Assembly (NCBI RefSeq): GCF_036924745.1
Contig: NZ_JAZHSD010000001.1
Location: 1,054,001 to 1,118,000 of the forward strand
Length of the DNA: 64,000 nucleotides
Reading direction: 5' to 3'
DNA from: Bradyrhizobium sp. AZCC 1693
Lineage (GTDB): Bacteria; Pseudomonadota; Alphaproteobacteria; Rhizobiales; Xanthobacteraceae
The position numbers and the translations under genes are program-made. Of the stretch, positions 1 to 64,000 are shown piece by piece; positions within the stretch are counted from its first letter, which is position 1; every line of letters starts with the position of its first letter. Below the pieces are notes generated by a model. It ran no database searches and had not been told where the DNA came from. It saw only the letters and a list, made by a program, of their open reading frames with translations.

Positions 1-275
1 GCAACGATGCCGACGAACTCGCGGAAGAAACTGGCGACCTTCTGTTTGCGTTGGTCAACCTGGCGCGCCATGTCGGCGCCGATCCCGAGACAGCGCTGCG
101 CGGCACAAACGCGAAATTCGAGCGTCGCTTCGCTTATATCGAGCGCGCGCTGGCAGCGAAGGGACGTTCGCTGGAGGACGCGTCGCTGGAAGAGATGGAC
201 GCGTTGTGGAACGAGGCCAAGGGCTCGGAGCGGCCGGTGGTGATTGAATCGACGCAGGTCAAAAGCGATCGCTGA
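1..275 (+). CDS. mazG: MazG nucleoside triphosphate pyrophosphohydrolase, C-terminal fragment
   Basis: This is the 3' end of a gene that begins before the window. The open frame runs from base 3 to a TGA ending at 275. The translated end has the MazG signature EELGDLLF-like (here ELAEETGDLLFALVNLARH), followed by TNAKFERRFAYIERAL, typical of the second MazG domain. MazG hydrolyses (d)NTPs to the monophosphate and pyrophosphate, cleaning the nucleotide pool and lowering (p)ppGpp levels in some bacteria. It converges with hflX, 36 bases away. The family assignment is secure; the missing N-terminus lies outside the window. Confidence 0.88.
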   Translation, partial: NDADELAEETGDLLFALVNLARHVGADPETALRGTNAKFERRFAYIERALAAKGRSLEDASLEEMDALWNEAKGSERPVVIESTQVKSDR

Positions 276-311
276 CTTCTCGCGACCCTGAGAGCATGCA
301 CCAGCGCGGCA

Positions 312-1688
312 TCACGCCACGCGCGGCACGGCGTCGAACCTGGACACCACGATGTCGCGCTTGGTCTCGTCGACGCGGACGGTCATGTCGAAGCGGCCGT
401 CGTGCAGTTCCTTGTTGAGCACCTCGGCATTGCGATGCAGCCAGCTGATGCCGGCTCCGTCGGAGGCATCGATCGACAGATCGAGCGTTGTGCGTGTTGC
501 CGCCAGCCGATCCTCGATCGCGGTCAGCAGCTCATTGATCCCCTCGCCTGATACGGCGGACACCAGGAAACACGGCCGCTCCGGCGGACGGCGCGTGGCG
601 ATGTTGCGCAGGTTCTCGCGCTCCTCGGGATCGAAGCGATCGATCTTGTTCCAGACTTCGAGAATGCGGGCGCCGGAGTCGGGATCGATGCCGAGCTGAC
701 GCAGCACGGCGTCGACGTCACGCTCCTGCGCCTCTGCGTCTTCATGCGAGATGTCGCGGACGTGCAGAATGATATCGGCCTCCAGCACCTCTTCCAGCGT
801 GGCGCGAAACGCGGCGACGAGCTGTGTCGGCAGGTTGGAAATGAATCCGACGGTATCCGACAGCATCGCCTTGCCGCCATGCGGCAGGCTCAGCGCGCGC
901 AAGGTGGGGTCGAGCGTCGCAAACAGCATGTCGGCCGCCTGCACATCGGCGCGTGTGAGCCGGTTGAACAGCGTCGACTTGCCGGCGTTGGTGTAGCCTA
1001 CCAGCGCTACCACGCGGTACGGCACCCGCTGGCGGCCGGCGCGATGCAGCCGCCGCGTCGCCTGTACCTTCTTGAGCTCGTTCTCCAGCCGCGTGATGCG
1101 GTCGCCGATCAGGCGGCGGTCGGCTTCGATCTGGGTCTCGCCGGGGCCGCCCATGAATCCAAAACCGCCGCGCTGGCGCTCCAGATGGGTCCAGGACCGC
1201 ACCAGGCGGCTGCGCTGGTAATTCAGATGCGCAAGCTCGACCTGCAGCGCGCCTTCCTTGGTCTTGGCGCGGCGGCCGAAGATTTCCAGGATCAGGCCGG
1301 TGCGGTCGAGAACCTTGGCATTCCACGCCTTCTCGAGATTGCGCTGCTGGATCGGCGACAGCGCGCAATCCATCACCACCAGCTCGATGTCGTGGCCCGC
1401 GATCAGGCCGGTGATCTCCTCGACCTTGCCCTTGCCGAGATAGGTCGCAGGCCTGATCTGGCTGATCGGCGCAATCAGCGCGTCTGATATCGTGAGGTCG
1501 ATGGCGCGCGCCAGGCCCGTCGCTTCCTCGAGCCGGGCCTCGGAATCGCGCACAACATCGCTCGCCTGCGCATCGGCGTCGCCGCGGCGCATGCGCAGAT
1601 AAGGGCCGATGACGATCACCCGCCCGCTTTGCTTACCCTCCGCCGACCGCGGACGGTCGGCGCTCCCTTCACGGTTGAGGGGTTCCAA
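312..1688 (-). CDS. hflX: GTPase HflX, ribosome-associated
   Basis: A 458-residue HflX-type GTPase, which binds the 50S subunit and splits stalled or heat-damaged ribosomes. The HflX-specific N-terminal glycine-rich signature GGFGFMGGPGETQIEADRR lies around residues 174-192. The G domain follows with G1 GYTNAGKS (231-238), G3 DTVG (278-281) and G4 NKID (347-350). Length fits alphaproteobacterial HflX. The frame opens with TTG at 1688, 11 bases after the hfq stop; no ATG lies near, so TTG is taken as the start. The hfq-hflX pairing is conserved in proteobacteria and points to co-transcription. Confidence 0.95.
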   Translation of the reverse strand: MEPLNREGSADRPRSAEGKQSGRVIVIGPYLRMRRGDADAQASDVVRDSEARLEEATGLARAIDLTISDALIAPISQIRPATYLGKGKVEEITGLIAGHDIELVVMDCALSPIQQRNLEKAWNAKVLDRTGLILEIFGRRAKTKEGALQVELAHLNYQRSRLVRSWTHLERQRGGFGFMGGPGETQIEADRRLIGDRITRLENELKKVQATRRLHRAGRQRVPYRVVALVGYTNAGKSTLFNRLTRADVQAADMLFATLDPTLRALSLPHGGKAMLSDTVGFISNLPTQLVAAFRATLEEVLEADIILHVRDISHEDAEAQERDVDAVLRQLGIDPDSGARILEVWNKIDRFDPEERENLRNIATRRPPERPCFLVSAVSGEGINELLTAIEDRLAATRTTLDLSIDASDGAGISWLHRNAEVLNKELHDGRFDMTVRVDETKRDIVVSRFDAVPRVA

Positions 1689-1699
1689 TCAGTTCACTC

Positions 1700-1948
1700 T
1701 CAAGCCGGGGCATCCTCGCCGCCTTCGAACAACTGAATCGGAGCTCCCGGCATGATGGTCGAGATCGCGTGCTTGTAGACAAGCTGCGAATGACCGTCGC
1801 GCCGAAGCAGCAAGCAGAAGTTGTCAAACCAGGTAACAATCCCCTGCAGCTTCACTCCGTTGACCAGAAAGATCGTTAGTGGCGTTTTTGTTTTACGAAC
1901 GTGATTTAGGAAGGTGTCTTGTAGATTTTGTGCGCGGTCTGCCGCCAT
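1700..1948 (-). CDS. hfq: RNA chaperone Hfq
   Basis: An 82-residue Sm-like protein that forms hexameric rings and pairs small regulatory RNAs with mRNAs. Sm1 is visible as [23 protein letters not shown] and Sm2 as [14 protein letters not shown], with the usual N-terminal [11 protein letters not shown]. The acidic tail is very short, as in other alphaproteobacteria. In rhizobia Hfq supports nitrogen regulation and nif expression, so its place right after ntrYX fits. The ATG at 1948 is preceded by about 300 bases without a gene, so it may have its own promoter besides read-through from ntrX. Confidence 0.97.
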
Positions 1949-2251
1949 TGTTTTTATCCCGCCGTCTCGTGCTTCTTTTTTGTTAAGCCGGTTGTTGCTC
2001 TCTCACGGAGCCTGCCCCGACTCGCCGGCGTCCCCTGAGATCCCCCTCCGGTCGGCTCGGCAGGACGATTAGAGGGTACGCGCGGTTTTAAGGCAAGCCG
2101 GTTCGCGTTCCGCTTAGCAGGAACCCAGTGGCCATTCTCCGTAAAAGTGCGGAAAGAGATAAATATTCCAAAGCAAGTGCATGGATCGGCTCAAAGCGAG
2201 CGAGATGAGCCGAAGGGTCCGGCGTAGCGAACAAGCGATTCACTTAAGACT
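1949..2251. other. ntrX-hfq intergenic region
   Basis: About 300 bases with no supported gene. It must hold the hfq ribosome-binding site and probably an hfq promoter reading leftward. I see no strong hairpin with a T-run at the ntrX end, so read-through from ntrX into hfq stays possible. A 61-codon frame at 2181-2366 on the plus strand overlaps the ntrX end and looks like a shadow. Confidence 0.5.
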
Positions 2252-3622
2252 TCAGCCAACCCCGAGCGCCTTGAGCTTGCGGTGTAGCGCCGAACGCTCC
2301 ATGCCGACGAATTCGGCGGTGCGCGAAATGTTGCCCGAGAACCGGCTGATCTGCGCGATCAGATAGTCACGCTCGAACACTTCCCGCGCCTCACGCAGCG
2401 GCAGCCCCATGATGTGCTCGCCATTGTTGCTGGTCGGCATCGCCGGCACCATCGAGCCCACATCCTGCGGCAGCATGTCAGCGGTGATGATCGCTTCAGG
2501 ACCGCCACCGGCCAGAATCATGACGCGCTCGACATTGTTGCGGAGCTGGCGGACGTTGCCGGGCCACACATGCGACTGCAATACCGCCATCGCATCCTGG
2601 CCGATCTGCCGCTTCGGCAAGCCGGTTGCCGCCGAGATCTGGTCCATGAAATAGTCGATCAGTTCCGGAATGTCCTCGCGGCGTTCCGACAGCGGGGGGA
2701 CGCGGATCGGCACCACCGACAGCCGGTGGTAGAGATCCTCGCGGAAACGCCCTTCCGCGATCTCTTCCTCCAGGTTGCGCGCCGTCGAGGAGATGATGCG
2801 GACGTCGACATGAATCTTGCCGGTGCCGCCCGAGCGCTGAAAGGTCTGATCGACCAGCACGCGCAGGATCTTGTTCTGGGTCTCGCGCGGCATGTCTGCG
2901 ATTTCATCGATGAACAGCGTGCCGCCGTGCGCCTCTTCCAGCGCGCCGGGCTTGCGTGGATGTTCGCCATTCGACTGCTCGATACCGAACAATTCGACCT
3001 CCATCCGCTCCGGCGTGATCGCCGCGGCGTTGATGACGACGAACGGTCCTTCTGCACGGCTGGATGCATTGTGCAGCGTCCGCGCTGCCAGTTCCTTGCC
3101 CGAACCGGAGGGGCCGACGATCAGGATGCGGCTGTTGGCCTTGGCCGCCCGGTCGATGGTCTGGCGCAGCTGGTTCATGCAGGCGGAGCGGCCGGTGAGA
3201 ACGCTGGCGGTGGGAGCCAGTTGCTTGAGTTCCTTTACCTCGCGCTTGAGCCGCGAGGTCTCCAGCGCCCGCGTCGCCACCAGGATCAGTCGGTCGGACT
3301 TGAACGGCTTTTCGATGAAGTCATAGGCGCCGCGCTTGATCGCAGCCACCGCGGTTTCGATGTTGCCGTGGCCGGAGATCATCACCACGGGAACGTCGGC
3401 ATGATCCTTCTTGATCTGCTCGAGCAATTGCAGGCCGTCGAGCTTGGAGCCCTGCAGCCAGATGTCGAGAAACACCAGATGCGGGCGGCGGTTGGCGATC
3501 TCGCCGAGCGCCGAATCGCTGTCGCGCGCCGTCCGGGTATTGAAGCCCTCGTCCTCCAGGATGCCCGCAACGAGGTCACGAATATCGGCTTCGTCGTCGA
3601 CAATCAGAATGTCACTGGCCAT
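2252..3622 (-). CDS. ntrX: Nitrogen assimilation response regulator NtrX
   Basis: A 456-residue NtrC-family response regulator, partner of NtrY. It has a receiver domain (residues 1-120) with phospho-acceptor D53 in FLDIWL and K105 in the EKPF motif, then an AAA+ domain with Walker A GPSGSGKE (170-177) and Walker B GGTLFIDEIADMP (233-245), then a C-terminal Fis-type helix-turn-helix (SRTAEFVGMERSALHRKLKALG). The sigma-54 contact loop GAFTGA, present in the neighbouring NtrC, is absent: the matching place reads EQSNGEHPRKPG. This NtrX therefore probably does not activate sigma-54 in the usual way, as I recall is reported for other alphaproteobacterial NtrX proteins. It follows ntrY by 17 bases. 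Confidence 0.94.
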   Translation of the reverse strand: MASDILIVDDEADIRDLVAGILEDEGFNTRTARDSDSALGEIANRRPHLVFLDIWLQGSKLDGLQLLEQIKKDHADVPVVMISGHGNIETAVAAIKRGAYDFIEKPFKSDRLILVATRALETSRLKREVKELKQLAPTASVLTGRSACMNQLRQTIDRAAKANSRILIVGPSGSGKELAARTLHNASSRAEGPFVVINAAAITPERMEVELFGIEQSNGEHPRKPGALEEAHGGTLFIDEIADMPRETQNKILRVLVDQTFQRSGGTGKIHVDVRIISSTARNLEEEIAEGRFREDLYHRLSVVPIRVPPLSERREDIPELIDYFMDQISAATGLPKRQIGQDAMAVLQSHVWPGNVRQLRNNVERVMILAGGGPEAIITADMLPQDVGSMVPAMPTSNNGEHIMGLPLREAREVFERDYLIAQISRFSGNISRTAEFVGMERSALHRKLKALGVG

Positions 3623-3639
3623 GGGTTACACCTGTCTTG

Positions 3640-5970
3640 TCAGTTGCCGGTTGCGGCTTCGGTTTTTGTTTCATGATTGGTCGCGGCTGCCGCCTCATTG
3701 GTTTCGCCTGACGGCGCTTTTGTTTCGTCAATCTGCGGTTTGGCTTCCGCCTTCGGCGCATGGCCTGACACGGCGAACCGCAGCCGCATCCAGGCGCCGC
3801 GTTGCCCGGGCCGGAAATCGGAGGCATCCTTGAGTTCGATGCGGCCGCCATGGTCTTCCAGCACGCGCCCGACGATGGCGAGCCCGAGCCCGGTGCCCTT
3901 CTGGCGCGTCGTCACATAGGGCTCCAGCAGCCGCGCCCGGCTCACCTTCGGCAGACCGATACCGTTGTCGATCACGTCGATGACGATGTCGTCGTTTTCG
4001 CGCGCGGCGATCACATCGATGCGCCCCTTGCCGAGTTCTTCCGGCGGCACCTGCTCGATCGCTTCCGTCGCGTTCTTGATGATGTTGGTCAGCGCCTGCG
4101 AAATCAGCCGGCGGTCGAACTGCGCGCGCATCGGATCCTGCTTGATATCGGCCTCGATATCGAGATCGGGATGCCCGACCTTCATCAGGAATACCGCCTG
4201 CCGCACGGTGTCGGCGACGTCCTCGCCTTCCATGACCGGTTTTGGCATCCGTGCGAAGCGGGAGAATTCATCGACCATTCGCCTGATATCATCGACCTGC
4301 CGCACGATGGTGTCGGTACATTGTTCGAAGATGCCCTTGTCTTCGGTGATGACCTTGCCGAATTTACGGCGAATGCGCTCGGCCGAAAGCTGGATCGGCG
4401 TCAGCGGGTTCTTGATTTCGTGGGCGATGCGGCGCGCAACGTCGCCCCACGCCGATGTCCGCTGCGCAGAGACGAGCTCCGTGATGTCGTCGAGCGTGAT
4501 GATGTAGCTGTCGCGCGACTGGCTGGTCTGCTCGGCGCTGACGCGAACCGACAGGTTGCGCTCATGGCCGTCGCGCGAGATCGTGATCTGGCCCTGCACC
4601 AGCCGCTGCGTGCCCTCGCGCGCGGTTTTCATCATGTCGTCGAGCTCTGGCAGCACGTCCGACAGCGGATGGTCCAGCGTCTCGGACTCGGCATGGCCGA
4701 TAAGCTTCTCGGCCGAACGGTTCAGAATGCCGACGCTGCCGGAGGCGTCGACGCCGATGATGCCGGCACTGGCCGACGACAGCACCGCCTCGATGAATCG
4801 CCGGCGGCTGTCGATCAGGTCCGAGGCGTTCACCAGTTCATCACGCTGGGTGCGCAATTCGGCCGTCATCTTGTTGAAGGTCTCGCCGAGCTGCGCGAGG
4901 TCACCTTCAGACTTGTGCACCGGCACCTGGACATGCAGATCGCCGGTCGAAACGATATTGGCGGCGCTCATCAAATTGCGGATCGGCGACACCAGCCAGT
5001 TGGCGAAATTCAGCCCGATCAGCACCGACGCCATCAGGATGGTGAGCGCGATCACCGCAAACATCAGCGCGAAGGCGACCTGGATGCCGAGTCGGCGGGA
5101 TTCGATCTGGGCATATTCGGCGACGCTGGCCTCGGTCTGCTTGAGCTGCGCGACTACGCGCGGATCGAGCAGCCGCGCCACATACAGGAAAGTATCGTTG
5201 AAGGCGTGCAGCCTGATCACCGCCGCCACGTAGTTCGCGTCGGGGAAGACCGCAATCTGCGGCTCTTCTTCATTGACGTTGCTGAGAAAGTCCTGCGGCG
5301 GCGTCGTGAACTCCTGCTTGATGCCGGTTTGCGCCGTCTCCAGGATGGTGCGATCCTTGTCGATCAGCATGGCTCCCGGCAAATTCCGGGATGTGGCGCT
5401 CATCGTCAGCAATTCGCGAAACGACCGGCGGTCCTGGTCAAACAGCGGCCTCGCACGGGCAATGTCGTTGGCCATCCCCAGGATATCGCCGCGGATCAGC
5501 TGCGCATGTTCATAGGTGTAGGCTCTGGCAACGATCAGCGAATTCTGCATCACCTCGCGCGTCGGACCCGAGAACAGCCGGTCCAGGCCACGGTCGATGG
5601 TCACGTTGGCGACGATCGCGACCAGGACCGCCGGCAGCACGGCGATGATCGAGAACAGGCTGACGATCTGGACGTGCAGCCGTGCCGCGGCCCGGCCACG
5701 CCGCCGCGCCTGAATCACCAGCCAAACTTCGCGGACGATGATGCCGACCAGCAGCAGGATGGTCGCCGCATTGATCAGCAGGAACGAATAGACAACTTGG
5801 CGGGTCGGCTCGATCGGCGTCAGGCCGCTCAGCACCATGAAGGTCAGGAAGGCCGACAGCAGCGCGATCGCGACCGCAAACGGCGCCACCCACTTCCGCA
5901 GGATTCCCCCTCCGGATTCGGCAAGCGACGGGTCGAACGGTGGTGCCGAGGTCGTTTCTGCGGTGGTCAT
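3640..5970 (-). CDS. ntrY: Nitrogen regulation sensor histidine kinase NtrY
   Basis: A 776-residue membrane sensor kinase of the NtrYX system. The N-terminus has hydrophobic segments near residues 28-48, 60-80 and 100-122, then a long periplasmic-side loop, then a further membrane segment near 296-322. HAMP follows (about 323-375), then PAS (390-500). HisKA has the phospho-accepting H517 in [19 protein letters not shown]. The ATP-binding domain has an N-box TNIIKNATEAIE and a G-box KGTGLGLAIVGRVLEDHGG. The tail is rich in E, A, T and K and of low complexity. NtrY phosphorylates NtrX and may cross-talk with NtrC. A 166-base gap to ntrC suggests a possible internal promoter. Confidence 0.95.
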   Translation of the reverse strand: MTTAETTSAPPFDPSLAESGGGILRKWVAPFAVAIALLSAFLTFMVLSGLTPIEPTRQVVYSFLLINAATILLLVGIIVREVWLVIQARRRGRAAARLHVQIVSLFSIIAVLPAVLVAIVANVTIDRGLDRLFSGPTREVMQNSLIVARAYTYEHAQLIRGDILGMANDIARARPLFDQDRRSFRELLTMSATSRNLPGAMLIDKDRTILETAQTGIKQEFTTPPQDFLSNVNEEEPQIAVFPDANYVAAVIRLHAFNDTFLYVARLLDPRVVAQLKQTEASVAEYAQIESRRLGIQVAFALMFAVIALTILMASVLIGLNFANWLVSPIRNLMSAANIVSTGDLHVQVPVHKSEGDLAQLGETFNKMTAELRTQRDELVNASDLIDSRRRFIEAVLSSASAGIIGVDASGSVGILNRSAEKLIGHAESETLDHPLSDVLPELDDMMKTAREGTQRLVQGQITISRDGHERNLSVRVSAEQTSQSRDSYIITLDDITELVSAQRTSAWGDVARRIAHEIKNPLTPIQLSAERIRRKFGKVITEDKGIFEQCTDTIVRQVDDIRRMVDEFSRFARMPKPVMEGEDVADTVRQAVFLMKVGHPDLDIEADIKQDPMRAQFDRRLISQALTNIIKNATEAIEQVPPEELGKGRIDVIAARENDDIVIDVIDNGIGLPKVSRARLLEPYVTTRQKGTGLGLAIVGRVLEDHGGRIELKDASDFRPGQRGAWMRLRFAVSGHAPKAEAKPQIDETKAPSGETNEAAAATNHETKTEAATGN

Positions 5971-6136
5971 TCCGACAATCAGTGATCTGAAAGGGCTTGT
6001 GCCCGCCTGCCGCGGACTGATGCTTTCATATCACAATGTTGCCGAATTGCGACAATTCCGCGACCACCCGACCGCTAAAGCGATCGATCCCCAGCCGTCC
6101 ACCCGTCTTCATTGCGGAAGGAGGCGCGCGCAATCC

Positions 6137-7579
6137 CTAGCCGCCGCTCCGGTAGACCTGAATATCGAGATCCCTGATCTTCTTCCGCAGCGTGTTGCGG
6201 TTGAGGCCGAGCAGGTCGGCCGCGCGGATCTGGTTGCCGCGCGTGGCCGCCAGCGCCGCGGTGAGCAGCGGCACCTCGATCTCCTTGAGGATGCGGTGGT
6301 AGAGGCCCGGCGGCGGCACGCCGTTCGGGAAGCCGGAGAAGTGCGAGGACAGGTAGGCTTCGACCGCGCCCCCGAGGTTTTCCACGCCCATCGGGGCATT
6401 GCTGCCCGACGTGACCGCCGGCGGCGCCAGTTCGCCATCGATCACCGAGGCCGTAATGACGTCCTGCGGATAAAGCGCAGCCAGCCGGCGCGCGAGGTTT
6501 TCAAGCTCGCGTACGTTGCCGGGCCAGCGGTGCTGCTTGAGCCGCTCCAGCGCCAGCGTGTCGAGTTTTTTGGGCGGCAAACCGTCCTTTTCGGCAAGCG
6601 CGAAGAAATGCCGGATCAGATCAGGCAGATCCTCGATTCGCTCCCGCAACGGAGGCAGGCGCAACGGCACCACGTTCAGGCGGAAGAACAAATCTTCCCG
6701 GAACAGGCCCTGCTGGATCAGGATGCGCAAATCCTTGTTGCTCGCCGCCACGATCCGCACGTCGGTCTTGATCGGCGTACGGCCGCCGACGGTGGTGTAT
6801 TCGCCCTGCTGCAGCACGCGTAGCAACCGCGTCTGCGCCTCCATCGGCATGTCGCCGATTTCGTCGAGAAACAGCGTGCCGCCTTCGGCCTGTTCGAATC
6901 GGCCGGAAGCGCGGGTATTGGCGCCGGTGAACGCGCCGCGCTCATGGCCGAACAATTCGGATTCGATCAGGTCGCGCGGGATCGCCGCCATGTTGACGGC
7001 GACGAACGGGCCGTTGCGGCGCTTGCCGTAGTCATGGAGCGCGCGCGCGACCAGTTCCTTGCCGGTGCCGGACTCGCCGGAGATCATCACCGTGAGGTCG
7101 GTCTGCATCAGCCGCGCCAGCACCCGGTAGATTTCCTGCATCGCCGGCGAACGCCCCACCAGGGGGATCGAATCGAATTCGGAATCGTCCGCCGCACTCG
7201 CCACCCGTTCCTTCGGCTCGGCCAGCGCGCGGCCGACGATGGTGATGAGCTCCTTCAGGTCGAACGGCTTCGGCAGATATTCATAGGCGCCGCGCTCCGA
7301 GGCCCGGATCGCCGTCATGAAGGTATTCTGCGCGCTCATGACGATGACGGGCAGGTTCGGCCGCATCTTCTTGATTCGCGGCAAGAGATCGAACGCGTTC
7401 TCGTCGGGCATCACCACGTCGGTGATCACGAGATCGCCCTCGCCCTGGCTTACCCAGCGCCACAGCGTCGCGGCGTTCCCGGTCAGGCGAACTTCATATC
7501 CGGCGCGCGAAAGCGCCTGGTTGAGAACCGTGCGGATGGCGGTATCGTCATCGGCAACGAGAATGCTACCTGCGGGCAT
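6137..7579 (-). CDS. ntrC: Nitrogen regulation response regulator NtrC (NR-I)
   Basis: A 480-residue sigma-54 enhancer-binding protein that activates nitrogen-scavenging genes when phosphorylated by NtrB. The receiver domain has D54 in [10 protein letters not shown] and K104 in LPKPF. The AAA+ domain shows Walker A GESGTGKE (168-175), an intact GAFTGA loop (215-220) and Walker [14 protein letters not shown]. The C-terminal Fis-type helix-turn-helix is [23 protein letters not shown]. All key residues are present, unlike NtrX next to it. The start is 9 bases after the ntrB stop, so the two are in one operon. Confidence 0.97.
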
Positions 7580-7588
7580 CGTTATTCC

Positions 7589-8764
7589 TCATCTTGCGTC
7601 CTGTGAGGCAGGCGGCAGCGTACCCGGAACGCCGTCGCGGTTGCTTTGGTCGAACTGTTTGGTGGGATTGAACATCGGCATCAGCACGCGGAACGTGGTC
7701 TTCCGCGGCTGGGATTCGCATTCGATGATGCCGCCGTGATCGCCGACGATCTTGGCAACCAGCGCCAGGCCGAGCCCGCTGCCGGTTTGCTTCGTCGTCA
7801 CGAAGGGATCGAACAGGTTCGGCAGCAGGTCTTCCGGCACGCCGGAGCCGTTATCCTTGACGCAGAATTCGAGCGGCAGCGACACCCGCGATTTCTTGCC
7901 CGGCACCGACAGGCGGACGCCGGGACGGAAGGCGGTGGTGAGCTGGATTTCGGCGTCCGAGCCGAGATCGGCCACCGCTTCGGCGGCATTCTTCACGAGA
8001 TTGAGGAACACCTGGATGAGCTGGTCCTGATTGGCCAGCACCGGCGGCAACGACGGATCGTAGTCCTCGATGAAGCGGATGTTGCGGGCGAAGCCGGACT
8101 GCGCCAGCCGTTTGACGTGGTCGAGCACGGAATGGATGTTGACCGCACCACGCGCCACCGGGCGATCGTCGCCGAACACCTCCATGCGGTCGACCAGGGT
8201 GACGATGCGGTCGGCCTCGTCGCAGATCAGCCGGGTCAGCATGCGGTCTTCGGATGAGGCCGCCTGCTCCAGCAACTGCGCTGCGCCGCGGATGCCGGAC
8301 AGCGGGTTCTTGATTTCATGCGCCAGCATCGCCGCCAGCGCGATCACCGAGCGAGCCGCGCTTCGATGCGTCAATTGCCGGTCCATCTTGTCGGCGATGG
8401 TGCGCTCCTGCAGCATCACGACGATGTGGCCGGGCCGTTCGGTGAGCGGGGCGACGTGCAGGTCGACCTGGCGGTCGCCGCCGATGCGGGGCGTACCGAG
8501 ATCAACCTTGTATTCGTTGACCGGCGAGCCGCTCGAGCGCACCTGGTCGATCAGCGCCAGCAGCGGGCTGCCGAACGGCACCAACTCCTTCAGCGACTGC
8601 CGGCGCAAAAATTGCGTCGAAATCTCGAAGAACGATTCGGCGGCGATATTGGCGTCGACGATGCGGCCGTCGGGCGCCACCAGCAGCACCGGGTTGGGCA
8701 GCGCGTTGAGAATGGCCTCACTGTCGGTGGGCACGGCGCGGCGGTGTTCTGCGACTGAACTCAT
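7589..8764 (-). CDS. ntrB: Nitrogen regulation sensor kinase NtrB (NR-II)
   Basis: A 391-residue soluble histidine kinase/phosphatase that phosphorylates NtrC under nitrogen limitation and is held in phosphatase mode by PII. A PAS domain (about 14-125, starting [25 protein letters not shown]) is followed by HisKA with H149 in [21 protein letters not shown] and a HATPase domain with [19 protein letters not shown]. The open frame runs upstream into dusB, but I chose the ATG at 8764 because it overlaps the dusB stop as ATGA, the usual coupling here. An ATG at 8779 would add five residues. Confidence 0.94.
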
Positions 8765-9795
8765 GCAGCAGCACTCCATGCAAAATCGTCGAACGCGTCC
8801 TGGAGCGAGCGATGCACGCGATGCGGATCCTCGGCCGTCAGAATCCTTTGCCGCCAGCCCTTCAACGTCTCGGCCGGCGCGCGGCTGCACTGGGCTGCGG
8901 TCTCCAGGGCCCAGCCGAGATGTTTTCGCGCATGCTTGAGCCCGATGCGCAGCCCGTAATGGCTGCAGACTTCGTCGTAGAGCGCGCGCACATGCGCGAG
9001 TTGTTCGGTGAGCGACGGCACAGTCTCCGCCTGTCCGGTTTCGAGCCGGCGGCCGATCTGCCCGGGCAGCCAAGGCTGGCCCTGCGCGCCGCGTCCGATC
9101 ATCACGCCGTCCGCTCCTGATACTTCCAGCGCCTGCACCGCCTTCTCGAATGAAGTGATGTCGCCGTTGACGACAAGTGGCACGGAAACCGCGTCCCTCA
9201 CCGCGCGCACGGCCCCCCAATCGGCTGTGCCCTTGTAGAACTGGCAGCGCGTGCGTCCGTGCACGGTAATCATCCGCACGCCGGCGCCTTCTGCGCGGCG
9301 CGCCAGTTCGGGCGCGTTGAGCGAATGATCGTCCCAGCCGAGCCGCATCTTCAGCGTCACCGGCACTTTCACCGCCGCGATCGTCGCTTCGATCAGCTTG
9401 AGCGCATGATCGAGATCGCGCATCAGCGCCGAGCCGGACTGGCCGCCGGTGACATGACGTGCCGGACAGCCCATGTTGATATCAATGATGTCGGCGCCGG
9501 CCGCTTCCGCAACCCGTGCGCCCTCCGCCATCCAATGCGCCTCGCACCCCGCGAGCTGAACGACGTGCGAGCCGATGCCGGCTGCCTCGCAGCGCAGAAG
9601 CGACATCGGCCGGCCGTGCACGAGTTCGTCGCTGGCGGTCATCTCTGAGACGACCAGTCCGGCGCCGAGGGTGGCGGCAAGACGTCGAAAGGGAGCGTCG
9701 GTGACGCCGGACATCGGCGCCAGAAGAACCCGGTTGGCGACAGCAATTTCGCCTATTTTCAACGGCTTAGAGCGTGAACTTTCCGGGCCGGTCAC
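8761..9795 (-). CDS. dusB: tRNA-dihydrouridine synthase DusB (NifR3)
   Basis: A 344-residue FMN enzyme that reduces uridine to dihydrouridine in the tRNA D-loop. The TIM-barrel family motifs are clear: [14 protein letters not shown] near the N-terminus, [14 protein letters not shown] with the catalytic cysteine C110, [10 protein letters not shown], and the flavin/RNA-binding [16 protein letters not shown]. It was called nifR3 because it heads the ntrBC operon in rhizobia and Rhodobacter, as here. The last base pairs overlap the ntrB start (ATGA). The upstream 255 bases separate it from divergent ispDF and should carry the operon promoter. Confidence 0.96.
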
Positions 9796-10050
9796 GGCGT
9801 TCTCATGGTTAGGGCGGCGGCGTCATTGCAACCGTCGGCGCATATTGTGAGCACAAATCTTGGGCAGTCAAGCTTCTTGCCTACACTTTAGACAGATCTA
9901 TCATTTGTGCAAGTGCACTGCAACAAAAACCGCTTTTCCCACAGGTGATGGGAATCACTCTGTTTTCCGTATTCGGCATGGTAAGGGCTGTGCGCCAGGC
10001 GCGGCCTGACGCCCCCTCCTCAACCCCGATTCGTTCGTATTTGAGTCCAG
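9796..10050. promoter_or_regulatory. Divergent promoter region dusB/ispDF with a partial dyad
   Basis: This 255-base spacer separates two divergent genes and must hold both promoters. It is locally A+T-richer than its surroundings at 9890-9930. A partial dyad at 9904-9927 has outer arms TTTGT and ACAAA around the perfect palindrome AGTGCACT. It could bind a dimeric regulator, but no known consensus is matched with confidence. Confidence 0.4.
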
Positions 10051-11232
10051 ATGCCCAGACCTGAGCGTACCGCAGCCATCCTCGTCGCAGCCGGACGCGG
10101 GCTTCGCGCCGGCGCCGGTGGGCCCAAGCAATACCGTGAGATCGGCGGGCAAACGGTCATCTTCCGCGCCATGGAGGCGTTCTGCCGGCATCCGGACGTG
10201 TTTGCCGTACAACCGGTGGTGAATCCCGATGATGCCGTCATCTTCAATGCGGCCGTCGCAGGACTGCGTCACCAGCCCCCCACCAATGGCGGTGCGACGC
10301 GTCAGGCTTCCGTGCATGCCGGTCTCGAGGCGCTGGCGGCGGAGAAGCCCGACATCGTCCTGATCCACGACGCCGCACGGCCCTTCGTAACGCCTGCGGT
10401 GATTTCGCGCGCGATCGACGCCGCCGGCCGCACCGGCGCGGCGGTCCCTGCGATTCCGGTCACAGACACGATTAAGCAGATCAGCGAAACCGGCGACGTC
10501 GAGGCGACGCCTGAACGCGCACGGCTGCGAATCGCGCAAACACCACAGGCGTTTCGCTTCGATGTGATTCTCGATGCCCATCGCCGCGCTGCGCGCGACG
10601 GCCGCAGCGATTTCACCGACGATGCGGCGCTCGCCGAATGGGCGGGATTGACGGTAGCAACCTTTGAAGGCGATCCTGCAAACATGAAACTGACCACATC
10701 AGAAGATTTCGTCCGCGAGGAAGCCCGCCTCGCCGCCCAGCTCGACGACATCAGGACCGGCACAGGCTATGACGTGCACGCCTTCGGCGACGGCGATCAT
10801 CTGATGCTCTGCGGCGTCCGTGTGCCGCACACACGCGGCTTTCTCGCCCATTCTGACGGCGACGTCGGCCTGCATGCCCTGGTCGACGCCATCCTCGGCG
10901 CGCTGGCGGACGGCGATATCGGTTCGCACTTTCCGCCGAGCGATCCGCAGTGGAAGGGCGCCCCATCCGATAAGTTTCTCAAATATGCCGTCGACCGCGT
11001 CACCGCGCGCGGCGGCCGGATCGCCAATCTCGAAGTCACGATGATCTGCGAGCGACCGAAGATCGGCCCGCTGCGCGATACCATGCGCGCGCGAATTGCC
11101 GAGATCGCCGGGCTCAGCATCTCACGCGTTGCCGTCAAGGCAACGACCAGCGAACGGCTCGGCTTTACCGGCCGCGAGGAAGGCATCGCCGCGACCGCGA
11201 GCGCCACCATCCGCCTGCCCTGGAGCGAGTAA
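10051..11232 (+). CDS. ispDF: Bifunctional IspD/IspF enzyme of the MEP isoprenoid pathway
   Basis: A 393-residue fusion typical of alphaproteobacteria. The N-terminal half is IspD (2-C-methyl-D-erythritol 4-phosphate cytidylyltransferase), with the CTP-binding loop [16 protein letters not shown] (12-27), [13 protein letters not shown] and IHDAARPFV. The C-terminal half from about residue 233 is IspF (2,4-cyclodiphosphate synthase), with [14 protein letters not shown] carrying the metal-binding Asp and His, the HSDGDV motif, and [16 protein letters not shown]. The two activities flank the IspE step. The ATG at 10051 starts exactly at the IspD N-terminus. cinA follows 3 bases after the stop. 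Confidence 0.97.
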
Positions 11233-11235
11233 GCC

Positions 11236-11838
11236 ATGAGCGGCAGCGACGCCCGCGCCCTCTCCCGCTCGCTGCTCGACCTATGCCGGATGCGCAAGTT
11301 GACGATCGCGACGGCGGAGTCCTGTACCGGGGGCTTGGTCGCCGGCGCGCTCACCGACATTCCCGGCTCGTCAGACGTGATCGACCGCGGCTTCGTCACC
11401 TACTCCAACGACGCCAAGCGCGCGATGCTCGGCGTCAAGGCCTCAACGCTTGCGACCTTCGGCGCGGTCAGCAAGGAAACCGCGACCGCGATGGCGATCG
11501 GCGCCCTTGAAAAGGCCGGCGTCGATCTCGCGGTATCCATTACCGGCATCGCCGGCCCCGGCGGCGCTACGCCGGGTAAGCCGGTCGGCCTCGTCCATTT
11601 CGCGGTCGCCTCGCGCGACGGAAAGATCCTGCACCGCGAATTCCGTTTTGGAGCCATTGGCCGCACCACCGTGCGCCAGCGCTCCGTGGTGGAGGCGCTG
11701 CGCATGCTGATGGAACTGGCGCGCGGACCGCAGCCGCCCGTCAAGCCGCGACGTGAAACGATGAGCCGGCTGCGCCCACGGGTAGCGCGAACGCCACGGC
11801 GCAGCGCCGTCAAGCGGCGTCGGCCGACGCGGACTTAA
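11236..11838 (+). CDS. CinA C-terminal-domain protein, nicotinamide-nucleotide amidohydrolase (PncC type)
   Basis: A 200-residue stand-alone CinA C-terminal domain, which deamidates NMN to nicotinate mononucleotide in NAD recycling. The family motifs are present: TIATAESCTGGLVAGALTDIPGSSDV with the nucleophilic serine, ITGIAGPGG and KPVGLVHFAVAS. After about residue 160 comes a basic tail, rich in R and P, that is longer than in most PncC proteins. The ATG at 11236 is 3 bases after the ispDF stop, indicating an operon. Its stop abuts the stop of the convergent ThDP enzyme. The symbol cinA is common, but the N-terminal cinA domain is missing. Confidence 0.92.
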   Translation: MSGSDARALSRSLLDLCRMRKLTIATAESCTGGLVAGALTDIPGSSDVIDRGFVTYSNDAKRAMLGVKASTLATFGAVSKETATAMAIGALEKAGVDLAVSITGIAGPGGATPGKPVGLVHFAVASRDGKILHREFRFGAIGRTTVRQRSVVEALRMLMELARGPQPPVKPRRETMSRLRPRVARTPRRSAVKRRRPTRT

Positions 11839-13512
11839 TCAGCCCTGCGCAGCCAAAGCCTTGGCGCGCGTTTCGCTCAGCGAGCTTACCGGCGTCAATG
11901 CTTCCGGGCTGATCGAAAGCTCGATGATGGCAGGAAGCCCGCTCGCCACGGCTTCGTCGAAAGCGCGCGCGAAATCCTCGGTCCGCTCGACACGGGCGCC
12001 GAAGCCGCCGCAGGCGCGCGCAAGCGCCGCGAAGTCGGGGTTGGCGAGATCGGTGCCGGAGACACGGCCGGGATAGGTCCGCTCTTGATGCATCCGGATC
12101 GTTCCGTACATGCCGTTGTTGCAGACAATCACAATCAGCGGCAGCCGGTTTTCGACTGCGGTCATGAACTCCAGCCCGGTCATCTGGAAGCAGCCGTCGC
12201 CGGCGAACGCGATGACCGTGCGCTCGGGATGCTGCAGCTTGGCGGCCACCGCCGCGGGCAGGCCATAGCCCATCGAACCCGAGGTCGGCGCCAGTTCGGT
12301 GCGAAATTGCCGGTAGCGCCAGAACCGATGCACCCAGACGGCATAATTGCCGGCGCCGTTGCAGATGATGGTGTCGTGAGGCAAGCGATCGCTCAAACCG
12401 CGCACGATCTGCGAGAGTTGCACATCGCCGGGCGAGCGCGTGGGCTCGGTGAAGGCCAGATAGTCGGCATGCGCCGCTTTGACATAGTCGGCGCGCGATC
12501 GATGCTTCGGCTCCAGCCGCTTGATCGCGGCCGCAAATTCCGCGCTGCTCGCGACCACGCCGAACGTCGGCGAATAGACGCGGCCGATCTCTTCAGGATC
12601 AGGATAGATGTGAACCAGCGGCTGCCTTGGCTTCGGAATATCGAACATCGTGTAGCCGGATGTGGTGGCTTCCCCCAGCCTCGCGCCAAGCGCGATCACC
12701 AGATCGCTGTTACGGATCCGGTCGGCGATCTTTGCGTCAAGGCCAATGCCGACATGGCCGCCATAGCAGGGATGCAGATTGTCGAAATAGTCCTGACAGC
12801 GGAACGAAACGCCGACCGGCACTTCATGCGCCGACGCAAACGCCTCGAGATCGCGGCGTGCCTGCTCGCTCCATCCGCCACCACCGACGATCAGGAACGG
12901 CTTCTTCGCCTCCGAAAGCAGCGCATGGAACTGCCGCAGGGCGCCGTCATCAGGCGCGACAGGAAGCGGATTGTAGGGCGGCGCATCCGGCACCTCGGCG
13001 GTGTCGGTGAGCATGTCCTCGGGCAGCGCCAGCACGACCGGGCCGGGACGGCCCGAGGTCGCGGTGAAGAAGGCGCGCGAGATGAATTCCGGAATCCGCC
13101 GCGCGTCATCGATCTGGGCGACCCATTTCGCCATCGGGCCGAACATCAGTCGATAGTCGATTTCCTGGAACGCTTCGCGCTCCATCATGTCGCGCCCGAC
13201 CTGGCCGAGGAGCAGAATCAGCGGCGTCGAGTCCTGGAACGCGACATGGACACCGGCGGACGCATTGGTGGCGCCGGGCCCGCGGGTGGCAAACGCAATA
13301 CCCGGGCGGCCCGTCAGCTTGCCATAGGCATCCGCCATCATGGCGGCCCCGCCTTCATGCCGGGCGTTGATGAACCGCACGCGCTGGCTCTGGTACATGC
13401 CGTCGAGCGCGGCCAGAAAGCTCTCGCCGGGCACGCCGAACACGGTGTCGGCGCCGTGCAAGGCCAGTTGCTCGATGAGAATATGCCCACCGGTTCGAAG
13501 ATTTGCGTCCAT
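11839..13512 (-). CDS. Thiamine-diphosphate-dependent enzyme, acetolactate-synthase-like
   Basis: A 557-residue member of the ThDP superfamily with the usual three domains: PYR (1-170), a central nucleotide-fold domain (about 190-340) and PP (365-540). The ThDP-activating glutamate is present (E53 in INARHEGGAAMMADAYG), and the Mg-ThDP motif runs from GDG (GDGCFQMTGLEF) to NN in IVIVCNN. E53 argues against glyoxylate carboligase, which lacks it. No regulatory subunit gene is adjacent, so biosynthetic acetolactate synthase is unlikely. It sits with a hydroxyacid dehydrogenase and a GntR regulator, suggesting catabolism of a 2-oxo acid; the substrate cannot be told from the sequence. Confidence 0.88.
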   Translation of the reverse strand: MDANLRTGGHILIEQLALHGADTVFGVPGESFLAALDGMYQSQRVRFINARHEGGAAMMADAYGKLTGRPGIAFATRGPGATNASAGVHVAFQDSTPLILLLGQVGRDMMEREAFQEIDYRLMFGPMAKWVAQIDDARRIPEFISRAFFTATSGRPGPVVLALPEDMLTDTAEVPDAPPYNPLPVAPDDGALRQFHALLSEAKKPFLIVGGGGWSEQARRDLEAFASAHEVPVGVSFRCQDYFDNLHPCYGGHVGIGLDAKIADRIRNSDLVIALGARLGEATTSGYTMFDIPKPRQPLVHIYPDPEEIGRVYSPTFGVVASSAEFAAAIKRLEPKHRSRADYVKAAHADYLAFTEPTRSPGDVQLSQIVRGLSDRLPHDTIICNGAGNYAVWVHRFWRYRQFRTELAPTSGSMGYGLPAAVAAKLQHPERTVIAFAGDGCFQMTGLEFMTAVENRLPLIVIVCNNGMYGTIRMHQERTYPGRVSGTDLANPDFAALARACGGFGARVERTEDFARAFDEAVASGLPAIIELSISPEALTPVSSLSETRAKALAAQG

Positions 13513-13613
13513 CGCCTCGCCCTTCCGTTATGGGATTACGGATTTGAACCCGGCTTAAAGAATGGCGTCGGCACCAGCAACCGGTTTTCCTGCAAGGTCA
13601 GATATGCCGACCG

Positions 13614-14543
13614 TCATTTTCCTTGTTCCTGTTGTTGCTCTTTCGGTGCCACCCTCGCCTCCACCCCGGTCACGGCTTCATAGGCCTTGATGACGGCGGT
13701 GCAGGACTCGCCGTCGTGCCCCAGCAGCGCCGCCTGCCGGTAGGTCTGATGCACCGCCTCCGCCATGAAGCCCGGCAGGCCCGCCTCCTCCAGCCAGCGC
13801 GCGTAATAGCGGACGTCCTTGCGGGCGTTCGCCAGCGACATCAGCGGGGTGAAGTCGCCATCGAGTGTGGCCTGGCCGTAGAGATCGAGCATGCCGCTCT
13901 TGGCGCCGGCGGCCGAGATGATGCCGATTACCTGGGAAAGATCGAGCCCGTCCTTGGCGGCAAGCGCAAACCCCTCGCACCATGCCGCCACATTGGCGAA
14001 GGCGATGTAGTTGTGAATAACTTTTAGGCGGATGGCGTGCCCCAGCGGGCCGATGTGGAAGATATTTTCGGCATAAAGCTCGAAATAGGGCCTGAGGTCG
14101 TCGAGCAGGTCGCGCTCGCCGCCAAACAGCACGTTGACCTTGCCGATATCGGCGTGTTTCGGGGTTCGCGTCATCGGCGCTTCGGCGTAGCGCCCGCCGG
14201 CCGCCCGCACCATGCGGTCGAGCTTCGCGACCATTTGCGGACTGCCGGTGGTGTGATCCACGATGATGAACCCTGGCGCCGGACCGGCGAGCAGCCCGTC
14301 GCGACATATCATCAGCGCTTCGACGTCCTCGGCTTCATTGACGCAAATCATGATGATGCGGCAGTTGTCGCGAATTTCCTGAAGGCCGGTAGCGATGGTC
14401 GCGCCAAACGATTTGGCGGCGGCCACGGCGGCCGGGTTGAGGTCATAGGCGGTAACCGCCACGCCCTTGGCGACCAGATTCTTCACCAAACCCCGTCCCA
14501 TTCCGCCGAGGCCGATAAAGCCAACGCGCTCGAGTGTCGTCAT
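13614..14543 (-). CDS. NAD(P)-dependent beta-hydroxyacid dehydrogenase (HIBADH family)
   Basis: A 309-residue 3-hydroxyisobutyrate dehydrogenase/tartronate-semialdehyde reductase type enzyme. The N-terminal Rossmann fold shows GFIGLGGMGRGLVKNL; the substrate-binding stretch is VDHTTGSPQ. The catalytic lysine is K174 with N178 (GHAIRLKVIHNYIAFANVAAW). The C-terminus has a helical dimerisation domain. The final dozen residues are glutamine-rich (KEQQQEQGK). The gene lies 101 bases upstream of the ThDP enzyme on the same strand and divergent from a GntR regulator, so the three probably form one regulated catabolic unit. The exact substrate is unknown. Confidence 0.9.
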   Translation of the reverse strand: MTTLERVGFIGLGGMGRGLVKNLVAKGVAVTAYDLNPAAVAAAKSFGATIATGLQEIRDNCRIIMICVNEAEDVEALMICRDGLLAGPAPGFIIVDHTTGSPQMVAKLDRMVRAAGGRYAEAPMTRTPKHADIGKVNVLFGGERDLLDDLRPYFELYAENIFHIGPLGHAIRLKVIHNYIAFANVAAWCEGFALAAKDGLDLSQVIGIISAAGAKSGMLDLYGQATLDGDFTPLMSLANARKDVRYYARWLEEAGLPGFMAEAVHQTYRQAALLGHDGESCTAVIKAYEAVTGVEARVAPKEQQQEQGK

Positions 14544-14667
14544 CTCCGGCCTTCCCTGTGATTTGACGGTCCCTTGGAATCGCTGTCATTCGGATGATGG
14601 CAGTATCGCTCTGCCGCCAGCCTTTTCTGCTCGGCTACCATGCCCGCAGGCTGTCCGACAACCTGAT

Positions 14668-14682
14668 TGGTCCATTGCACCA
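14668..14682. promoter_or_regulatory. Possible GntR/FadR-type operator
   Basis: TGGT and ACCA arms spaced by 7 bases lie in the 229-base spacer between the divergent dehydrogenase and GntR genes. A second, inverted arrangement (ACCAACTGGT, 14765-14774) overlaps the GTG start of the regulator. FadR-family regulators often bind TGGT...ACCA-like dyads, so autoregulation and control of the divergent pair is plausible. This is pattern matching only. Confidence 0.3.
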
Positions 14683-14772
14683 CCAGTCTTATTTGGATAT
14701 GCCTGCCTGCTGATTGGCGTGGATCGCAACGGCGGCTTCCGCCGGTGACGCCATCTCGGACAGGACCAACTG

Positions 14773-15504
14773 GTGAAATTCAAATCCCTCGAGCGCGGTC
14801 CTTCATTGCCGGAGGAGATTGTCGCCAGCCTGACCAGCGCCCTGTTCGCGGGCGAGCTTCGGCCCGGCGATCGCCTGCCGTCCGAACAAGCGCTGGCGAC
14901 CGAATTCGGCGTGGCGCGGACGGTGGTGAGAGAGGCGATCTCGCAGCTCAAGTATGACGGCATCGTCCAGAGCCGCGTCGGCGTCGGTGCCTTCATCGCC
15001 CAACCGCAAGAACGCACCGCTTTTCGCATCAGTCCCGCCTGCTTCCAGAAGCGCAAGGAGCTGCTGAAGCTGTTGCGCCTGCGCAATGGCGTCGTCATCG
15101 AGGCCGCGGCGGATGCGGCGCTGGCGCGCTCCAACCGCGACATCGCCCGCATGGAGGCCATTCTCAAGGAAATGCGGGAGGCGATCGGCGATCACAAGCA
15201 TGGCGCCGAGCGTCATTTCGAGGCCGAACGTCAACTCATCCACGTCATCGCCAAGGTCGCTGACAATGAGCACGCGCTCAATTTCATCGTGATGATCGAC
15301 AGCCAGATTGCCGAGAAACTTCGCTCGGTCGCCGTCAAGAACACCAAGGCGACCGAACTCGCCGCGGTTGCGATCGAGGAGCAGGCGCGCCTGGTCGAGG
15401 CCATCAAGCGCGGCGATCCCGGCGCGGCGCGCGACAAGGCCCGCAAACATTATGACAACGCCGCGCAGCGCCTGGCCGATCGCGCCGATCTGGCCGACGT
15501 CTAG
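14773..15504 (+). CDS. GntR-family transcriptional regulator, FadR/FCD subfamily
   Basis: A 243-residue regulator with an N-terminal winged helix (RPGDRLPSEQALATEFGVARTVVREAISQLKYDGIVQSRVGVGAFI, about 30-75) and a C-terminal all-helical FCD ligand-binding domain (about 95-230). FCD metal ligands are partly visible (D/H pattern around HFEAERQLIHVIAKVADN and the late KARKHYDNA). The start is GTG at 14773. It is divergent from the dehydrogenase/ThDP-enzyme pair and is the natural candidate regulator of that pair, probably responding to their substrate. Its last 4 bases overlap the end of the convergent coq10 gene. Confidence 0.9.
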   Translation: MKFKSLERGPSLPEEIVASLTSALFAGELRPGDRLPSEQALATEFGVARTVVREAISQLKYDGIVQSRVGVGAFIAQPQERTAFRISPACFQKRKELLKLLRLRNGVVIEAAADAALARSNRDIARMEAILKEMREAIGDHKHGAERHFEAERQLIHVIAKVADNEHALNFIVMIDSQIAEKLRSVAVKNTKATELAAVAIEEQARLVEAIKRGDPGAARDKARKHYDNAAQRLADRADLADV

Positions 15505-15980
15505 CCGGCCCTGACCGGACCCGCACCACCTTTCCCATAAACCGCATCCGCCCGCTTTTCGAACGCGGCGGCAAAACGCTGGAACGCGGTGTCGAACATC
15601 GTGCCCATCAGCATCGCCAGCATCCGGCTTCTGAATTCGTAGGACAGGAAGAATCCGACGTCGCAGTCGGTTTCGGATTTCGGCTCGAACGTCCAGCGGT
15701 TTTCGAGATTGCTGAACGGGCCCTTCAGATATTCGACCGTGATCTTCAGGTTCGGCCGGTCCAGCGTCACTCGGCTGGTGAAGGTTTCCCGCACCAGCTT
15801 GAACGACACGGTCATGTCGGCGACGATGATTTCAGTGCCGTCTCCCCGCGACGTGCGCTGGCGTATTCGCAGCGACTGGCACAGCGGCACGAATTCCGGA
15901 TAGCGCTCGATATCGGCGACCAGATCGAACATCTGCGACGCGGTATGATGAACCCGGCGCTTGCTGGAAAAGCGCGGCAT
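15501..15980 (-). CDS. Coq10/RatA-type START-domain protein
   Basis: A 159-residue single-domain protein of the polyketide-cyclase/START fold. Typical motifs are FSSKRRVHHTASQMFDLVADIERYPEFVPLCQSLRI and LKITVEYLKGPFSNLENRW. In mitochondria and alphaproteobacteria this family (Coq10) binds ubiquinone and supports respiration; the E. coli relative RatA is annotated as a ribosome-association toxin, and that label is often copied to alphaproteobacteria with little support. It overlaps the P-loop gene upstream by one base (TGATG). Together with lipA upstream it forms a leftward operon. Confidence 0.9.
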   Translation of the reverse strand: MPRFSSKRRVHHTASQMFDLVADIERYPEFVPLCQSLRIRQRTSRGDGTEIIVADMTVSFKLVRETFTSRVTLDRPNLKITVEYLKGPFSNLENRWTFEPKSETDCDVGFFLSYEFRSRMLAMLMGTMFDTAFQRFAAAFEKRADAVYGKGGAGPVRAG

Positions 15981-16519
15981 CAGTGGATACTCGCCCGGTT
16001 CTGCCTGAGCGCGATTTCGCTCAGATAGTCGTTCGCCTGCGTCCGGTGGGTGAAGCAGACCAGCGATTGATCGGCGCGCAGTCCTTCAAAATAGCTCAAC
16101 AGCTTCGGCCGCTGTTGCCGGCGATAGGTCCAGACATAGCGAAAAAATTCGAAGTCGATCTTTTCCGGGCAGCCTTCGGCCATTTCCGGGCGGACTTGGC
16201 CATAGCTGCTGGCGATCCGCTTCATGACGCCGAACATGCAGCTGCTGCGCGGCAGGTCGAACCAGATCACGGTGTCGCTGACCTGGCGGCGCAATTCGCC
16301 CGCGCCGTGCCTGGTGTAGTTGCCGTCGATGACCCATTGCGGCTGGCGCACGACCGCGGCCACGCGTTCTCCGAACTCGGCCTTGTCGGATTCGACCCAG
16401 CCCGGTTTCCAGTACAGCGCATCCAGCGAGACGAAGGGAATGCCTGTCATCTCCGACAGCCGTCGAGCAAATGTCGACTTGCCGGACCCCGACGATCCCA
16501 TCACAAGAACGCGTTGCAT
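15980..16519 (-). CDS. P-loop NTPase of the adenylate-kinase/DNA-topology-modulation (FlaR) type
   Basis: A 179-residue nucleoside-kinase-like P-loop protein. Walker A is GSSGSGKST (8-16). It is followed by LSEMTGIPFVSLDALYWKPGW, a pattern characteristic of the so-called topology modulation proteins, then WVIDGNYTRHGAGELRRQVSDTVIWFDLPRS. The substrate of this family is not established. It lies between lipA and coq10 on the same strand with a 15-base gap and a 1-base overlap, so all three are probably co-transcribed. Confidence 0.85.
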   Translation of the reverse strand: MQRVLVMGSSGSGKSTFARRLSEMTGIPFVSLDALYWKPGWVESDKAEFGERVAAVVRQPQWVIDGNYTRHGAGELRRQVSDTVIWFDLPRSSCMFGVMKRIASSYGQVRPEMAEGCPEKIDFEFFRYVWTYRRQQRPKLLSYFEGLRADQSLVCFTHRTQANDYLSEIALRQNRASIH

Positions 16520-16534
16520 TGGTTCGACCCGAGG

Positions 16535-17494
16535 CTAGCGGGCTTGCGCTAGGCGCGCCGCCTGCAGCTTGGCAAAATCCTCGCCTGCATGGTGCGAGGA
16601 ACGCGTCAGCGGGCTCGCCGACACCATCAGAAAACCCTTGGTGTAGGCGACCTTCTCATACCCTGAGAATTCATCCGGGGTCACGTAACGCATGACGGCG
16701 TGATGCTTGCGGGTCGGCTGCAGATATTGCCCAATGGTCAGGAAATCGACCTCGGCCGAGCGCAGATCGTCCATCACCTGCAGCACCTCATGCCGCTCCT
16801 CGCCAAGGCCGACCATGATGCCTGATTTGGTGAAGATGGTGGGATCGATCTCCTTGACCCGCTGCAACAGCCGGATCGAATGGAAATAGCGCGCGCCCGG
16901 GCGCACCGTGAGATAGCGCGCCGGCACGGTTTCGAGATTGTGGTTGAATACGTCGGGCTTGGCCGCCGCGACCACCTCCAGCGCACCTTCCTTGCGCAGG
17001 AAGTCGGGGGTCAGGATTTCGATGGTCGTGGTCGGGCACCGCGCGCGGATCGCGCGGATCGTTTGGGCAAAATGCTCCGCGCCGCCGTCGACAAGATCGT
17101 CGCGGTCGACCGAGGTGACCACCACATGCGACAGTCCGAGCTTGAAGGTGGCTTCCGCAACATGCTCCGGCTCGGCGGCCTCGAGGGCGCCGGGCATGCC
17201 GGTCTTGACGTTGCAGAACGCGCAAGCCCGCGTGCAGGTGTCCCCCATGATCATGAAGGTGGCGTGCTTCTTGTCCCAGCACTCGCCGATGTTCGGGCAG
17301 CCGGCCTCCTCGCATACCGTGACGAGGCCGTTCTCTTTCACGATTCTGCGGGTGTCGGCGTAGCCCCGCGTATTCGGCGCGCGCACCCTGATCCAGTCCG
17401 GTTTCGGCGGCGACAGTGCATCCGGCCGGTTCACCTTTTCGGGGTGACGCGGGCGAACCTGGTTTACGGAGACGGTATCGACGAGGACGACCAT
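16535..17494 (-). CDS. lipA: Lipoyl synthase
   Basis: A 319-residue radical-SAM enzyme that inserts two sulfurs into protein-bound octanoyl groups to make lipoate. The auxiliary cluster motif [12 protein letters not shown] and the radical-SAM motif CTRACAFC are intact, as is the C-terminal [10 protein letters not shown] with the conserved RSS. I chose the ATG at 17494 (MVVLVDTVS...), which matches the N-terminus I recall for rhizobial LipA; the open frame extends nine codons further upstream. It heads the lipA/P-loop/coq10 operon and is divergent from a glycosylase gene. Confidence 0.96.
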
Positions 17495-17608
17495 TTTAAG
17501 TCCGGATATTGCGAGAAACACTAGCTAATCGGTGCCGCCGGTGGCTGCAACCCCGATTGCGGAAGACCACAATCCAGTTGCGGAAGACTCGCTGAGGCTA
17601 GCAGAAAC

Positions 17609-18265
17609 ATGCAAGATATTGGCAGTTTTCACCTGTTCCGCCGTGATTCCCACCTCAAAATGGTTCAAAACCCGAAGCCGGCCGATGCCGCCGCCCCTCG
17701 CCTCGGCAAGCCGCTGAAACGCTCGTTCTTTGGCCGTAGCGTGCACGAAGTGGCGCCCGACCTGCTCGGGGCGACGCTGCTGGTAGACGGCGTCGGCGGC
17801 ATCATCGTCGAGGTCGAGGCCTATCATCATCTGGACCCGGCCGCGCACTCGTTTCGCGGCCCCACGCCGCGCAACCGCGTGATGTTCGGCCCGCCAGGTT
17901 TTGCCTATGTCTACCGCTCCTATGGCATCCACTGGTGCGCCAATTTCGTCTGCGAGGCGGAAGGCTCGGCCAGCGCCGTGCTGATCCGCGCGCTGCGGCC
18001 GACCCATGGAATAGCGGCGATGCGCCGCCGCCGCGGCCTGCAGGACGAGCGCGCGCTGTGCTCGGGCCCGGGCAAGCTGTGTGAGGCGCTCGGCATCACC
18101 ATCAAACACAGCGAACTGCCGCTGGATACGCCTCCGATCGCGCTGCATGCGCGGATCGGCAAGGCCGACATCATCGCTGGCGTACGGATCGGAATTACAA
18201 AAGCGGTCGACCTGCCGTGGCGATATGGATTGAAGGGATCGAGGTTTCTGAGCAAGCCGTTTTGA
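17609..18265 (+). CDS. DNA-3-methyladenine glycosylase (AAG/Mpg family)
   Basis: A 218-residue base-excision repair enzyme of the monofunctional alkyladenine glycosylase family, which removes 3-methyladenine and similar lesions. Diagnostic stretches are [47 protein letters not shown] with the catalytic glutamate (VEVEAY), [22 protein letters not shown] and [11 protein letters not shown]. Length is normal. A second ATG at 17660 would trim 17 residues and sits closer to the family start. It stands alone, divergent from lipA. Confidence 0.93.
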
Positions 18266-18347
18266 CGGGGGGCTTGTGTCAACATCAATAGCTGTTATGC
18301 CGCGATCTCAGGCTTCGGGGTCGGTGATCTTCACTCTGGAGGAACGA

Positions 18348-19175
18348 ATGGATGTGCAGCGGATCGCAGCCTTTTCACACGGAACGAACGGGGGCAATCC
18401 TGCCGGCGTCGTGCTCTGCGAAGCGCTTCCTCCTGCCGACCAGATGCTGACGATCGCGGCAGAGGTCGGATATTCAGAGACGGTGTTCGCTGCACCGAGC
18501 GAGGACGGCTGGCGGGTGCGCTACTTCGCACCAGAGATCGAGGTGCCGTTCTGCGGCCACGCGACGATCGCGCTCGGGGCAGCGCTCGCTCTTGCCCACG
18601 GCGACGGCACCTTCACGCTCCAACTTAACGACACCCGGATCACGGTAACAGGATGGCGGAAGAATCCCGCGCTTATGGCGGCGCTGCAATCACCGCGCAC
18701 GCGCAGCGAGCAGGCTCAGCGGGAACTGGTTGAGGCTGCGCTCGGCCTTTTCTCGTACACCGTTGCTGATCTCGACCCACGCCTGCCTCCCGCGATCGCC
18801 GAGGCTGGTGCTCGGCATCTCGTCCTGGCCCTGACCAGCCGGCAAAAGCTGGCCGCGATGCACTATGACCTAGAGCGAGGGCGGCGGTTCATGATGGCAG
18901 CCGGGATCGTCACCATCAGTCTCGTCCAAGCGGAAACCAACACGCTCTTCCACGCCCGTAATCCATTCGCAGCAGGAGGCGTCTACGAGGACGCCGCGAC
19001 GGGAGCCGCGGCGGCGGCCCTCGCAGGATATCTGCGGGATCTTGGATGGCCTCATGGTGGTATGATCGATATCCTTCAGGGGGAGGACATGGGTGTGCCG
19101 TCGCGTCTACGAGCCGAGATCACCTCTGAACCCGGTGCGAGCATTCGGGTGTCCGGGGCGGCTCGGCAGATGTAG
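18348..19175 (+). CDS. PhzF-family isomerase/epimerase
   Basis: A 275-residue protein of the PhzF/diaminopimelate-epimerase-like fold. Family motifs seen are VFAAPSEDGWRVRYFAPEIEVPFCGHATIALG (the PhzF hallmark F-CGHAT-A) and the second-domain DAATGAAAAALAGYLRDLG. The active-site glutamate of PhzF is probably the E in GYSETVF. Members do isomerisations in secondary metabolism, but most chromosomal copies have no known substrate. I chose the ATG at 18348 because an excellent Shine-Dalgarno, GGAGGA, lies 5 bases upstream; an upstream GTG at 18276 would add 24 poorly conserved residues. Confidence 0.9.
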   Translation: MDVQRIAAFSHGTNGGNPAGVVLCEALPPADQMLTIAAEVGYSETVFAAPSEDGWRVRYFAPEIEVPFCGHATIALGAALALAHGDGTFTLQLNDTRITVTGWRKNPALMAALQSPRTRSEQAQRELVEAALGLFSYTVADLDPRLPPAIAEAGARHLVLALTSRQKLAAMHYDLERGRRFMMAAGIVTISLVQAETNTLFHARNPFAAGGVYEDAATGAAAAALAGYLRDLGWPHGGMIDILQGEDMGVPSRLRAEITSEPGASIRVSGAARQM

Positions 19176-19373
19176 CCAACTGGTCGGAGTATGTAGATTC
19201 GGAGACATCCGCTGCGGCAGGAACTCTACTGTCGTAGATGCTAATGGAGGAAATGCTCGTTGATCAAGTTGCGGCGACAGTGGTCATTGCATTCGAATCA
19301 ACAGGGTCCGGCGCAGTCTCCAATTTCCGTTCGAGCCTCATCAATCATCAGGCCGTCATTTGAAAGGACCACC

Positions 19374-20666
19374 ATGTCGCGTCCCGCCCGGTTGGCTCTG
19401 CTTTTCCCGCTGGCCTGTATCGCCGCCTGCAGCCTGGCCCTGTCGGCCGTGCCCTCGCGGGCTGCGCCGGAGGGGCGCATCCATGAGCTGGCGCAGCAGG
19501 AAAAGGCCCCGCTGCTCGATACGCTGCGCGATCTCGTGAACATCGAATCCGGCAGCAAGGACGCCGAGGGCCTGGCCCGGCTGGCAGCGTTGATCGGCGA
19601 ACGCCTGACCCGGCTGGGCGGCAAGGTCGAGGTCATCGAACCGGCTGACATCTACCGGATGGACGACACGCCGGAGAAGCCGGGCGCCATGGTGCACGCC
19701 GAATTCAAGGGGACCGGAGCCAAGAAGATCATGCTGATCGCCCACATGGACACCGTCTACCTGCGCGGCATGCTGAAGGATCAACCCTTCCGCATCGACG
19801 GCGAGCGCGCCTATGGGCTCGCCATCGCCGACGACAAGCAGGGAGTAGCACTGATCCTGCACACGGTTGCGATGCTGCAATCACTGAAGTTCAGGGATTA
19901 CGGCACGCTGACCGTGCTGATCAACGGCGACGAGGAGATCAGCTCGCCGGGCTCGCGCAGCACCATCACCCGCATGGCGGGCGAACAGGACGCGGTGTTC
20001 TCCTACGAAGGCGGCGGCGAGGACGGCCGCCTGCGCCTGGCCACCAGCGGCATCGGCGCGGCGTACCTGACGGTGGGCGGCAAGGCCTCGCACGCTGGTG
20101 CTGCGCCGGACAAAGGCGTGAACGCGCTGGTCGAGCTGTCCCACCAGGTGCTGCAATTGAGCGACCTGTCACGGCGCGACCAGGGCGTGAGCCTGAACTG
20201 GACGGTCTCGCAGGCCGGCACCAACCGCAACGTGATCCCGGCACAGGCCACCGCGCAAGGCGACGCAAGGGCGCTGAAGGTGTCCGATTTCACTGAGCTG
20301 GAGGCCACGCTGCAGCAACGCGTCAGGACGCAGCGGATCCCCGACGCCAAGGTGCAGCTCCGGTTCGAGATGCGCCGCCCGCCGCTGGAAGCCACGCCCG
20401 CCTCGCGCCGCCTGGCTGCCCACGGCGCCGCCATCTACGGGGAATTGGGGTTGCCATTGAAGGTGATCGACGTGGCCTCTGGCGGCGGTACCGACGCCGC
20501 GTTCGCCGCCCTCAAGACCACGGCCCCCGTCATCGAGGGCTTCGGCCTGAGCGGCTACGGTGCCCACTCGAACGACGCCGAGTATGTGAAGCTGGAGACG
20601 ATCGTGCCGCGCCTTTATTTGTCGACGCGCATGATCATGGATCTGTCGCAGGACAAGGTGAAATAA
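19374..20666 (+). CDS. Exported M20-family zinc metallopeptidase, glutamate carboxypeptidase type
   Basis: A 430-residue secreted M20A/CPG2-like hydrolase, which removes C-terminal glutamate from folates or small peptides. A signal peptide is clear (LALLFPLACIAACSLALSAV, cleavage near PSRAAPEG). Zinc ligands appear as LIAHMDTVYLRG, ADDKQG and NGDEEISSPGS with the catalytic Glu-Glu. The dimerisation domain is inserted in the middle, and the terminal His motif is GYGAHSNDAEYV. The ATG at 19374 is preceded by GAAAGGA; upstream in-frame codons lack support. It stands alone, and an inverted repeat follows the stop. Confidence 0.92.
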   Translation: MSRPARLALLFPLACIAACSLALSAVPSRAAPEGRIHELAQQEKAPLLDTLRDLVNIESGSKDAEGLARLAALIGERLTRLGGKVEVIEPADIYRMDDTPEKPGAMVHAEFKGTGAKKIMLIAHMDTVYLRGMLKDQPFRIDGERAYGLAIADDKQGVALILHTVAMLQSLKFRDYGTLTVLINGDEEISSPGSRSTITRMAGEQDAVFSYEGGGEDGRLRLATSGIGAAYLTVGGKASHAGAAPDKGVNALVELSHQVLQLSDLSRRDQGVSLNWTVSQAGTNRNVIPAQATAQGDARALKVSDFTELEATLQQRVRTQRIPDAKVQLRFEMRRPPLEATPASRRLAAHGAAIYGELGLPLKVIDVASGGGTDAAFAALKTTAPVIEGFGLSGYGAHSNDAEYVKLETIVPRLYLSTRMIMDLSQDKVK

Positions 20667-20680
20667 GACCAGTGCTGCGA

Positions 20681-20751
20681 GTAGCCCGCATGAGCGGAGC
20701 GATATGCGGGACAGACCAAGCCCCGGATGTCGCTTCGCTCATCCGGACTAC
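20681..20751. repeat. Intergenic imperfect inverted repeat (type 1)
   Basis: The left arm begins GTAGCCCGCATGAGCGGAGC and the right arm ends GCTCATCCGGACTAC; the arms of about 30 bases pair with few mismatches around a 10-base loop. Repeats of this CCGGATGAGCGAAGCGACAT type recur between genes in Bradyrhizobium (from memory). It follows the M20 gene and could end its transcript. The remaining bases up to 21025 hold no gene I can support, only the leader of the RTX gene with AAGGAG before its ATG. Confidence 0.7.
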
Positions 20752-21025
20752 GTGCTACTCGAAGTTCCCTTAGCAAGCCCTTCAGCTTGAACAAGTAACG
20801 ATGCGGCAACGACGAGCATCGCTTCTTCAACAATCGCAACATCGACTCAATCCTGCCACGACACGCTCACGTTGAACACGTAAGTGTGGTCTGCTGTTTC
20901 GCTTTGCGCAGCGAAGTGCTCACAAATTGTGCTGCGTCCAACGTGCGGAACACGCAGAGTGGTGAATTTGCGCAGACGAAGGAGCCACCAAACAGCAGAA
21001 ACTTCAAAAGAAAAGGAGCTGTACG

Positions 21026-23332
21026 ATGGCGGGCGTGTTTCCTGTTCAAGGATTTGGATTCCTCTCCAACTACAATGGTGCATTCGTCGCCAGTTCCGCG
21101 CTGGCCGCCATGCAGGCGATTGCGGGCACCAATGCAAACTCGATCGAACTCGCTCCGCGGCTGTTTATGCAAACCAGGACGTCGAATGACGTCTTCGCCG
21201 ATCCCAACAAGACCGAGAGCGACGCCAATATTCTGCAGGCCATTGCAAATGCGCAGGCGCTCGGGCTTTCGGTCACGCTGAAGCCCATGGTCTCGGCCCT
21301 CGATGGCTCGCTTGCATACGTCCTCAATCCGAGCGATCCCGCCGCCTTCTTTGCTTCCTACAAGAACCAAATGGTTCATATGGCTGAAATCGCCGAACAA
21401 GCAGACGTCAGCATGCTTGTGATCGGCAATGAGCTGGGCAAGCTCTCCGGCCCTGAAAACCGAAGTTATTGGGTCGACCTCATCGATTCCGTACGCGCCG
21501 TGTTCCACGGCGAGATCACCTATGCAGCCGCAACCGACGAAGCCATCAATGTCAGCTTTTGGGACAAGGTTGATGTCATCGGAATCAATGCTTATCCGCC
21601 GCTGACGACGAAAACGGACCCGACCGTCGAGGAGATGGTCAATGCGTGGAACAGCATGTCCACCGACGACTACTGGGCGAAGGTGATGAACCACATGTCG
21701 CCGGTCGATTTCTTCCATTCCCTTGCCTTGCAGTACGACAAGCAGGTGTTCTTCACCGAAACCGGCTACCGCAGTGTCGACGGAACCAATATCAGTCCGG
21801 GCGGCTGGGCCGACAGCACGACGCAAGATGTCCAGGAGCAATACGATGCCTTCAACGCCTTCTTTCAGGTGTGGGGATCGGAAGGCGGAAGCTGGTTCAG
21901 AGGCGCGTCGATCTGGAACTGGGATACGAACAACAAGTATTCGCCGATCGGCTATTCGCCCGAAGGCAAGCCAGCACAGGGGTTGATTACTGAATGGTAT
22001 GGAGGTCAGCACCAGCCGCCCGGTCAAACCCTAACGGGTTCTCCCTCCGTCGATTTGATGGATGTCGGCAGCGGCAATGACGTGCTGTCGGGCGGGGTCG
22101 GCAACGATACCATCAAGTCAGACGGGGGCGACGACACCATTACCGGCGGCCCCGATACAATTCCGAAACTCACGGAGACCACCGTCACGGTGACGGGCTA
22201 CAGCTCCGTCGTCGACGGCGTCGGCGCCAAAATGCAGCTCCTAATCAACGGGCAGCAGATCGGCAACACAGTCGAATTCCACGGCGCGACCGACCCATCG
22301 GGCTTCCAGACCTTCACATTCACATTCGCCAACCCGGCTACCGTCTCCAGTCTCGATCTCGCCTTCATTAACGACGTCGCTAACGCCAATGGCGACCGCA
22401 ACCTCTACATCAAGGATATCACCGTCAATGGCGAACACCTTGCCGTCTCCGATGGCGTCAATCCAAGTTCGCCGGGAACCTGGAATCTCTATCAGAACAA
22501 GTCCATCCACTACGACATGACCGGTCACCAGGACCTGTTCTTCGGCGCCTCGACCGATGACGATAGCCTTGAAGGAGGCACGGGCAAGGATGTGATAAAC
22601 GGCGGCGCCGGGGCAGACGTGATCCAGGGCGGCGCGGGCAACGACACCATCACCGGCGGCCCCGGCGCGGATGTGATCCACGGCGGGGCGGACGACGATA
22701 CGATCAACAGCGGCGCCGGCATCGCGACCGCAACCGATCAGCTCTATGGCGACGACGGCAATGACATCATCAAGGCTGGCAGCGGCGACACCGGCGCCCT
22801 ACTCGACGGCGGCGCTGGCAAGGATCAGTTGTATGGCAGCTGGGCGGCGAACGTCATGAACGGCGACGACGGCAATGATTATTTGTCCAGCGGCGGCGGA
22901 CTGGATGTCATGCATGGCAACGCCGGTGACGATCAGCTAAAGGGCGGCGCCGCGGCGACCAGGATGTACGGCGACGATGGCAACGATAGTTTGCAGGGCG
23001 TCACCGGCAACGAGTTCCTGTACGGTGGCAGCGGCAACGACCGGCTGACCGGCGGCGCCGGAAACGATTATCTGGCCGGCGGGACGGGCAACGATACGTT
23101 TGTGTTCGCCCCTGGCTTCGGCAAGGACACCGTTGCCGACTTCCAGAATACCGATGGCGTGCAGGACATCATTCAGTTCGACAAGACCGTGTTTGCCGAC
23201 TTCAGCGCGCTCCAATCGCACATGGCCGAGGTTGGCACCAGCGTCGTGATTACGATCGACGCCAACCACACGGTCGAGATTCAGAACAAGACAATGAGCC
23301 AACTCCACGCCAGCGATTTCCTGTTCGTCTAA
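21026..23332 (+). CDS. RTX-type secreted glycoside hydrolase (GH113-like catalytic domain, CBM60-like insert, calcium-binding repeats)
   Basis: A 768-residue multidomain protein. Residues 1-325 form a TIM-barrel glycosidase resembling GH113 (beta-mannanases): LGLSVTLKPMV, the likely acid/base E136 in VIGNELGKL, GINAYPPL, and the likely nucleophile E245 in FFTETGYRS. Residues 340-375 start RTX nonapeptides (GGxGND). Residues 383-475 form a beta-sandwich resembling xylan-binding CBM60. From about 510 to 700 comes a long RTX array (GGAGNDTITGGPGAD), then a C-terminal secretion domain (TFVFAPGFGKDTVADFQ). It has no signal peptide, as expected for type I secretion. TolC encoded at 27.8 kb could be the outer-membrane exit. 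The GH family call is by motif memory. Confidence 0.85.
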   Translation: MAGVFPVQGFGFLSNYNGAFVASSALAAMQAIAGTNANSIELAPRLFMQTRTSNDVFADPNKTESDANILQAIANAQALGLSVTLKPMVSALDGSLAYVLNPSDPAAFFASYKNQMVHMAEIAEQADVSMLVIGNELGKLSGPENRSYWVDLIDSVRAVFHGEITYAAATDEAINVSFWDKVDVIGINAYPPLTTKTDPTVEEMVNAWNSMSTDDYWAKVMNHMSPVDFFHSLALQYDKQVFFTETGYRSVDGTNISPGGWADSTTQDVQEQYDAFNAFFQVWGSEGGSWFRGASIWNWDTNNKYSPIGYSPEGKPAQGLITEWYGGQHQPPGQTLTGSPSVDLMDVGSGNDVLSGGVGNDTIKSDGGDDTITGGPDTIPKLTETTVTVTGYSSVVDGVGAKMQLLINGQQIGNTVEFHGATDPSGFQTFTFTFANPATVSSLDLAFINDVANANGDRNLYIKDITVNGEHLAVSDGVNPSSPGTWNLYQNKSIHYDMTGHQDLFFGASTDDDSLEGGTGKDVINGGAGADVIQGGAGNDTITGGPGADVIHGGADDDTINSGAGIATATDQLYGDDGNDIIKAGSGDTGALLDGGAGKDQLYGSWAANVMNGDDGNDYLSSGGGLDVMHGNAGDDQLKGGAAATRMYGDDGNDSLQGVTGNEFLYGGSGNDRLTGGAGNDYLAGGTGNDTFVFAPGFGKDTVADFQNTDGVQDIIQFDKTVFADFSALQSHMAEVGTSVVITIDANHTVEIQNKTMSQLHASDFLFV

Positions 23333-23384
23333 CCGGGCAAGCGCCCGGTGCCGACAACCATCGCGCGGTTAGACCGCGCGATGG
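23333..23384 (+). terminator. Two hairpins after the RTX gene
   Basis: Directly after the stop, CCGGGC and GCCCGG pair across AAGC (23333-23348). Ten bases on, CCATCGCGCGGT and ACCGCGCGATGG form a perfect 12-bp stem with a TAG loop (23358-23384). There is no T-run, so this may be a transcript-end stabiliser or a bidirectional stop between the convergent RTX gene and valS rather than a classic intrinsic terminator. Confidence 0.55.
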
Positions 23385-23502
23385 CAGATAGCAAGTAGCT
23401 GATCGCGTCGTAGAAGCGTTCGGCGGCGGCGAATTCGAATACCGTGATGGAGACATGGTCCAGCATCGAGCCATCCTTCGATGATGACTCAAGCTACTTC
23501 AG

Positions 23503-23583
23503 CCGTCATTGCGAGCGCAGCGAAGATCCACATCTCGGCATAACGGATAGATGGATTGCTTCGCTTCGCTCGCAATGACGGGG
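23503..23583. repeat. Intergenic inverted repeat (type 2)
   Basis: CCGTCATTGCGAGCGCAGCG on the left pairs with CGCTTCGCTCGCAATGACGG on the right, with a loop of about 40 bases. This CGTCATTGCGAGCGAAGCGAAGCAATCC family is, from memory, dispersed in Bradyrhizobium genomes. It sits between the RTX gene and the end of valS. It is different in sequence from the repeat at 20.7 kb. Confidence 0.7.
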
Positions 23584-23616
23584 ATAATTCCGCGCCTCGC
23601 GTCAGTCAGGCGTCCG

Positions 23617-26484
23617 TCAGGACGCCATCTTCAAACGCTCCAGCGCTTCCTGCAGCTTGGCCTTGCGCGCCACCGCCGCCTCGCGCTTTTCCTTTTCTTC
23701 TTCGACGATCTCCTCGGGCGCGTTCGCCACGAATTTCTCGTTGCCGAGTTTGGCGTCGACGCGCTTGATGTCGGCGTCGGCCTTGACGATTTCCTTGTCG
23801 AGCCGCGTCTTTTCCGCGGAAAGGTCGATCACGCCTTTCAGCGGCAGCGCCACCACCTCGCCGCGCACCAGCAACTGCACCGCGCCCTCCGGCGGGCGAT
23901 CGGCAAAGGAGATATCCGCCAGACGCGCCAGGCGTTTCACGGTGTCGTTCCAGCGCTGCGCGCGCTCCTTGGTCTCGGGGGATGTTCCCGACAGCACCAG
24001 CGGGATCAACGTGGCCGGCGGAATGTTCATTTCCGAGCGCACCGAACGGATCGCAGTGACGAGATCGACCACCCAGCCGATTTCGGCTTCCGCGGCGGGA
24101 TCGCTGAAATCGCCGGCGTCGAGCGCGGCCATGACCGGCGCGATCAGCGGATCGCCGGGACCCGCCATCGCCACCGCAGCGATCTGCTCGGCCGTGATCG
24201 AACTCGCCTTGCGCGGCCATTCGGCGAGCACCAGCAGGCCCTCGCGCTTGGCCGTCACCGCCCAGAGTTCCTCGGTGATGAACGGCATGAACGGATGCAG
24301 CAGTTTCAGGATCTCGTCCCGCGCCCAGGCGGTCATGGCGCGGGTCTCGGCCTTGGCCGCCCCCTCCTCGCCCATCAACACGGGCTTTGCGAGTTCGACA
24401 TACCAGTCGCAATAGACGTTCCAGACGAAGCGATAGATCGTGTTGGCCGCATCGTTGAAGCGATAGCCCTCGATCGCCTCGGTCACCTCGCGCGTGGCGC
24501 GCGAAGTCTCGTGCGCGATCCAGCGGTTCAGGATCTCTTTCGCCGCGGTCGGATCGAAGCCCGCTGGCTGCTCACAGCCGTTCATCTCGGCAAAGCGGCA
24601 GGCATTCCACAGCTTGGTCGCGAAATTCCGATTGGTTTCGACGAGTTGCGGCGACAGCTTGATGTCGTGGCTGTGGGCCGCGCCGCGCGCCAGCGCAAAA
24701 CGCAGCGCGTCGGCGCCAAAGTCGTCGATGACGCCCAGGGGGTCGATGACGTTGCCTTTCGACTTCGACATCTTCGCGCCCTTTTCGTCGCGAACCAGGC
24801 GGTGGATGTAGACGGTCGAGAACGGCGCCTCCTTCATGAAGTGCAGGCCCATCATCATCATCCGGGCGACCCAGAAGAAGATGATGTCCCATCCCGTGAC
24901 GAGGACGTTGGTCGGATAATAGCGCTTCACCTCCGGCGTTTCGTCCGGCCAGCCGAGCGTCGAGAACGGCCACAGTCCCGAGGAGAACCAGGTATCAAGC
25001 ACGTCCTCGTCTCGCGTGATGAAGCCCTCGCGCCTGGCAGGGTCCTGCGCCATCTCGCGCCCCTGCTCTTCCGTGATGACTTCCTGTTCGACATAGTAAC
25101 CGAGCGCGTTGCCGACCGCTTCCTCTTCGGTCTCGGCGACGAACACCTTGCCGTCGGGGCCGTACCACGCGGGAATCTGGTGGCCCCACCAGAGCTGGCG
25201 CGAGATGCACCAGGGCTGGATGTTCTCCATCCATTCGAAATAGGTCTTTTCCCAATTCCTGGGCACGAAGGTGGTCGCGCCCGAGCGCACGGCCGCGATC
25301 GCCGGCTGCGCCATGGTTTTGGCGTCGACATACCACTGGTCGGTCAGATAGGGCTCAAGGACCACGCCGGAGCGGTCGCCATGCGGCACCATATGCGTAT
25401 TCGGCTCGACCTTTTCCAGGAAGCCGAAATCCTCCAGCCGGGTGACGAGCTTCTTGCGCGCGGCGAAGCGTTCGACGTTGTTCAGCTCTTCGGCCAGTTG
25501 CTCCGAACCTTCCGGCAAGCCGCGCAAATAATCCTCGTTGCCCACGAGGTTCATGCAGCCTTCCTGATCAAACACGTTGATCCGCGGCAGGCCATGCCGC
25601 TTGCCGACCTCGAAGTCGTTGAAGTCGTGCGCCGGCGTAATCTTGACCGCGCCCGAACCCTTCTCGGGATCGGCGTAGTCGTCGCCGATGATCGGGATGC
25701 GGCGGCCGACCAGCGGCAGGATCACATGCTGGCCGATCAGATGTCCGAGGCGTTCGTTGTCCGGATGGACCGCAACGGCGGTGTCGCCGAGCATCGTCTC
25801 GGGCCGCGTCGTCGCCACGACGACAAAAGTCGAGGCATCATCGGGGCTAAACGTCTTGCCCTCGATCGGATAGCGCAGGTACCAGAGACTGCCCTTGACC
25901 TCGATCTGCTGCACTTCGAGGTCGGAGACCGCGGTAAGCAGTTTCGTATCCCAGTTCACCAGCCGCTTGTCTTTGTAAATCAACCCTGCGCGGTGCAACT
26001 CGACGAACACCTTCACGACCGCGCGCGAAAGGCCCTCGTCCATCGTAAAGCGCTCGCGTGACCAGTCGCAGGAAGCGCCGAGACGCTTGAGTTGATTGAC
26101 GATGGTGTCGCCACTCTCCGCCTTCCACTGCCAGACGCGCTCGAGGAATTTGGCGCGGCCCAGGTCGCGGCGGCCCGGCTCCTGCCGTTCCATCAATTGC
26201 CGTTCGACCACCATCTGGGTCGCGATACCGGCATGGTCGGTGCCGGGCTGCCACAGCACATCGCGGCCGCGCATGCGCTCGAAGCGGCAGAGGATGTCCT
26301 GCAGCGTGTTGTTCAGCGCGTGGCCCATATGCAGCGAGCCCGTCACGTTCGGCGGCGGGATCACGATGGCGAACGGCGCGGCGTCTTTTCGTTCCGGGCG
26401 GCCGGCTTTGAACGCGCCGCTCTCCTCCCAGATCCGGGACATGCGGCTTTCGATATCGGCGGGCTGGTAGTTTTTCTCGATCAT
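23617..26484 (-). CDS. valS: Valyl-tRNA synthetase
   Basis: A 955-residue class I aminoacyl-tRNA synthetase. The HIGH motif is GSLHMGH within IPPPNVTGSLHMGHALNN, and the KMSKS motif is GAKMSKSKGNVIDP. The editing (CP1) domain lies between them, with TTRPETMLGDTAVAV. The C-terminal tRNA-binding coiled coil (EKTRLDKEIVKADADIKRVDAKL) is present. Size is normal. The ATG at 26484 gives the family N-terminus MIEKNYQPADIE. The gene shares its strand with popZ and tolC but is about 280 bases from popZ, so it probably has its own promoter. Confidence 0.98.
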   Translation of the reverse strand: MIEKNYQPADIESRMSRIWEESGAFKAGRPERKDAAPFAIVIPPPNVTGSLHMGHALNNTLQDILCRFERMRGRDVLWQPGTDHAGIATQMVVERQLMERQEPGRRDLGRAKFLERVWQWKAESGDTIVNQLKRLGASCDWSRERFTMDEGLSRAVVKVFVELHRAGLIYKDKRLVNWDTKLLTAVSDLEVQQIEVKGSLWYLRYPIEGKTFSPDDASTFVVVATTRPETMLGDTAVAVHPDNERLGHLIGQHVILPLVGRRIPIIGDDYADPEKGSGAVKITPAHDFNDFEVGKRHGLPRINVFDQEGCMNLVGNEDYLRGLPEGSEQLAEELNNVERFAARKKLVTRLEDFGFLEKVEPNTHMVPHGDRSGVVLEPYLTDQWYVDAKTMAQPAIAAVRSGATTFVPRNWEKTYFEWMENIQPWCISRQLWWGHQIPAWYGPDGKVFVAETEEEAVGNALGYYVEQEVITEEQGREMAQDPARREGFITRDEDVLDTWFSSGLWPFSTLGWPDETPEVKRYYPTNVLVTGWDIIFFWVARMMMMGLHFMKEAPFSTVYIHRLVRDEKGAKMSKSKGNVIDPLGVIDDFGADALRFALARGAAHSHDIKLSPQLVETNRNFATKLWNACRFAEMNGCEQPAGFDPTAAKEILNRWIAHETSRATREVTEAIEGYRFNDAANTIYRFVWNVYCDWYVELAKPVLMGEEGAAKAETRAMTAWARDEILKLLHPFMPFITEELWAVTAKREGLLVLAEWPRKASSITAEQIAAVAMAGPGDPLIAPVMAALDAGDFSDPAAEAEIGWVVDLVTAIRSVRSEMNIPPATLIPLVLSGTSPETKERAQRWNDTVKRLARLADISFADRPPEGAVQLLVRGEVVALPLKGVIDLSAEKTRLDKEIVKADADIKRVDAKLGNEKFVANAPEEIVEEEKEKREAAVARKAKLQEALERLKMAS

Positions 26485-26767
26485 GGCACTGCAATTGGGA
26501 TGTAGGGGGCGGTCTTGAGCAGATCCGTCGCCGGTCCGCTCAAAGAATGTAAATCAAATCAACGTGGTAGCGCCCGGTTTGGATGCGATGGCGCCGGGCC
26601 GCGCCCTAGAAAGCCGCCACAGCGTCTCAAGTCAACCTGACAACTCCGGTTCAGGGCAGCGGGAGCCCGCGGTAACGCCGGTTTGAAGGTACGAATAGGT
26701 CCACGATCGACGCCTGCCGAGGCGGCCTCGATGCTGCCTCGCCCCAGCCTTGGCGCGACCTTTGGGA

Positions 26768-27484
26768 CTAGCGCCCGCCGCGCGAAACCCGTTCGATTTC
26801 GGCCTTGACGATCCGCTCCACCAATCCCGGCAAATTGTCGTCGAGCCAGGATTTCAGCATGGGCCGCAGCATTTCCTTGACCAGATCTTCCAGCGTCCGC
26901 GCATTGTTGCTCAGCACGGTATTGGCCAGCGAATTGAAGGCAGATTCCACGGCGGAGACGGTCGAATGCGATAACATTGGTCGCGCTGGCGCGGCCTCGA
27001 ACGGCGGCTCATAGGCCGGCTGGCGACGTGACGCCTTGGCTTCGGTGAATTCGAGGTCGTCCTGCGGTTCGACCTTGTTGAATGTTGCCGCGGCAGGGGC
27101 TGGTGCAGGCTCCGGCAATGCCATCTCGTCGGTGAGTTCGAAAACATCGGCCTCGGGCTGCGCCGGCCTGATGTCCGCCTCGGGCGTCGCCGCATCGAGG
27201 CTCGCCAGCATCGCGTCGATGTCATCCTGGTTGTTGCTGGCGGGGGGTTCGGGCGCAGGCGGCGGTGGTGGCGGCGGGGCTGGCTTCGGCGCGGCAACCG
27301 GCTTCGGGGCCGGCGCAATCGCCGATGGCGGGATATCTTTCATGACGGCCGGCTTTGCGGCAGCCGCCGGGCTCGCCGGCTTTTCGGCAGCCGCAGGCTT
27401 AGCCTCGTCGTCGGCAATGATGCGACGGATCGACGCCAGAATCTCCTCCATCGAGGGCTCTTGGACCTTTGCAGGTTGCGTCAT
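26768..27484 (-). CDS. popZ: Polar organizing protein PopZ (DUF2497)
   Basis: A 238-residue PopZ-like scaffold that forms a polar matrix, tethers ParB-parS and recruits cell-cycle regulators in alphaproteobacteria. The conserved N-terminal interaction helix is EPSMEEILASIRRIIADDE; a long Pro/Ala/Glu-rich acidic disordered linker follows. The C-terminal helical oligomerisation region starts near STVSAVESAFNSLANTVL and includes NARTLEDLVKEMLRPMLKSWLDDNLPGLVERIVKAEIERV. The ATG at 27484 has GGAG 7-8 bases upstream; a GTG four codons earlier is possible. Position beside valS is the usual one in this order. Confidence 0.93.
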   Translation of the reverse strand: MTQPAKVQEPSMEEILASIRRIIADDEAKPAAAEKPASPAAAAKPAVMKDIPPSAIAPAPKPVAAPKPAPPPPPPPAPEPPASNNQDDIDAMLASLDAATPEADIRPAQPEADVFELTDEMALPEPAPAPAAATFNKVEPQDDLEFTEAKASRRQPAYEPPFEAAPARPMLSHSTVSAVESAFNSLANTVLSNNARTLEDLVKEMLRPMLKSWLDDNLPGLVERIVKAEIERVSRGGR

Positions 27485-27737
27485 TTCCGACTCCACATCG
27501 AAACCATTTTACATCAAAGCCACGAAGGAATTGCCGGTTCCGGATATCGAGGCCGGGATTTTCATCGCACAAGCCCGACTTGTCCCCAGATCCAGCCTGC
27601 CCGCTGCATCGCGCGCAGGTCCTGCTCCCCTCAAGGCGTCCCCGACGCGCGTCCCTGCGATGCAAAGACGCGGGCCACGAATCGCTCAGCTCGCCACAGA
27701 AACGGTACGTCATGGCCACAATTGATTGCAAGCAAAG

Positions 27738-27762
27738 CGCCCGGCGCTTCAGGCGCCGGGCG
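27738..27762 (-). terminator. Intrinsic-terminator-like hairpin after tolC
   Basis: CGCCCGGCGC and GCGCCGGGCG pair across a 5-base loop. Read on the minus strand the stem is followed within one base by TTTGCTTGC. It stands 38 bases after the tolC stop and before popZ. The rest of the 316-base tolC-popZ spacer carries no gene I can support. Confidence 0.6.
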
Positions 27763-27800
27763 ACGATTTCATCCCGCCTGTGCGGAAATAGACTCGGAGA

Positions 27801-29225
27801 TCAGCGGCCGTCGGGTGTGCGAACGCCGGCCCAGCTATCGCGCACCTGATGATAGTGCACGCTGGGATCGTAGACCGTGGTCGGCAGGTTGAGCACCAGC
27901 GGCGACAGCCGCCCGATCGTGTTCAGAACCGAGTACGACGCAACCACGCGATCGTGCTGCGCGGTGACGAGCGCGACGCGCGCATTCACCAGCGCCTGCT
28001 GGGCGTTCAGCACGTCGAGCGTGGTGCGCTGTCCGGCCTTGGCCTCCTCGCGCACGCCGTTCAACGCGATTTCGGACGCCTGCACCTGCGATTGCGCGGA
28101 GGCGACCTGCGCCTTGCCGGCGACGAGCTGTCCCCATGCGGTGACCACGTTGGCACGAGTCTGGTCACGGGTCTGGTCGAGAACGAGGCGCTGCTGTGCC
28201 ACCGTTTCCTTGGACTGGCGGATCAGCGCGTATTCGGCGCCGCCCTGATAGATCGGCACCGAAAGCTGCGTGATCGCCGACGCACCGAACGACCTGTATT
28301 GTATCAGGCTCTGCTCATAGGACTGCTGCACCGAGGCCTGAAGCGTGACGGTCGGCAACAGCGCGCCTTCGGCCACCTTGACCTGGAGGTAGCTGACATC
28401 GATGCCGAACATCGCTGCGGTGACGTTCGGATTTTGCGTCAGGCCGAGCTCGACGGCGGCCGGCAGCGTTCCCGGCAGGAAGCGATCGACCGGCGAGCCC
28501 GGCGCAAGCGCTTGCGGCTCGTTGCCGATGATGCGGCGGAAGTTCGATCGCGTCGTCGTCAGATTGGCTTCCGCGGTCAGGAGCTGCGTCTTGCCGGCGG
28601 CGAGCTGCGCTTCCGACTGCGCAACGTCGGTGCGCGTGACTTCGCCGACATTGAAGCGGTCGCGCGTCTGTTTCAGCGTCTGCTCCAGCACGCGAACGTT
28701 GCTCTTCTGCACCTCGACGATCGCCGAATCACGCAGATAGTCCATGTAGGTCGTGGCGGCGCTGAGCAAGACGGTCTGTTCGAGTGCACGCAAAGCTTCG
28801 CGCGCGCCGGAAACCTGCCCCTCAGCCGCTCTGGTCCTGTTCGCGGTCTGCTGGCCGTTATAGAGCGTCTGCGTGATGGTGGCGCCGACGCTGCGCGGCG
28901 GATTGGAGCCATGAATATTGGTGTGAAGGACCGCGGTGGGGGTGCCGCCCTGCGTGCTCAGCGTATCCGTATATTGGTAGCCCGCGCTCGCCGTGACCGC
29001 GACCTTCGGGCGGTAGCCCGACAGCGCCTGCGGCACGTTCTCGTCGGTGAAGCGCACCTGCGCGCGCTGCGCATTGAGCTGCGGATTGTTCTGATAGGCG
29101 CGCACCAGCGCCGCCTCTATCGTGTCGGCCAAGACGGGCGTCGAGCCCATGCACGCTAATAGAAGGACCGAAGCCGCAGCCCCGGCAAATTCCTTCACCC
29201 CACGCATCCCAAGCAATCCAATCAT
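27801..29225 (-). CDS. tolC: TolC-family outer-membrane channel protein
   Basis: A 474-residue TolC-like trimeric outer-membrane channel for type I secretion and efflux. The signal peptide ends near TPVLADTIEAALVRAYQNNP, the usual TolC mature start. The two internal repeats are visible: ALEQTVLLSAATTYMDYLRD and the later RTTLDVLNAQQALVNARVALVTAQHDRVVASYSVLNTIGRL. Length fits TolC better than NodT/OprM lipoproteins, and there is no lipobox. It is followed by a hairpin. It may serve the RTX protein at 21 kb; no ABC/HlyD pair is encoded in this window. Confidence 0.93.
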   Translation of the reverse strand: MIGLLGMRGVKEFAGAAASVLLLACMGSTPVLADTIEAALVRAYQNNPQLNAQRAQVRFTDENVPQALSGYRPKVAVTASAGYQYTDTLSTQGGTPTAVLHTNIHGSNPPRSVGATITQTLYNGQQTANRTRAAEGQVSGAREALRALEQTVLLSAATTYMDYLRDSAIVEVQKSNVRVLEQTLKQTRDRFNVGEVTRTDVAQSEAQLAAGKTQLLTAEANLTTTRSNFRRIIGNEPQALAPGSPVDRFLPGTLPAAVELGLTQNPNVTAAMFGIDVSYLQVKVAEGALLPTVTLQASVQQSYEQSLIQYRSFGASAITQLSVPIYQGGAEYALIRQSKETVAQQRLVLDQTRDQTRANVVTAWGQLVAGKAQVASAQSQVQASEIALNGVREEAKAGQRTTLDVLNAQQALVNARVALVTAQHDRVVASYSVLNTIGRLSPLVLNLPTTVYDPSVHYHQVRDSWAGVRTPDGR

Positions 29226-29455
29226 TTTTGATCGCCCGACCCATGACCATGATCACACATGATCATTAACCGAACGTCGCTTCACTCGAAGTGAGTCCCA
29301 GCTCACCTTATTCTGCACGTGGGCCGGACGAAACTACCCCGTAAGGATAGCCCGTCGAAACTCTTCACGTGGGGCAATCCGGCCACACTTCTGATTTCGA
29401 AGAGGATTTAGACGGCGACGAAGGGCGAATATTGGGCGTGGAAAGGGCTGAAACG

Positions 29456-30127
29456 CTAGAAAACGAAGGCCGGAACAAGTTCCATGCCGGGCAGCACCGG
29501 GGCAGCGGCATCGAACAGCGTCCGGTGACCGAAATCGCCATGCGCAGCGGTCACGATGGTAGCCCGTGCCGGCCGCGACATTGCAAAAACGCCCACCAAC
29601 CGGCCGCCACTGCGCAATTGCCCGTAGAGCTGTTCCGGCACGATCTCGGTCGCGCCGTTCAGCACGATGACATCGTAAGGCGCGCCCGCCGCGTCGCCAT
29701 CGGCCGGCGCCGCGGTGCGGACGGTGACGTTTCCACAGCCATTGCGGGCCAGGCTAGCCTGCGCCTTCGCCGCCAGCGCCGAATCGCTCTCGGTTGCGGT
29801 CACCTGGGGAGCGAATTGGGCGATCACGGCGGCGGCGTATCCGGTGGCGCAGCCGACCACCAGGACGCGGTCGCTCTGCTTGATGTCAGCCGCCTGCAGC
29901 ATCTTCGCCAGCACGGCCGGCTTGATCAGGAACCGCTTCGCCGAGTTGCCGTCGCTGACGTCGAGATCGAGGTCCAGATAGGCCAGAGCCTGCTTGTTTT
30001 CGGGAACGAAGGCCTCGCGCGGCACCGCCAGCATGGCATCGAGAATTCGGATATCGGTCACGTCGCTCGGACGCACCTGACCATCGACCATTTTCTGGCG
30101 CGCGGTCGCGGTGGCGGAACTTTGCAT
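29456..30127 (-). CDS. Protein-L-isoaspartate O-methyltransferase-like SAM enzyme
   Basis: A 223-residue SAM-dependent methyltransferase of the PCMT family, usually found just before tolC in rhizobia. N-terminal DGQVRPSDVTDIRILDAMLAVPREAFVP and LDVSDGNSAKRFLIKPAVLAKML fit the family. Motif I reads VLVVGCATGYAAA instead of the usual VLEIGTGSGYQAA, and the C-terminus is short. Catalytic repair of isoaspartate is therefore uncertain; the role in envelope biology suggested by the tolC linkage is unproven. The open frame extends far upstream, but the ATG at 30127 matches the family start. Confidence 0.88.
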   Translation of the reverse strand: MQSSATATARQKMVDGQVRPSDVTDIRILDAMLAVPREAFVPENKQALAYLDLDLDVSDGNSAKRFLIKPAVLAKMLQAADIKQSDRVLVVGCATGYAAAVIAQFAPQVTATESDSALAAKAQASLARNGCGNVTVRTAAPADGDAAGAPYDVIVLNGATEIVPEQLYGQLRSGGRLVGVFAMSRPARATIVTAAHGDFGHRTLFDAAAPVLPGMELVPAFVF

Positions 30128-30163
30128 TGGCGAGACCCCTAAAAGTCGAGCGGCGTCGCCACC

Positions 30164-30216
30164 CGGAGAGCTAGAACCGGGTGATCTTTGGTACAGGCCC
30201 CGCCAAAACGCAAGAT
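30164..30216. repeat. Copy A of a degenerate direct repeat upstream of pcm
   Basis: This segment aligns with 32104-32157 in the same orientation, 44 of 55 columns identical by my hand alignment, with runs ATCTTTGGTACA and CAAAACGCAA. It lies in the leader/promoter region of the pcm-like gene, just left of the XRE/HNH-like cassette. The two copies bracket about 1.9 kb. Confidence 0.65.
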
Positions 30217-30278
30217 CGCGATGATGCGTGGTCAGATGCTCGACTGCGTTTCTTGAGCGGATGACCATTCCTTGGCCT

Positions 30279-31361
30279 TTAGGTCTTGGTCTCGGTGTTC
30301 CGGATAGCTGCGTACTGCGCCGCCTCTTCAGCGTGGTCAATGAACTTGCCGTCACGGTCGAACAGCAGCGTGAACTTTCCAGCCTTGATGGCCGCCATGG
30401 TCTCTTCGTCGTATGAGAAGAGGCCTCCGAGAGCGTGCTCGTACAGTCGGCCGCGCAGTCCGTAATCCAGTTCGATAAGTTCTGGTTTCGGAGGTAGGTC
30501 CGAAGTGAGGCGGCACATCTCAATAGCCGGATCAATTTCAATATTAAAAACTGGTCGATCTTTCAGATGCATATTCAACCAAGTCATCTCAACGAACAGT
30601 TCGCGGAACTGAGGCTCAGAGACTGGTCCAGTAATTCTTTGCAACTGTCTTTCCATTAAACCAAGCACGCCTCCACAATCGTCGAAGACGGCGAGCAGGC
30701 CGACATCGTCAAGCCGAAGGAGCATCGTCTGTCCAATGAAGTTGTCGGCAAAGTCAAACCGGTGGTGTGCTGAAAACGTGGGCTTCACAGGAAGCACCAG
30801 CGTTCCACCAAAATTGTCGCGGTGTACCTCATAACCAGCGTAGAAGCACCTCGCAAACGTGTGGGTGTAGTGAAGTTGCTCCCACTGGTAGAAGTCACCA
30901 ATCTTTTGTTGGCCCTTCCGCGCATCCAGATGGAAGCGCATCGTGCGGTCTTTCAGATGGGTTTTTATGAAAATCAATCTCATCCAAACCGCCAGTGCCA
31001 GCGGATGGCCTTTGAGGAGCTTGACTAGTCCATCAAGGCCCGCGCCAACAGCCTGACTGACTGGCGTTTCGACTTCATCACCCATGAGGGTGTTGCACTC
31101 GGTGCAGCATGGGACTGTGAACCTGTCGTACCGCACGGTGGCTTTGTTGAACAGCGTGATGGATTTGTCGAACAGGTCTAAACGGCGCAGCAGCCACTCA
31201 GGAAACACGTGTTCGTTGTTAAACGGCTTCTCTCCGGGTCTCGCGCCGCAGATGAAGCAGCAGTCCCCAAGGCAAATATCGTCCAAAAATCGCTGCAGGC
31301 CAAAGTAGATTATCTTGCCAGTTGCATCGACGACTGTGTCGTCGGCATGTCTCGTCCACAT
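30279..31361 (-). CDS. HNH-like zinc-motif protein of unknown function, candidate nuclease
   Basis: A 360-residue protein I cannot place in a named family. The N-terminus carries an HNH-endonuclease-like arrangement: C35-x2-C38 (CCFICG), then N48/N49-E50-H51 in NNEHVFPEW, then C86-x2-C89-N90 (CCTECN). This C-x2-C / EH / C-x2-C-N pattern is typical of zinc-stabilised beta-beta-alpha-metal nucleases. The rest shows no membrane segments and no clear motif. The ATG follows the XRE stop directly (TAAATG), so the two are translationally linked. Base composition looks less G+C-rich than in neighbours, hinting at transfer. No methyltransferase gene is adjacent. Confidence 0.8.
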   Translation of the reverse strand: MWTRHADDTVVDATGKIIYFGLQRFLDDICLGDCCFICGARPGEKPFNNEHVFPEWLLRRLDLFDKSITLFNKATVRYDRFTVPCCTECNTLMGDEVETPVSQAVGAGLDGLVKLLKGHPLALAVWMRLIFIKTHLKDRTMRFHLDARKGQQKIGDFYQWEQLHYTHTFARCFYAGYEVHRDNFGGTLVLPVKPTFSAHHRFDFADNFIGQTMLLRLDDVGLLAVFDDCGGVLGLMERQLQRITGPVSEPQFRELFVEMTWLNMHLKDRPVFNIEIDPAIEMCRLTSDLPPKPELIELDYGLRGRLYEHALGGLFSYDEETMAAIKAGKFTLLFDRDGKFIDHAEEAAQYAAIRNTETKT

Positions 31362-31595
31362 TTAGACCACACCGATCTCATCCTCGAACAACTGCATAAC
31401 TTTGCTCGGAGTTGTCTTTAGCGCCTTCGACAACTTTAGAAGTATCGCAATTGTGGGAGATTTCAGCCCGCGCTCGATTTGGCTGACGTAAGTGCGATGG
31501 ATAGATGCCCGCTCAGCCAATTCCTCCTGCGACAGCCCGGCTGCTTGCCTGAGGCTTGAAATGACTTTCCCCAGTTTGGAATTGATTTTGTCCAC
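31362..31595 (-). CDS. XRE/Cro-type regulator resembling restriction-modification controller (C) proteins
   Basis: A 77-residue single-domain helix-turn-helix protein: LRQAAGLSQEELAERASIH, then RTYVSQIERGLKSPTI, then an oligomerisation helix. The size and the RTYxSxIER segment match controller proteins of type II restriction-modification systems, though many generic XRE regulators share them. The start is GTG at 31595 with no clear Shine-Dalgarno, compatible with a leaderless or short-leader message. The stop TAA is followed immediately by the ATG of the HNH-like gene. Controller-type boxes lie 24-46 bases upstream, so autoregulation plus timed expression of the partner is likely. Confidence 0.85.
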   Translation of the reverse strand: MDKINSKLGKVISSLRQAAGLSQEELAERASIHRTYVSQIERGLKSPTIAILLKLSKALKTTPSKVMQLFEDEIGVV

Positions 31596-31618
31596 ATCGT
31601 CATAGTCCGAACTTGAAC

Positions 31619-31641
31619 ACTAAAGTTCCACAGACTATAGT
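31619..31641 (-). promoter_or_regulatory. C-box-like operator of the XRE/HNH-like cassette
   Basis: Read on the minus strand there are two ACT-N2-AGT boxes, ACTATAGT (31634-31641) then ACTTTAGT (31619-31626), separated by 7 bases containing TGTG. The layout resembles restriction-modification controller operators (GACTTATAGTC-CGTG-like, from memory). A wider nested dyad exists too: ATAGTC/GACTAT outside GAACTT/AAGTTC, 31603-31638. It sits just upstream of the XRE start and between the XRE gene and the divergent HTH gene. Confidence 0.5.
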
Positions 31642-31689
31642 ATTCACGGCTGTTCAGTCGGGGCGGCTTATCCGGAGGGCTGGCTAACC

Positions 31690-31959
31690 GTGACCAAGAC
31701 GCGACCGAATGATGTGCCGCTGCCTCCACCGGAGCAGTTTTTCCTGACCCGGTTGGAGGCCTGCCGGGTGGCGCGCATCGGCCTCAACGCTTTCGACAAC
31801 GCGGTGAAGGACGGTCGCCTCGTGGTTCGTCGCAACGGCACCCGCATCATCGTCACACGCTCCAATCTGTACCGCTTCATGGGCGTGCCCAGCGAAAGTT
31901 TGCCTTCCACGCGGAAGACGCGCGCCCCGGCAGCCCCCGGCCCCGGCGCTGGTTGGTGA
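31690..31959 (+). CDS. Excisionase/AlpA-like helix-turn-helix protein
   Basis: An 89-residue protein with a MerR/excisionase-type winged-helix core: FFLTRLEACRVARIGLNAFDNAVKDGRLVVRRNGTRIIVTRSNLYRFM. Such proteins act as recombination directionality factors or small regulators in integrated elements. The tail is Pro/Ala-rich. The start is GTG at 31690, divergent from the XRE gene. No integrase is recognisable nearby, so if an element was here its recombinase is gone. The stretch from 31960 to 32204 holds no gene I can support. Confidence 0.7.
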   Translation: MTKTRPNDVPLPPPEQFFLTRLEACRVARIGLNAFDNAVKDGRLVVRRNGTRIIVTRSNLYRFMGVPSESLPSTRKTRAPAAPGPGAGW

Positions 31960-32103
31960 CCATTTTTTCTGTGTTTTGGAAGGCCATCAAGGGCAACGAC
32001 CTGAAGAAACAGGCGTTCTAGGGCGAAGTCTGGCGCGCGGTCGCAAAACCGGACATAGGCTAAGACCCTGAGAGCATGCGGCGCGGCCGCAAGAGAACTG
32101 GAA

Positions 32104-32157
32104 CCGAGAGCTGAAACCGCGGTCATCTTTGGTACAAGCTTCGGCAAAACGCAACAT
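32104..32157. repeat. Copy B of the degenerate direct repeat
   Basis: Partner of 30164-30216, same orientation. It lies downstream of the excisionase-like gene, so the pair frames exactly the XRE, HNH-like and HTH genes. Just left of it, at 32064-32079, is GACCCTGAGAGCATGC, which also occurs unchanged at 284-299. Confidence 0.65.
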
Positions 32158-32204
32158 GCCGGCGCCCGGCGCCGAACCGCTCCGGTAGCGGGGGGAAAAG
32201 CCGC

Positions 32205-32384
32205 CTACTCGATCGCCACGGCGAGCCGGGCGATCAGCCGCGCGACTTCATCCAGGTGCTCGGCATCATGCGCTTCAACGGCTTGCGCGAGCCGAACCAG
32301 GCATTCGTCGTCACTCATGGCGGGAATGTCGCTTGGAACGATCGAAGGTACCGCGCGGATCAGGTCGGTCGCAATGGCTGGCAT
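32205..32384 (-). CDS. Small acidic protein of unknown function
   Basis: A 59-residue frame, ATG at 32384 to TAG at 32205. It starts MPAIATDLIRAVPSIVPSDI and continues with SDDECLVRLAQAVEAHDAEHLDEVARLIARLAVAIE, a regular amphipathic acidic helix pattern. A good Shine-Dalgarno (GGGAG) lies upstream. A preceding frame on the same strand (ATG 32535, 48 codons, ending 4 bases before this start) may be a coupled partner but is weaker. I do not recognise the family. Confidence 0.5.
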   Translation of the reverse strand: MPAIATDLIRAVPSIVPSDIPAMSDDECLVRLAQAVEAHDAEHLDEVARLIARLAVAIE

Positions 32385-32653
32385 CGAATCAGCTCCCGTG
32401 AAACCCAGCGTGATGGAGCCTCCGGACCGATTGAGTCGAATTGGCGGCCCCGTCCGTCACGCCTGATATGACGAAATAGCCCGTGCCGGGTTCCGCCTGC
32501 CGCTTGCCCCGGACGCGAAAACGACGACAAATCATTGTGAGGCAGGGACTTTCCCGCCCCGCTTCTAGCCGGAGCGCAGCCAGCGATTTGGTCCTTTGCA
32601 AGCCCGAAAGGCTTTGTTATACGCTCCCCGCTCGCGAACCTTGTTTCGCCTGT

Positions 32654-32728
32654 TCCTCGGTAGCTCAGCGGTAGAGCATTCGACTGTTAATCGAATGGTC
32701 GCTGGTTCGAATCCAGCCCGGGGAGCCA
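32654..32728 (+). tRNA. tRNA-Asn (anticodon GTT)
   Basis: A full cloverleaf with encoded CCA. The acceptor TCCTCGG pairs with CCGGGGA (one G-T pair), followed by G and CCA. The D-arm is GCTCAGCGGTAGAGC. The anticodon arm ATTCGACTGTTAATCGAAT carries GTT at 32686-32688, and the T-arm is CTGGTTCGAATCCAG. tRNA-Asn genes are common island attachment sites; I looked for a copy of the 3' end downstream in this window and did not see one. Confidence 0.97.
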
Positions 32729-32811
32729 AACGATTTCAACCACCTAGACCGAAACTTCCTCCTCGAATCTCCGCTTAATTTCCTGCCCTGCACACTCTGG
32801 CGGGGCGGGTC

Positions 32812-32895
32812 ATGGACACGGACACCATCGGCCTTTTCGTCACGTTGATCGCGCTGGCTGCGCTTTTCATTGCAGCGAAACGGCAGCGGCGTTAG
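32812..32895 (+). CDS. Very small single-span membrane protein (27 aa)
   Basis: ATG at 32812 to TAG at 32895. After MDTDT comes the hydrophobic stretch IGLFVTLIALAALFIAA, then a basic KRQRR end, which is the charge pattern of an N-out/C-in single-span peptide. A G-rich stretch (GGCGGGGCGGG) upstream could serve as ribosome-binding site. Support is the composition only. Confidence 0.35.
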   Translation: MDTDTIGLFVTLIALAALFIAAKRQRR

Positions 32896-32897
32896 CC

Positions 32898-32925
32898 GAC
32901 GCCATAGGGCTGACGCCATAGGGCT
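32898..32925. repeat. Tandem 14-base duplication
   Basis: GACGCCATAGGGCT occurs twice in direct succession right after the 27-codon frame. It looks like a recent slippage duplication. Confidence 0.8.
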
Positions 32926-33098
32926 TGTTGAGAAAGTAATCGCGGTTGATCTTGCGATGGCTGGAACCGCGGACCAGCCAAGGCGTCGAATCTTCACTTC
33001 CGGCCGATGCCCCCAACGCTCTGACCGGAAGGAGACCTCCCAAGGTTGGCGGCCCAGGTCGAACTCCTGGGGCCGTTTAGAGTTCGCTGGATCGTGGA

Positions 33099-33356
33099 AT
33101 GGCCCTGCATTTCAGCCGCGTTGCTCCCGCGACAGAGGAACTAGAGATTTGGAGCGCGAGTGAGCTCGGCTACTCATTTGTAATCAGCAATGAGAGCAGG
33201 AGTGGCCCTGGGCTCCATGGGCAGCCCGGCTTTGTAGCTTCTTGGCGTTCCATCAATTTCAACAGGCCGGCCATCAGGATAGGCGGATCACCATTCAGGA
33301 CGTTTGCCGAAGCCGAGACGGCCTGTAAGGCCATGCTGGTGCACCTGATCAAATAG
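33099..33356 (+). CDS. Conserved small hypothetical protein
   Basis: An 85-residue protein with a motif set I recall from many Bradyrhizobium small proteins: GYSFVISNESRSGPGLHGQPGFVASWRSINFNRPAIRIGGSPFRTFAEAETACKAML. It is a compact alpha/beta domain without signal peptide or membrane segment; function is unknown. The first 20 residues look less conserved, so a later start cannot be excluded. Confidence 0.65.
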   Translation: MALHFSRVAPATEELEIWSASELGYSFVISNESRSGPGLHGQPGFVASWRSINFNRPAIRIGGSPFRTFAEAETACKAMLVHLIK

Positions 33357-33399
33357 CCTCGGATTGGATATTCCAGGGCGCGGAGATGGCAGAGCGTAC

Positions 33400-33436
33400 A
33401 TTCTGGAATGAACCGGGCTGGCCAGCGTTCCAGAAT
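33400..33436. repeat. Inverted repeat with 9-base perfect arms
   Basis: ATTCTGGAA (33400-33408) and TTCCAGAAT (33428-33436) are separated by 19 bases. It could be a terminator-like stem for the gene ending at 33356 or a binding site. No T-run follows. Confidence 0.5.
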
Positions 33437-33622
33437 TAACCCGCAACACGGACATCAAGCTTAACACGCGAGTTTAATTGCGGCCGATCTAAATAGGTCT
33501 AGCGTGGCTGCAAGTCACGCAGATTGGCCGCCCCCCAGTTTGGCCTGCGTACTGCGCGATCAGGGGTCGCTTCGTGCCCAAGAGGCGGCCCCGCCCCCAT
33601 TTTTGAAAAAAGCTTTTCCTTG

Positions 33623-33766
33623 CCCTGGTCGACTCTGTTTGAGGATCCAATACCGCTTCCGAATGTCCGGTGGCTTCTCACCTTGAGGGACGCCGCCAAC
33701 CACATCACGGAGTTGCCGAAGGCCGAACACTTCGCGCCCGAATGGCAGGCGCTCGGGTCGCTGTAG
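33623..33766 (+). pseudogene. Decayed copy of a short conserved rhizobial protein
   Basis: The frame ...STLFEDPIPLPNVRWLLTLRDAANHITELPKAEHFAPEWQA then GSL and stop matches, from memory, a short Bradyrhizobium family of the form PIPLPxGRxLVTLRDAAxYITxLPKAEHxAxEWQAA followed by another 20-40 residues. Here the end is lost after EWQA and no proper start with ribosome-binding site precedes it. I call it a remnant; the family has no known function. Confidence 0.4.
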
Positions 33767-33790
33767 ACCGTAAGACGCTGCCAACTAAAA

Positions 33791-33825
33791 TACGGCCCCA
33801 GCGGGGGGCTCGGGCTGGGGCCGTA
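33791..33825. terminator. Perfect 12-bp hairpin
   Basis: TACGGCCCCAGC and GCTGGGGCCGTA pair around an 11-base G-rich loop. No T-run follows. It separates the remnant at 33.7 kb from the PEP-CTERM gene. The stretch 33826-34143 is otherwise without gene: it has two copies of GGGAACTTCCTT (33982, 33996) and an A+T-rich leader (34040-34120) that probably holds the PEP-CTERM gene promoter. Confidence 0.5.
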
Positions 33826-34143
33826 AGTGAGATGCGTCTCCTGTGCCGAGAAACAAACTGGCTTCGGCACATCCCCTTGATAGCTAATGGCAGGCTGCCT
33901 CGTATTTGCGCTTTAGGGTGTCCAGTCGGATATTTTGGGGTGCCCCATTAGTGGCCCGCCAGCATTGAACCGACGGAACTTGGGAACTTCCTTCGGGAAC
34001 TTCCTTGCAGGCGAACACCTTCACCATACAACCAGGGGATTGATATTTAATTTTGAAAATTTAAATATATTCCCTTGACTCGTTATATAATAACTGAGAC
34101 GGTTCCATTATAATAAATCGTTAAAAAACTGGGGTGTCCCGCC

Positions 34144-34869
34144 ATGGGCAACGTATTTAAAATTCTGACCGCAGGCTTGCTCGCCGGTCTCGCGCATTCA
34201 CCGGCCAATGCAGCGCTGGTGAGCTTCACCGGCGACGGCAATTTTTCCAACGTCACGAATTGCAGCGGCGGCAGCCCCGGCTGTTCCATTACCAATAACG
34301 GCAATGTGCTCAACATGTCGGGCGCATCCAACTATCAGAACAAGCCGAGCACGCTGACCATCACGGACATCGTCGGCACCAACGTCCCGACCAATGCGAA
34401 CGATTACGTCATCGGCAAGATCACCTGGGTGAACCTGGCCACCTACAACACCGACCAGAACTTCAACGTCAAATACACTTTCTCGCTGAACTTCACCTCG
34501 CCGAGTAATGCGTTCGATGCTCAGGTGTTCAACCTGAACATCCAGCAGACGACCAACCCGTCGCCTGACAACGTGTTCAACATCACCCAGGCAACGCTCA
34601 ACAACCTTGGTCCGTTCACCCTCAATGGCGTTACGGTTTCCGACATTCACTTCGTTGAATATGGCGATGGATGGTACGACGGAAGCAAATGGGTGAATCC
34701 CGAGGGCGGAACGTCGACGCTCAAGATCATGGCAGACTTCAAGGACGTGATAGCGGCTCCCCCGGTCCCGGAACCGTCGACCTGGGCGATGATGATCCTC
34801 GGCTTCGCCGGCGTCGGCTTCATGGCCTATCGCCGCAAGCGGAATGGAAGCGCTCTCACGGCCGCCTGA
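34144..34869 (+). CDS. PEPxxWA-CTERM sorting-domain exported protein
   Basis: A 241-residue protein with a signal peptide ([23 protein letters not shown], cleavage near residue 23). The C-terminal sorting tag is [25 protein letters not shown]: a PEPxxWA motif, then a membrane helix, then a basic cluster. The mature region is a beta-rich Asn/Thr/Ser domain with one likely disulfide (NCSGGSPGC). Such proteins are handled by an exosortase and tied to exopolysaccharide or surface structures; no exosortase is in this window. An intrinsic terminator follows. Confidence 0.9.
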
Positions 34870-34892
34870 TCTCACGCGCTGAAAACAATTCG

Positions 34893-34927
34893 AAAGCCGC
34901 TCCCTGATCCGGGGGCGGCTTTTGTTT
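34893..34927 (+). terminator. Intrinsic terminator of the PEP-CTERM gene
   Basis: AAAGCCGC and GCGGCTTT pair around a 14-base G/C-rich loop, followed by TGTTT after the pairing T residues. It also faces the convergent DUF1772 gene and may act for both. Confidence 0.8.
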
Positions 34928-34945
34928 GTCGGCATCTTTGTCGCC

Positions 34946-35437
34946 TTATCGCGCCGCAATCGCGGCAATAAACAGCGCGCAGGCCGCCGTGGACGAGACC
35001 GTCCGCACGTGGTTCCACAACGTCCAGTTCGTCAGATAGCGCGCCCACAGCGAGGACGCCTCGTGGCTTGCGGGTTCGGCCGCGGCAAGCGCGTTGTTCA
35101 GGGGCACGTTGAAGATCATCGTGACGACGAACATGCCGAGCACATAGAGCGCGCCGCCGGCCACCATCGCGATCGCGCCGGGCTCGCCCCAGCGCAACAG
35201 CGCAGTCACCGCCAGCGCGGCGCTCGCCGCCGTCGTCGCCAGGAAGATCGGCAGGAACAACGACTGGACGATCGCGATGTTGATCGCATTCATCGCCGCG
35301 ATGCCTGCCGCCTGCCCGATGCGGCCCAGCGCCGTCATGATGAAGGCTGAAAACGCGAAATAGAGACCGGCGAGCAGGCCGCAGCCAACAGCTGAAAACC
35401 ACAGCAGGCCAGTAATCAACATCTGCAGCATGATCAT
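34946..35437 (-). CDS. DUF1772 membrane protein (anthrone-oxygenase-like)
   Basis: A 163-residue protein with four predicted membrane helices (near residues 5-35, 48-80, 88-110 and 140-160). It has the DUF1772 features AGLYFAFSAFIMTALGR and TMIFNVPLNNAL. The family is related to anthrone oxygenases of polyketide pathways but most bacterial members are uncharacterised. Its ATG overlaps the stop of the NmrA-type gene (ATGA), so the two are translationally coupled and both lie under the TetR operator at 36.28 kb. Confidence 0.88.
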   Translation of the reverse strand: MIMLQMLITGLLWFSAVGCGLLAGLYFAFSAFIMTALGRIGQAAGIAAMNAINIAIVQSLFLPIFLATTAASAALAVTALLRWGEPGAIAMVAGGALYVLGMFVVTMIFNVPLNNALAAAEPASHEASSLWARYLTNWTLWNHVRTVSSTAACALFIAAIAAR

Positions 35438-36255
35438 GCCCTCCAGACACCGGTCGCCGCGGTTCGGCGGGCATAATCGGCAAAGTCCCGCGCGGGACGG
35501 CCGAGCGCCTGTTCGACGCCGTGCGCGACATCGGAATTGCGCCCGTCGAGCACGACGGCGAATAGTTCCAGCATGAGCTCGATGACATCGTCGGGCGCAT
35601 GGGGCCGCATGCGGGCTGCAAAATCTTCCGGCGCGACCTGCCGGTACTCGACCGGCCGACCCGCAGCGGCGGCGATCTCCGCGACGGCCTGCGCAAACGT
35701 CAGCGCGCGCGGCCCCGTCACCTCATAGGCCTTGCCGGCATGACGCCGATCCGTCAGGGCGGCGACGACCACCTCGGCGATGTCATCGGCGTCGATGAAC
35801 GGTTCGGGTACGGCCCCCGCCGGCAAGGCGATCTCGCCGGCCAGCACGCCGTCGAGCAGATAGCCTTCGGAGAAATTCTGGTCGAACCAGCTTGCGCGCA
35901 CAATGTTCCAGGGAACGCCGGATTGCTGCAACGCCGCCTCCGCCCGTTGCGCCCCCGGCTCGCCGCGGCCCGACAGCAATACGACGCGTTCGAGTCCGTT
36001 CTCACGCGCCAGCCGGCTGACCTCCGCGATCGCATCGGCAGCGCCTTCGACCGCAATATCCGGCTGGTAGGTGACGTAGGCCGTCGAGACGCCGGCAAGC
36101 GCGGCCGGCCATGTCTCGGGCCGGCTCCAGTCGAACGGAATGGGCGTCGAACGCGACACCGGCAGCGTTGGGACGCCGCTCGCCCTTAGCAGCGCATTGA
36201 CGCGCGCCCCGGTCTTGCCGGCGCCGCCGATAATCAGGATCGGAAGTTCTGACAT
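35434..36255 (-). CDS. NmrA-like NAD(P)-binding oxidoreductase
   Basis: A 273-residue atypical short-chain dehydrogenase of the NmrA/SDR type. The nucleotide-binding loop is ILIIGGAGKTGARVNALL. Family features VVLLSGRGEPGAQRAEAALQQSGVPWNIVRASWFDQNFSEG and IDADDIAEVVVAAL are present. The family either reduces quinones/NADPH-dependent substrates or senses redox state. I prefer the ATG at 36255, with AGGA five bases upstream, over the one at 36261. It is divergent from tetR and controlled from the shared spacer. Confidence 0.88.
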   Translation of the reverse strand: MSELPILIIGGAGKTGARVNALLRASGVPTLPVSRSTPIPFDWSRPETWPAALAGVSTAYVTYQPDIAVEGAADAIAEVSRLARENGLERVVLLSGRGEPGAQRAEAALQQSGVPWNIVRASWFDQNFSEGYLLDGVLAGEIALPAGAVPEPFIDADDIAEVVVAALTDRRHAGKAYEVTGPRALTFAQAVAEIAAAAGRPVEYRQVAPEDFAARMRPHAPDDVIELMLELFAVVLDGRNSDVAHGVEQALGRPARDFADYARRTAATGVWRA

Positions 36256-36274
36256 GATCATCCTTTCGGAACAT

Positions 36275-36321
36275 AATACGAGGATATCTCGTATTTGCCA
36301 AACCCGATAAACTCTCGTATT
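36275..36321. promoter_or_regulatory. TetR operator: perfect palindrome plus an extra half site
   Basis: AATACGAG (36275-36282) and CTCGTATT (36288-36295) form an exact dyad around 5 bases. Another CTCGTATT stands at 36314-36321, 26 bases on. The site is in the 101-base spacer between the NmrA-type gene and tetR, so one repressor can control both directions. Confidence 0.75.
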
Positions 36322-36356
36322 GATGACGTCAAGCCGCTTTTATGTGAGAGTGCCCG

Positions 36357-37010
36357 ATGCCGAGAGGAAAAGCCGGACAGAAAGCCGCCGAAGCAGGCGC
36401 GTCCGCGTTGGCGCGCCTCGTCCCGACCCAGCAGCGCAGCCGGGAGCGGTTCGAGAAAATTCTCGCATGTGCGGCCGAACTGATGGCTGAAAAAGGCAGC
36501 GAAGCCTTCCGCATGAGCGACGTCGTCGAGCGCAGCGGTGTGCCGTTCGGCTCGCTCTACCAATACTTTCCGGACAAGACCGCGATCATCGGCACGCTGG
36601 CGGAGCGCTACAACGCGGTTGGCCGCGATTGCGTCCGGCGCGACCTCGCCGCGGTCAGGAATGCGAGGGATCTGCATCCGGCTTTGTGTCGCATTACCGA
36701 CAGCTATTATCAGATGTTCATGGACGTGCCGGTCATGCGCGACATCTGGCAAGCGACGCAGGCTGACCGTTCCTTGCAAAAACTCGACGAGGAGGATGGT
36801 GTCTATCTCGCCGGGCTGCTCGGCGACGCGCTGCGGCGTATCGCACCCGACGCGCCCGCAACCGCCCTCGCCTCGTTTTCCCAACTGATCATGACGCTGA
36901 TCGCAGCAACTGTCCGCCACGCGATCACGCAGAACGCGAAGGAAGCCGTCCGCATCCTCACTCTGTTCAAGCGGATGCTGCCGAAGAATCTGGCCGCGCT
37001 GGAAATGTAA
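36357..37010 (+). CDS. TetR-family transcriptional regulator
   Basis: A 217-residue repressor with the N-terminal TetR helix-turn-helix (QQRSRERFEKILACAAELMAEKGSEAFRMSDVVERSGVPFGSLYQYFPDKTAIIGTLAERY) and a C-terminal all-helical ligand domain that includes SYYQMFMDVPVMRDIWQATQADR. It is divergent from the NmrA/DUF1772 operon with the palindrome between, the classical layout for local autorepression. The inducer is unknown; the oxidoreductase partner suggests an electrophile or quinone-like compound, which is a guess. Confidence 0.93.
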   Translation: MPRGKAGQKAAEAGASALARLVPTQQRSRERFEKILACAAELMAEKGSEAFRMSDVVERSGVPFGSLYQYFPDKTAIIGTLAERYNAVGRDCVRRDLAAVRNARDLHPALCRITDSYYQMFMDVPVMRDIWQATQADRSLQKLDEEDGVYLAGLLGDALRRIAPDAPATALASFSQLIMTLIAATVRHAITQNAKEAVRILTLFKRMLPKNLAALEM

Positions 37011-37057
37011 GGAAGCGGCCGAGACTTACTGCTCGAATACCGCCGCACAAGCCGGGC

Positions 37058-37171
37058 TCAGGTTCGGGCGCCGGCCGAGCCGCTCGCGATCAGGGTGAGC
37101 AGAAAACCGAACGCCGAAGCCCGGCGATAACGATGGAGCAGTGCCGCGCTTCGCGCAAACCTTGCCTTCAT
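37058..37171 (-). CDS. Possible 37-residue small protein
   Basis: ATG at 37171, TGA at 37058. It has a basic N-terminus (MKARFARSAALLHRYRRAS), a short hydrophobic stretch (AFGFLLTLIASGSAGA), then RT. GGGAG lies 8-9 bases upstream of the ATG. It could be a small membrane or exported peptide; no family is recognised. The bases 37172-37425 hold only a hairpin. Confidence 0.35.
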   Translation of the reverse strand: MKARFARSAALLHRYRRASAFGFLLTLIASGSAGART

Positions 37172-37270
37172 GGCCGCGTCTCCCTGAATCCTGCCCGCCC
37201 TGACAAGGCAGGCGTTATCCATGCGAATACGCGAACTAAATTTTGCAAGAAGTGATTTTTCTCACACTGG

Positions 37271-37288
37271 ACCCCGCCTGCGCGGGGT
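37271..37288. terminator. Short GC hairpin
   Basis: ACCCCGC and GCGGGGT pair across CTGC, followed by AAGTGTTTTC. It may end tetR transcripts, though it lies 260 bases past the stop. Confidence 0.35.
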
Positions 37289-37425
37289 AAGTGTTTTCTC
37301 GGGGAACTCAACACTTCAATAACCAGCTTTGCCGCGGTCGCCGAATCGTTAAAATTCGAGCGATCCGCTCAACCTGGAAAAAAAATACTTTTGCGACCAT
37401 CGCCTCCGGAACCCCGGAGAGCGCG

Positions 37426-37605
37426 ATGAGCGAAGCTGAATACAATTTGCTGCTGGACGTCGTTCAAACGGCTATTGCGCCAGCCCCGGAGGATGATTTC
37501 GTGGTCCAGACCCAGCGCTCTTATCCGTCGCCGCGTGCCGCCAACGATAACCGGGCCCCTTGGCCGTTGGTTCCGTTTCCTGATGGCTGGTACGCCGCCT
37601 GCTGA
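37426..37605 (+). CDS. Small hypothetical protein, 59 residues
   Basis: ATG at 37426 with GGAG 8 bases upstream. The protein starts MSEAEYNLLLDVVQTAI and ends with SPRAANDNRAPWPLVPFPDGWYAAC. The AANDNRAPWPLVPFPDGWYA end is reminiscent of short rhizobial proteins of unknown function. The open frame extends 45 codons upstream, but that part has no coding character. Confidence 0.5.
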   Translation: MSEAEYNLLLDVVQTAIAPAPEDDFVVQTQRSYPSPRAANDNRAPWPLVPFPDGWYAAC

Positions 37606-37630
37606 TCGCGGCTGGCCTCCTGCGGCCTCT

Positions 37631-37661
37631 CATATAATCGGTCTAAGCCATTGATTATATG
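37631..37661 (-). terminator. Hairpin directly after tRNA-Cys
   Basis: CATATAATC and GATTATATG form a perfect 9-bp A+T-rich stem with a 13-base loop, ending two bases from the encoded CCA of tRNA-Cys. It probably marks transcript end or 3' processing; no T-run is seen. Confidence 0.45.
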
Positions 37662-37663
37662 GA

Positions 37664-37737
37664 TGGAGGCCACGACCAGAATTGAACTGGTGTACACGGT
37701 TTTGCAGACCGTTGCGTAACCACTCCGCCACGTGGCC
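37664..37737 (-). tRNA. tRNA-Cys (anticodon GCA)
   Basis: Read on the minus strand, the acceptor GGCCACG pairs with CGTGGCC, followed by discriminator T and encoded CCA. The D-arm starts GCGGAGTGGTTACGC. The anticodon arm CGGTCTGCAAAACCG carries GCA (complement of 37703-37705). The T-arm is CCAGTTCAATTCTGG. U8 and the cysteine identity element U73 are in place. Confidence 0.96.
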
Positions 37738-37848
37738 CCATCGGGCGAACTCATATACGCCCTGCCCCGGATAGGCAACCAAGCAGCGCTGGTCCTGTGC
37801 CGTACTGGTTAGCAAACAGAGCCCGGATTGTGCAGCCCGGCCCGGCCA

Positions 37849-38076
37849 TCAGTCGGCGGACGTATCGCCGAGACGGTTGTTCCGAAGGCCCAGCTTGGCC
37901 GTCCTTGCGCGAATGCCCCCGACCGTCCGCTTCATTTCGAGCGCAATGGCTCTCGGCGGCTTGCCGCTACCGATCAATGATCGCAACAGGGCATCGTCTT
38001 CCGCAGTCCATTCAGCACCACTCAGTTGAAAGCGATCTTCGCGGCTGGCTTCCGCGGCTTGCGGCGCAAACCTCAC
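37849..38076 (-). CDS. Small SANT/Myb-like DNA-binding protein
   Basis: A 75-residue protein with one three-helix Myb/SANT-like repeat: WTAEDDALLRSLIGSGKPPRAIALEMKRTVGGIRARTAKLGL. The same fold begins GcrA and many small rhizobial regulators. The start is GTG at 38076, 13 bases after the stop of the membrane protein gene, so the two are probably co-transcribed. Target unknown. Confidence 0.7.
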   Translation of the reverse strand: MRFAPQAAEASREDRFQLSGAEWTAEDDALLRSLIGSGKPPRAIALEMKRTVGGIRARTAKLGLRNNRLGDTSAD

Positions 38077-38089
38077 CCAATCCAGCGTC

Positions 38090-38524
38090 TCATGGAAAAT
38101 GACAACGGATCCACAGAACGATCGCCCGCCCCTCGGACAAGGCGGCGGATTTGAGATGTCCCGCGCTGAACGTCGCCGGCAAGAATGCGTTCAGAGCGGG
38201 CCAGATGTCTCTGGCGATCGCATTGACGACATGCACATACAGCGACACGAACGGGCACGAAGCGATGGCGCCGACGGCAGCAATCTGCCAAAGCGGCAGT
38301 CTTCGCCCAGCTAGCTTGCTCACTAACTGGGTGACAAGGCCGGTCAGGCACCAGGGCACAATGGCGAGCGAGAGGACATAGACGGTCGCGCCGGCGCCTC
38401 CCATGATGGCTTTGTACGGCCCGAGAACGGCCGAAAGCATCGCCAGCACGATCGGAACACCGCAGAAGAAAACGAGATCGATCAATGCCTGTTTCGACAG
38501 GCGCAAATGCGCAACCAATTCCAT
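38090..38524 (-). CDS. Hypothetical membrane protein, four helices
   Basis: A 144-residue protein with membrane segments near residues 15-35, 40-65 and 78-105 and a weaker one near the C-terminus. The N-terminus (HLRLSKQALIDLVFFCGVPIVLAMLSAVLGPYKAI) reminds me of the sensor half of rhizobial LytTR-type regulators, whose DNA-binding half is missing here. It may be a truncated relative; the SANT-like gene follows on the same strand. Not a firm family call. Confidence 0.6.
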   Translation of the reverse strand: MELVAHLRLSKQALIDLVFFCGVPIVLAMLSAVLGPYKAIMGGAGATVYVLSLAIVPWCLTGLVTQLVSKLAGRRLPLWQIAAVGAIASCPFVSLYVHVVNAIARDIWPALNAFLPATFSAGHLKSAALSEGRAIVLWIRCHFP

Positions 38525-38687
38525 CCCGTTGCTCCGCTTGCATCCGACGCACCCTCATAGGGCGGACGAAAGAATGGAGCAACCTTCAGTCGCGCACGTC
38601 ACGAGACGTCACCGAGTCTCAGATCGGAACATCCGACCTGCCATTTGGCGCGTCCCGTCATCGACAGCTCGGTGACGGCCGTGCGAC

Positions 38688-38759
38688 CTAGAATACCCAG
38701 CTTATGGCCGCAACGACGAATGGCGCGGCCATCGCCAGGACCGGCCGCAGCCGGAACAT
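38688..38759 (-). CDS. Possible 23-residue hydrophobic peptide
   Basis: ATG at 38759 overlaps the TGA of the preceding gene as TGATG. The peptide starts MFRLRPVLAMAAPFVVAAI and ends SWVF: a basic start plus one membrane span. The overlap supports translational coupling. Nothing else supports it. Confidence 0.3.
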   Translation of the reverse strand: MFRLRPVLAMAAPFVVAAISWVF

Positions 38760-39238
38760 CAGGCGGCGAGACTGCTACCTGCGGCAATTTTCTTTTTGAG
38801 CGTCTCGCAGACGCTGCGGACCTCGGATGTCATCAGCGAACAATCCTCGATCTGCAGGAAGTAGCGCTTGCCTTCCTCGCGATAATTCGCCGCCAACTCC
38901 TTGATCTCGCTCACCGTGGCGTGAACGCCGGCAACCATCGCCTCACATTTCCTGGCGGCCTCGGTCAGTTCGGCACCGAGGGCTTCAATCTCTTTCACTG
39001 CCGCGTCGTACTCGCGGACCACGGCTTCGGCTGAGAGCTTGCCGACCTGGTTGACCCCTTCCTTGTGCTCGACGTAATCGGGCATCGGGCCTTTCGGCAA
39101 CGGACGATCGTGGCTCTCGGACACTCCTCGGAGGACGGGCCCTCGCCGAGTTCTGTTGATTATGTCGCCAATTTCACCTTCGAGTTCATCAGCGCTGAGT
39201 AATGGAGAGCGCGTGAGAATTTCTGTGCTTAAAGTCAT
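38759..39238 (-). CDS. Conserved hypothetical helical protein
   Basis: A 159-residue soluble protein. Residues 65-150 are strongly helical with heptad character (SAEAVVREYDAAVKEIEALGAELTEAARKCEAMVAGVHATVSEIKELAANYREE), suggesting a coiled-coil oligomer; KYFLQ-like KRYFLQIEDCSLMTSEVRSVCETLKKKI follows. The ATG at 39238 has GGAG about 9 bases upstream. I do not recognise a named family. The 206 bases before the DTW gene hold no feature I can support. Confidence 0.65.
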   Translation of the reverse strand: MTLSTEILTRSPLLSADELEGEIGDIINRTRRGPVLRGVSESHDRPLPKGPMPDYVEHKEGVNQVGKLSAEAVVREYDAAVKEIEALGAELTEAARKCEAMVAGVHATVSEIKELAANYREEGKRYFLQIEDCSLMTSEVRSVCETLKKKIAAGSSLAA

Positions 39239-39444
39239 CGACTAAGCTCCAAATTGTTACGCGGAGGTAAGGAATTTATCACCGTCAAGAGCCGTGTCAC
39301 CACTGTCCACAGCTGTTTCCGGGCAAACTAGGATTACCTATGTCTTGATGCCGACATTGGAACCTGGCGGGTAACGGTGCAACACTGGACACCCAGCGAG
39401 ACACACGCATCTCGTCGGCAGCCCTCTGGTTGAAAGGCCGGAAG

Positions 39445-40191
39445 TCAGCCCCGCTTGCGCCGCCGATAATCCCGCTTTTTTGGCTTCGGCGCGAGTTCCG
39501 GCATTTCGGCCTGCACTTCCCGATACCGCGCCAGCATACGGTCAAAGCTTGCGTTGAGCGTTTCCGCGATTTCAGGCCGCTTTTCGAGCCCGGCCAGCAG
39601 CAGGCCGGCGGCCTCGATGGTGGAAAGACCGTCGCCGCGCGGCTCCTTGCGGAGCTTGCCGTAACGCGACGGGCGTTTCGGGCCCAGAATGACCCGCTGG
39701 CACTTCAGCATCCACGCATTGCGCCACCACAGCGCCTTGGCCTGGCTCCAGGTTCCGTCGAGCAGAACGATGCCTTCGATATCGGAGAGGATGGCGCGCT
39801 GGTGCGGCTCCACTTCGCCCTTGCGGTCGATCGCGACGATCTCGGCATCGGTATCGAGATCGGCGACCTTGGCGGAGCCGAGATAAAGCACCGCCCAGCG
39901 AGAGGGATCATCGACCTTCCGTCCCAACGCCTTGGAGAGGCTTGGCCAGGACAGGCCGATTTTGACGACAGCATCCTCAAAATGCATCGCCGTCAGCCGC
40001 GCCGTGCCGAGCGCCCTGTCCTGCTCCTGCGGGTGCTGCAGGATCAGCAGCGAGATGCGGCTTTTGACCGGCGTAACGCTGTCGCAGATGCAGAGCGGCA
40101 GCGGCTTGCCGCAATGCGGACAGTCCGGGATCGCCTCTTCGGCGACGCCGGACTTGGCGACGCCGGACCTGGGATTGGCTTGTTCTGACAT
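39445..40191 (-). CDS. DTW-domain protein, tRNA-uridine aminocarboxypropyltransferase family
   Basis: A 248-residue member of the TDD/DTW superfamily, which adds 3-amino-3-carboxypropyl groups from SAM to tRNA uridines or acts on rRNA. An N-terminal zinc-ribbon-like CPHCGKPLPLCIC is followed by SLLILQHPQEQDRALGTARL and the signature LLDGTWSQAKAL (D-x-T-W). It ends in a basic tail (PKPKKRDYRRRKRG). Start at 40191 gives the family N-terminus after a 20-residue linker. It lies just downstream of the efflux operon on the same strand but is functionally unrelated. Confidence 0.87.
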   Translation of the reverse strand: MSEQANPRSGVAKSGVAEEAIPDCPHCGKPLPLCICDSVTPVKSRISLLILQHPQEQDRALGTARLTAMHFEDAVVKIGLSWPSLSKALGRKVDDPSRWAVLYLGSAKVADLDTDAEIVAIDRKGEVEPHQRAILSDIEGIVLLDGTWSQAKALWWRNAWMLKCQRVILGPKRPSRYGKLRKEPRGDGLSTIEAAGLLLAGLEKRPEIAETLNASFDRMLARYREVQAEMPELAPKPKKRDYRRRKRG

Positions 40192-40225
40192 CCGCCCGCT
40201 ATACGCTTCGTGGCCAGTAATTCAA

Positions 40226-43200
40226 CTATTCGGCGGGCGCGGCGACCGCGGCCGGCCGGGATCGCTGCCGCAGCCGATCGATCAGGAGATAGATCACCGG
40301 CGTGGTATAGAGCGTCAGGATCTGCGAAACGAACAGGCCGCCGATGATGGTGATGCCGAGCGGCCGGCGCAGTTCGGTGCCGGGGCCGGTGGCAATGACC
40401 AGCGGGATGCCGGCAAACAGCGCCGCCATCGTCGTCATCAGGATCGGCCGGAAGCGGACGCGGCACGCCTCGAAGATCGCGTCCGCCGACGACAGGCCGC
40501 GGGTGCGCTCGGCGTCGAGCGCGAAATCCACCATCATGATGCCGTTCTTCTTGACGATGCCGATCAACAGGATGATGCCGACAAAGGCGATCACGGTGAG
40601 CGGCGTATTCGTCACCTGCAGCGCCAGCAGCGCGCCGAGCCCTGCCGACGGCAGGGTCGAGATGATCGTGATCGGATGGGCGAGACTTTCATAGAGCACG
40701 CCGAGCACGATATACATCGCCACCAGCGCGCCCAGGATCAGCAGCGGCTGCCGCCCGCTGGTCTTGTTGAAATCGCCGGCATTGCCATCAAAACTGCCGC
40801 GGATGCCTTCCGGCATATGCAATTCCTCGACCGCGCGCTGAATGTTCGAGGTCGCGACCTCCAGCGGCACATCGGGCAAGAGGTTGAACGAGACCGTCGT
40901 TGAGGGAAACGACTGCGAGTGAAATACCGCAAGCGGCGACAGGCCGCGCTGGTAGCGCACCACGGCCGATAGCGGCACCTGGGCGTCGTTGGCGCCGGCC
41001 ACGAAGATGCGCTCCAGATTGGACGGATCAGCCTGGAATTTCGGATCGATTTCCAGCACCACCATGTACTGGTTGCGCTGGGTATAGATGATCGAGATCT
41101 GGCGCTGCGCGAACGCGTTGTTCAGGGCGTTGTCGATGTCCTGGACGCGAACGCCGAGGCTGGATGCGGTCTTGCGGTCGATCACCAGCGACAATTGCAG
41201 CCCGCCGGGGTCGCGGTCGCTGGAAATGTCGGTGATGCCCTCCACCGTCTCCATACGCTTGGCGACCAGCGGCGCCCATTTTTGCAACAGTTCGAGGTCG
41301 GTGCTCGACAGCGTATATTGATAGTCGGAATCGCTCTGCCGTCCGCCGGTACGGATGTCCTGCGCGGCGAACATGAACAGGCGGATGCCGGCTACCCGGT
41401 AGAGGTTCCTGCGCAGGCGATCGATCACCTGCGCGGTCGATAGGCCCGCCCGCTCCTCCGGCGGCTTCAGGCTGATGAACATCACGCCCCGATTGGACCC
41501 TCCGCCGCCCGGACCGCCGGGGCCGCCAAGCGAAGAACCGACGCCGGCCACCGCCGGATCGGCCATCACGATATCGGCCAGTTGCTGCTGCAGCCCGAGC
41601 ATCGCCTGGAACGAGGTGTCGGGGGATGCGCGCGTCGCGCCGATCACGAACCCGCTGTCATCGGTCGGGAAGTAGCCCTTCGGCGTCTTGATATAGAGCA
41701 CCACCGTCAGCGCGATGGTGGCAAAGAACACGAGTAGCGTGAGGAACGGGAACCCCAGCACCGCCCGCAGCGTCCAGGTGTAAAAAGCGACGATGCGCGA
41801 CAGCGTGCCCTCGACTAGGCGATCGAACCAGGTCGCCCGATCCGACGTCGCCTCCTTGATGTAGTGCGCGCAGATCATCGGCGTGATCGTGAGCGAGACC
41901 ACGGTCGACACCACGATGGCGAAAGTCAGCGTCAGCGAGAACTCGCGCAACAGCCGGCCGACGATGCCGTCCATGAAGATCAGCGGCGTAAAAGCTGCGA
42001 TCAGGGACAGGCTGATCGACAGCACGGTAAAGCCGATCTGCTTGGCGCCCTCGAGCGCAGCCGGATAAGGCGCCATGCCGTGTTCGAGGTTGCGGTACAT
42101 GTTCTCGATCATGACGATGGCGTCGTCGACCACGAAGCCGACGGAAATAGCGAGCGCCATCAGCGACAGGTTGTCGATCGAGAATCCGGCCAGCCACATC
42201 CCGGCGCAGGTGCCGGCCAGCGCCAGCGGCACCGAGACGCCGGCGGCAATCGTCGGCGTCAGCCGCCGCAGGAATGCGAACACCACCACCATCACCAGGA
42301 ACGCAGTCGCCAGCAGCGTGTACTGCATGTCGAGCACGCTGGCGCGGATGGTGCCGGTGCGGTCGACCAGGGTCGATATCTCCACCCCGCCGGGCAGCCA
42401 CTGCTTCAGTTCCGGCAACAGTGCCCTCACCCGGTCCACGGTGTCGATCACGTTGGCGTCGCCCTGCTTGGTGATCTGGATCAGGACCGCCGGCTGCTTG
42501 TTGAACCAGGCGATCGAGCGGCTGTTGCGGACGGAATCCTCGACGTCGGCGACGTCGGCCAGGCGAACGAAATTGCCGGCCGAACTCTTGACGATGATGT
42601 CGCGGAATTCGGCCGCGGTGCGCATCTGCCTGTTGGTCGAAATCGTCTCGCTTTGGCGGCCGCCGTTGAAGATGCCGACCGGGCCGAGCGGATTGGCGTT
42701 GATGATCGCGAGCCGCACGTCGTCGGTCGCGATCCCGGCATTCGACAGCGCCACTGGATTCAGCGCAATACGTACCGCCGGCTGGTCGGCGCCGGTGACG
42801 TTGACTTCGCCGACGCCCGGAACCTGCGAGATGCGCTGCGCGATCACGGTGTCGGCGACGTCGTACATTGCGCTGGTCGTCAGCGTCTTCGACGTCAGCG
42901 CCAGCACGAACACCGGCGCCGCTGCGGGATTTGCTTTGCGGAATCGCGGCAGCGACGGCAGATCGCTCGGCAGGTCCGCCAGTGAGGCGTTGATCGCCGC
43001 CTGCACGTCACGCGCGGCGCGGTCGATGTCGCGGCCGATCGAGAATTGCAACTGGATGCTGGTGGTGCCGAGCGAGCTGGTCGAGGTGATCTGGTCGAGG
43101 CCGGAAATCTGGCCGAGCCGGCGTTCCAAGGGGGCTGCGACCGTCGACGCCATCACGGAAGGATCCGCGCCGGGTCGGGTAGCGGACACCCGGATCATCG

Positions 43201-43330
43201 GGAAGTCGACATTGGGCACCGCCGAGACTGGCAAAAAGATATAGGCAACCATGCCGACCAGAAAGAGCCCGATCGCCAGCAGCGTGGTGCCAACCGGCCG
43301 CCGAATGAAGGGCTCCGAGATCGATGCCAT
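40226..43330 (-). CDS. mdtC: RND efflux pump subunit 2 (MdtC-like)
   Basis: A 1034-residue inner-membrane proton-driven multidrug pump of the HAE1/RND family. It has 12 membrane helices with two large periplasmic loops. The proton-relay pair is present in helix 4 (VGFVVDDAIVMIENMYRN). C-terminal family motif LMTTMAALFAGIPLVIATGPGTELRRPLG is intact. It starts directly after the stop of the other RND gene (TAGATG), and two different tandem RND genes after one fusion protein is the MdtABC arrangement, where MdtB and MdtC form a heterotrimer. Substrates cannot be read from sequence. Confidence 0.9.
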   Translation of the reverse strand: MASISEPFIRRPVGTTLLAIGLFLVGMVAYIFLPVSAVPNVDFPMIRVSATRPGADPSVMASTVAAPLERRLGQISGLDQITSTSSLGTTSIQLQFSIGRDIDRAARDVQAAINASLADLPSDLPSLPRFRKANPAAAPVFVLALTSKTLTTSAMYDVADTVIAQRISQVPGVGEVNVTGADQPAVRIALNPVALSNAGIATDDVRLAIINANPLGPVGIFNGGRQSETISTNRQMRTAAEFRDIIVKSSAGNFVRLADVADVEDSVRNSRSIAWFNKQPAVLIQITKQGDANVIDTVDRVRALLPELKQWLPGGVEISTLVDRTGTIRASVLDMQYTLLATAFLVMVVVFAFLRRLTPTIAAGVSVPLALAGTCAGMWLAGFSIDNLSLMALAISVGFVVDDAIVMIENMYRNLEHGMAPYPAALEGAKQIGFTVLSISLSLIAAFTPLIFMDGIVGRLLREFSLTLTFAIVVSTVVSLTITPMICAHYIKEATSDRATWFDRLVEGTLSRIVAFYTWTLRAVLGFPFLTLLVFFATIALTVVLYIKTPKGYFPTDDSGFVIGATRASPDTSFQAMLGLQQQLADIVMADPAVAGVGSSLGGPGGPGGGGSNRGVMFISLKPPEERAGLSTAQVIDRLRRNLYRVAGIRLFMFAAQDIRTGGRQSDSDYQYTLSSTDLELLQKWAPLVAKRMETVEGITDISSDRDPGGLQLSLVIDRKTASSLGVRVQDIDNALNNAFAQRQISIIYTQRNQYMVVLEIDPKFQADPSNLERIFVAGANDAQVPLSAVVRYQRGLSPLAVFHSQSFPSTTVSFNLLPDVPLEVATSNIQRAVEELHMPEGIRGSFDGNAGDFNKTSGRQPLLILGALVAMYIVLGVLYESLAHPITIISTLPSAGLGALLALQVTNTPLTVIAFVGIILLIGIVKKNGIMMVDFALDAERTRGLSSADAIFEACRVRFRPILMTTMAALFAGIPLVIATGPGTELRRPLGITIIGGLFVSQILTLYTTPVIYLLIDRLRQRSRPAAVAAPAE

Positions 43331-46300
43331 CTATTGCATCCCCTCGGTGGCGCCGGCAACCGTCGGCCCTGGAGGCCCTGGGTCCGGCACAGCCTTCTCG
43401 ATTTTGCGATTGATCCGATCAAGCGCCAGATAGATCACGGGCGTCGTATAGAGCGTCAGCAACTGGCTCAACAGCAATCCGCCGATGATGGAAATACCGA
43501 GCGGGAAGCGCAACTCGGCGCCGGTACCGCTTTCGATCGCCAGCGGCAGCGCGCCGAACAACGCGGCCAGTGTCGTCATCATGATCGGCCGGAAACGCAA
43601 CAGGCAGGCCTGCACGATCGCGTCATACGGCGACATGCCCTGATGCCGCTCCGCCTCCAGCGCGAAGTCGATCATCATGATCGCGTTCTTCTTGACGATA
43701 CCCATCAACAGAATGATGCCGATCAGGCCGATCACCGACAGGTCCTGCCCGAACAGCATCAGCGCCAGAATGGCGCCGACGCCGGCGGATGGCAGCGTCG
43801 AGAGAATGGTGATCGGGTGGATGTAGCTCTCGTAGAGCACGCCGAGAACGATGTAGATGGTGACGATCGCCGCCAGAATGAGCCATGGCTGCCCGGCCAG
43901 TGATTTCGAGAACTCGGCCGCGTCGCCCGCATAGACGCCGACGATGCTGCCGGGCATGCCGATACTGGTCTCGATCTTCTTGACCGCGTCGACGGCATCG
44001 CCCAGCGCCTCGCCAGGCGCGAGGTTGAAACTGAGCGAGACGGCTGGAAATTGCGCGAGATGCGAAATCGCCAGCGGCGCGGTGGTGCGGGTCAGCGTCG
44101 CCACCGCCGACAGCGGCACCTGGGCGCCGGGCGCGCCTGCGGTTGTACTCGCGGCCCCCGGCAGATAGAGCTTTGACAGGATTGACGGATCGCGCTGGTA
44201 CATCGGCATCGCCTCCAGCACCACGCGATACTGGTTGGCCTGGCCGTAGATCGTCGAAATCTGCCGCTGCGCGAAGGCGTCGTTGAGCGTGTCGTTGACC
44301 GCCTGGATGTTGACGCCGAGCTGGCCGGCGCGCTGCCGATTGATGTCGAGCGCGGCGCGCAAGCCGCCCTCCTGCGCTTCCGAGGAGACGTCGCGGAACA
44401 GCGGATCCCGGCGCATTTCGGCAATGAGCTTCTGCGACCACAGCGTGACCTGCGCCGCATCGGTGCCGGTCAGCGTATACTGGTACTGCGAGCGGCTCGA
44501 CTGGGTCGAGATCTGCACGTCCTGCACCGGCTGGAAATAGATGGTCATGCCGGGGATCGACGTGGTGCGTTGTTTCAGCCGGTCGACCACAACGGAAACA
44601 TCATCGTGCCGCTCGCCGCGCGGCCTGAGCGTCATCACCAGACGTCCGACATTGGTGGTCGGATTGACGGACCCGGCGCCGATCACGGAGACCACGCCGA
44701 CCACATCCGGATCGGCCTTGATCGCAGCCGCCGCCGTCGCCTGCCGGCTCTGCATCTCCGCAAAGGACACGTCGGGGCCGGCCTCGGTCACCGCCGTGAT
44801 CGAAGCGGTGTCCTGCAACGGCAAGAAGCCCTTCGGCGCGATTACATACATGAAGAGGGTCGCTGCGATGGTGGCGAACGTCACCGCGAGCGTCGCGCGC
44901 TGGCGCTGCAGCACCCACAGCAGCGTGCGGTGGTAGAAGGTGACCATGCGGTCGATGAAGCGGCTGACCGCGGCGAGCCCCGGGACCGTCATCTCTTCAC
45001 CGACATGCTTCAACAGCCGCGAACACATCATCGGCGTCAGTGTCAGCGACACGATCGCCGAGGTCACGACCGCAATCGTCAGCGTCAGCGCGAATTCGCG
45101 GAACATGCGTCCGACCAGCCCGGACATGAACAATAGCGGGATGAAGACCGCGATCAGCGACACCGTCAGCGAGATCACGGTGAAGCCGATTTCGCTGGCG
45201 CCCTTCAGCGAGGCCTCCATCACGGATTCGCCGTTCTCCATGTGGCGGACGATGTTCTCGATCATCACGATGGCGTCGTCGACCACGAATCCGGTACCGA
45301 TCGTCAGCGCCATCAGCGACAGATTGTCGAGGCTGAATCCCGAAAAATACATGATGCCGAAGCTCGTGATCAGCGACAGCGGCAGCGCCACGCCCGCGAT
45401 CAGGGTCGCGCGCAGCGACCGCAAGAACAGCAGCACCACCAGCGTCACCAGCACCACGGAAAGGATCAAGGTGAACTGGACGTCGTGCACCGAGGCGCGA
45501 ATGGTAACGGTGCGGTCGGAGACGATCGTCAGGTTGACGCCGGCCGGGATCGCGCGCTGCACCTTGGGAATTTCCGCGCGGATCTGCTTGACCACCTCGA
45601 TCACATTGGCGCCGGGTTGCCGCTGGATATCGATGATCACGGCCGGCGTGCCCTGATACCAGCCGCCCGTCCGGTCGTTCTCCAGCCCGTCGACGATGAT
45701 GGCCACATCGCCAATGGTGACCGGCGATCCGTTGCGATAGGCGATGATGATGGGTTTGTAGGCCTCCGCCACCGCGATCTGGTCATTGGCGGCGATGGTG
45801 TAGGCCTGCTGCGCGCCGTCGAGCGATCCCTTCGGCCCCGACACATTGGCGCCCGCGATGGCGTTGCGCAGGTCCTCCATCGAGATGCCGTAGGCGGCGA
45901 GCCGCGCCAGATCGGCCTGCACCCTCACCGCGGGCTTGAGCCCGCCGAGGATTGCAACGCGCCCGACGCCGGAGATCTGGCTGAGCCGCTGGCCCAGAAT
46001 CGTGTCGGCGATATCGCTCATGGCGCGCAGCGAAATCGTCTCCGACGTCAGCGCCAGTGTCAGAACCGGTGCATCGGCCGGGTTCACCTTGGCGTAGGTC
46101 GGCGGATACGGCAGATTTTTCGGCAAGATTCCGGCGGCGGCGTTGATCGCGGCCTGCACGTCCTGGGTAGCGCCATCGATGTCGCGGTTGAGGTCGAACT
46201 GCAGCGAGATCTGGCTGACGCCGAACGAAGAGGTCGACTGCATCGACGACAGCGACGGAATCTGTCCGAGCTGGCGTTCCAGCGGCGCCGTGATCAGGGA

Positions 46301-46480
46301 TGCGATCACGTCGGGGCTCGCGCCCGGCAGTTGCGTCGTCACCTGCACTGTCGGGAAATCGACCTGTGGCAGCGCCGATACCGGCAGCGCCCAATAGCCG
46401 AGCGCGCCGCCGATCATCAGCGCGATCCCCAATAGCGAGGTCGCGATCGGCCGGCGGATGAACGGTTCGGAGACGCTCAT
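43331..46480 (-). CDS. mdtB: RND efflux pump subunit 1 (MdtB-like)
   Basis: A 1049-residue RND pump, paralogous to the next gene. The helix-4 proton pair reads GTGFVVDDAIVMIENIVRHMENG; the C-terminal RPIMMTTLAALFGALPLAIESGTGAELRFPLG motif is intact. The N-terminus MSVSEPFIRRPIATSLLGIALMIGGALGYWALPVSALPQVDFPTVQV is typical of MdtB. It lies 48 bases after the fusion-protein gene. The two pumps are similar but not near-identical, so this is an old pair rather than a recent duplication. Confidence 0.9.
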   Translation of the reverse strand: MSVSEPFIRRPIATSLLGIALMIGGALGYWALPVSALPQVDFPTVQVTTQLPGASPDVIASLITAPLERQLGQIPSLSSMQSTSSFGVSQISLQFDLNRDIDGATQDVQAAINAAAGILPKNLPYPPTYAKVNPADAPVLTLALTSETISLRAMSDIADTILGQRLSQISGVGRVAILGGLKPAVRVQADLARLAAYGISMEDLRNAIAGANVSGPKGSLDGAQQAYTIAANDQIAVAEAYKPIIIAYRNGSPVTIGDVAIIVDGLENDRTGGWYQGTPAVIIDIQRQPGANVIEVVKQIRAEIPKVQRAIPAGVNLTIVSDRTVTIRASVHDVQFTLILSVVLVTLVVLLFLRSLRATLIAGVALPLSLITSFGIMYFSGFSLDNLSLMALTIGTGFVVDDAIVMIENIVRHMENGESVMEASLKGASEIGFTVISLTVSLIAVFIPLLFMSGLVGRMFREFALTLTIAVVTSAIVSLTLTPMMCSRLLKHVGEEMTVPGLAAVSRFIDRMVTFYHRTLLWVLQRQRATLAVTFATIAATLFMYVIAPKGFLPLQDTASITAVTEAGPDVSFAEMQSRQATAAAAIKADPDVVGVVSVIGAGSVNPTTNVGRLVMTLRPRGERHDDVSVVVDRLKQRTTSIPGMTIYFQPVQDVQISTQSSRSQYQYTLTGTDAAQVTLWSQKLIAEMRRDPLFRDVSSEAQEGGLRAALDINRQRAGQLGVNIQAVNDTLNDAFAQRQISTIYGQANQYRVVLEAMPMYQRDPSILSKLYLPGAASTTAGAPGAQVPLSAVATLTRTTAPLAISHLAQFPAVSLSFNLAPGEALGDAVDAVKKIETSIGMPGSIVGVYAGDAAEFSKSLAGQPWLILAAIVTIYIVLGVLYESYIHPITILSTLPSAGVGAILALMLFGQDLSVIGLIGIILLMGIVKKNAIMMIDFALEAERHQGMSPYDAIVQACLLRFRPIMMTTLAALFGALPLAIESGTGAELRFPLGISIIGGLLLSQLLTLYTTPVIYLALDRINRKIEKAVPDPGPPGPTVAGATEGMQ

Positions 46481-46528
46481 GGTTGCGTGCTCACTTGCGA
46501 ATTCATTTTCAGGCGTGTGGCGCGTCGA

Positions 46529-47962
46529 TCATGGCTGCGACTTCGCAGCGCCGCCCGACGGCGCGGCTGGTGCCGGGCCGGTTTGTCCCTTCTGGTCGCC
46601 CTCGCCGCGGTCGCGCTTGCCGCGGTGTTCGCCGTCCTTGCCCGGACCTTCCTTACCTTGCCCCTCTTTGGCCTGGCCGTCCTTGGCCTGACCACTCTCT
46701 TTACCTGGGCCTGCCTTGGCGTCCGGCGAACGGCTGCGCTTGCGTGGCGCCAAATCGGCGGTCGGCGCCCGGTCGTCGGTGCCGATCAGAACCTTGGCGC
46801 CGTCGGACAGATTGGCAAAGCCTGTCGTCACGACGCGGTCGGAGACCGAAAGCCCGCTGGTGATGACAGCGTCGTTTTCGTTCTGCTGCGTCACCACGAC
46901 CGGCTTGGCGGTCGCGACATTGTCGGGGCCGATCACATAGCTGAACGTGCCGACAGGGCCGCGCTGCACGGCCGACGACGGCACCACGATCGCCTTTTCC
47001 AGCGTTTCAACCTTCAGCCGCACATTGACGAACTGTCCGGGCCAGAGCTGGAATTTGGCGTTCGGAAACTCGGCTTTCAGCTTCAGCGTGCCCGTGGTCG
47101 GATCGACCTGGTTGTCGATGCCCTTGAGGCTACCTGTATCCACGACGGTGACGCCATCATTGCCGAACACGTCCACCGCCAGCACGCCGTTGGCGGCGGC
47201 GGCGTTGACCCGCACGATCTGCTGCTGCGGCAGGCTGAACTGCACCGCGATCGGCTGCAACTGGGTGATGATGACGAGGCCGGTTACATCAGCCGCGCGG
47301 ATGATGTTGCCCTGGTCGACCTGGCGCAGACCGACGCGCCCCGTCAGCGGCGCGATGACCTTGGTATAGCCGAGCATCGCGCGCGCATTGTCGATCACGG
47401 CCTGGTCGGCCTGCACCAGCGCTTCCTGCTGGGCGACCACCGCGCGCTGCGTATCGGCCTGCTGCTTGGAGCCGGCATTCGACGCGGCAAGCTGCTGATA
47501 GCGCGCCAGATCAAGCTTCTGGTTGGCAAGCAGCGCCTCATCCTGCGCCTTCTTGGCCACCGCCTGATCGTACTGCGCCTGATAGATCACGGGATCGATC
47601 TCGGCCAGCACGTCGCCTTGCTTGACGTCCTGGCCTTCGACGAAATTCACCTTGATCAGTTTGCCGTCGACCTGAGCACGCACGATAACGTTGTTCAACG
47701 CGCGGACCGAGCCCACCGCGTCGAGATAGACCGGGACATCCTGCGTGCGCGGCGTTGCTGCCAACACCGGCACCGGAAGGTCGGGGCGCGCGCCGGGGCC
47801 ATTGCGGCCCGTCTGTTTCTGCTGAAACGCGTTCCAGCCGAGATAGCCGAGGCCGCCCAGGATCAGCAGCGTGATCGTCAGCGATACGAGGCGGCGGCCA
47901 ATGCCCCGCGCCACACGCTTGCCCGCCGCTTTGGCGTCCTTCACTTCCGGCTTAAAGAGCAT
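46529..47962 (-). CDS. mdtA: RND periplasmic adaptor (membrane fusion protein, MdtA-like)
   Basis: A 477-residue adaptor linking the RND pumps to the outer-membrane channel. An N-terminal membrane anchor (LVSLTITLLILGGLGYLGW) is followed by the lipoyl half-motif GSVRALNNVIVRAQVDGKLIKVNFVEGQDVKQGDVLAEIDP, an alpha-hairpin, the second lipoyl half VIAPLTGRVGLRQVDQGNIIRA and beta-barrel domains. The last 80 residues are a charged, repetitive tail (AKDGQAKEGQGKEGPGKDGEH) that most adaptors lack. It overlaps the channel gene by 11 bases, so the operon order is channel, adaptor, pump, pump. Confidence 0.92.
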   Translation of the reverse strand: MLFKPEVKDAKAAGKRVARGIGRRLVSLTITLLILGGLGYLGWNAFQQKQTGRNGPGARPDLPVPVLAATPRTQDVPVYLDAVGSVRALNNVIVRAQVDGKLIKVNFVEGQDVKQGDVLAEIDPVIYQAQYDQAVAKKAQDEALLANQKLDLARYQQLAASNAGSKQQADTQRAVVAQQEALVQADQAVIDNARAMLGYTKVIAPLTGRVGLRQVDQGNIIRAADVTGLVIITQLQPIAVQFSLPQQQIVRVNAAAANGVLAVDVFGNDGVTVVDTGSLKGIDNQVDPTTGTLKLKAEFPNAKFQLWPGQFVNVRLKVETLEKAIVVPSSAVQRGPVGTFSYVIGPDNVATAKPVVVTQQNENDAVITSGLSVSDRVVTTGFANLSDGAKVLIGTDDRAPTADLAPRKRSRSPDAKAGPGKESGQAKDGQAKEGQGKEGPGKDGEHRGKRDRGEGDQKGQTGPAPAAPSGGAAKSQP

Positions 47963-49412
47963 CGACCAGCCTTTCCATCCTGGGCTCCCAGCCGCCCCCC
48001 AGCGCCTGATAGAGGCTGACGATCGCGAGCAGCCGGGCCAGTTGGGCCTGCGATAGCGCGTCTTCAGCTTGAAATAGTGTCAGTTGCGTATTTAGCACAG
48101 TCACGATGTCGGCAGTGCCGGCCCGTAGCTGCTGCTCGGACAATTGAAACGCCCGCCGCGAGGCCGCCACCACCTCGCGCTGCAGCCGCAGCTTCTCCGT
48201 GGTCTGGCGGATCGACATCAAGGCGTTGTCGACATCGGCAAAGGCCTGGACCACCGTCTTGCGGTAGGTCTGCAGCAACTCATCCTGCCGCGCCTTGGTG
48301 AACTCGAAATTGCCCAAAATCCTGCCACCATCGAAGATCGGCTGGGTCAGGCTGCCGACCATGCTGAAGAACGCGGCATGGGGCTGAAACAGCGACGTCA
48401 GCGCCGAGCTTTGATAACCGCCCTGCCCGGTCAGTTGAATGCTCGGAAAGAACTGCGCGCGGGCGTTGCCGACATTGGCGGTCGCCGAGGCCAGCTGGGC
48501 TTCCTGGCGGCGGATGTCCGGACGCTGCGTTAGCAATTCCGACGGCAGGCCGGGCGTGACGCGCGGCGCGGCGATCTGGTTCAGCGATCCGCCGGTCACG
48601 CGCACCGCTTCCGGCGGGCGCGATACAAGCGTCGCCAGCGCGTTGAGGTTCTGGTCGAGCGTCTGCCGCAGCGGCGGCACCAGCGCGCGTTGGTTCGCCA
48701 CCACGCTTTCCTGTTGCGCGACATCGAGGTCGGTGCCGGTGCCGGCCTTGAAGCGGTCCTTGATGGCGTTGAGGATGCGCTCGGCGCTGGCGATGTTCCG
48801 CTGCGCGGTGCGAATTCGGTCCTGCGCGGCCAACACCTGGAAATAGGCGTTTGCAACTGTGGTCAGCGTGGTCAGCGCGACGACGTCGCGATCGAAGCGG
48901 TTGGCGACCGCGGTCTCTTCCGCGGCTTGCGCGGCGTCGCGGTTTTTGCCCCAGAAGTCCAGCTCGTAACTGGCGCTCAGCGAGGCCGAATAGTTGACCA
49001 CCTCACGGCCGCCAATGCTCAGGCCGCTGGCGCTCGATCCGGAGGTGCGGGAATAGCTCTCCGAGCCGCTGCCGCTGAGAGTGGGCAACAGCGCCGCTCC
49101 GGCGATTCGCGCCTGCGCATCGGCCTGTTTGAACCGCGCGGTGGCGGCGGCAATGTCCAGATTGACGGTCTGCGCCTCCTCCATCAAGCCCGTCAGCTCC
49201 CGCGAACGGAAGCCGCGCCACCAGTCGAGCGTCGGCGGCGCGTTGGCAGGCTTCGAAAGCCGGGCTGCCTTGTAACCCTCGGGCACGTCGAGCGCGGGAT
49301 CGGGAAGGTCCTTGGTCAGGATGCAGCCGGAGGAGCTGGCAACGAGGCCAAGCACCGCAAGCGACCGCGCCAGCCGCCTGCCGCCGGAGACGAGAGCAGG
49401 CCAACCTTCCAT
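47952..49412 (-). CDS. Outer-membrane efflux lipoprotein, NodT/OprM family
   Basis: A 486-residue outer-membrane factor. The ATG at 49412 gives a lipoprotein signal (ARSLAVLGLVASSSGC, lipobox ending in C), which decides the start against in-frame codons up to 49616. Family motifs: WWRGFRSRELTGLMEEAQTVNLDIAAATARFKQADAQARIAGAALLPTLS, then GELTQRPDI-like SELLTQRPDIRRQEAQLASATANVGNARAQFFPSIQLTGQGGYQS. First gene of the four-gene efflux operon; its promoter lies in the spacer upstream. Confidence 0.92.
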   Translation of the reverse strand: MEGWPALVSGGRRLARSLAVLGLVASSSGCILTKDLPDPALDVPEGYKAARLSKPANAPPTLDWWRGFRSRELTGLMEEAQTVNLDIAAATARFKQADAQARIAGAALLPTLSGSGSESYSRTSGSSASGLSIGGREVVNYSASLSASYELDFWGKNRDAAQAAEETAVANRFDRDVVALTTLTTVANAYFQVLAAQDRIRTAQRNIASAERILNAIKDRFKAGTGTDLDVAQQESVVANQRALVPPLRQTLDQNLNALATLVSRPPEAVRVTGGSLNQIAAPRVTPGLPSELLTQRPDIRRQEAQLASATANVGNARAQFFPSIQLTGQGGYQSSALTSLFQPHAAFFSMVGSLTQPIFDGGRILGNFEFTKARQDELLQTYRKTVVQAFADVDNALMSIRQTTEKLRLQREVVAASRRAFQLSEQQLRAGTADIVTVLNTQLTLFQAEDALSQAQLARLLAIVSLYQALGGGWEPRMERLVDAL

Positions 49413-49845
49413 CGCAGCAGTTGCAGTTCGCTGGGTCACACCCGTTCTCCACCGGGCAAATCCCGGCCCGGCGCATAACGAGCGCTTCTCCTGATGGCCT
49501 GCGATACGTTCACGGGGTGATGCTTCCGTTGGGACCTCGGGAATCATACTAGCCTTGGGACTGGGGCGCGGACAGCCCTGCGCGGCGCTGCGCCGAGCGT
49601 CGGTTCGGGTGCGCAAAACAGGCAGTAAATCGCTCGCTTTCCCTTGTTTTATAGGGCTTGGAGCGACGTGGGGACGCGGCAGGACCGCCGAAATCTTACC
49701 AAGATTTCATGCGATTTTCCTTCCGTTTTCCCCCTGTTCTGACGTCCCGCATCGTCCCGTCCTGCAGCGAATCCCGCGCCTGTGGCCGATTTGAAACCCC
49801 GGGAACAGCCCCCCGTATCTGGCAGCGTGCCATGGAGGGCCAAAA
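49413..49845. other. Promoter region of the efflux operon, no gene
   Basis: About 430 bases between the efflux operon (leftward) and the broken oxidoreductase (rightward). A TATAAA-like box on the minus strand (near 49650) could serve the efflux operon, but no matching -35 is convincing. No regulator gene is adjacent. I see no other structure. Confidence 0.4.
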
Positions 49846-50238
49846 ATGCGGGTTGCGGTGGTCGGGACGGGAATCAGCGGCAATGCCGCCGCCTGGACCT
49901 TGTCGAAACATTATCCGGCGAGCTCAGGCCCGGCGGCCACAGCCACACCGTCAGCATCGACTATGACGGCACTCAGCTTGCGGTCGACATCGGCTTCATC
50001 GTCTACAACGAACTGAACTATCCCGACCTGAAGGCGCTGTTCGCCTATCTCGGCGTCGAGACCATCGAAAGCTGCATGAGCTTTGCGGTGACGGCGGACA
50101 CCGGCCGCTTCGAGTGGAAAGGCGGCGGCAACAACTGGTTCGAGACCGCGCGCGGATTGTTCGCGCAAGCCAGCAACCTGCTGTCGCCCTCCTATCTCTG
50201 GATGCTGCGCGACATCATCACCTTCAACCAGCAGAGCC
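49846..50238 (+). pseudogene. N-terminal remnant of an FAD/NAD(P)-binding amine-oxidase-like oxidoreductase
   Basis: ATG at 49846 begins MRVAVVGTGISGNAAAWTLSKHYP, a proper Rossmann GxGxxG start. A small deletion and frameshift near 49915 then shifts to another frame, which carries ELRPGGHSHTVSIDYDGTQLAVDIGFIVYNELNYPDLKALFAYLGVETIESCMSFAV and ends in LLSPSYLWMLRDIITFNQQS. The normal protein has about 430 residues; only the first 120 or so remain. At 50236-50241 the sequence jumps into a DUF1365 gene. In intact genomes this oxidoreductase heads a cluster with DUF1365 and a cyclopropane-fatty-acid synthase. Confidence 0.85.
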
Positions 50239-50805
50239 TATTTCTGCTATCGCGCTGATGGCGAACTGGCGCTGCTGATTTACGAAGTGCGCAACACTTT
50301 TGGCGACATCCATCCTTACGTCCTGCCGGTGACACCAGGCGAAATCAGCGACGCCGGCGTGCGGCAGCAGCACGACAAACTGTTCTACGTCTCGCCCTTA
50401 ATCGGGATGGCGATGCGCTACCATTTTCGCGTGCTGCCGCCGGGCGAGCGCGTGCAGTTGCGAATTCTGGAAACCGGCCGCGACGGTCCCGTCCTCGCTG
50501 CAACTTTCAATGGTCGTTGTCGCGCGCTCAACACCAAGGAGTTGCTGCGCGCGTTTTTCGCCCTCCCGCTGGTAACGATGAAGATCATGGCGGCGATCCA
50601 CTGGGAGGCGCTGCGGCTCTGGCTGAAGGGTGCGCGGCTGGTGCCGCGGAAGGACGCGGCCCTCAATACCGGCTTGGCGAGCGGGAAAAGCAACGATTAT
50701 ACTTCGCCGACGTTGTCCACCCCGTGCCAAGGATTGAAGCAGGGTCGATCGACCATGCGAGGCCGGGTAAACCGCCATTCGATGGATCGCCCATGTCCGA
50801 GTTGA
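50239..50805 (+). pseudogene. C-terminal remnant of a DUF1365 protein
   Basis: Reading from 50239 the frame gives YFCYRADGELALLIYEVRNTFGDIHPYVLPVT, then QQHDKLFYVSPLIGMAMRYHFRVLPPGERVQLRILET and FFALPLVTMKIMAAIHWEALRLWLKGARLVPR, which is the second half of DUF1365. The first half, with its start, is gone, together with the rest of the oxidoreductase, removed by one deletion. The frame then runs on without family similarity and overlaps the start of the synthase gene, so the exact former stop is unclear. Confidence 0.85.
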
Positions 50806-52022
50806 TTTCGGTCACATCGGAAACCGTAGACGCGACGTTTCCGGAATTGCCGCGCCTGGTCCGGCTGGCGCTGGGCTTTGGTTCAAAGCTGCAACACGGC
50901 ACGCTCGACGTAACGCTGGCCGATGGCCGCATGGTCCGGCTCGGCGGCAACGGTCCCGGACCCGCCGCGGCCATGACAATCTATGATTACGGCTTCGCCT
51001 CGCGGCTGCTGCGCGGCGGCGACATCGGTATCGCAGAAGCCTATTTGCGCGGCGAATGGGACACGCCCGACCTCACGCAATTCCTCTATCTGTTCTGCGT
51101 CAATCAGGACTGGATGCAGACCATGCTGGTCGGCAACCCGCTGACACGCGCTTTCCAGGCCGTCAGGCATTGGCTCAACCGCAATACGAAGCGGCAGGCC
51201 CGCCGCAACATCTATGCGCATTACGACATCGGCAACGCCTTCTATTCGGCGTGGCTCGATCCCAGCATGACCTATTCGTCGGCCCTGTTCGAGGACGATA
51301 CCCCCGACTTAACCGCAGCCCAGCACAACAAATACCGCCGGCTGGCCGAGGCTATCGATCTGCGGCCCGGTCAGAAGCTTTTGGAGATCGGCTGCGGATG
51401 GGGCGGCTTTGCCGAATACGCAGCCAAGACGTTCGGCGCCAAAGTCGTCGGGCTCACCATCAGCAAGGAGCAGCGCGATTTCGCGCAGGCGCGCATTCAA
51501 AACGCCGGGCTCAGTGACAAGGTCGAGATCAAGCTGCAGGATTATCGCGACGAGCGCGATCGCTATGACCGCATCGCCTCGATCGAGATGATCGAGGCGG
51601 TCGGCGAGCAATTCTGGCCGAAATATTTTTCACAGTTGCGCGACCGCCTGCTGCCCGGTGGGCTGGCCGGCATCCAGGCGATCACGATCCAGGACAGCCT
51701 GTTCCAGACCTATCGCCGCGAAGTCGATTTCATCCAGCGCTACGTGTTTCCGGGCGGCATGCTGCCCTCGCCGCAGATCCTGAAAACGCTCGGCGAGCGC
51801 TTCGGCGTTCCCGTCATCCGCGAGCGCATTTTCGGGCAAGATTATGCCAGGACGCTTGCGATCTGGCGAAGCAATTTCCGCGCGGCCTGGCCCAACCTGA
51901 CACCGTCAGGCTTCGACGACCGTTTCCGGCGGCTTTGGGAATACTATCTCGCTTATTGCGAGGCGGGGTTCCTGTCCGGAAATATCGACGTGCGTCAGGT
52001 GGTGTTTGCGAAATCGAGCTAA
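50793..52022 (+). CDS. Cyclopropane-fatty-acyl-phospholipid synthase
   Basis: A 409-residue SAM-dependent enzyme that adds a methylene bridge to unsaturated membrane phospholipids. The SAM site is KLLEIGCGWGGFAEYAAKTFGAKVVGLTIS; family motifs NIYAHYDIGNAFYSAWLDPSMTYSSALF, IEMIEAVGEQFWPKYF and FIQRYVFPGGMLPS are intact. The ATG at 50793 gives the start MSELISVTSETVDATFPELP that I recall for the rhizobial family. The gene remains full length although the two genes before it are destroyed, so it must be expressed by read-through or a new promoter if used. Confidence 0.92.
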   Translation: MSELISVTSETVDATFPELPRLVRLALGFGSKLQHGTLDVTLADGRMVRLGGNGPGPAAAMTIYDYGFASRLLRGGDIGIAEAYLRGEWDTPDLTQFLYLFCVNQDWMQTMLVGNPLTRAFQAVRHWLNRNTKRQARRNIYAHYDIGNAFYSAWLDPSMTYSSALFEDDTPDLTAAQHNKYRRLAEAIDLRPGQKLLEIGCGWGGFAEYAAKTFGAKVVGLTISKEQRDFAQARIQNAGLSDKVEIKLQDYRDERDRYDRIASIEMIEAVGEQFWPKYFSQLRDRLLPGGLAGIQAITIQDSLFQTYRREVDFIQRYVFPGGMLPSPQILKTLGERFGVPVIRERIFGQDYARTLAIWRSNFRAAWPNLTPSGFDDRFRRLWEYYLAYCEAGFLSGNIDVRQVVFAKSS

Positions 52023-52110
52023 CCGCCCTGCCCCAACGCTGGCTTGTATGCCCTGCGGCGGTCCTTTAGGGTCGCCCAACGATTGGGCAAACAACCGGCA
52101 ATTTCAAAAC

Positions 52111-53151
52111 ATGGCCTTCAACAAAGACGTCATCGAAGCGATCGGCAACACGCCCCTCATCAAGCTCAACCGCGCTTCCGAGCTGACCGGCTGCACCATT
52201 CTCGGCAAGGCCGAATTCATGAACCCCGGCCAGTCGGTCAAGGACCGCGCGGGCAAATGGATGATCCTGGAGGCCGAGAAACGTGGCGACCTCAAGCCCG
52301 GCGGGCTGGTGGTGGAATCGACCGCGGGCAATACCGGTATCGGTCTCGCCGTCGTCGCCAACGCGCGCGGTTACCGGACCTTGATCCTGATCCCGGAAAC
52401 GCAGAGCAAGGAAAAGAAGGACATGCTGCGGCTGTGCGGCGCCGAGCTGATCGAAGTACCGGCGCTGCCCTATTCCAATCCGAACAACTATCAGCATGTC
52501 GGGCGGCGGCTGGCCGCCCAGCTTCGCAAGACCGAGCCGAACGGCGTCTTGTTCGCCGACCAGTGGAACAATCTCGACAATGCCAAGGCGCATTACGAGT
52601 CCACTGGACCGGAGATCTGGGAGCAGACCGGCGGCAAGATCGACGGCTTCATCTGCTCGGTCGGCACCGGCGGCACCCTGGCCGGCGCCAGCCGCTATCT
52701 AAAGGAAAAGCACCCGGGTATCGTCAACGCCTGCGCCGATCCGCACGGCTTTGCGATGTACGAGCTGTTCAAGCACGGCACCGCCAAATCGACGCCGGGC
52801 GACTCGATCACCGAAGGCATCGGGCTCGGCCGCGTCACCCCGATCATCGAGACCGCTGTTGTCGACGACGCTTTCCTGATTTCGGACGAGGAAGCCGTAA
52901 CGGTGATCTACGAATTGCTCGAGCACGAAGGCCTGTGCCTCGGCGGCTCGACCGGCATCAACGTGGCCGGCGCGATCCGGCTTGCGAAGCAGCTCGGGCC
53001 CGGCAAAACCATCGTCACCATCCTCGCCGACTCCGGCAACCGCTATCAGTCAAAGCTGTTCAATCCGGAATTCATGCGCTCGAAGAACCTGCCGGTGCCG
53101 GCATGGCTGGAAAAGCGCACCCAGATCGACGTGCCGTTCGAGAAGGTTTAG
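52111..53151 (+). CDS. cysK: Cysteine synthase A (O-acetylserine sulfhydrylase)
   Basis: A 346-residue PLP enzyme making cysteine from O-acetylserine and sulfide. The PLP lysine sits in NPGQSVKDRAGKWMI; STAGNTGIGLA is the substrate loop; VGTGGTLAGASRYLKEK binds the PLP phosphate. It is about 30 residues longer than E. coli CysK, as in related long-form enzymes. The ATG at 52111 gives MAFNKDVIEAIGNTPLIKLNR; the open frame extends 35 codons upstream without similarity. Converges with the amino-acid transporter operon. Confidence 0.93.
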   Translation: MAFNKDVIEAIGNTPLIKLNRASELTGCTILGKAEFMNPGQSVKDRAGKWMILEAEKRGDLKPGGLVVESTAGNTGIGLAVVANARGYRTLILIPETQSKEKKDMLRLCGAELIEVPALPYSNPNNYQHVGRRLAAQLRKTEPNGVLFADQWNNLDNAKAHYESTGPEIWEQTGGKIDGFICSVGTGGTLAGASRYLKEKHPGIVNACADPHGFAMYELFKHGTAKSTPGDSITEGIGLGRVTPIIETAVVDDAFLISDEEAVTVIYELLEHEGLCLGGSTGINVAGAIRLAKQLGPGKTIVTILADSGNRYQSKLFNPEFMRSKNLPVPAWLEKRTQIDVPFEKV

Positions 53152-53161
53152 GAGGCGAATT

Positions 53162-53198
53162 GCGAGTAGCGAATGGAAATCCCCTATTCGCTATTCGC
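53162..53198. repeat. Inverted repeat between cysK and aapP
   Basis: GCGAGTAGCGAAT and ATTCGCTATTCGC pair over 13 bases with one G-T pair and an 11-base loop. It lies between two convergent genes and probably ends both transcripts. It also resembles the dispersed GCGAATAGCGAATAG repeats of Bradyrhizobium, from memory. Confidence 0.6.
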
Positions 53199-53220
53199 CA
53201 CTCACCATTCGCCCACTGCC

Positions 53221-53964
53221 CTAATGCCGCAAAATCTGGCTCAGGAACAGCTTGGTCCGCGCGTGCTGCGGGTTGGCGAAGAATTCCTGCGGCGTGTTTG
53301 ACTCGATCACCTGCCCCGCGTCCATGAACACGACGCGGTTGGCAACTTCGCGGGCAAATCCCATTTCGTGGGTGACGACCAGCATGGTCATGCCTTCCCT
53401 GGCGAGATCGACCATGGTGTCGAGCACTTCCTTGACCATTTCGGGATCGAGCGCCGAGGTCGGCTCGTCGAACAGCATCACCTTCGGGTTCATGGTCAGC
53501 GCGCGAGCGATCGCGACGCGCTGCTGCTGACCGCCCGACATCTGGCCCGGATATTTGTTGGCCTGATGCGGGATCTTGACCCGCTCCAAAAATTTCATCG
53601 CGGTCGCTTCGGCATCCTTTTTCGGAATGTTGCGCACCCAGATCGGCGCCAGCGTGCAGTTCTCCAGCACGGTCAGATGCGGAAACAGGTTAAAACTCTG
53701 GAACACCATGCCGACCTCGCGCCGGACTTCGTCCACGCGCCGCAGGTTCGGACCCAATTCGATGCCCTCGACGACGATCTGACCTTCCTGGAATTCCTCC
53801 AGCGCGTTGATGCAGCGGATCAGGGTCGACTTGCCCGAGCCCGAAGGACCGCAGATCACGATGCGCTCACCCTTGGAGACATCGAGGTTGATGTCGCGCA
53901 GGACGTGAAACTCGCCGTACCATTTATTGAGGCCCTGTATGCCAACGATCGAGTCTGTGCTCAT
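53221..53964 (-). CDS. aapP: General L-amino acid ABC transporter ATP-binding protein AapP
   Basis: A 247-residue ABC ATPase of the polar amino acid class. Walker A is GPSGSGKST, the signature is [15 protein letters not shown], Walker B is [12 protein letters not shown], and the switch histidine is in VVTHEMGFA. It lies 10 bases after aapM and ends the aapJQMP operon. Aap in rhizobia takes up a wide range of L-amino acids and also affects their efflux. Confidence 0.94.
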
Positions 53965-53974
53965 GGTCCCACAC

Positions 53975-55498
53975 TCAGTTGCGGCGATGCGCGTTCAGCC
54001 TGTTCTCGACGAACAGGGAGTAACGCGACATGCCAAAGCAGAAGACGAAATAGATGATCCCGGTGAACGCAAAACCGGTGAACAACGTGGTCGGCGTCGA
54101 CCAGTTTGGATCGGAAAACGACGCGCGCAACGATCCCAACAGATCGAACAGCGCGACGATCGAAACCAGCGAGGTGTCCTTGAACAGGCTGATGAAGCTG
54201 TTGACGAGGTTGGGGATGACGTGGCGCAACGCCTGCGGCATCACGACCAGCGCCGTGGTCTTGCCCCAGGACAGGCCGAGCGCGCTCGCCGCCTCACCCT
54301 GCCCGCGCGGGATCGCTTGCAGGCCGCCGCGGATGTTTTCGGCCTGGTAGGCGCCGGTAAACAGCGCGATCCCGATCAGGGCGCGCACCAATCCGTCGAT
54401 GGTGAAACCGGTCGGGACGAACAGCGGCAACATATAGGTTGCGAAGAACAGCACCGTGATCAGCGGAACTCCGCGCCAGAACTCGATGAAGGAGATCGAG
54501 AAAATCCGGATCAGCGGAATCGACGAACGCCGCCCGAGCGCGAGCGCAATGCCGACCGGCATCGACGCGACGATGCCGGTAACCGACACCACGAGCGTTA
54601 CCAGCAGGCCGCCCCACAGCCGCGTGTCGACGACAGGCAATCCGCCCCGGTCGAGCCCCATCACCGCGATGACGATGCCGATACCGGCGAAAATCGCAAG
54701 ACAATTGACCAGCAGACGTAAACCGTCGCGTTTGCCGGCGCCCAACCAGAACACCAAAGCGGAAGCGATAATGGTGGTAAGCACAAAATCCGCCCACACC
54801 GGACGGCCAAAGGCCTGGATCTGGTCGCGCAGCCAGGTCAGCGGCAGCAGTACCCATCCAATCAGCGTGCTCACCAGCACGATCAGTTTTCCGAGCAGCC
54901 ACAGCAACGGCCCGATCACAGCCGTCGTCTCGCCCGCGGCCGCGAGCTTGCGCCCGCCGTCGCCAATGCTGTCGTTGAAGCCCGACAGAATGCCGGCTGT
55001 CCAGCTCACGCCAAGCCCGCCCAGCCCGCCGCCATGCAGCAGGAAGAAGGCTATGACGGGCAATGCGCCAAAGAAAAGCCCGGCATTGAGGCCCTTGGCC
55101 GGCAGCCGCGGAATCAGCAGCGGCAGCAGCAGGATAGCCGCAAGAATGAAGGTCAGGTCAACCCGCCACCGTTCCTGTTCCGGATAGAATCCGTAAATGA
55201 ACTGCGAGAACTTCGCTTGAATGAACGGCCAGCAGGCGCCGACCACATGCCCGGCATTTTCAGCGAGACAGGCGGTGCGATCCTTGCCGGTCCAGACGGC
55301 ATCCACCAGCAGGAACCGCAGCGAGGGCACGAAGATGAACCAGAGCAGCAGCGCGCTGACGATCGTGATCAGGATGTTGGTCGGCGAATTGAACAGGCGC
55401 GTGCGCAGGAAGCCGACAAAGCCCGTAGTCTTCACCGGTGCTGGGCGTTCGGCGACGAGGTCCTGGCGGACAAAGCCGGATGGTGTGGTGCCGCTCAT
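53975..55498 (-). CDS. aapM: General L-amino acid ABC transporter permease AapM
   Basis: A 507-residue permease with a C-terminal HisM/GlnP-type domain ([44 protein letters not shown]; and the EAA loop [35 protein letters not shown]). The Aap permeases have a long N-terminal extension, but this one is still larger than the roughly 380-residue AapM I recall. Extra hydrophobic segments and a Gly-rich linker ([12 protein letters not shown], then [26 protein letters not shown]) lie around residues 155-270. The ATG at 55498 overlaps the aapQ stop by one base (TGATG). Confidence 0.92.
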
Positions 55499-56700
55499 CA
55501 GCCCATACTCCGGCTGATACGCCAACTGTAGAAACTCATGATCGCGCTCGTCACCAGCGAAATCAGCAGATAGACGCCCATGGTAATGCCGATGATCTCG
55601 ATCGCCTGCCCGGTCTGGCTCAGCGTCGTGCCTGCGAACACCGACACCAGGTCGGGATAACCGATCCCAACCGCCAGCGAAGAGTTTTTGGTCAGGTTGA
55701 GATACTGGTTGGTCAGCGGCGGCAGGATCACGCGCAGCGCCTGCGGGATCACGATCAGCCGCAGCACCGAACCGCGCTGCAGGCCGAGCGAGGAGCCGGC
55801 TTCCATCTGCCCCTTATGCACGGACAGAATGCCGGCCCGCACGATCTCGGCGATAAAGGCCGCCGTGTAGGTGGATAGCGCCAGCGTCAGCGCGACGAAT
55901 TCAGGAATGACCCGCGAGCCGCCGGCGAAGTTGAAGCCTTTGAGTACCGGCACTTCAAACGTGACGGGTAGACCAAAGATCAGCGCGCTGGCCAGCGGCA
56001 GGCCGACGATCATGCCGAGCGCATAGGGCCAGACCTTGATCACCTTGCCGCTCTGGAATAGTTGCCGGCGGGAGTAACGCCACAGCACAATCGCCGCCAC
56101 GATCGCCAACAACAGCGCAACCACAAACGGCTCGAACCCGGGCGTGCCGATCGGCTTCGGAATCACCAGACCGCGGTTACTCAGGAAGAAACTGTCAAAA
56201 ACCGAGATGCTCTGCCGCGGATTGGGCAATGCGGCGAGCACGGCGAGATACCAGAACAGGATCTGGAACAAGAGCGGCAGGTTGCGGATCAGTTCGACGT
56301 AGCCGCCCGAAATCCGCGACAGCAGCCAGTTCGGCGACAGCCGGCCAAGGGCGACAAGGAATCCGATCAGCGTCGCAAAGAAGATGCCGATGACCGAGAC
56401 CAGCAGCGTGTTGAGCAAGCCGACCAGAAAGACGCGCGTGTAGGGATCGGATCCCGAATACGGGATCAGGCTCTGGCTGACGTCAAAGCCCGCATTGTTG
56501 GCAAGGAAGCCGAAGCCCGCGGTGATCCGCTGCGCCTGCAGATTGGCGCGGGCATTGGCGACGATCTCGTAGGCAATCCAGGACAGCGCCGCGACGAACA
56601 GGATCTGGACGACAAAGCCGCTCCAGCCTGCACTTCCACCGAGCAGCCGCTGCAGTTTGGCAACAAACTGCGACGGTGGTTTTCGGGGTTCGATGGCCAT
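55498..56700 (-). CDS. aapQ: General L-amino acid ABC transporter permease AapQ
   Basis: A 400-residue permease, normal length for AapQ. The C-terminal permease domain has GLLNTLLVSVIGIFFATLIGFLVALGRL, ELIRNLPLLFQILFWYLAVL and the EAA loop EAGSSLGLQRGSVLRLIVIPQALRVILPPLTNQYLNLTKNSSLAVGIG, with a long loop between. It pairs with AapM in the membrane. I set the start at the ATG 56700 (MAIEPRKPPSQF), since upstream codons overlap the aapJ end without similarity. It follows aapJ by 23 bases. Confidence 0.94.
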   Translation of the reverse strand: MAIEPRKPPSQFVAKLQRLLGGSAGWSGFVVQILFVAALSWIAYEIVANARANLQAQRITAGFGFLANNAGFDVSQSLIPYSGSDPYTRVFLVGLLNTLLVSVIGIFFATLIGFLVALGRLSPNWLLSRISGGYVELIRNLPLLFQILFWYLAVLAALPNPRQSISVFDSFFLSNRGLVIPKPIGTPGFEPFVVALLLAIVAAIVLWRYSRRQLFQSGKVIKVWPYALGMIVGLPLASALIFGLPVTFEVPVLKGFNFAGGSRVIPEFVALTLALSTYTAAFIAEIVRAGILSVHKGQMEAGSSLGLQRGSVLRLIVIPQALRVILPPLTNQYLNLTKNSSLAVGIGYPDLVSVFAGTTLSQTGQAIEIIGITMGVYLLISLVTSAIMSFYSWRISRSMG

Positions 56701-56723
56701 CGCAGCCGCCCTCGTGCCGGCGA

Positions 56724-57740
56724 TCAGCGGATCGGCGGCGCGTACTGGATACCGCCCTTGTTCCACAGCGCGTTGAGGCCCCGGGCAATTCCGAGCTTGG
56801 AGCCGGAGCCGACGTTGCGGTCGAAGGCCTCGCCGTAATTGCCGACGGCCTTCACGATCCGCGACACCCAATCCTTGGTCAGGCCGAGCTGTTCACCGAG
56901 ATTGCCGTCGGTCCCGAACACCCGTTTCATCTCCGGTTTGTCCGATTTGGCCATCTCATCGACGTTCTTCTGGGTAACGCCGAGTTCTTCGGCGGTGACC
57001 ATTGCGAACAGCGTCCACTTCACGATGTCAAACCACTGGTCGTCGCCATGGCGCACCATCGGGCCCAGCGGCTCCTTCGAAATGACTTCCGGAAGCACGA
57101 CGTGATCGGCCGGGTTGGCAAGCTTCAAACGGTCGGCATAGAGGCCGGACACGTCGGTGGTGAAGACGTCGCAGCGTCCGGACTCGTAAGCCTTGACGGC
57201 TTCGTCGTTGGTACCGAACGCGATCACCTCGTACTTCATGTTGTTGCCTTTGAAGTAGTCGGCGAGGTTCTGCTCGGTCGTGGTGCCGGTCTGCACGCAA
57301 ACGGACGCGCTGTTCAGTTCCAACGCCGAATTCACCTTGAGCGACTTCTTCACCATAAAGCCCTGACCGTCATAATAGGTGACGCCGGTGAAGTTGGCGC
57401 CCAGCGACGTATCGCGCGACAGCGTCCAGGTGGTGTTGCGGGACAGCACGTCGATTTCGCCGGATTGCAGCGCCGTGAAGCGGTCCTTGGCCGACAGCGG
57501 CACGAACTTGATCTTGGAGGCGTCGTTGAAAATGGCCGCCGCGATCGCCCGGCAAACATCGACGTCGAGCCCGGTCCAGTTACCCTTGTCGTCCGGAGAC
57601 GAGAAACCCGGCAGGCCCTGGCCGACGCCGCAGGACAACATGCCCCGGTCCTTGACCGCCTTGAGGGTTTGCGCCGAGGCGGCCTGGGCCGAGAGACCGG
57701 CGGCCAGGGCAAGGGTAACAACCAGAGATACGCGTTTCAT
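56724..57740 (-). CDS. aapJ: General L-amino acid ABC transporter substrate-binding protein AapJ
   Basis: A 338-residue periplasmic binding protein (SBP family 3). The signal peptide is MKRVSLVVTLALAAGLSAQAASAQ. The mature start TLKAVKDRGMLSCGVGQGLPGFSSPDDKGNWTGLDVDVCRAIAAAIF is characteristic of AapJ. The pattern CVQTGTTTEQNLADYF and the RHGDDQWFDIVKWTLFAMVTAEELG region also fit. First gene of aapJQMP. The ATG at 57740 has GAAAGG about 10 bases upstream; a TTG two codons earlier is less likely. Confidence 0.95.
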   Translation of the reverse strand: MKRVSLVVTLALAAGLSAQAASAQTLKAVKDRGMLSCGVGQGLPGFSSPDDKGNWTGLDVDVCRAIAAAIFNDASKIKFVPLSAKDRFTALQSGEIDVLSRNTTWTLSRDTSLGANFTGVTYYDGQGFMVKKSLKVNSALELNSASVCVQTGTTTEQNLADYFKGNNMKYEVIAFGTNDEAVKAYESGRCDVFTTDVSGLYADRLKLANPADHVVLPEVISKEPLGPMVRHGDDQWFDIVKWTLFAMVTAEELGVTQKNVDEMAKSDKPEMKRVFGTDGNLGEQLGLTKDWVSRIVKAVGNYGEAFDRNVGSGSKLGIARGLNALWNKGGIQYAPPIR

Positions 57741-57961
57741 GAGCAAGGCCTTTCAAGGGGATCGTCGGGGACCGTTTTTTAGGCAACGCCTCACGTTGTG
57801 GGCCAACCTGCTGATCCCCCGCTGAAAAGCGTCATCCTGACCGTGCATTTGACGTGCCATTCCGGTCAGGCCATGGATCTGATATCGCGGCAGGCCCCTC
57901 AACTTGCAGCGACTGTTAGTTGGCGCGTATCTCAGAACGACTGGCGTGCCGGGTCAAGGGG

Positions 57962-57991
57962 TTGACTGCCGTCTTGTGTGTCTTGTTATTA
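57962..57991 (+). promoter_or_regulatory. Possible promoter of the cystathionine beta-lyase gene
   Basis: TTGACT and TTATTA are spaced by 18 bases, 86 bases before the ATG at 58077, inside the 336-base spacer between the divergent aapJ and metC genes. It resembles a sigma-70-type promoter. I see no SAM-II-type riboswitch or other leader structure here. Confidence 0.3.
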
Positions 57992-58076
57992 ACGGACCCG
58001 GCCTCGCCCCGCCTCCCGGCGGTGTTTTCGCGATCAAGTTGTGGCTGCGGCATAACGTCTTGGATAATGCAAACGC

Positions 58077-59270
58077 ATGAGCTTTTCGAACGACGGCCCG
58101 TCCAACCCGCAAAAAGCCGAAACCCGACTGGTCACCGCCGGCCGCGACACCAAGGGACAACGGGGGTTCGTCAACCCGGCGGTCTTCCACGGTTCGACCG
58201 TGCTCTATCCAACTGCCGAGGACCTGCACGCCCACCGCGCCGAATTCTCCTACGGGCGTCACGGCTCTCCGACCACGCGCGCGCTGCAGGACGTGCTGAT
58301 GTCGCTGGAAGGCCCTCAATGCGCCGGCGTCGGGCTGACGCCGTCGGGACTCGCCGCCATCACCACCACCCTGCTCTCGGTGCTGAAGGCCGGCGACCAT
58401 CTGCTGGTGACCGACAACGTCTACCGCCCCTCGCGCAATTTCTGCAACGGCATGCTGGCCCGCTACGGCGTCGAGGTCGGCTATTTCGATCCGCTGGTCG
58501 GCGCTGGAATTGAAAAGCTGTTCAAGCCCAACACCAGGGCGGTGCTGGTCGAGGCGCCCGGCTCGCAGTCGTTTGAAATGAGCGACATTCCCGCCATTGC
58601 CGAAGTCGCGCATGCAAAGGGTGCGCTCGTCATCGACGACAACACCTGGGCGACGCCGTTGTTTCACCGCTCGCTCGACCAGGGCGTCGACATCAGCATG
58701 CAGGCCGCCACCAAATATATCGGCGGCCATTCCGACATCATGTTCGGCACGATTTCGGCGAACGCCAAGGCGTGGCCGCTGATTGCCGAGGGCATCCGCC
58801 TGCTCGGCGTCTGCGCCGGGCCCGACGACGTGTTCCTGGCGCTGCGCGGCACCCGCACGCTTTCGGTGCGGCTCGCGCAGCATTATCGCGCGGGCCTCGA
58901 AATGGCGCGCTGGCTCGCCGACCGTGCCGAAGTGCTGCAGGTCTTGCATCCGGCGCTCGAAAGCCACCCGGGTCATGCGATCTGGAAGCGCGACTTCACC
59001 GGCGCCTCCGGCCTGTTCAGCATCGTGTTGAAGCCGGTGCCGCAGAAGGCGGTCGACGCCCTGCTCGATACCGTGAAGCTGTTCGGCATGGGCTTTTCGT
59101 GGGGCGGCTTCGAAAGCCTCATCATTCCGTTCGACTGCAATGAATATCGCACCGCGACCAAATGGTCCCCCGGCGGGCCGACGCTGCGGCTCCACATCGG
59201 CCTGGAGAATGTCGACGACCTCAAGGCCGATCTCGAGCGTGGTTTTGCGGCGCTGAACGCCGCCGCTTAA
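58077..59270 (+). CDS. metC: Cystathionine beta-lyase
   Basis: A 397-residue PLP enzyme of the Cys/Met metabolism family, splitting cystathionine to homocysteine, ammonia and pyruvate. The PLP lysine is in DISMQAATKYIGGHSDIMFG; N-terminal GRDTKGQRGFVNPAVFHGSTVLYP and YGRHGSPTTRALQDVLMSLEG are family features; the C-terminal GFSWGGFESLIIPF motif is typical of MetC. It stands divergent from aapJ and, with cysK nearby, fits a sulfur amino-acid role. It ends 9 bases before the convergent pdxA2-like gene. Confidence 0.92.
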   Translation: MSFSNDGPSNPQKAETRLVTAGRDTKGQRGFVNPAVFHGSTVLYPTAEDLHAHRAEFSYGRHGSPTTRALQDVLMSLEGPQCAGVGLTPSGLAAITTTLLSVLKAGDHLLVTDNVYRPSRNFCNGMLARYGVEVGYFDPLVGAGIEKLFKPNTRAVLVEAPGSQSFEMSDIPAIAEVAHAKGALVIDDNTWATPLFHRSLDQGVDISMQAATKYIGGHSDIMFGTISANAKAWPLIAEGIRLLGVCAGPDDVFLALRGTRTLSVRLAQHYRAGLEMARWLADRAEVLQVLHPALESHPGHAIWKRDFTGASGLFSIVLKPVPQKAVDALLDTVKLFGMGFSWGGFESLIIPFDCNEYRTATKWSPGGPTLRLHIGLENVDDLKADLERGFAALNAAA

Positions 59271-59279
59271 GCGGGCACC

Positions 59280-60311
59280 TCACGCGGCCCGATTTCCGGC
59301 CCTGGCCGCGCCCGCCATCTCCGCCGCGAGCAACAAAGCCGCCCGGCTGGCGCCAATCGAGGCGACGCCCTGGCCTGCGATGTCATAGGCCGTGCCATGC
59401 GCCGGCGTGCAGATCGGAAACGGGAAGCCGCCCAGGATCGTCACCCCGCGATCGAAGCCCATCAGCTTCATCGCGATCTGGCCCTGGTCGTGGTACATCG
59501 TCAGCACCGCATCAAAGGCGCCGTTCTTGGCGCGCAGGAAAACCGTGTCGGCCGGAAACGGCCCTTCCACGGCTATTCCTTCGGCCCGGCCGGCCATCAC
59601 GGCGGGTTCGATCACATCGATCTCCTCGCGGCCGAAATTGCCGCCGTCGCCGGCATGCGGGTTGAGCCCGGCCACCGCGATGCGGGGCTCGGCAAAGCCG
59701 GCCCGCCGCATGCAGGCATCAGTCAGTTTCAGCGCGCGATGGATGCGTTCGACGGAGAGCCGTGAGGCCACGTCCCTGAGCGCGATGTGCGAGGTGACGC
59801 GGGCATTCCAGAGCCTGTCGAGCACGTTGAATTCGCTGGCCGGCGTTTTCAGGCCGGCGATCTCGGCGGAGAACGCAATCTCGTCGTCATACTCCGCACG
59901 CGCGAGCCGCATCGCCTTCTTGTTGAACGGCGTGAAGCAGACCGCATCCGCCTGCCCATCGCGCGCCAGCGTGAGCGCGCGACGATAGTTCTCCAGCGCG
60001 AACGCGCCGCCGGCCCGGCTGGCGACACCACGGTCGATGGTCGCGGGATCGAGATGGCCAAGATCGATAAAGGCGGCGTCCCCGGCGATGGATCGAGGGT
60101 CCGCCGCCGGCGCCACATTCGGCAGGTCCACCTTGACACCGGCCACACGCGCGCCTTCGTCAAAAACGCGGCGGTCCCCGATCACGATCAGGCGTGCGCG
60201 GGAGCGGATTTCGTCGAGGCAGGTGAGCTTCGCGGTCAGCTCCGGGCTGATGCCGGCGGGGTCTCCCATTGCCAGCGCAATCAGCGGCTTGCCGAGGCTG
60301 TGCACGTTCAT
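59280..60311 (-). CDS. PdxA2-type 4-phospho-hydroxyacid dehydrogenase (PdxA family)
   Basis: A 343-residue NAD-dependent oxidative decarboxylase of the PdxA family. Metal-binding histidines appear in VTSHIALRD, NPHAGDGGNFGREEIDVI and MYHDQGQIAMKLMGFDRGV. The stretch GQIAMKLMGFDRGVTILGGFPFPICTPAHGTAYDIAGQG fits the PdxA2 branch better than true PdxA. PdxA2 enzymes act on phosphorylated sugar acids such as D-threonate 4-phosphate rather than in vitamin B6 synthesis. Its ATG overlaps the tctA stop (ATGA), so it is the last gene of a transport/catabolism operon. No sugar-acid kinase is in view. Confidence 0.87.
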   Translation of the reverse strand: MNVHSLGKPLIALAMGDPAGISPELTAKLTCLDEIRSRARLIVIGDRRVFDEGARVAGVKVDLPNVAPAADPRSIAGDAAFIDLGHLDPATIDRGVASRAGGAFALENYRRALTLARDGQADAVCFTPFNKKAMRLARAEYDDEIAFSAEIAGLKTPASEFNVLDRLWNARVTSHIALRDVASRLSVERIHRALKLTDACMRRAGFAEPRIAVAGLNPHAGDGGNFGREEIDVIEPAVMAGRAEGIAVEGPFPADTVFLRAKNGAFDAVLTMYHDQGQIAMKLMGFDRGVTILGGFPFPICTPAHGTAYDIAGQGVASIGASRAALLLAAEMAGAARAGNRAA

Positions 60312-61834
60312 ATGATCCTCACCTTTTCATGAGCGGCTTCGTCCGGCTTTCGCAGCAGGCGCGCGATCTGCAGGGCGAGCGGAAGCGCCAACAACGCCAC
60401 CCCGGCCAGGACGAGGGTTGTTACCAGCGGGTTCGCAAAGAATATCCCGAGCGATCCCTTCGACATCAGCATGGCCTGCCGAAAGGCGTCCTCGGCCTTG
60501 TCGCCGATCACGATCGCAAGCACCAACGGGGCCAGCGGATAGTGCAGCTTCTTGAACAGATAGCCGACGACACCGAAGCCGAGCATCAAGACGACGTCGA
60601 GATAGGAATTCGAGACCGAATAGGCGCCGACGACGCAGATGATGACGATCAGGGGTGCGATGACGGCGAAGGGAATGCGCATCAGGGCGGCAAACACCGG
60701 AACGGTGAGCAGCACGAGCGCAACCGCAACGATGTTGCCGACATACATCGAGGCGATCAGCCCCCAGACGAAATCCTTCTGATCGACGAACAGCATCGGT
60801 CCGGGGTTCAATCCCCAGATCATCAGCCCGCCCATCATGACGGCGGCCGTCGCCGAGCCGGGAATGCCGAGCGAGAGCATCGGCAATAGCGCGCTGGTGC
60901 CCGCGGCATGATCAGCGGTCTCCGGCGCGATGATGCCCTCGGCCTCGCCGCTGCCGAAACGCGCGCCATGGCGCGAGAAGCGCTTGGCGATGCCATAGCT
61001 CATGAAGGAAGCGGCGGTCGGACCGCCCGGCGTAATGCCCATCCAGCAGCCAATGGCGGCACTGCGCAGCAGCGCAACGCCGTGGTGCGGCAAACGGGCC
61101 AGCGCTCGGAACACTTCCTTCCAATCGACCCTCGACGATACCGCGCGGGCCTGGAACTCCTCCTCCACCGCAATCAGCAATTCGCCGATGCCGAACAGCC
61201 CCATGACGGCGACGACGAAGCTGACGCCCTTCACCAGCTCGTCGATACCCATGGTGAGCCGCACGCTGCCCGAGACCGTATCGATGCCGATCGCAGCGAT
61301 GGCAAAACCGATCGCGAGCGCCACCAATGTCTTGACCGGCGCCGCACCGCCCATGCCGACGAAACTGGAGAAGGCGAGGAAATAGACCGCGAAGTATTCG
61401 GGTGGTCCGAAGGCGAGCGCCACCTGCGCTACCCAGGACGCCAGAAACGTAATCAGAATCACGCCAACAAGCGCGCCGAACGCCGCCGAGCCGAAGGCAG
61501 TGGCCAGCGCCGTCGTCGGCCGGCCGTCGCGCGCCATCGGATAGCCGTCGAAGGTGGTGGCAACCGACGAAGGTTCGCCCGGGATGTTAAACAGGATCGA
61601 CGTCACCGAGCCGCCGAACAGCGCGCCCCAATACATGCTCGAAAGCAGGATGATCGCCGACACCGGCTGCATGCCGAAGGTCAGCGGCAGCAACAGCGAC
61701 ACCCCGTTCGGCGCACCCAGGCCCGGCAGAACGCCGACGAGAATGCCGAGCAGGACGCCGATCACCATCAGCGTCAGGTGCGGAACGGTGACCGCGATGG
61801 TGAAACCATGCAGCAGCGATTGAAGGTTTTCCAT
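60308..61834 (-). CDS. Tripartite tricarboxylate transporter large membrane subunit TctA
   Basis: A 508-residue multispan protein of the TctA family, the main channel of a TTT carboxylate importer. It has about a dozen hydrophobic helices. Family motifs are GVLPGLGAPNGVSLLLPLTFGMQPVSAIILLSSMYWGALFGGSVTSILFNIPGEPSSVATTFDGYPMA and TPGGPTAASFMSYGIAKRFS with LSLGIPGSATAAVMMGGL. It is linked to TctB (11 bases upstream) and TctC. Confidence 0.93.
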   Translation of the reverse strand: MENLQSLLHGFTIAVTVPHLTLMVIGVLLGILVGVLPGLGAPNGVSLLLPLTFGMQPVSAIILLSSMYWGALFGGSVTSILFNIPGEPSSVATTFDGYPMARDGRPTTALATAFGSAAFGALVGVILITFLASWVAQVALAFGPPEYFAVYFLAFSSFVGMGGAAPVKTLVALAIGFAIAAIGIDTVSGSVRLTMGIDELVKGVSFVVAVMGLFGIGELLIAVEEEFQARAVSSRVDWKEVFRALARLPHHGVALLRSAAIGCWMGITPGGPTAASFMSYGIAKRFSRHGARFGSGEAEGIIAPETADHAAGTSALLPMLSLGIPGSATAAVMMGGLMIWGLNPGPMLFVDQKDFVWGLIASMYVGNIVAVALVLLTVPVFAALMRIPFAVIAPLIVIICVVGAYSVSNSYLDVVLMLGFGVVGYLFKKLHYPLAPLVLAIVIGDKAEDAFRQAMLMSKGSLGIFFANPLVTTLVLAGVALLALPLALQIARLLRKPDEAAHEKVRII

Positions 61835-61845
61835 CGCCCGTCCCT

Positions 61846-62328
61846 TCAGAAACCGAACGCGGCGCCGAGCGCGCCGTGCGGCAGCGACACCTGGAACATG
61901 CGCTCGAACACGACGTAAAGCGCAAGCGGCGTAGCCACGGCGATGACAAGCGCGCGAACAACCGATTGCCGTTTCGGCAGCGCCAGTACCGCGAAAACAT
62001 AGCCCGCCGATGCGACGTACATCCCAACCATGGGAATGACGGCAACGAAAATCGCGGCAGGAATGAACAACCCGGCGAGGCGGCCCAACTCGGATGCCGT
62101 CACGGCCACCCTGACAATTGCGAGGGTGCCACGTCCGAGCGCGCCCTGCCCCATGTTGTAAAGGCTGCCGAGCGCGATGATGATTCCGGTCAGGAAAGGA
62201 AACGTGCCGGCATCGACGCCGGCGCTCGACCAGCCGATGCCGTTGTCGATGCTGGATACGACAACCACGACGCCGAAGATTCCGGTCAGCGCCGCCGTGG
62301 ATATCTCAAGCGCACGTCGTGATATCAT
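61846..62328 (-). CDS. Tripartite tricarboxylate transporter small membrane subunit TctB
   Basis: A 160-residue membrane protein with four helices (near 8-28, 38-58, 73-110 and 120-140), the usual TctB size. Motifs SAGVDAGTFPFLTGIIIALGSLYNMGQG and a conserved GYVFAVLALPKRQSVVRA are present. The start is the ATG at 62328; the open frame upstream overlaps tctC in another frame and is not coding. 11 bases separate it from tctC and from tctA on each side. Confidence 0.88.
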   Translation of the reverse strand: MISRRALEISTAALTGIFGVVVVVSSIDNGIGWSSAGVDAGTFPFLTGIIIALGSLYNMGQGALGRGTLAIVRVAVTASELGRLAGLFIPAAIFVAVIPMVGMYVASAGYVFAVLALPKRQSVVRALVIAVATPLALYVVFERMFQVSLPHGALGAAFGF

Positions 62329-62339
62329 CGCGGCCCGCC

Positions 62340-63329
62340 CTACTTCACCAGCCAACCCTGTTCGCCCGCGACCTGCTTGACGTGTTCGAGATCCTGCTTG
62401 ATGAAATCGTCGAACGCAGCGCCGGTCAGGAAGGTGTCGACCTGCGAGGTCTTCTCGATGTAGTCCTTCCATTCGGATGTCGCCTGCACCTTCTTCATCA
62501 GATCGATGTAGAACGCCGCCTGCTCCGGGCTGACCTTGCCGGGCAGCCACACGGTTCGCGGCTGCTCATATTGCGAGATCGCCAGCCCCTGTTCGACGCA
62601 GGTCGGCACGTCGCTCCAGCCCTCGGTAGTGGTGACCTTCGGCCCCTGCGGCAGCCGCTTCGGGCTGAAGGCACAGAGCGGGCGCTGGGTACTGCCGCGC
62701 CATTGCCCAAGGCTCTCGGAGGGATTGTTGACGTGGGCATCGATATGGCCACCGGCCAGTTGCACGGCAGCCTCGGCGCCGCTCTTGAAGGGGATGTAGG
62801 TGAATTTGACGCGCGCCGCCTTCTCGATCATCCGCGTCAGTACCTCGTCGGTATCCTTGGACTGCGCGCCACCCATCTTGAATTCGGTCGCGGCCGCCGC
62901 CTTGAGGAAGTCGCCCGCTGTCTTGTAGGGCGCGTCCTGTTTCACCCACAGCAGGAATTCGTCCTGCGCCATGGCGGCAATCGGGGTCAGATCGGTGTAG
63001 TTGAAGGCGACCCTGGAGACGAGCGGTTGCTGCCACGCGTTCGAGGTGCCGAAGATCACCTTGTAGGGATCGCCGGCGGACGCCTTGCCGTAGACATAGC
63101 CTTCCGCGCCGCTGCCGCCGCCCTTGTTGACGACCACGACCGGCTGATCGGTCAGTTTGTATTTGGTGACGATGCTCTGGACCGCGCGCGCGAGATTGTC
63201 GGTGCCGCCGCCCGGCCCCGCGGTGGCGACGAACTCGATCGGCTTCTGCGGCTGCCATGCGGCGGCTGGAATCGCGCCCGCGAGCATGAGCCCCGTCGTG
63301 GACAGCAGGAGTTTTGCAGCGATCTTCAT
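62340..63329 (-). CDS. Tripartite tricarboxylate transporter substrate-binding protein TctC (Bug family)
   Basis: A 329-residue periplasmic binding protein. The signal peptide is MKIAAKLLLSTTGLMLAGAIPAAA. The mature part begins QKPIEFVATAGPGGGTDNLARAVQSIV, a Bug-family pattern, with VVNKGGGSGAEGYVY and GGAQSKDTDEVLTRMIEKAARVKFTYIPFKSGAEAAVQLAGGHIDAHVNNPSE as ligand-loop motifs. Ligand unknown; Bug proteins bind dicarboxylates, aromatic acids and related anions. Confidence 0.92.
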   Translation of the reverse strand: MKIAAKLLLSTTGLMLAGAIPAAAWQPQKPIEFVATAGPGGGTDNLARAVQSIVTKYKLTDQPVVVVNKGGGSGAEGYVYGKASAGDPYKVIFGTSNAWQQPLVSRVAFNYTDLTPIAAMAQDEFLLWVKQDAPYKTAGDFLKAAAATEFKMGGAQSKDTDEVLTRMIEKAARVKFTYIPFKSGAEAAVQLAGGHIDAHVNNPSESLGQWRGSTQRPLCAFSPKRLPQGPKVTTTEGWSDVPTCVEQGLAISQYEQPRTVWLPGKVSPEQAAFYIDLMKKVQATSEWKDYIEKTSQVDTFLTGAAFDDFIKQDLEHVKQVAGEQGWLVK

Positions 63330-63380
63330 GGTTTCCTCCGGGTGGGCATTTTTTGTTTCGTTGGTATTTTCGTTTTCTTG

Positions 63381-64000
63381 TCAGGCGACCAGATCCTTGC
63401 GGCCGGCCGAGGCGGCAACGATCGCGCCCTCCCGCTCGAACGTGTCGATCTGGGCCTGGTCGAAACCATGTTCGCGCAGCACCTCGCGCGTATGCTCGCC
63501 ATAGACGGGCGCGCCCGAACGCACCTTGCCGGGCGTCGCCGAGAATTTGACCGGCAGCCCGATCGTCTTCACCGGTCCGAGCGTCGAATGCTCGATCTCG
63601 ACCACCATGTCGCGTGCGAGTGTCTGCGGATCGTTCAGCGCTTCCAGCATGTCGTGAACCGGGCCGCAGGGCACGCCCTTCTCGTCAAGTGCCGCCAGCC
63701 AATGCGCCCGCGTCTGCTTGCGGAAGCGGGCGCTCAGTTCGGATTCGAGCTCCTTCAAATGCGCCATGCGATCGGAGCCGTTGACGAAGCGCGGGTCGGA
63801 GGCCAGTTCCTGCGCGCCTAGCGCTTCCAGCATCAGCAGCCAATGCTTCTTGTTGGCGCCGCCGACCACGAGCCAGCCGTCGGACGCCTCGAACGCTTGA
63901 TACGGCGCGTTGAGCGGATGGGCCGAGCCCATGGCGCGCGGCGCCACATTGCTGGCGAGCGCAATCGTCGACTGCCAATAGGTCTGAACCAGCGCCGCCT
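63381..64000 (-). CDS. Class III (CaiB/BaiF) CoA-transferase, C-terminal part
   Basis: The frame is open to the window end and stops at 63381; about 205 residues are seen. The stretch APYQAFEASDGWLVVGGANKKHWLLMLEALGAQELASDPRF is the family hallmark near the C-terminal third; VPCGPVHDMLEALNDPQTLARDMVVEIEHSTLGPVKTIGLPVKFSATP and GEHTREVLREHGF complete it. Such enzymes move CoA between carboxylic acids. The catalytic Asp lies upstream of the visible part. It precedes tctC by about 50 bases and suggests that the imported acid is activated as a CoA thioester. Confidence 0.9.
   Translation of the reverse strand, partial: AALVQTYWQSTIALASNVAPRAMGSAHPLNAPYQAFEASDGWLVVGGANKKHWLLMLEALGAQELASDPRFVNGSDRMAHLKELESELSARFRKQTRAHWLAALDEKGVPCGPVHDMLEALNDPQTLARDMVVEIEHSTLGPVKTIGLPVKFSATPGKVRSGAPVYGEHTREVLREHGFDQAQIDTFEREGAIVAASAGRKDLVA

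What the first reader, a model, noticed from the sequence alone, without database searches (positions are those of the whole stretch)
30279..31641. Controller-type regulator plus HNH-like protein: a possible methyltransferase-free restriction or defence module
Two genes are joined as TAAATG: a 77-residue XRE protein with the size and RTYVSQIERG segment of restriction-modification controllers, then a 360-residue protein with C35-x2-C38, NNEH and C86-x2-C89-N90, the layout of zinc-stabilised HNH nucleases. There is no methyltransferase beside them. Known controller systems delay nuclease expression behind a methylase. A controller/nuclease pair without one would be either a remnant, a modification-dependent (type IV-like) enzyme, or an abortive-infection device. 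The genes look less G+C-rich than their neighbours and sit among other accessory genes.
Basis: partly seen in the sequence, partly recalled or inferred. Interest (0 to 1): 0.72.

Follow-up and report, generated by a model that had tools for sequence, protein, structure and literature searches.

The report
Mobile cassette with controlled HNH nuclease
A small DNA cassette in a soil bacterium carries a likely DNA-cutting protein behind a switch gene whose relatives sit in front of several different virus-defence systems in related bacteria, so the cutter is probably an undescribed virus defence.

Summary
In detail: a 77-aa XRE gene joined by TAAATG to a 360-aa CxxC/NEH/CCxxCN protein, GC-poor, no DNA methyltransferase. 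Both lie in a 1.9-kb insertion (about 30110-32044) between 16-bp direct repeats inside the 5' end of a conserved PCMT gene; 16 of 16 relatives examined lack it. It also holds a divergent, excisionase-like HTH gene; no integrase was found.

Seven XRE relatives found in whole genomes (62-69% identical) share one operator with the window (8 of 8). Five of the seven precede known or candidate defence genes: Hachiman, CBASS, RT-Toprim retron plus Shedu, a PtuA-like ATPase, GmrSD_N. Three of these cassettes lie between 39-50-bp tRNA-Met repeats, without an integrase. The operator resembles controller C-boxes.

The HNH family spans phyla; its Cys/E/H/N/E motif is invariant in 60 of 60 proteins, down to 18% identity. 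Its C-terminal domain matched no solved fold.

Best reading: an interchangeable, integrase-less defence cassette whose controller-like regulator doses a solitary HNH nuclease, probably anti-phage. Nuclease: likely. Defence: inferred from the shared controller. Against: two of seven XRE relatives lack such cargo, and HNH homologues elsewhere lack this XRE.

The parts
30094..30109 (.). Left copy of the 16-bp direct repeat TCTGGCGCGCGGTCGC, inside the 5' end of the PCMT gene
30110..32044 (.). Inserted cassette (right repeat copy included)
   Evidence: 16 of 16 relatives examined have a single, uninterrupted PCMT 5' end; the one-copy repeat site itself was read in three of them, with 1-2 mismatches
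30094..30216 (.). Diverged second copy of the PCMT 5' end and promoter, which regenerates PCMT after insertion (PCMT start ATG now at 30127-30125)
   Evidence: Alignment with 32029-32157: score 88, best of 200 shuffles 38
30279..31361 (-). HNH_5-type predicted nuclease, 360 aa; motif residues 35-98, C-terminal domain about 110-345 without a match
31362..31595 (-). Controller-like XRE regulator, 77 aa
31615..31643 (-). Operator/promoter ATACTATAGTCTGTGGAACTTTAGTGTTC, two ACT-NN-AGT boxes with a GT between them
   Evidence: Shared by 8 of 8 XRE loci; single match in window at 3 mismatches, 0 in 100 shuffles; 6 hits in 242 genomes, all at these XRE genes
31690..31959 (+). Divergent 89-aa HTH gene, excisionase-like
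   Evidence: 14 of 16 related loci have a tyrosine-integrase match within 1.5 kb; two relatives hit Pfam HTH_17, the window gene itself does not
32029..32044 (.). Right copy of the 16-bp direct repeat; original PCMT start codon lies just outside at 32056-32054 (-)
29456..30127 (-). Target gene: PCMT (protein-L-isoaspartate methyltransferase family)
   Evidence: (PF01135)

Best explanation
The window holds one member of a family of small integrase-less defence cassettes. Shown: insertion with direct repeats, no match to two tyrosine-integrase types in the window, divergent excisionase-like HTH gene, XRE gene with a family-wide operator, and related cassettes carrying other defence systems. Inferred: the XRE protein works like an R-M controller. 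It binds its own C-box-like operator, first activating and then limiting the XRE-HNH operon, so a potentially harmful nuclease appears late after entry into a new cell and stays at a low level. Inferred: the HNH protein is a complete one-protein effector. Its N-terminal zinc-stabilised HNH domain cuts DNA, and its C-terminal domain recognises what marks DNA as foreign or infected (phage modification or structure), because no methylase exists to mark self. Inferred: mobility uses the integrase of other islands in trans, the cassette keeping the attachment repeats and the excisionase-like gene.
For: Empty site and 16-bp repeat; regenerated PCMT 5' end. XRE relatives at 62-69% identity precede, on their own strand, HamA/HamB (L147), a CBASS cyclase plus 4TM effector (L156), RT-Toprim_I-C plus SduA (L148), a PDC-M01A/PtuA-like ATPase plus a GHKL-like ATPase whose Pfam score is below cut-off (L144), a GmrSD_N protein (L145). 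Small control: of seven remoter XRE homologues in the own genome, none has the operator (best 10 mismatches) and none was seen to precede a PADLOC-matched gene on its own strand. Repeats of 50, 50 and 39 bp (one mismatch in the last) around L147, L156, L148, no integrase match inside. Shared operator 8 of 8, specific in 242 genomes. HNH motif invariant in 60 of 60; HNH_5 in 73 of 75. Confident model (pLDDT 93.1). HNH relatives lie beside an integrase in L037 and an integrase-like gene in L094, and just behind an HsdR gene in L064.
Against: Only the window pairs this XRE with an HNH gene among 265 genus genomes searched with each protein; one further pair is only suggested by equal contig lengths, 2465. 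Two of seven XRE relatives (L143, L146) have no defence gene recognised downstream on their strand (L143 has RelA_SpoT and NA37 genes on the other strand), and L145 and L146 lack a match to the divergent HTH gene. Closer XRE homologues exist in the protein database (up to 92%) whose neighbours I could not see. XRE genes near defence genes may be common: two of the seven control XRE genes (L130, L131, the two most similar) stand tail-to-tail with a PADLOC-matched gene. HNH neighbours were not visibly enriched in PADLOC matches. PADLOC has no model matching the HNH protein. The window's HTH gene does not itself hit HTH_17. No binding, cutting or phage data exist.
Confidence: 0.6

Rival explanations
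1. Toxin-antitoxin module: the XRE protein is an antitoxin that neutralises a toxic HNH nuclease, and any defence effect is secondary or absent.
For: Small XRE first, translationally coupled to a putative nuclease; matches to HipB- and HigA-type antitoxin models, well below their cut-offs.
Against: HTH_3 covers residues 14-64 of 77, leaving little room for a toxin-binding domain. XRE relatives precede unrelated, mostly multi-gene systems. In the ORF set around the HNH homologues only two XRE matches besides the window's own were found, one two genes upstream in L049 and one 8 kb away in L069; small genes may have been lost by my ORF picking.
Confidence: 0.15
2. Modification-dependent (type IV-like) restriction enzyme: the C-terminal domain reads modified bases in phage DNA. 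This is a special case of the best explanation.
For: No methylase; separate conserved C-terminal domain with invariant W126 and Q251.
Confidence: 0.25
3. Remnant of a type II R-M system that lost its methyltransferase.
For: Controller-like gene directly before a nuclease-like gene.
Against: Discrete insertion between direct repeats with no methylase fragment; the sister cassettes with recognised cargo carry other defence systems.
Confidence: 0.05
4. The HNH protein serves the mobile element (homing or transfer) and not defence.
For: HNH proteins are common in mobile elements (recalled); HNH relatives sit beside integrases in two loci.
Against: No match in 50,697 phage records at E<=1e-5, though one IMG/VR contig has a relative; in sister cassettes the same position is filled by defence genes.
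Confidence: 0.15

Closest known systems
Type II R-M controller (C) proteins such as C.BclI, C.AhdI, C.Esp1396I
   Same: Small XRE protein; gene first in an operon with a nuclease-like gene; operator with two quasi-palindromes and a central GT. Papers describe GACTtatAGTC boxes around a conserved GT (PMC3115060, PMC4824078, passages read).
   Different: No methyltransferase; boxes here read ACT-NN-AGT; relatives stand before CBASS, Hachiman, retron and other genes.
BrxR/CapW-type regulators shared by diverse defence systems (PMC9122601, abstract and one section read) and RptR (PMC12255303, passages read)
   Same: One regulator family placed in front of defence systems (several kinds for BrxR, type I R-M for RptR).
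   Different: BrxR has a WYL domain; this one is a bare 77-aa HTH of the controller type.
CIME, cis-mobilizable element (PMC5704250, passages read)
   Same: Attachment repeats kept, no integrase or transfer genes found.
   Different: Keeps an excisionase-like gene, is 2-5 kb and carries one defence operon under a common controller; not clearly a decayed ICE.
Pfam HNH_5 (PF14279) proteins
   Same: CxxC, EH, CxxCN layout.
   Different: Window protein scores below the curated cut-off (20.9 against 27.5 bits) and carries a C-terminal domain of about 240 aa that I could not place.

Membership tests
R-M controller (C) protein | Small single-domain XRE/HTH_3 protein | tested here: met
   77 aa, PF01381 2.4e-17; best PDB match C.BclI
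R-M controller (C) protein | C-box operator at its own promoter | tested here: inconclusive
   Conserved two-box operator resembles published C-boxes but binding is not shown
R-M controller (C) protein | Upstream of and coupled to a nuclease gene | tested here: met
   TAAATG junction to the HNH gene; nuclease activity inferred
R-M controller (C) protein | Partner DNA methyltransferase | tested here: not met
   None in the cassette. So not filed as an R-M controller, only as controller-like
HNH (His-Me finger) nuclease, HNH_5 | Cys pairs, EH and CN motif residues conserved | tested here: met
   Invariant in 60 of 60; 73 of 75 hit HNH_5 at E<=0.01
HNH (His-Me finger) nuclease, HNH_5 | Score above the curated cut-off | tested here: not met
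   20.9 against 27.5 bits for the window protein; 27 of the 120 listed homologues carry PF14279 in the precomputed column
HNH (His-Me finger) nuclease, HNH_5 | Beta-beta-alpha metal fold | tested here: inconclusive
   Model pLDDT 93.1; helix 87-106 carries N90 and E98; no coordinates given, no solved match
HNH (His-Me finger) nuclease, HNH_5 | Nuclease activity | not testable with these tools
   -
CIME / integrase-less mobile cassette | Flanking direct repeats and an empty site in relatives | tested here: met
CIME / integrase-less mobile cassette | No integrase of its own | tested here: met
   No match in the 64-kb window to two tyrosine integrase types; other recombinase kinds were not searched for by model
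CIME / integrase-less mobile cassette | Excision or transfer in trans | not testable with these tools
   -
BrxR-family regulator | WYL domain | tested here: not met
   No WYL family among the Pfam matches up to E 1
Type II toxin-antitoxin | Antitoxin with a toxin-binding part and a toxin needing it | tested here: inconclusive
   HTH fills most of the protein; dependence not tested

The most novel reading that the evidence does not exclude
A previously unrecognised class of miniature defence cassettes in Bradyrhizobium and kin: excisionase-like HTH, a controller-type switch with its own dedicated operator, and one swappable defence operon, moved by integrases of other islands. The switch of restriction-modification systems has thus been reused as a general dosage and timing device for methylase-free immunity, and the HNH protein is a new single-protein defence system found across phyla.
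Probability: 0.45. Interest if true: 0.82.

Novelty: new variant of a known kind. Interest (0 to 1): 0.66.

Why it matters
If true, one operator and one 77-aa protein mark defence cargo that existing models miss, giving a way to find new systems by their controller. It would show that controller-type switches are not tied to the methylase race of R-M systems, and it makes testable why systems such as CBASS or Hachiman would need delayed expression on entry. It also nominates a widespread orphan HNH family as an immune nuclease.

Tried and rejected

PADLOC scan of 103 nearest neighbours (of 105 selected; 2 over 1300 aa dropped) against 81 genes more than 6 kb away: of the 59 loci fetched, L063 was dropped as a near-duplicate of L062, and L070, L083 and L084 had no HNH ORF in my list. 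Each of the 25 families shown (of 44 near, 36 far) was matched by one member in both sets: not discriminating. NCBIfam named nothing for the HNH protein. XRE and HTH searches of plasmids gave 1 and 3 weak records, not followed. Other islands at the PCMT site: 15 genus genomes besides the own show two or more matches; in the 7 of these that I opened the extra matches were alignment pieces, not islands. Control for the XRE cargo: seven remoter XRE homologues of the own genome, nine neighbouring genes of at least 80 aa scanned; two genes matched PADLOC, both tail-to-tail with the XRE gene, none downstream on its strand.

Literature: ten searches (titles and abstract starts seen) showed no description of such cassettes or of controllers of non-R-M defence. 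The library lacks most subscription papers.

Full report
What is there. On the minus strand, a 77-aa XRE gene (31595-31362) is followed without a gap (TAAATG) by a 360-aa gene (31361-30279). The window lies in a 7.6-Mb single-contig genome; named homologues point to Bradyrhizobium. GC is 50.4% and 53.1% against 62.9% for the window.

A discrete insertion. Compared with six relatives and ten more, the stretch from 30110 to 32044 is extra: all 16 show a single, uninterrupted PCMT 5' end (one contig, L258, ends before the tRNA-Asn). The 16-bp sequence TCTGGCGCGCGGTCGC stands at both ends (30094-30109 and 32029-32044). I read the empty site in L149, L153 and L154, where it stands once with one or two mismatches. 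It lies near the start of a PCMT gene. The left border carries a diverged second copy of the PCMT start and promoter (alignment score 88, best of 200 shuffles 38), so the target gene is restored.

Third gene. Between the XRE gene and the right repeat lies a divergent 89-aa HTH gene (31690-31959). It has no convincing Pfam match of its own and weak PHROG and PADLOC HTH matches. In the genus, 16 of 265 genomes have a match at E<=1e-4. Of the 16 matched places other than the window's own, 14 have a match to one tyrosine-integrase query within 1.5 kb (the query, from L164, has Pfam Arm-DNA-bind_3 and Phage_integrase). Two relatives score as HTH_17. The window has no match to this or to a second integrase type. 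I read the gene as an excisionase-like factor without its integrase; this is inference.

The controller. Searching 265 genus genomes at E<=1e-20 gave 7 genomes including the own; 391 genomes drawn from the family gave one more locus at E<=1e-15. All seven relatives (62-69% identical) were fetched and examined. The protein database holds 263 homologues, some closer (up to 92%), whose neighbours I could not see. Cargo on the same strand downstream: L147 HamA and HamB, with HamA apparently split over frames; L156 a CBASS cyclase and a 4TM effector; L148 RT-Toprim_I-C and SduA; L144 a PDC-M01A/PtuA-like ATPase with a GHKL-like ATPase (HATPase_c below cut-off); L145 a GmrSD_N protein. L143 has RelA_SpoT and NA37 genes on the opposite strand and L146 nothing recognised. 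So 5 of 7. As a small control, none of seven remoter XRE homologues in the own genome was seen before a PADLOC-matched gene on its strand, though the two most similar ones (L130, L131) stand tail-to-tail with such a gene, so closeness of XRE and defence genes alone is not specific; none of the seven has the operator.

Divergent HTH of the sister cassettes. L143, L144, L147, L148 and L156 carry a divergent HTH gene of another family; for L145 and L146 none matched. That family is common (103 of 265 genomes). Of 20 high-scoring loci fetched, 19 contain a tyrosine-integrase match, beside the HTH gene where I read the listing. Seven integrase queries came from these same loci, two of them confirmed by Pfam, and the listing was cut at L213-L214. 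In the seven XRE loci the only match is a 100-aa fragment in L147 just outside its right repeat.

Repeats around sister cassettes. L147 is bounded by a 50-bp repeat of the tRNA-Met 3' half (4557-4606 and 9403-9452), L156 by 50 bp (4389-4438 and 7316-7365), L148 by 39 bp with one mismatch (3695-3733 and 8401-8439). L144 adjoins a tRNA-Met but no second copy was found in its contig end. None was found for L143, and only a 13-bp chance-level pair for L146; repeats in L145 come from a duplicated gene.

The operator. Just upstream of the XRE gene, 8 of 8 loci share ATACTATAGTCTGTnGnnCTTTAGTnTTC. In the window it is the only match with up to 3 mismatches, none in 100 shuffles. In 242 genus genomes with up to 2 mismatches there are 6 hits, all at these XRE genes, and none for the reversed pattern (L147's genome, G213, is not in that call's list). 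It contains two ACT-NN-AGT boxes with a GT between them. Published C-boxes are described as GACTtatAGTC pairs with a conserved central GT (passages of PMC3115060 and PMC4824078). The five best PDB matches of the XRE protein are C.BclI, C.AhdI and three chains named 'Regulatory protein'; PADLOC's best models are HTH_VI (a retron type VI part, recalled) and 'control protein'. The match is a resemblance; binding is untested.

The HNH protein. 180 homologues at E<=0.001 among the 8000 candidates scored. I aligned 60 proteins: the window, 50, five from genus genomes and three from plasmids, lengths 250-470 aa, L063 and shorter fragments left out, seven more distant plasmid hits not included. Down to 18% identity thirteen positions are invariant: C35, C38, E50, H51, W56, L70, C85, C86, C89, N90, E98, W126, Q251. 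HNH_5 is hit by 73 of 75 members at E<=0.01, though the window protein is below the curated cut-off. AlphaFold gives pLDDT 93.1. The C-terminal part alone folds with pLDDT 89.7 and has no solved match. No phage record matches at E<=1e-5; one IMG/VR contig does; ten plasmids carry mostly distant relatives. Genus distribution is patchy: 21 of 265 genomes, some hits partial or distant.

Link between the two genes. Outside the window the pair was not seen in a genome. The nearest homologues (HNH 91%, XRE 88%) are both on contigs of 2465 bases, which suggests but does not prove one contig. Genomes G041 and G213 hold both an XRE cassette and an HNH gene at distant places. This fits interchangeable modules and speaks against an obligate pair.

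Mechanism and judgement. The best reading is a controller-dosed single-protein HNH defence in an integrase-less cassette. Shown: anatomy, insertion, shared operator, cargo of sister cassettes, motif conservation. Inferred: DNA cutting, controller kinetics, foreign-DNA sensing by the C-terminal domain, mobilisation in trans. Regulators shared by diverse defence systems are known (BrxR, PMC9122601), as are integrase-less elements (CIME, PMC5704250) and controllers (PMC4824078). Their combination here was not found in the ten paper searches listed under Tried and rejected; I therefore call it a new variant of a known kind.

Noticed in passing
L090:8078-9148 and 9226-10311; L094:7520-8521 and 8570-9694: Two genus genomes (G028, G142) carry two members of the HNH family end to end in convergent orientation, in L094 behind an integrase-like gene.
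   Followed up: partly
L064:2120-6459: In Qipengyuania the HNH ORF starts about 10-30 nt after a type I R-M HsdR gene, depending on the start codon.
   Followed up: partly
L037:8598-11083: In Reyranella the HNH gene directly follows a tyrosine integrase gene (4-nt overlap to 86-nt gap, depending on the start codon).
   Followed up: partly
L102:4955-6954: A very distant HNH relative on a Lactiplantibacillus plantarum plasmid follows a NOV_C (DUF3883) gene.
   Followed up: no
L143:5917-7970: RelA_SpoT and NA37 genes side by side near an XRE cassette, on the opposite strand; a possible defence pair.
   Followed up: no
L130 and L131 (own genome): The two XRE genes of this genome most like the window's stand tail-to-tail with a 2TM-effector-like gene and a PDC-M11A-like gene.
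   Followed up: no
34144-34869: GC-poor stretch with a PEP-CTERM-tagged protein.
   Followed up: no
L150, L152 against L149, L151, L153, L154: The tRNA-Asn beside PCMT is inverted relative to PCMT in L150 and L152, a sign that this spacer is recombination-prone.
   Followed up: no
L211 and L223: Two integrase matches close together near a tRNA-Met, in L211 each with an HTH match, looking like tandem islands.
   Followed up: no
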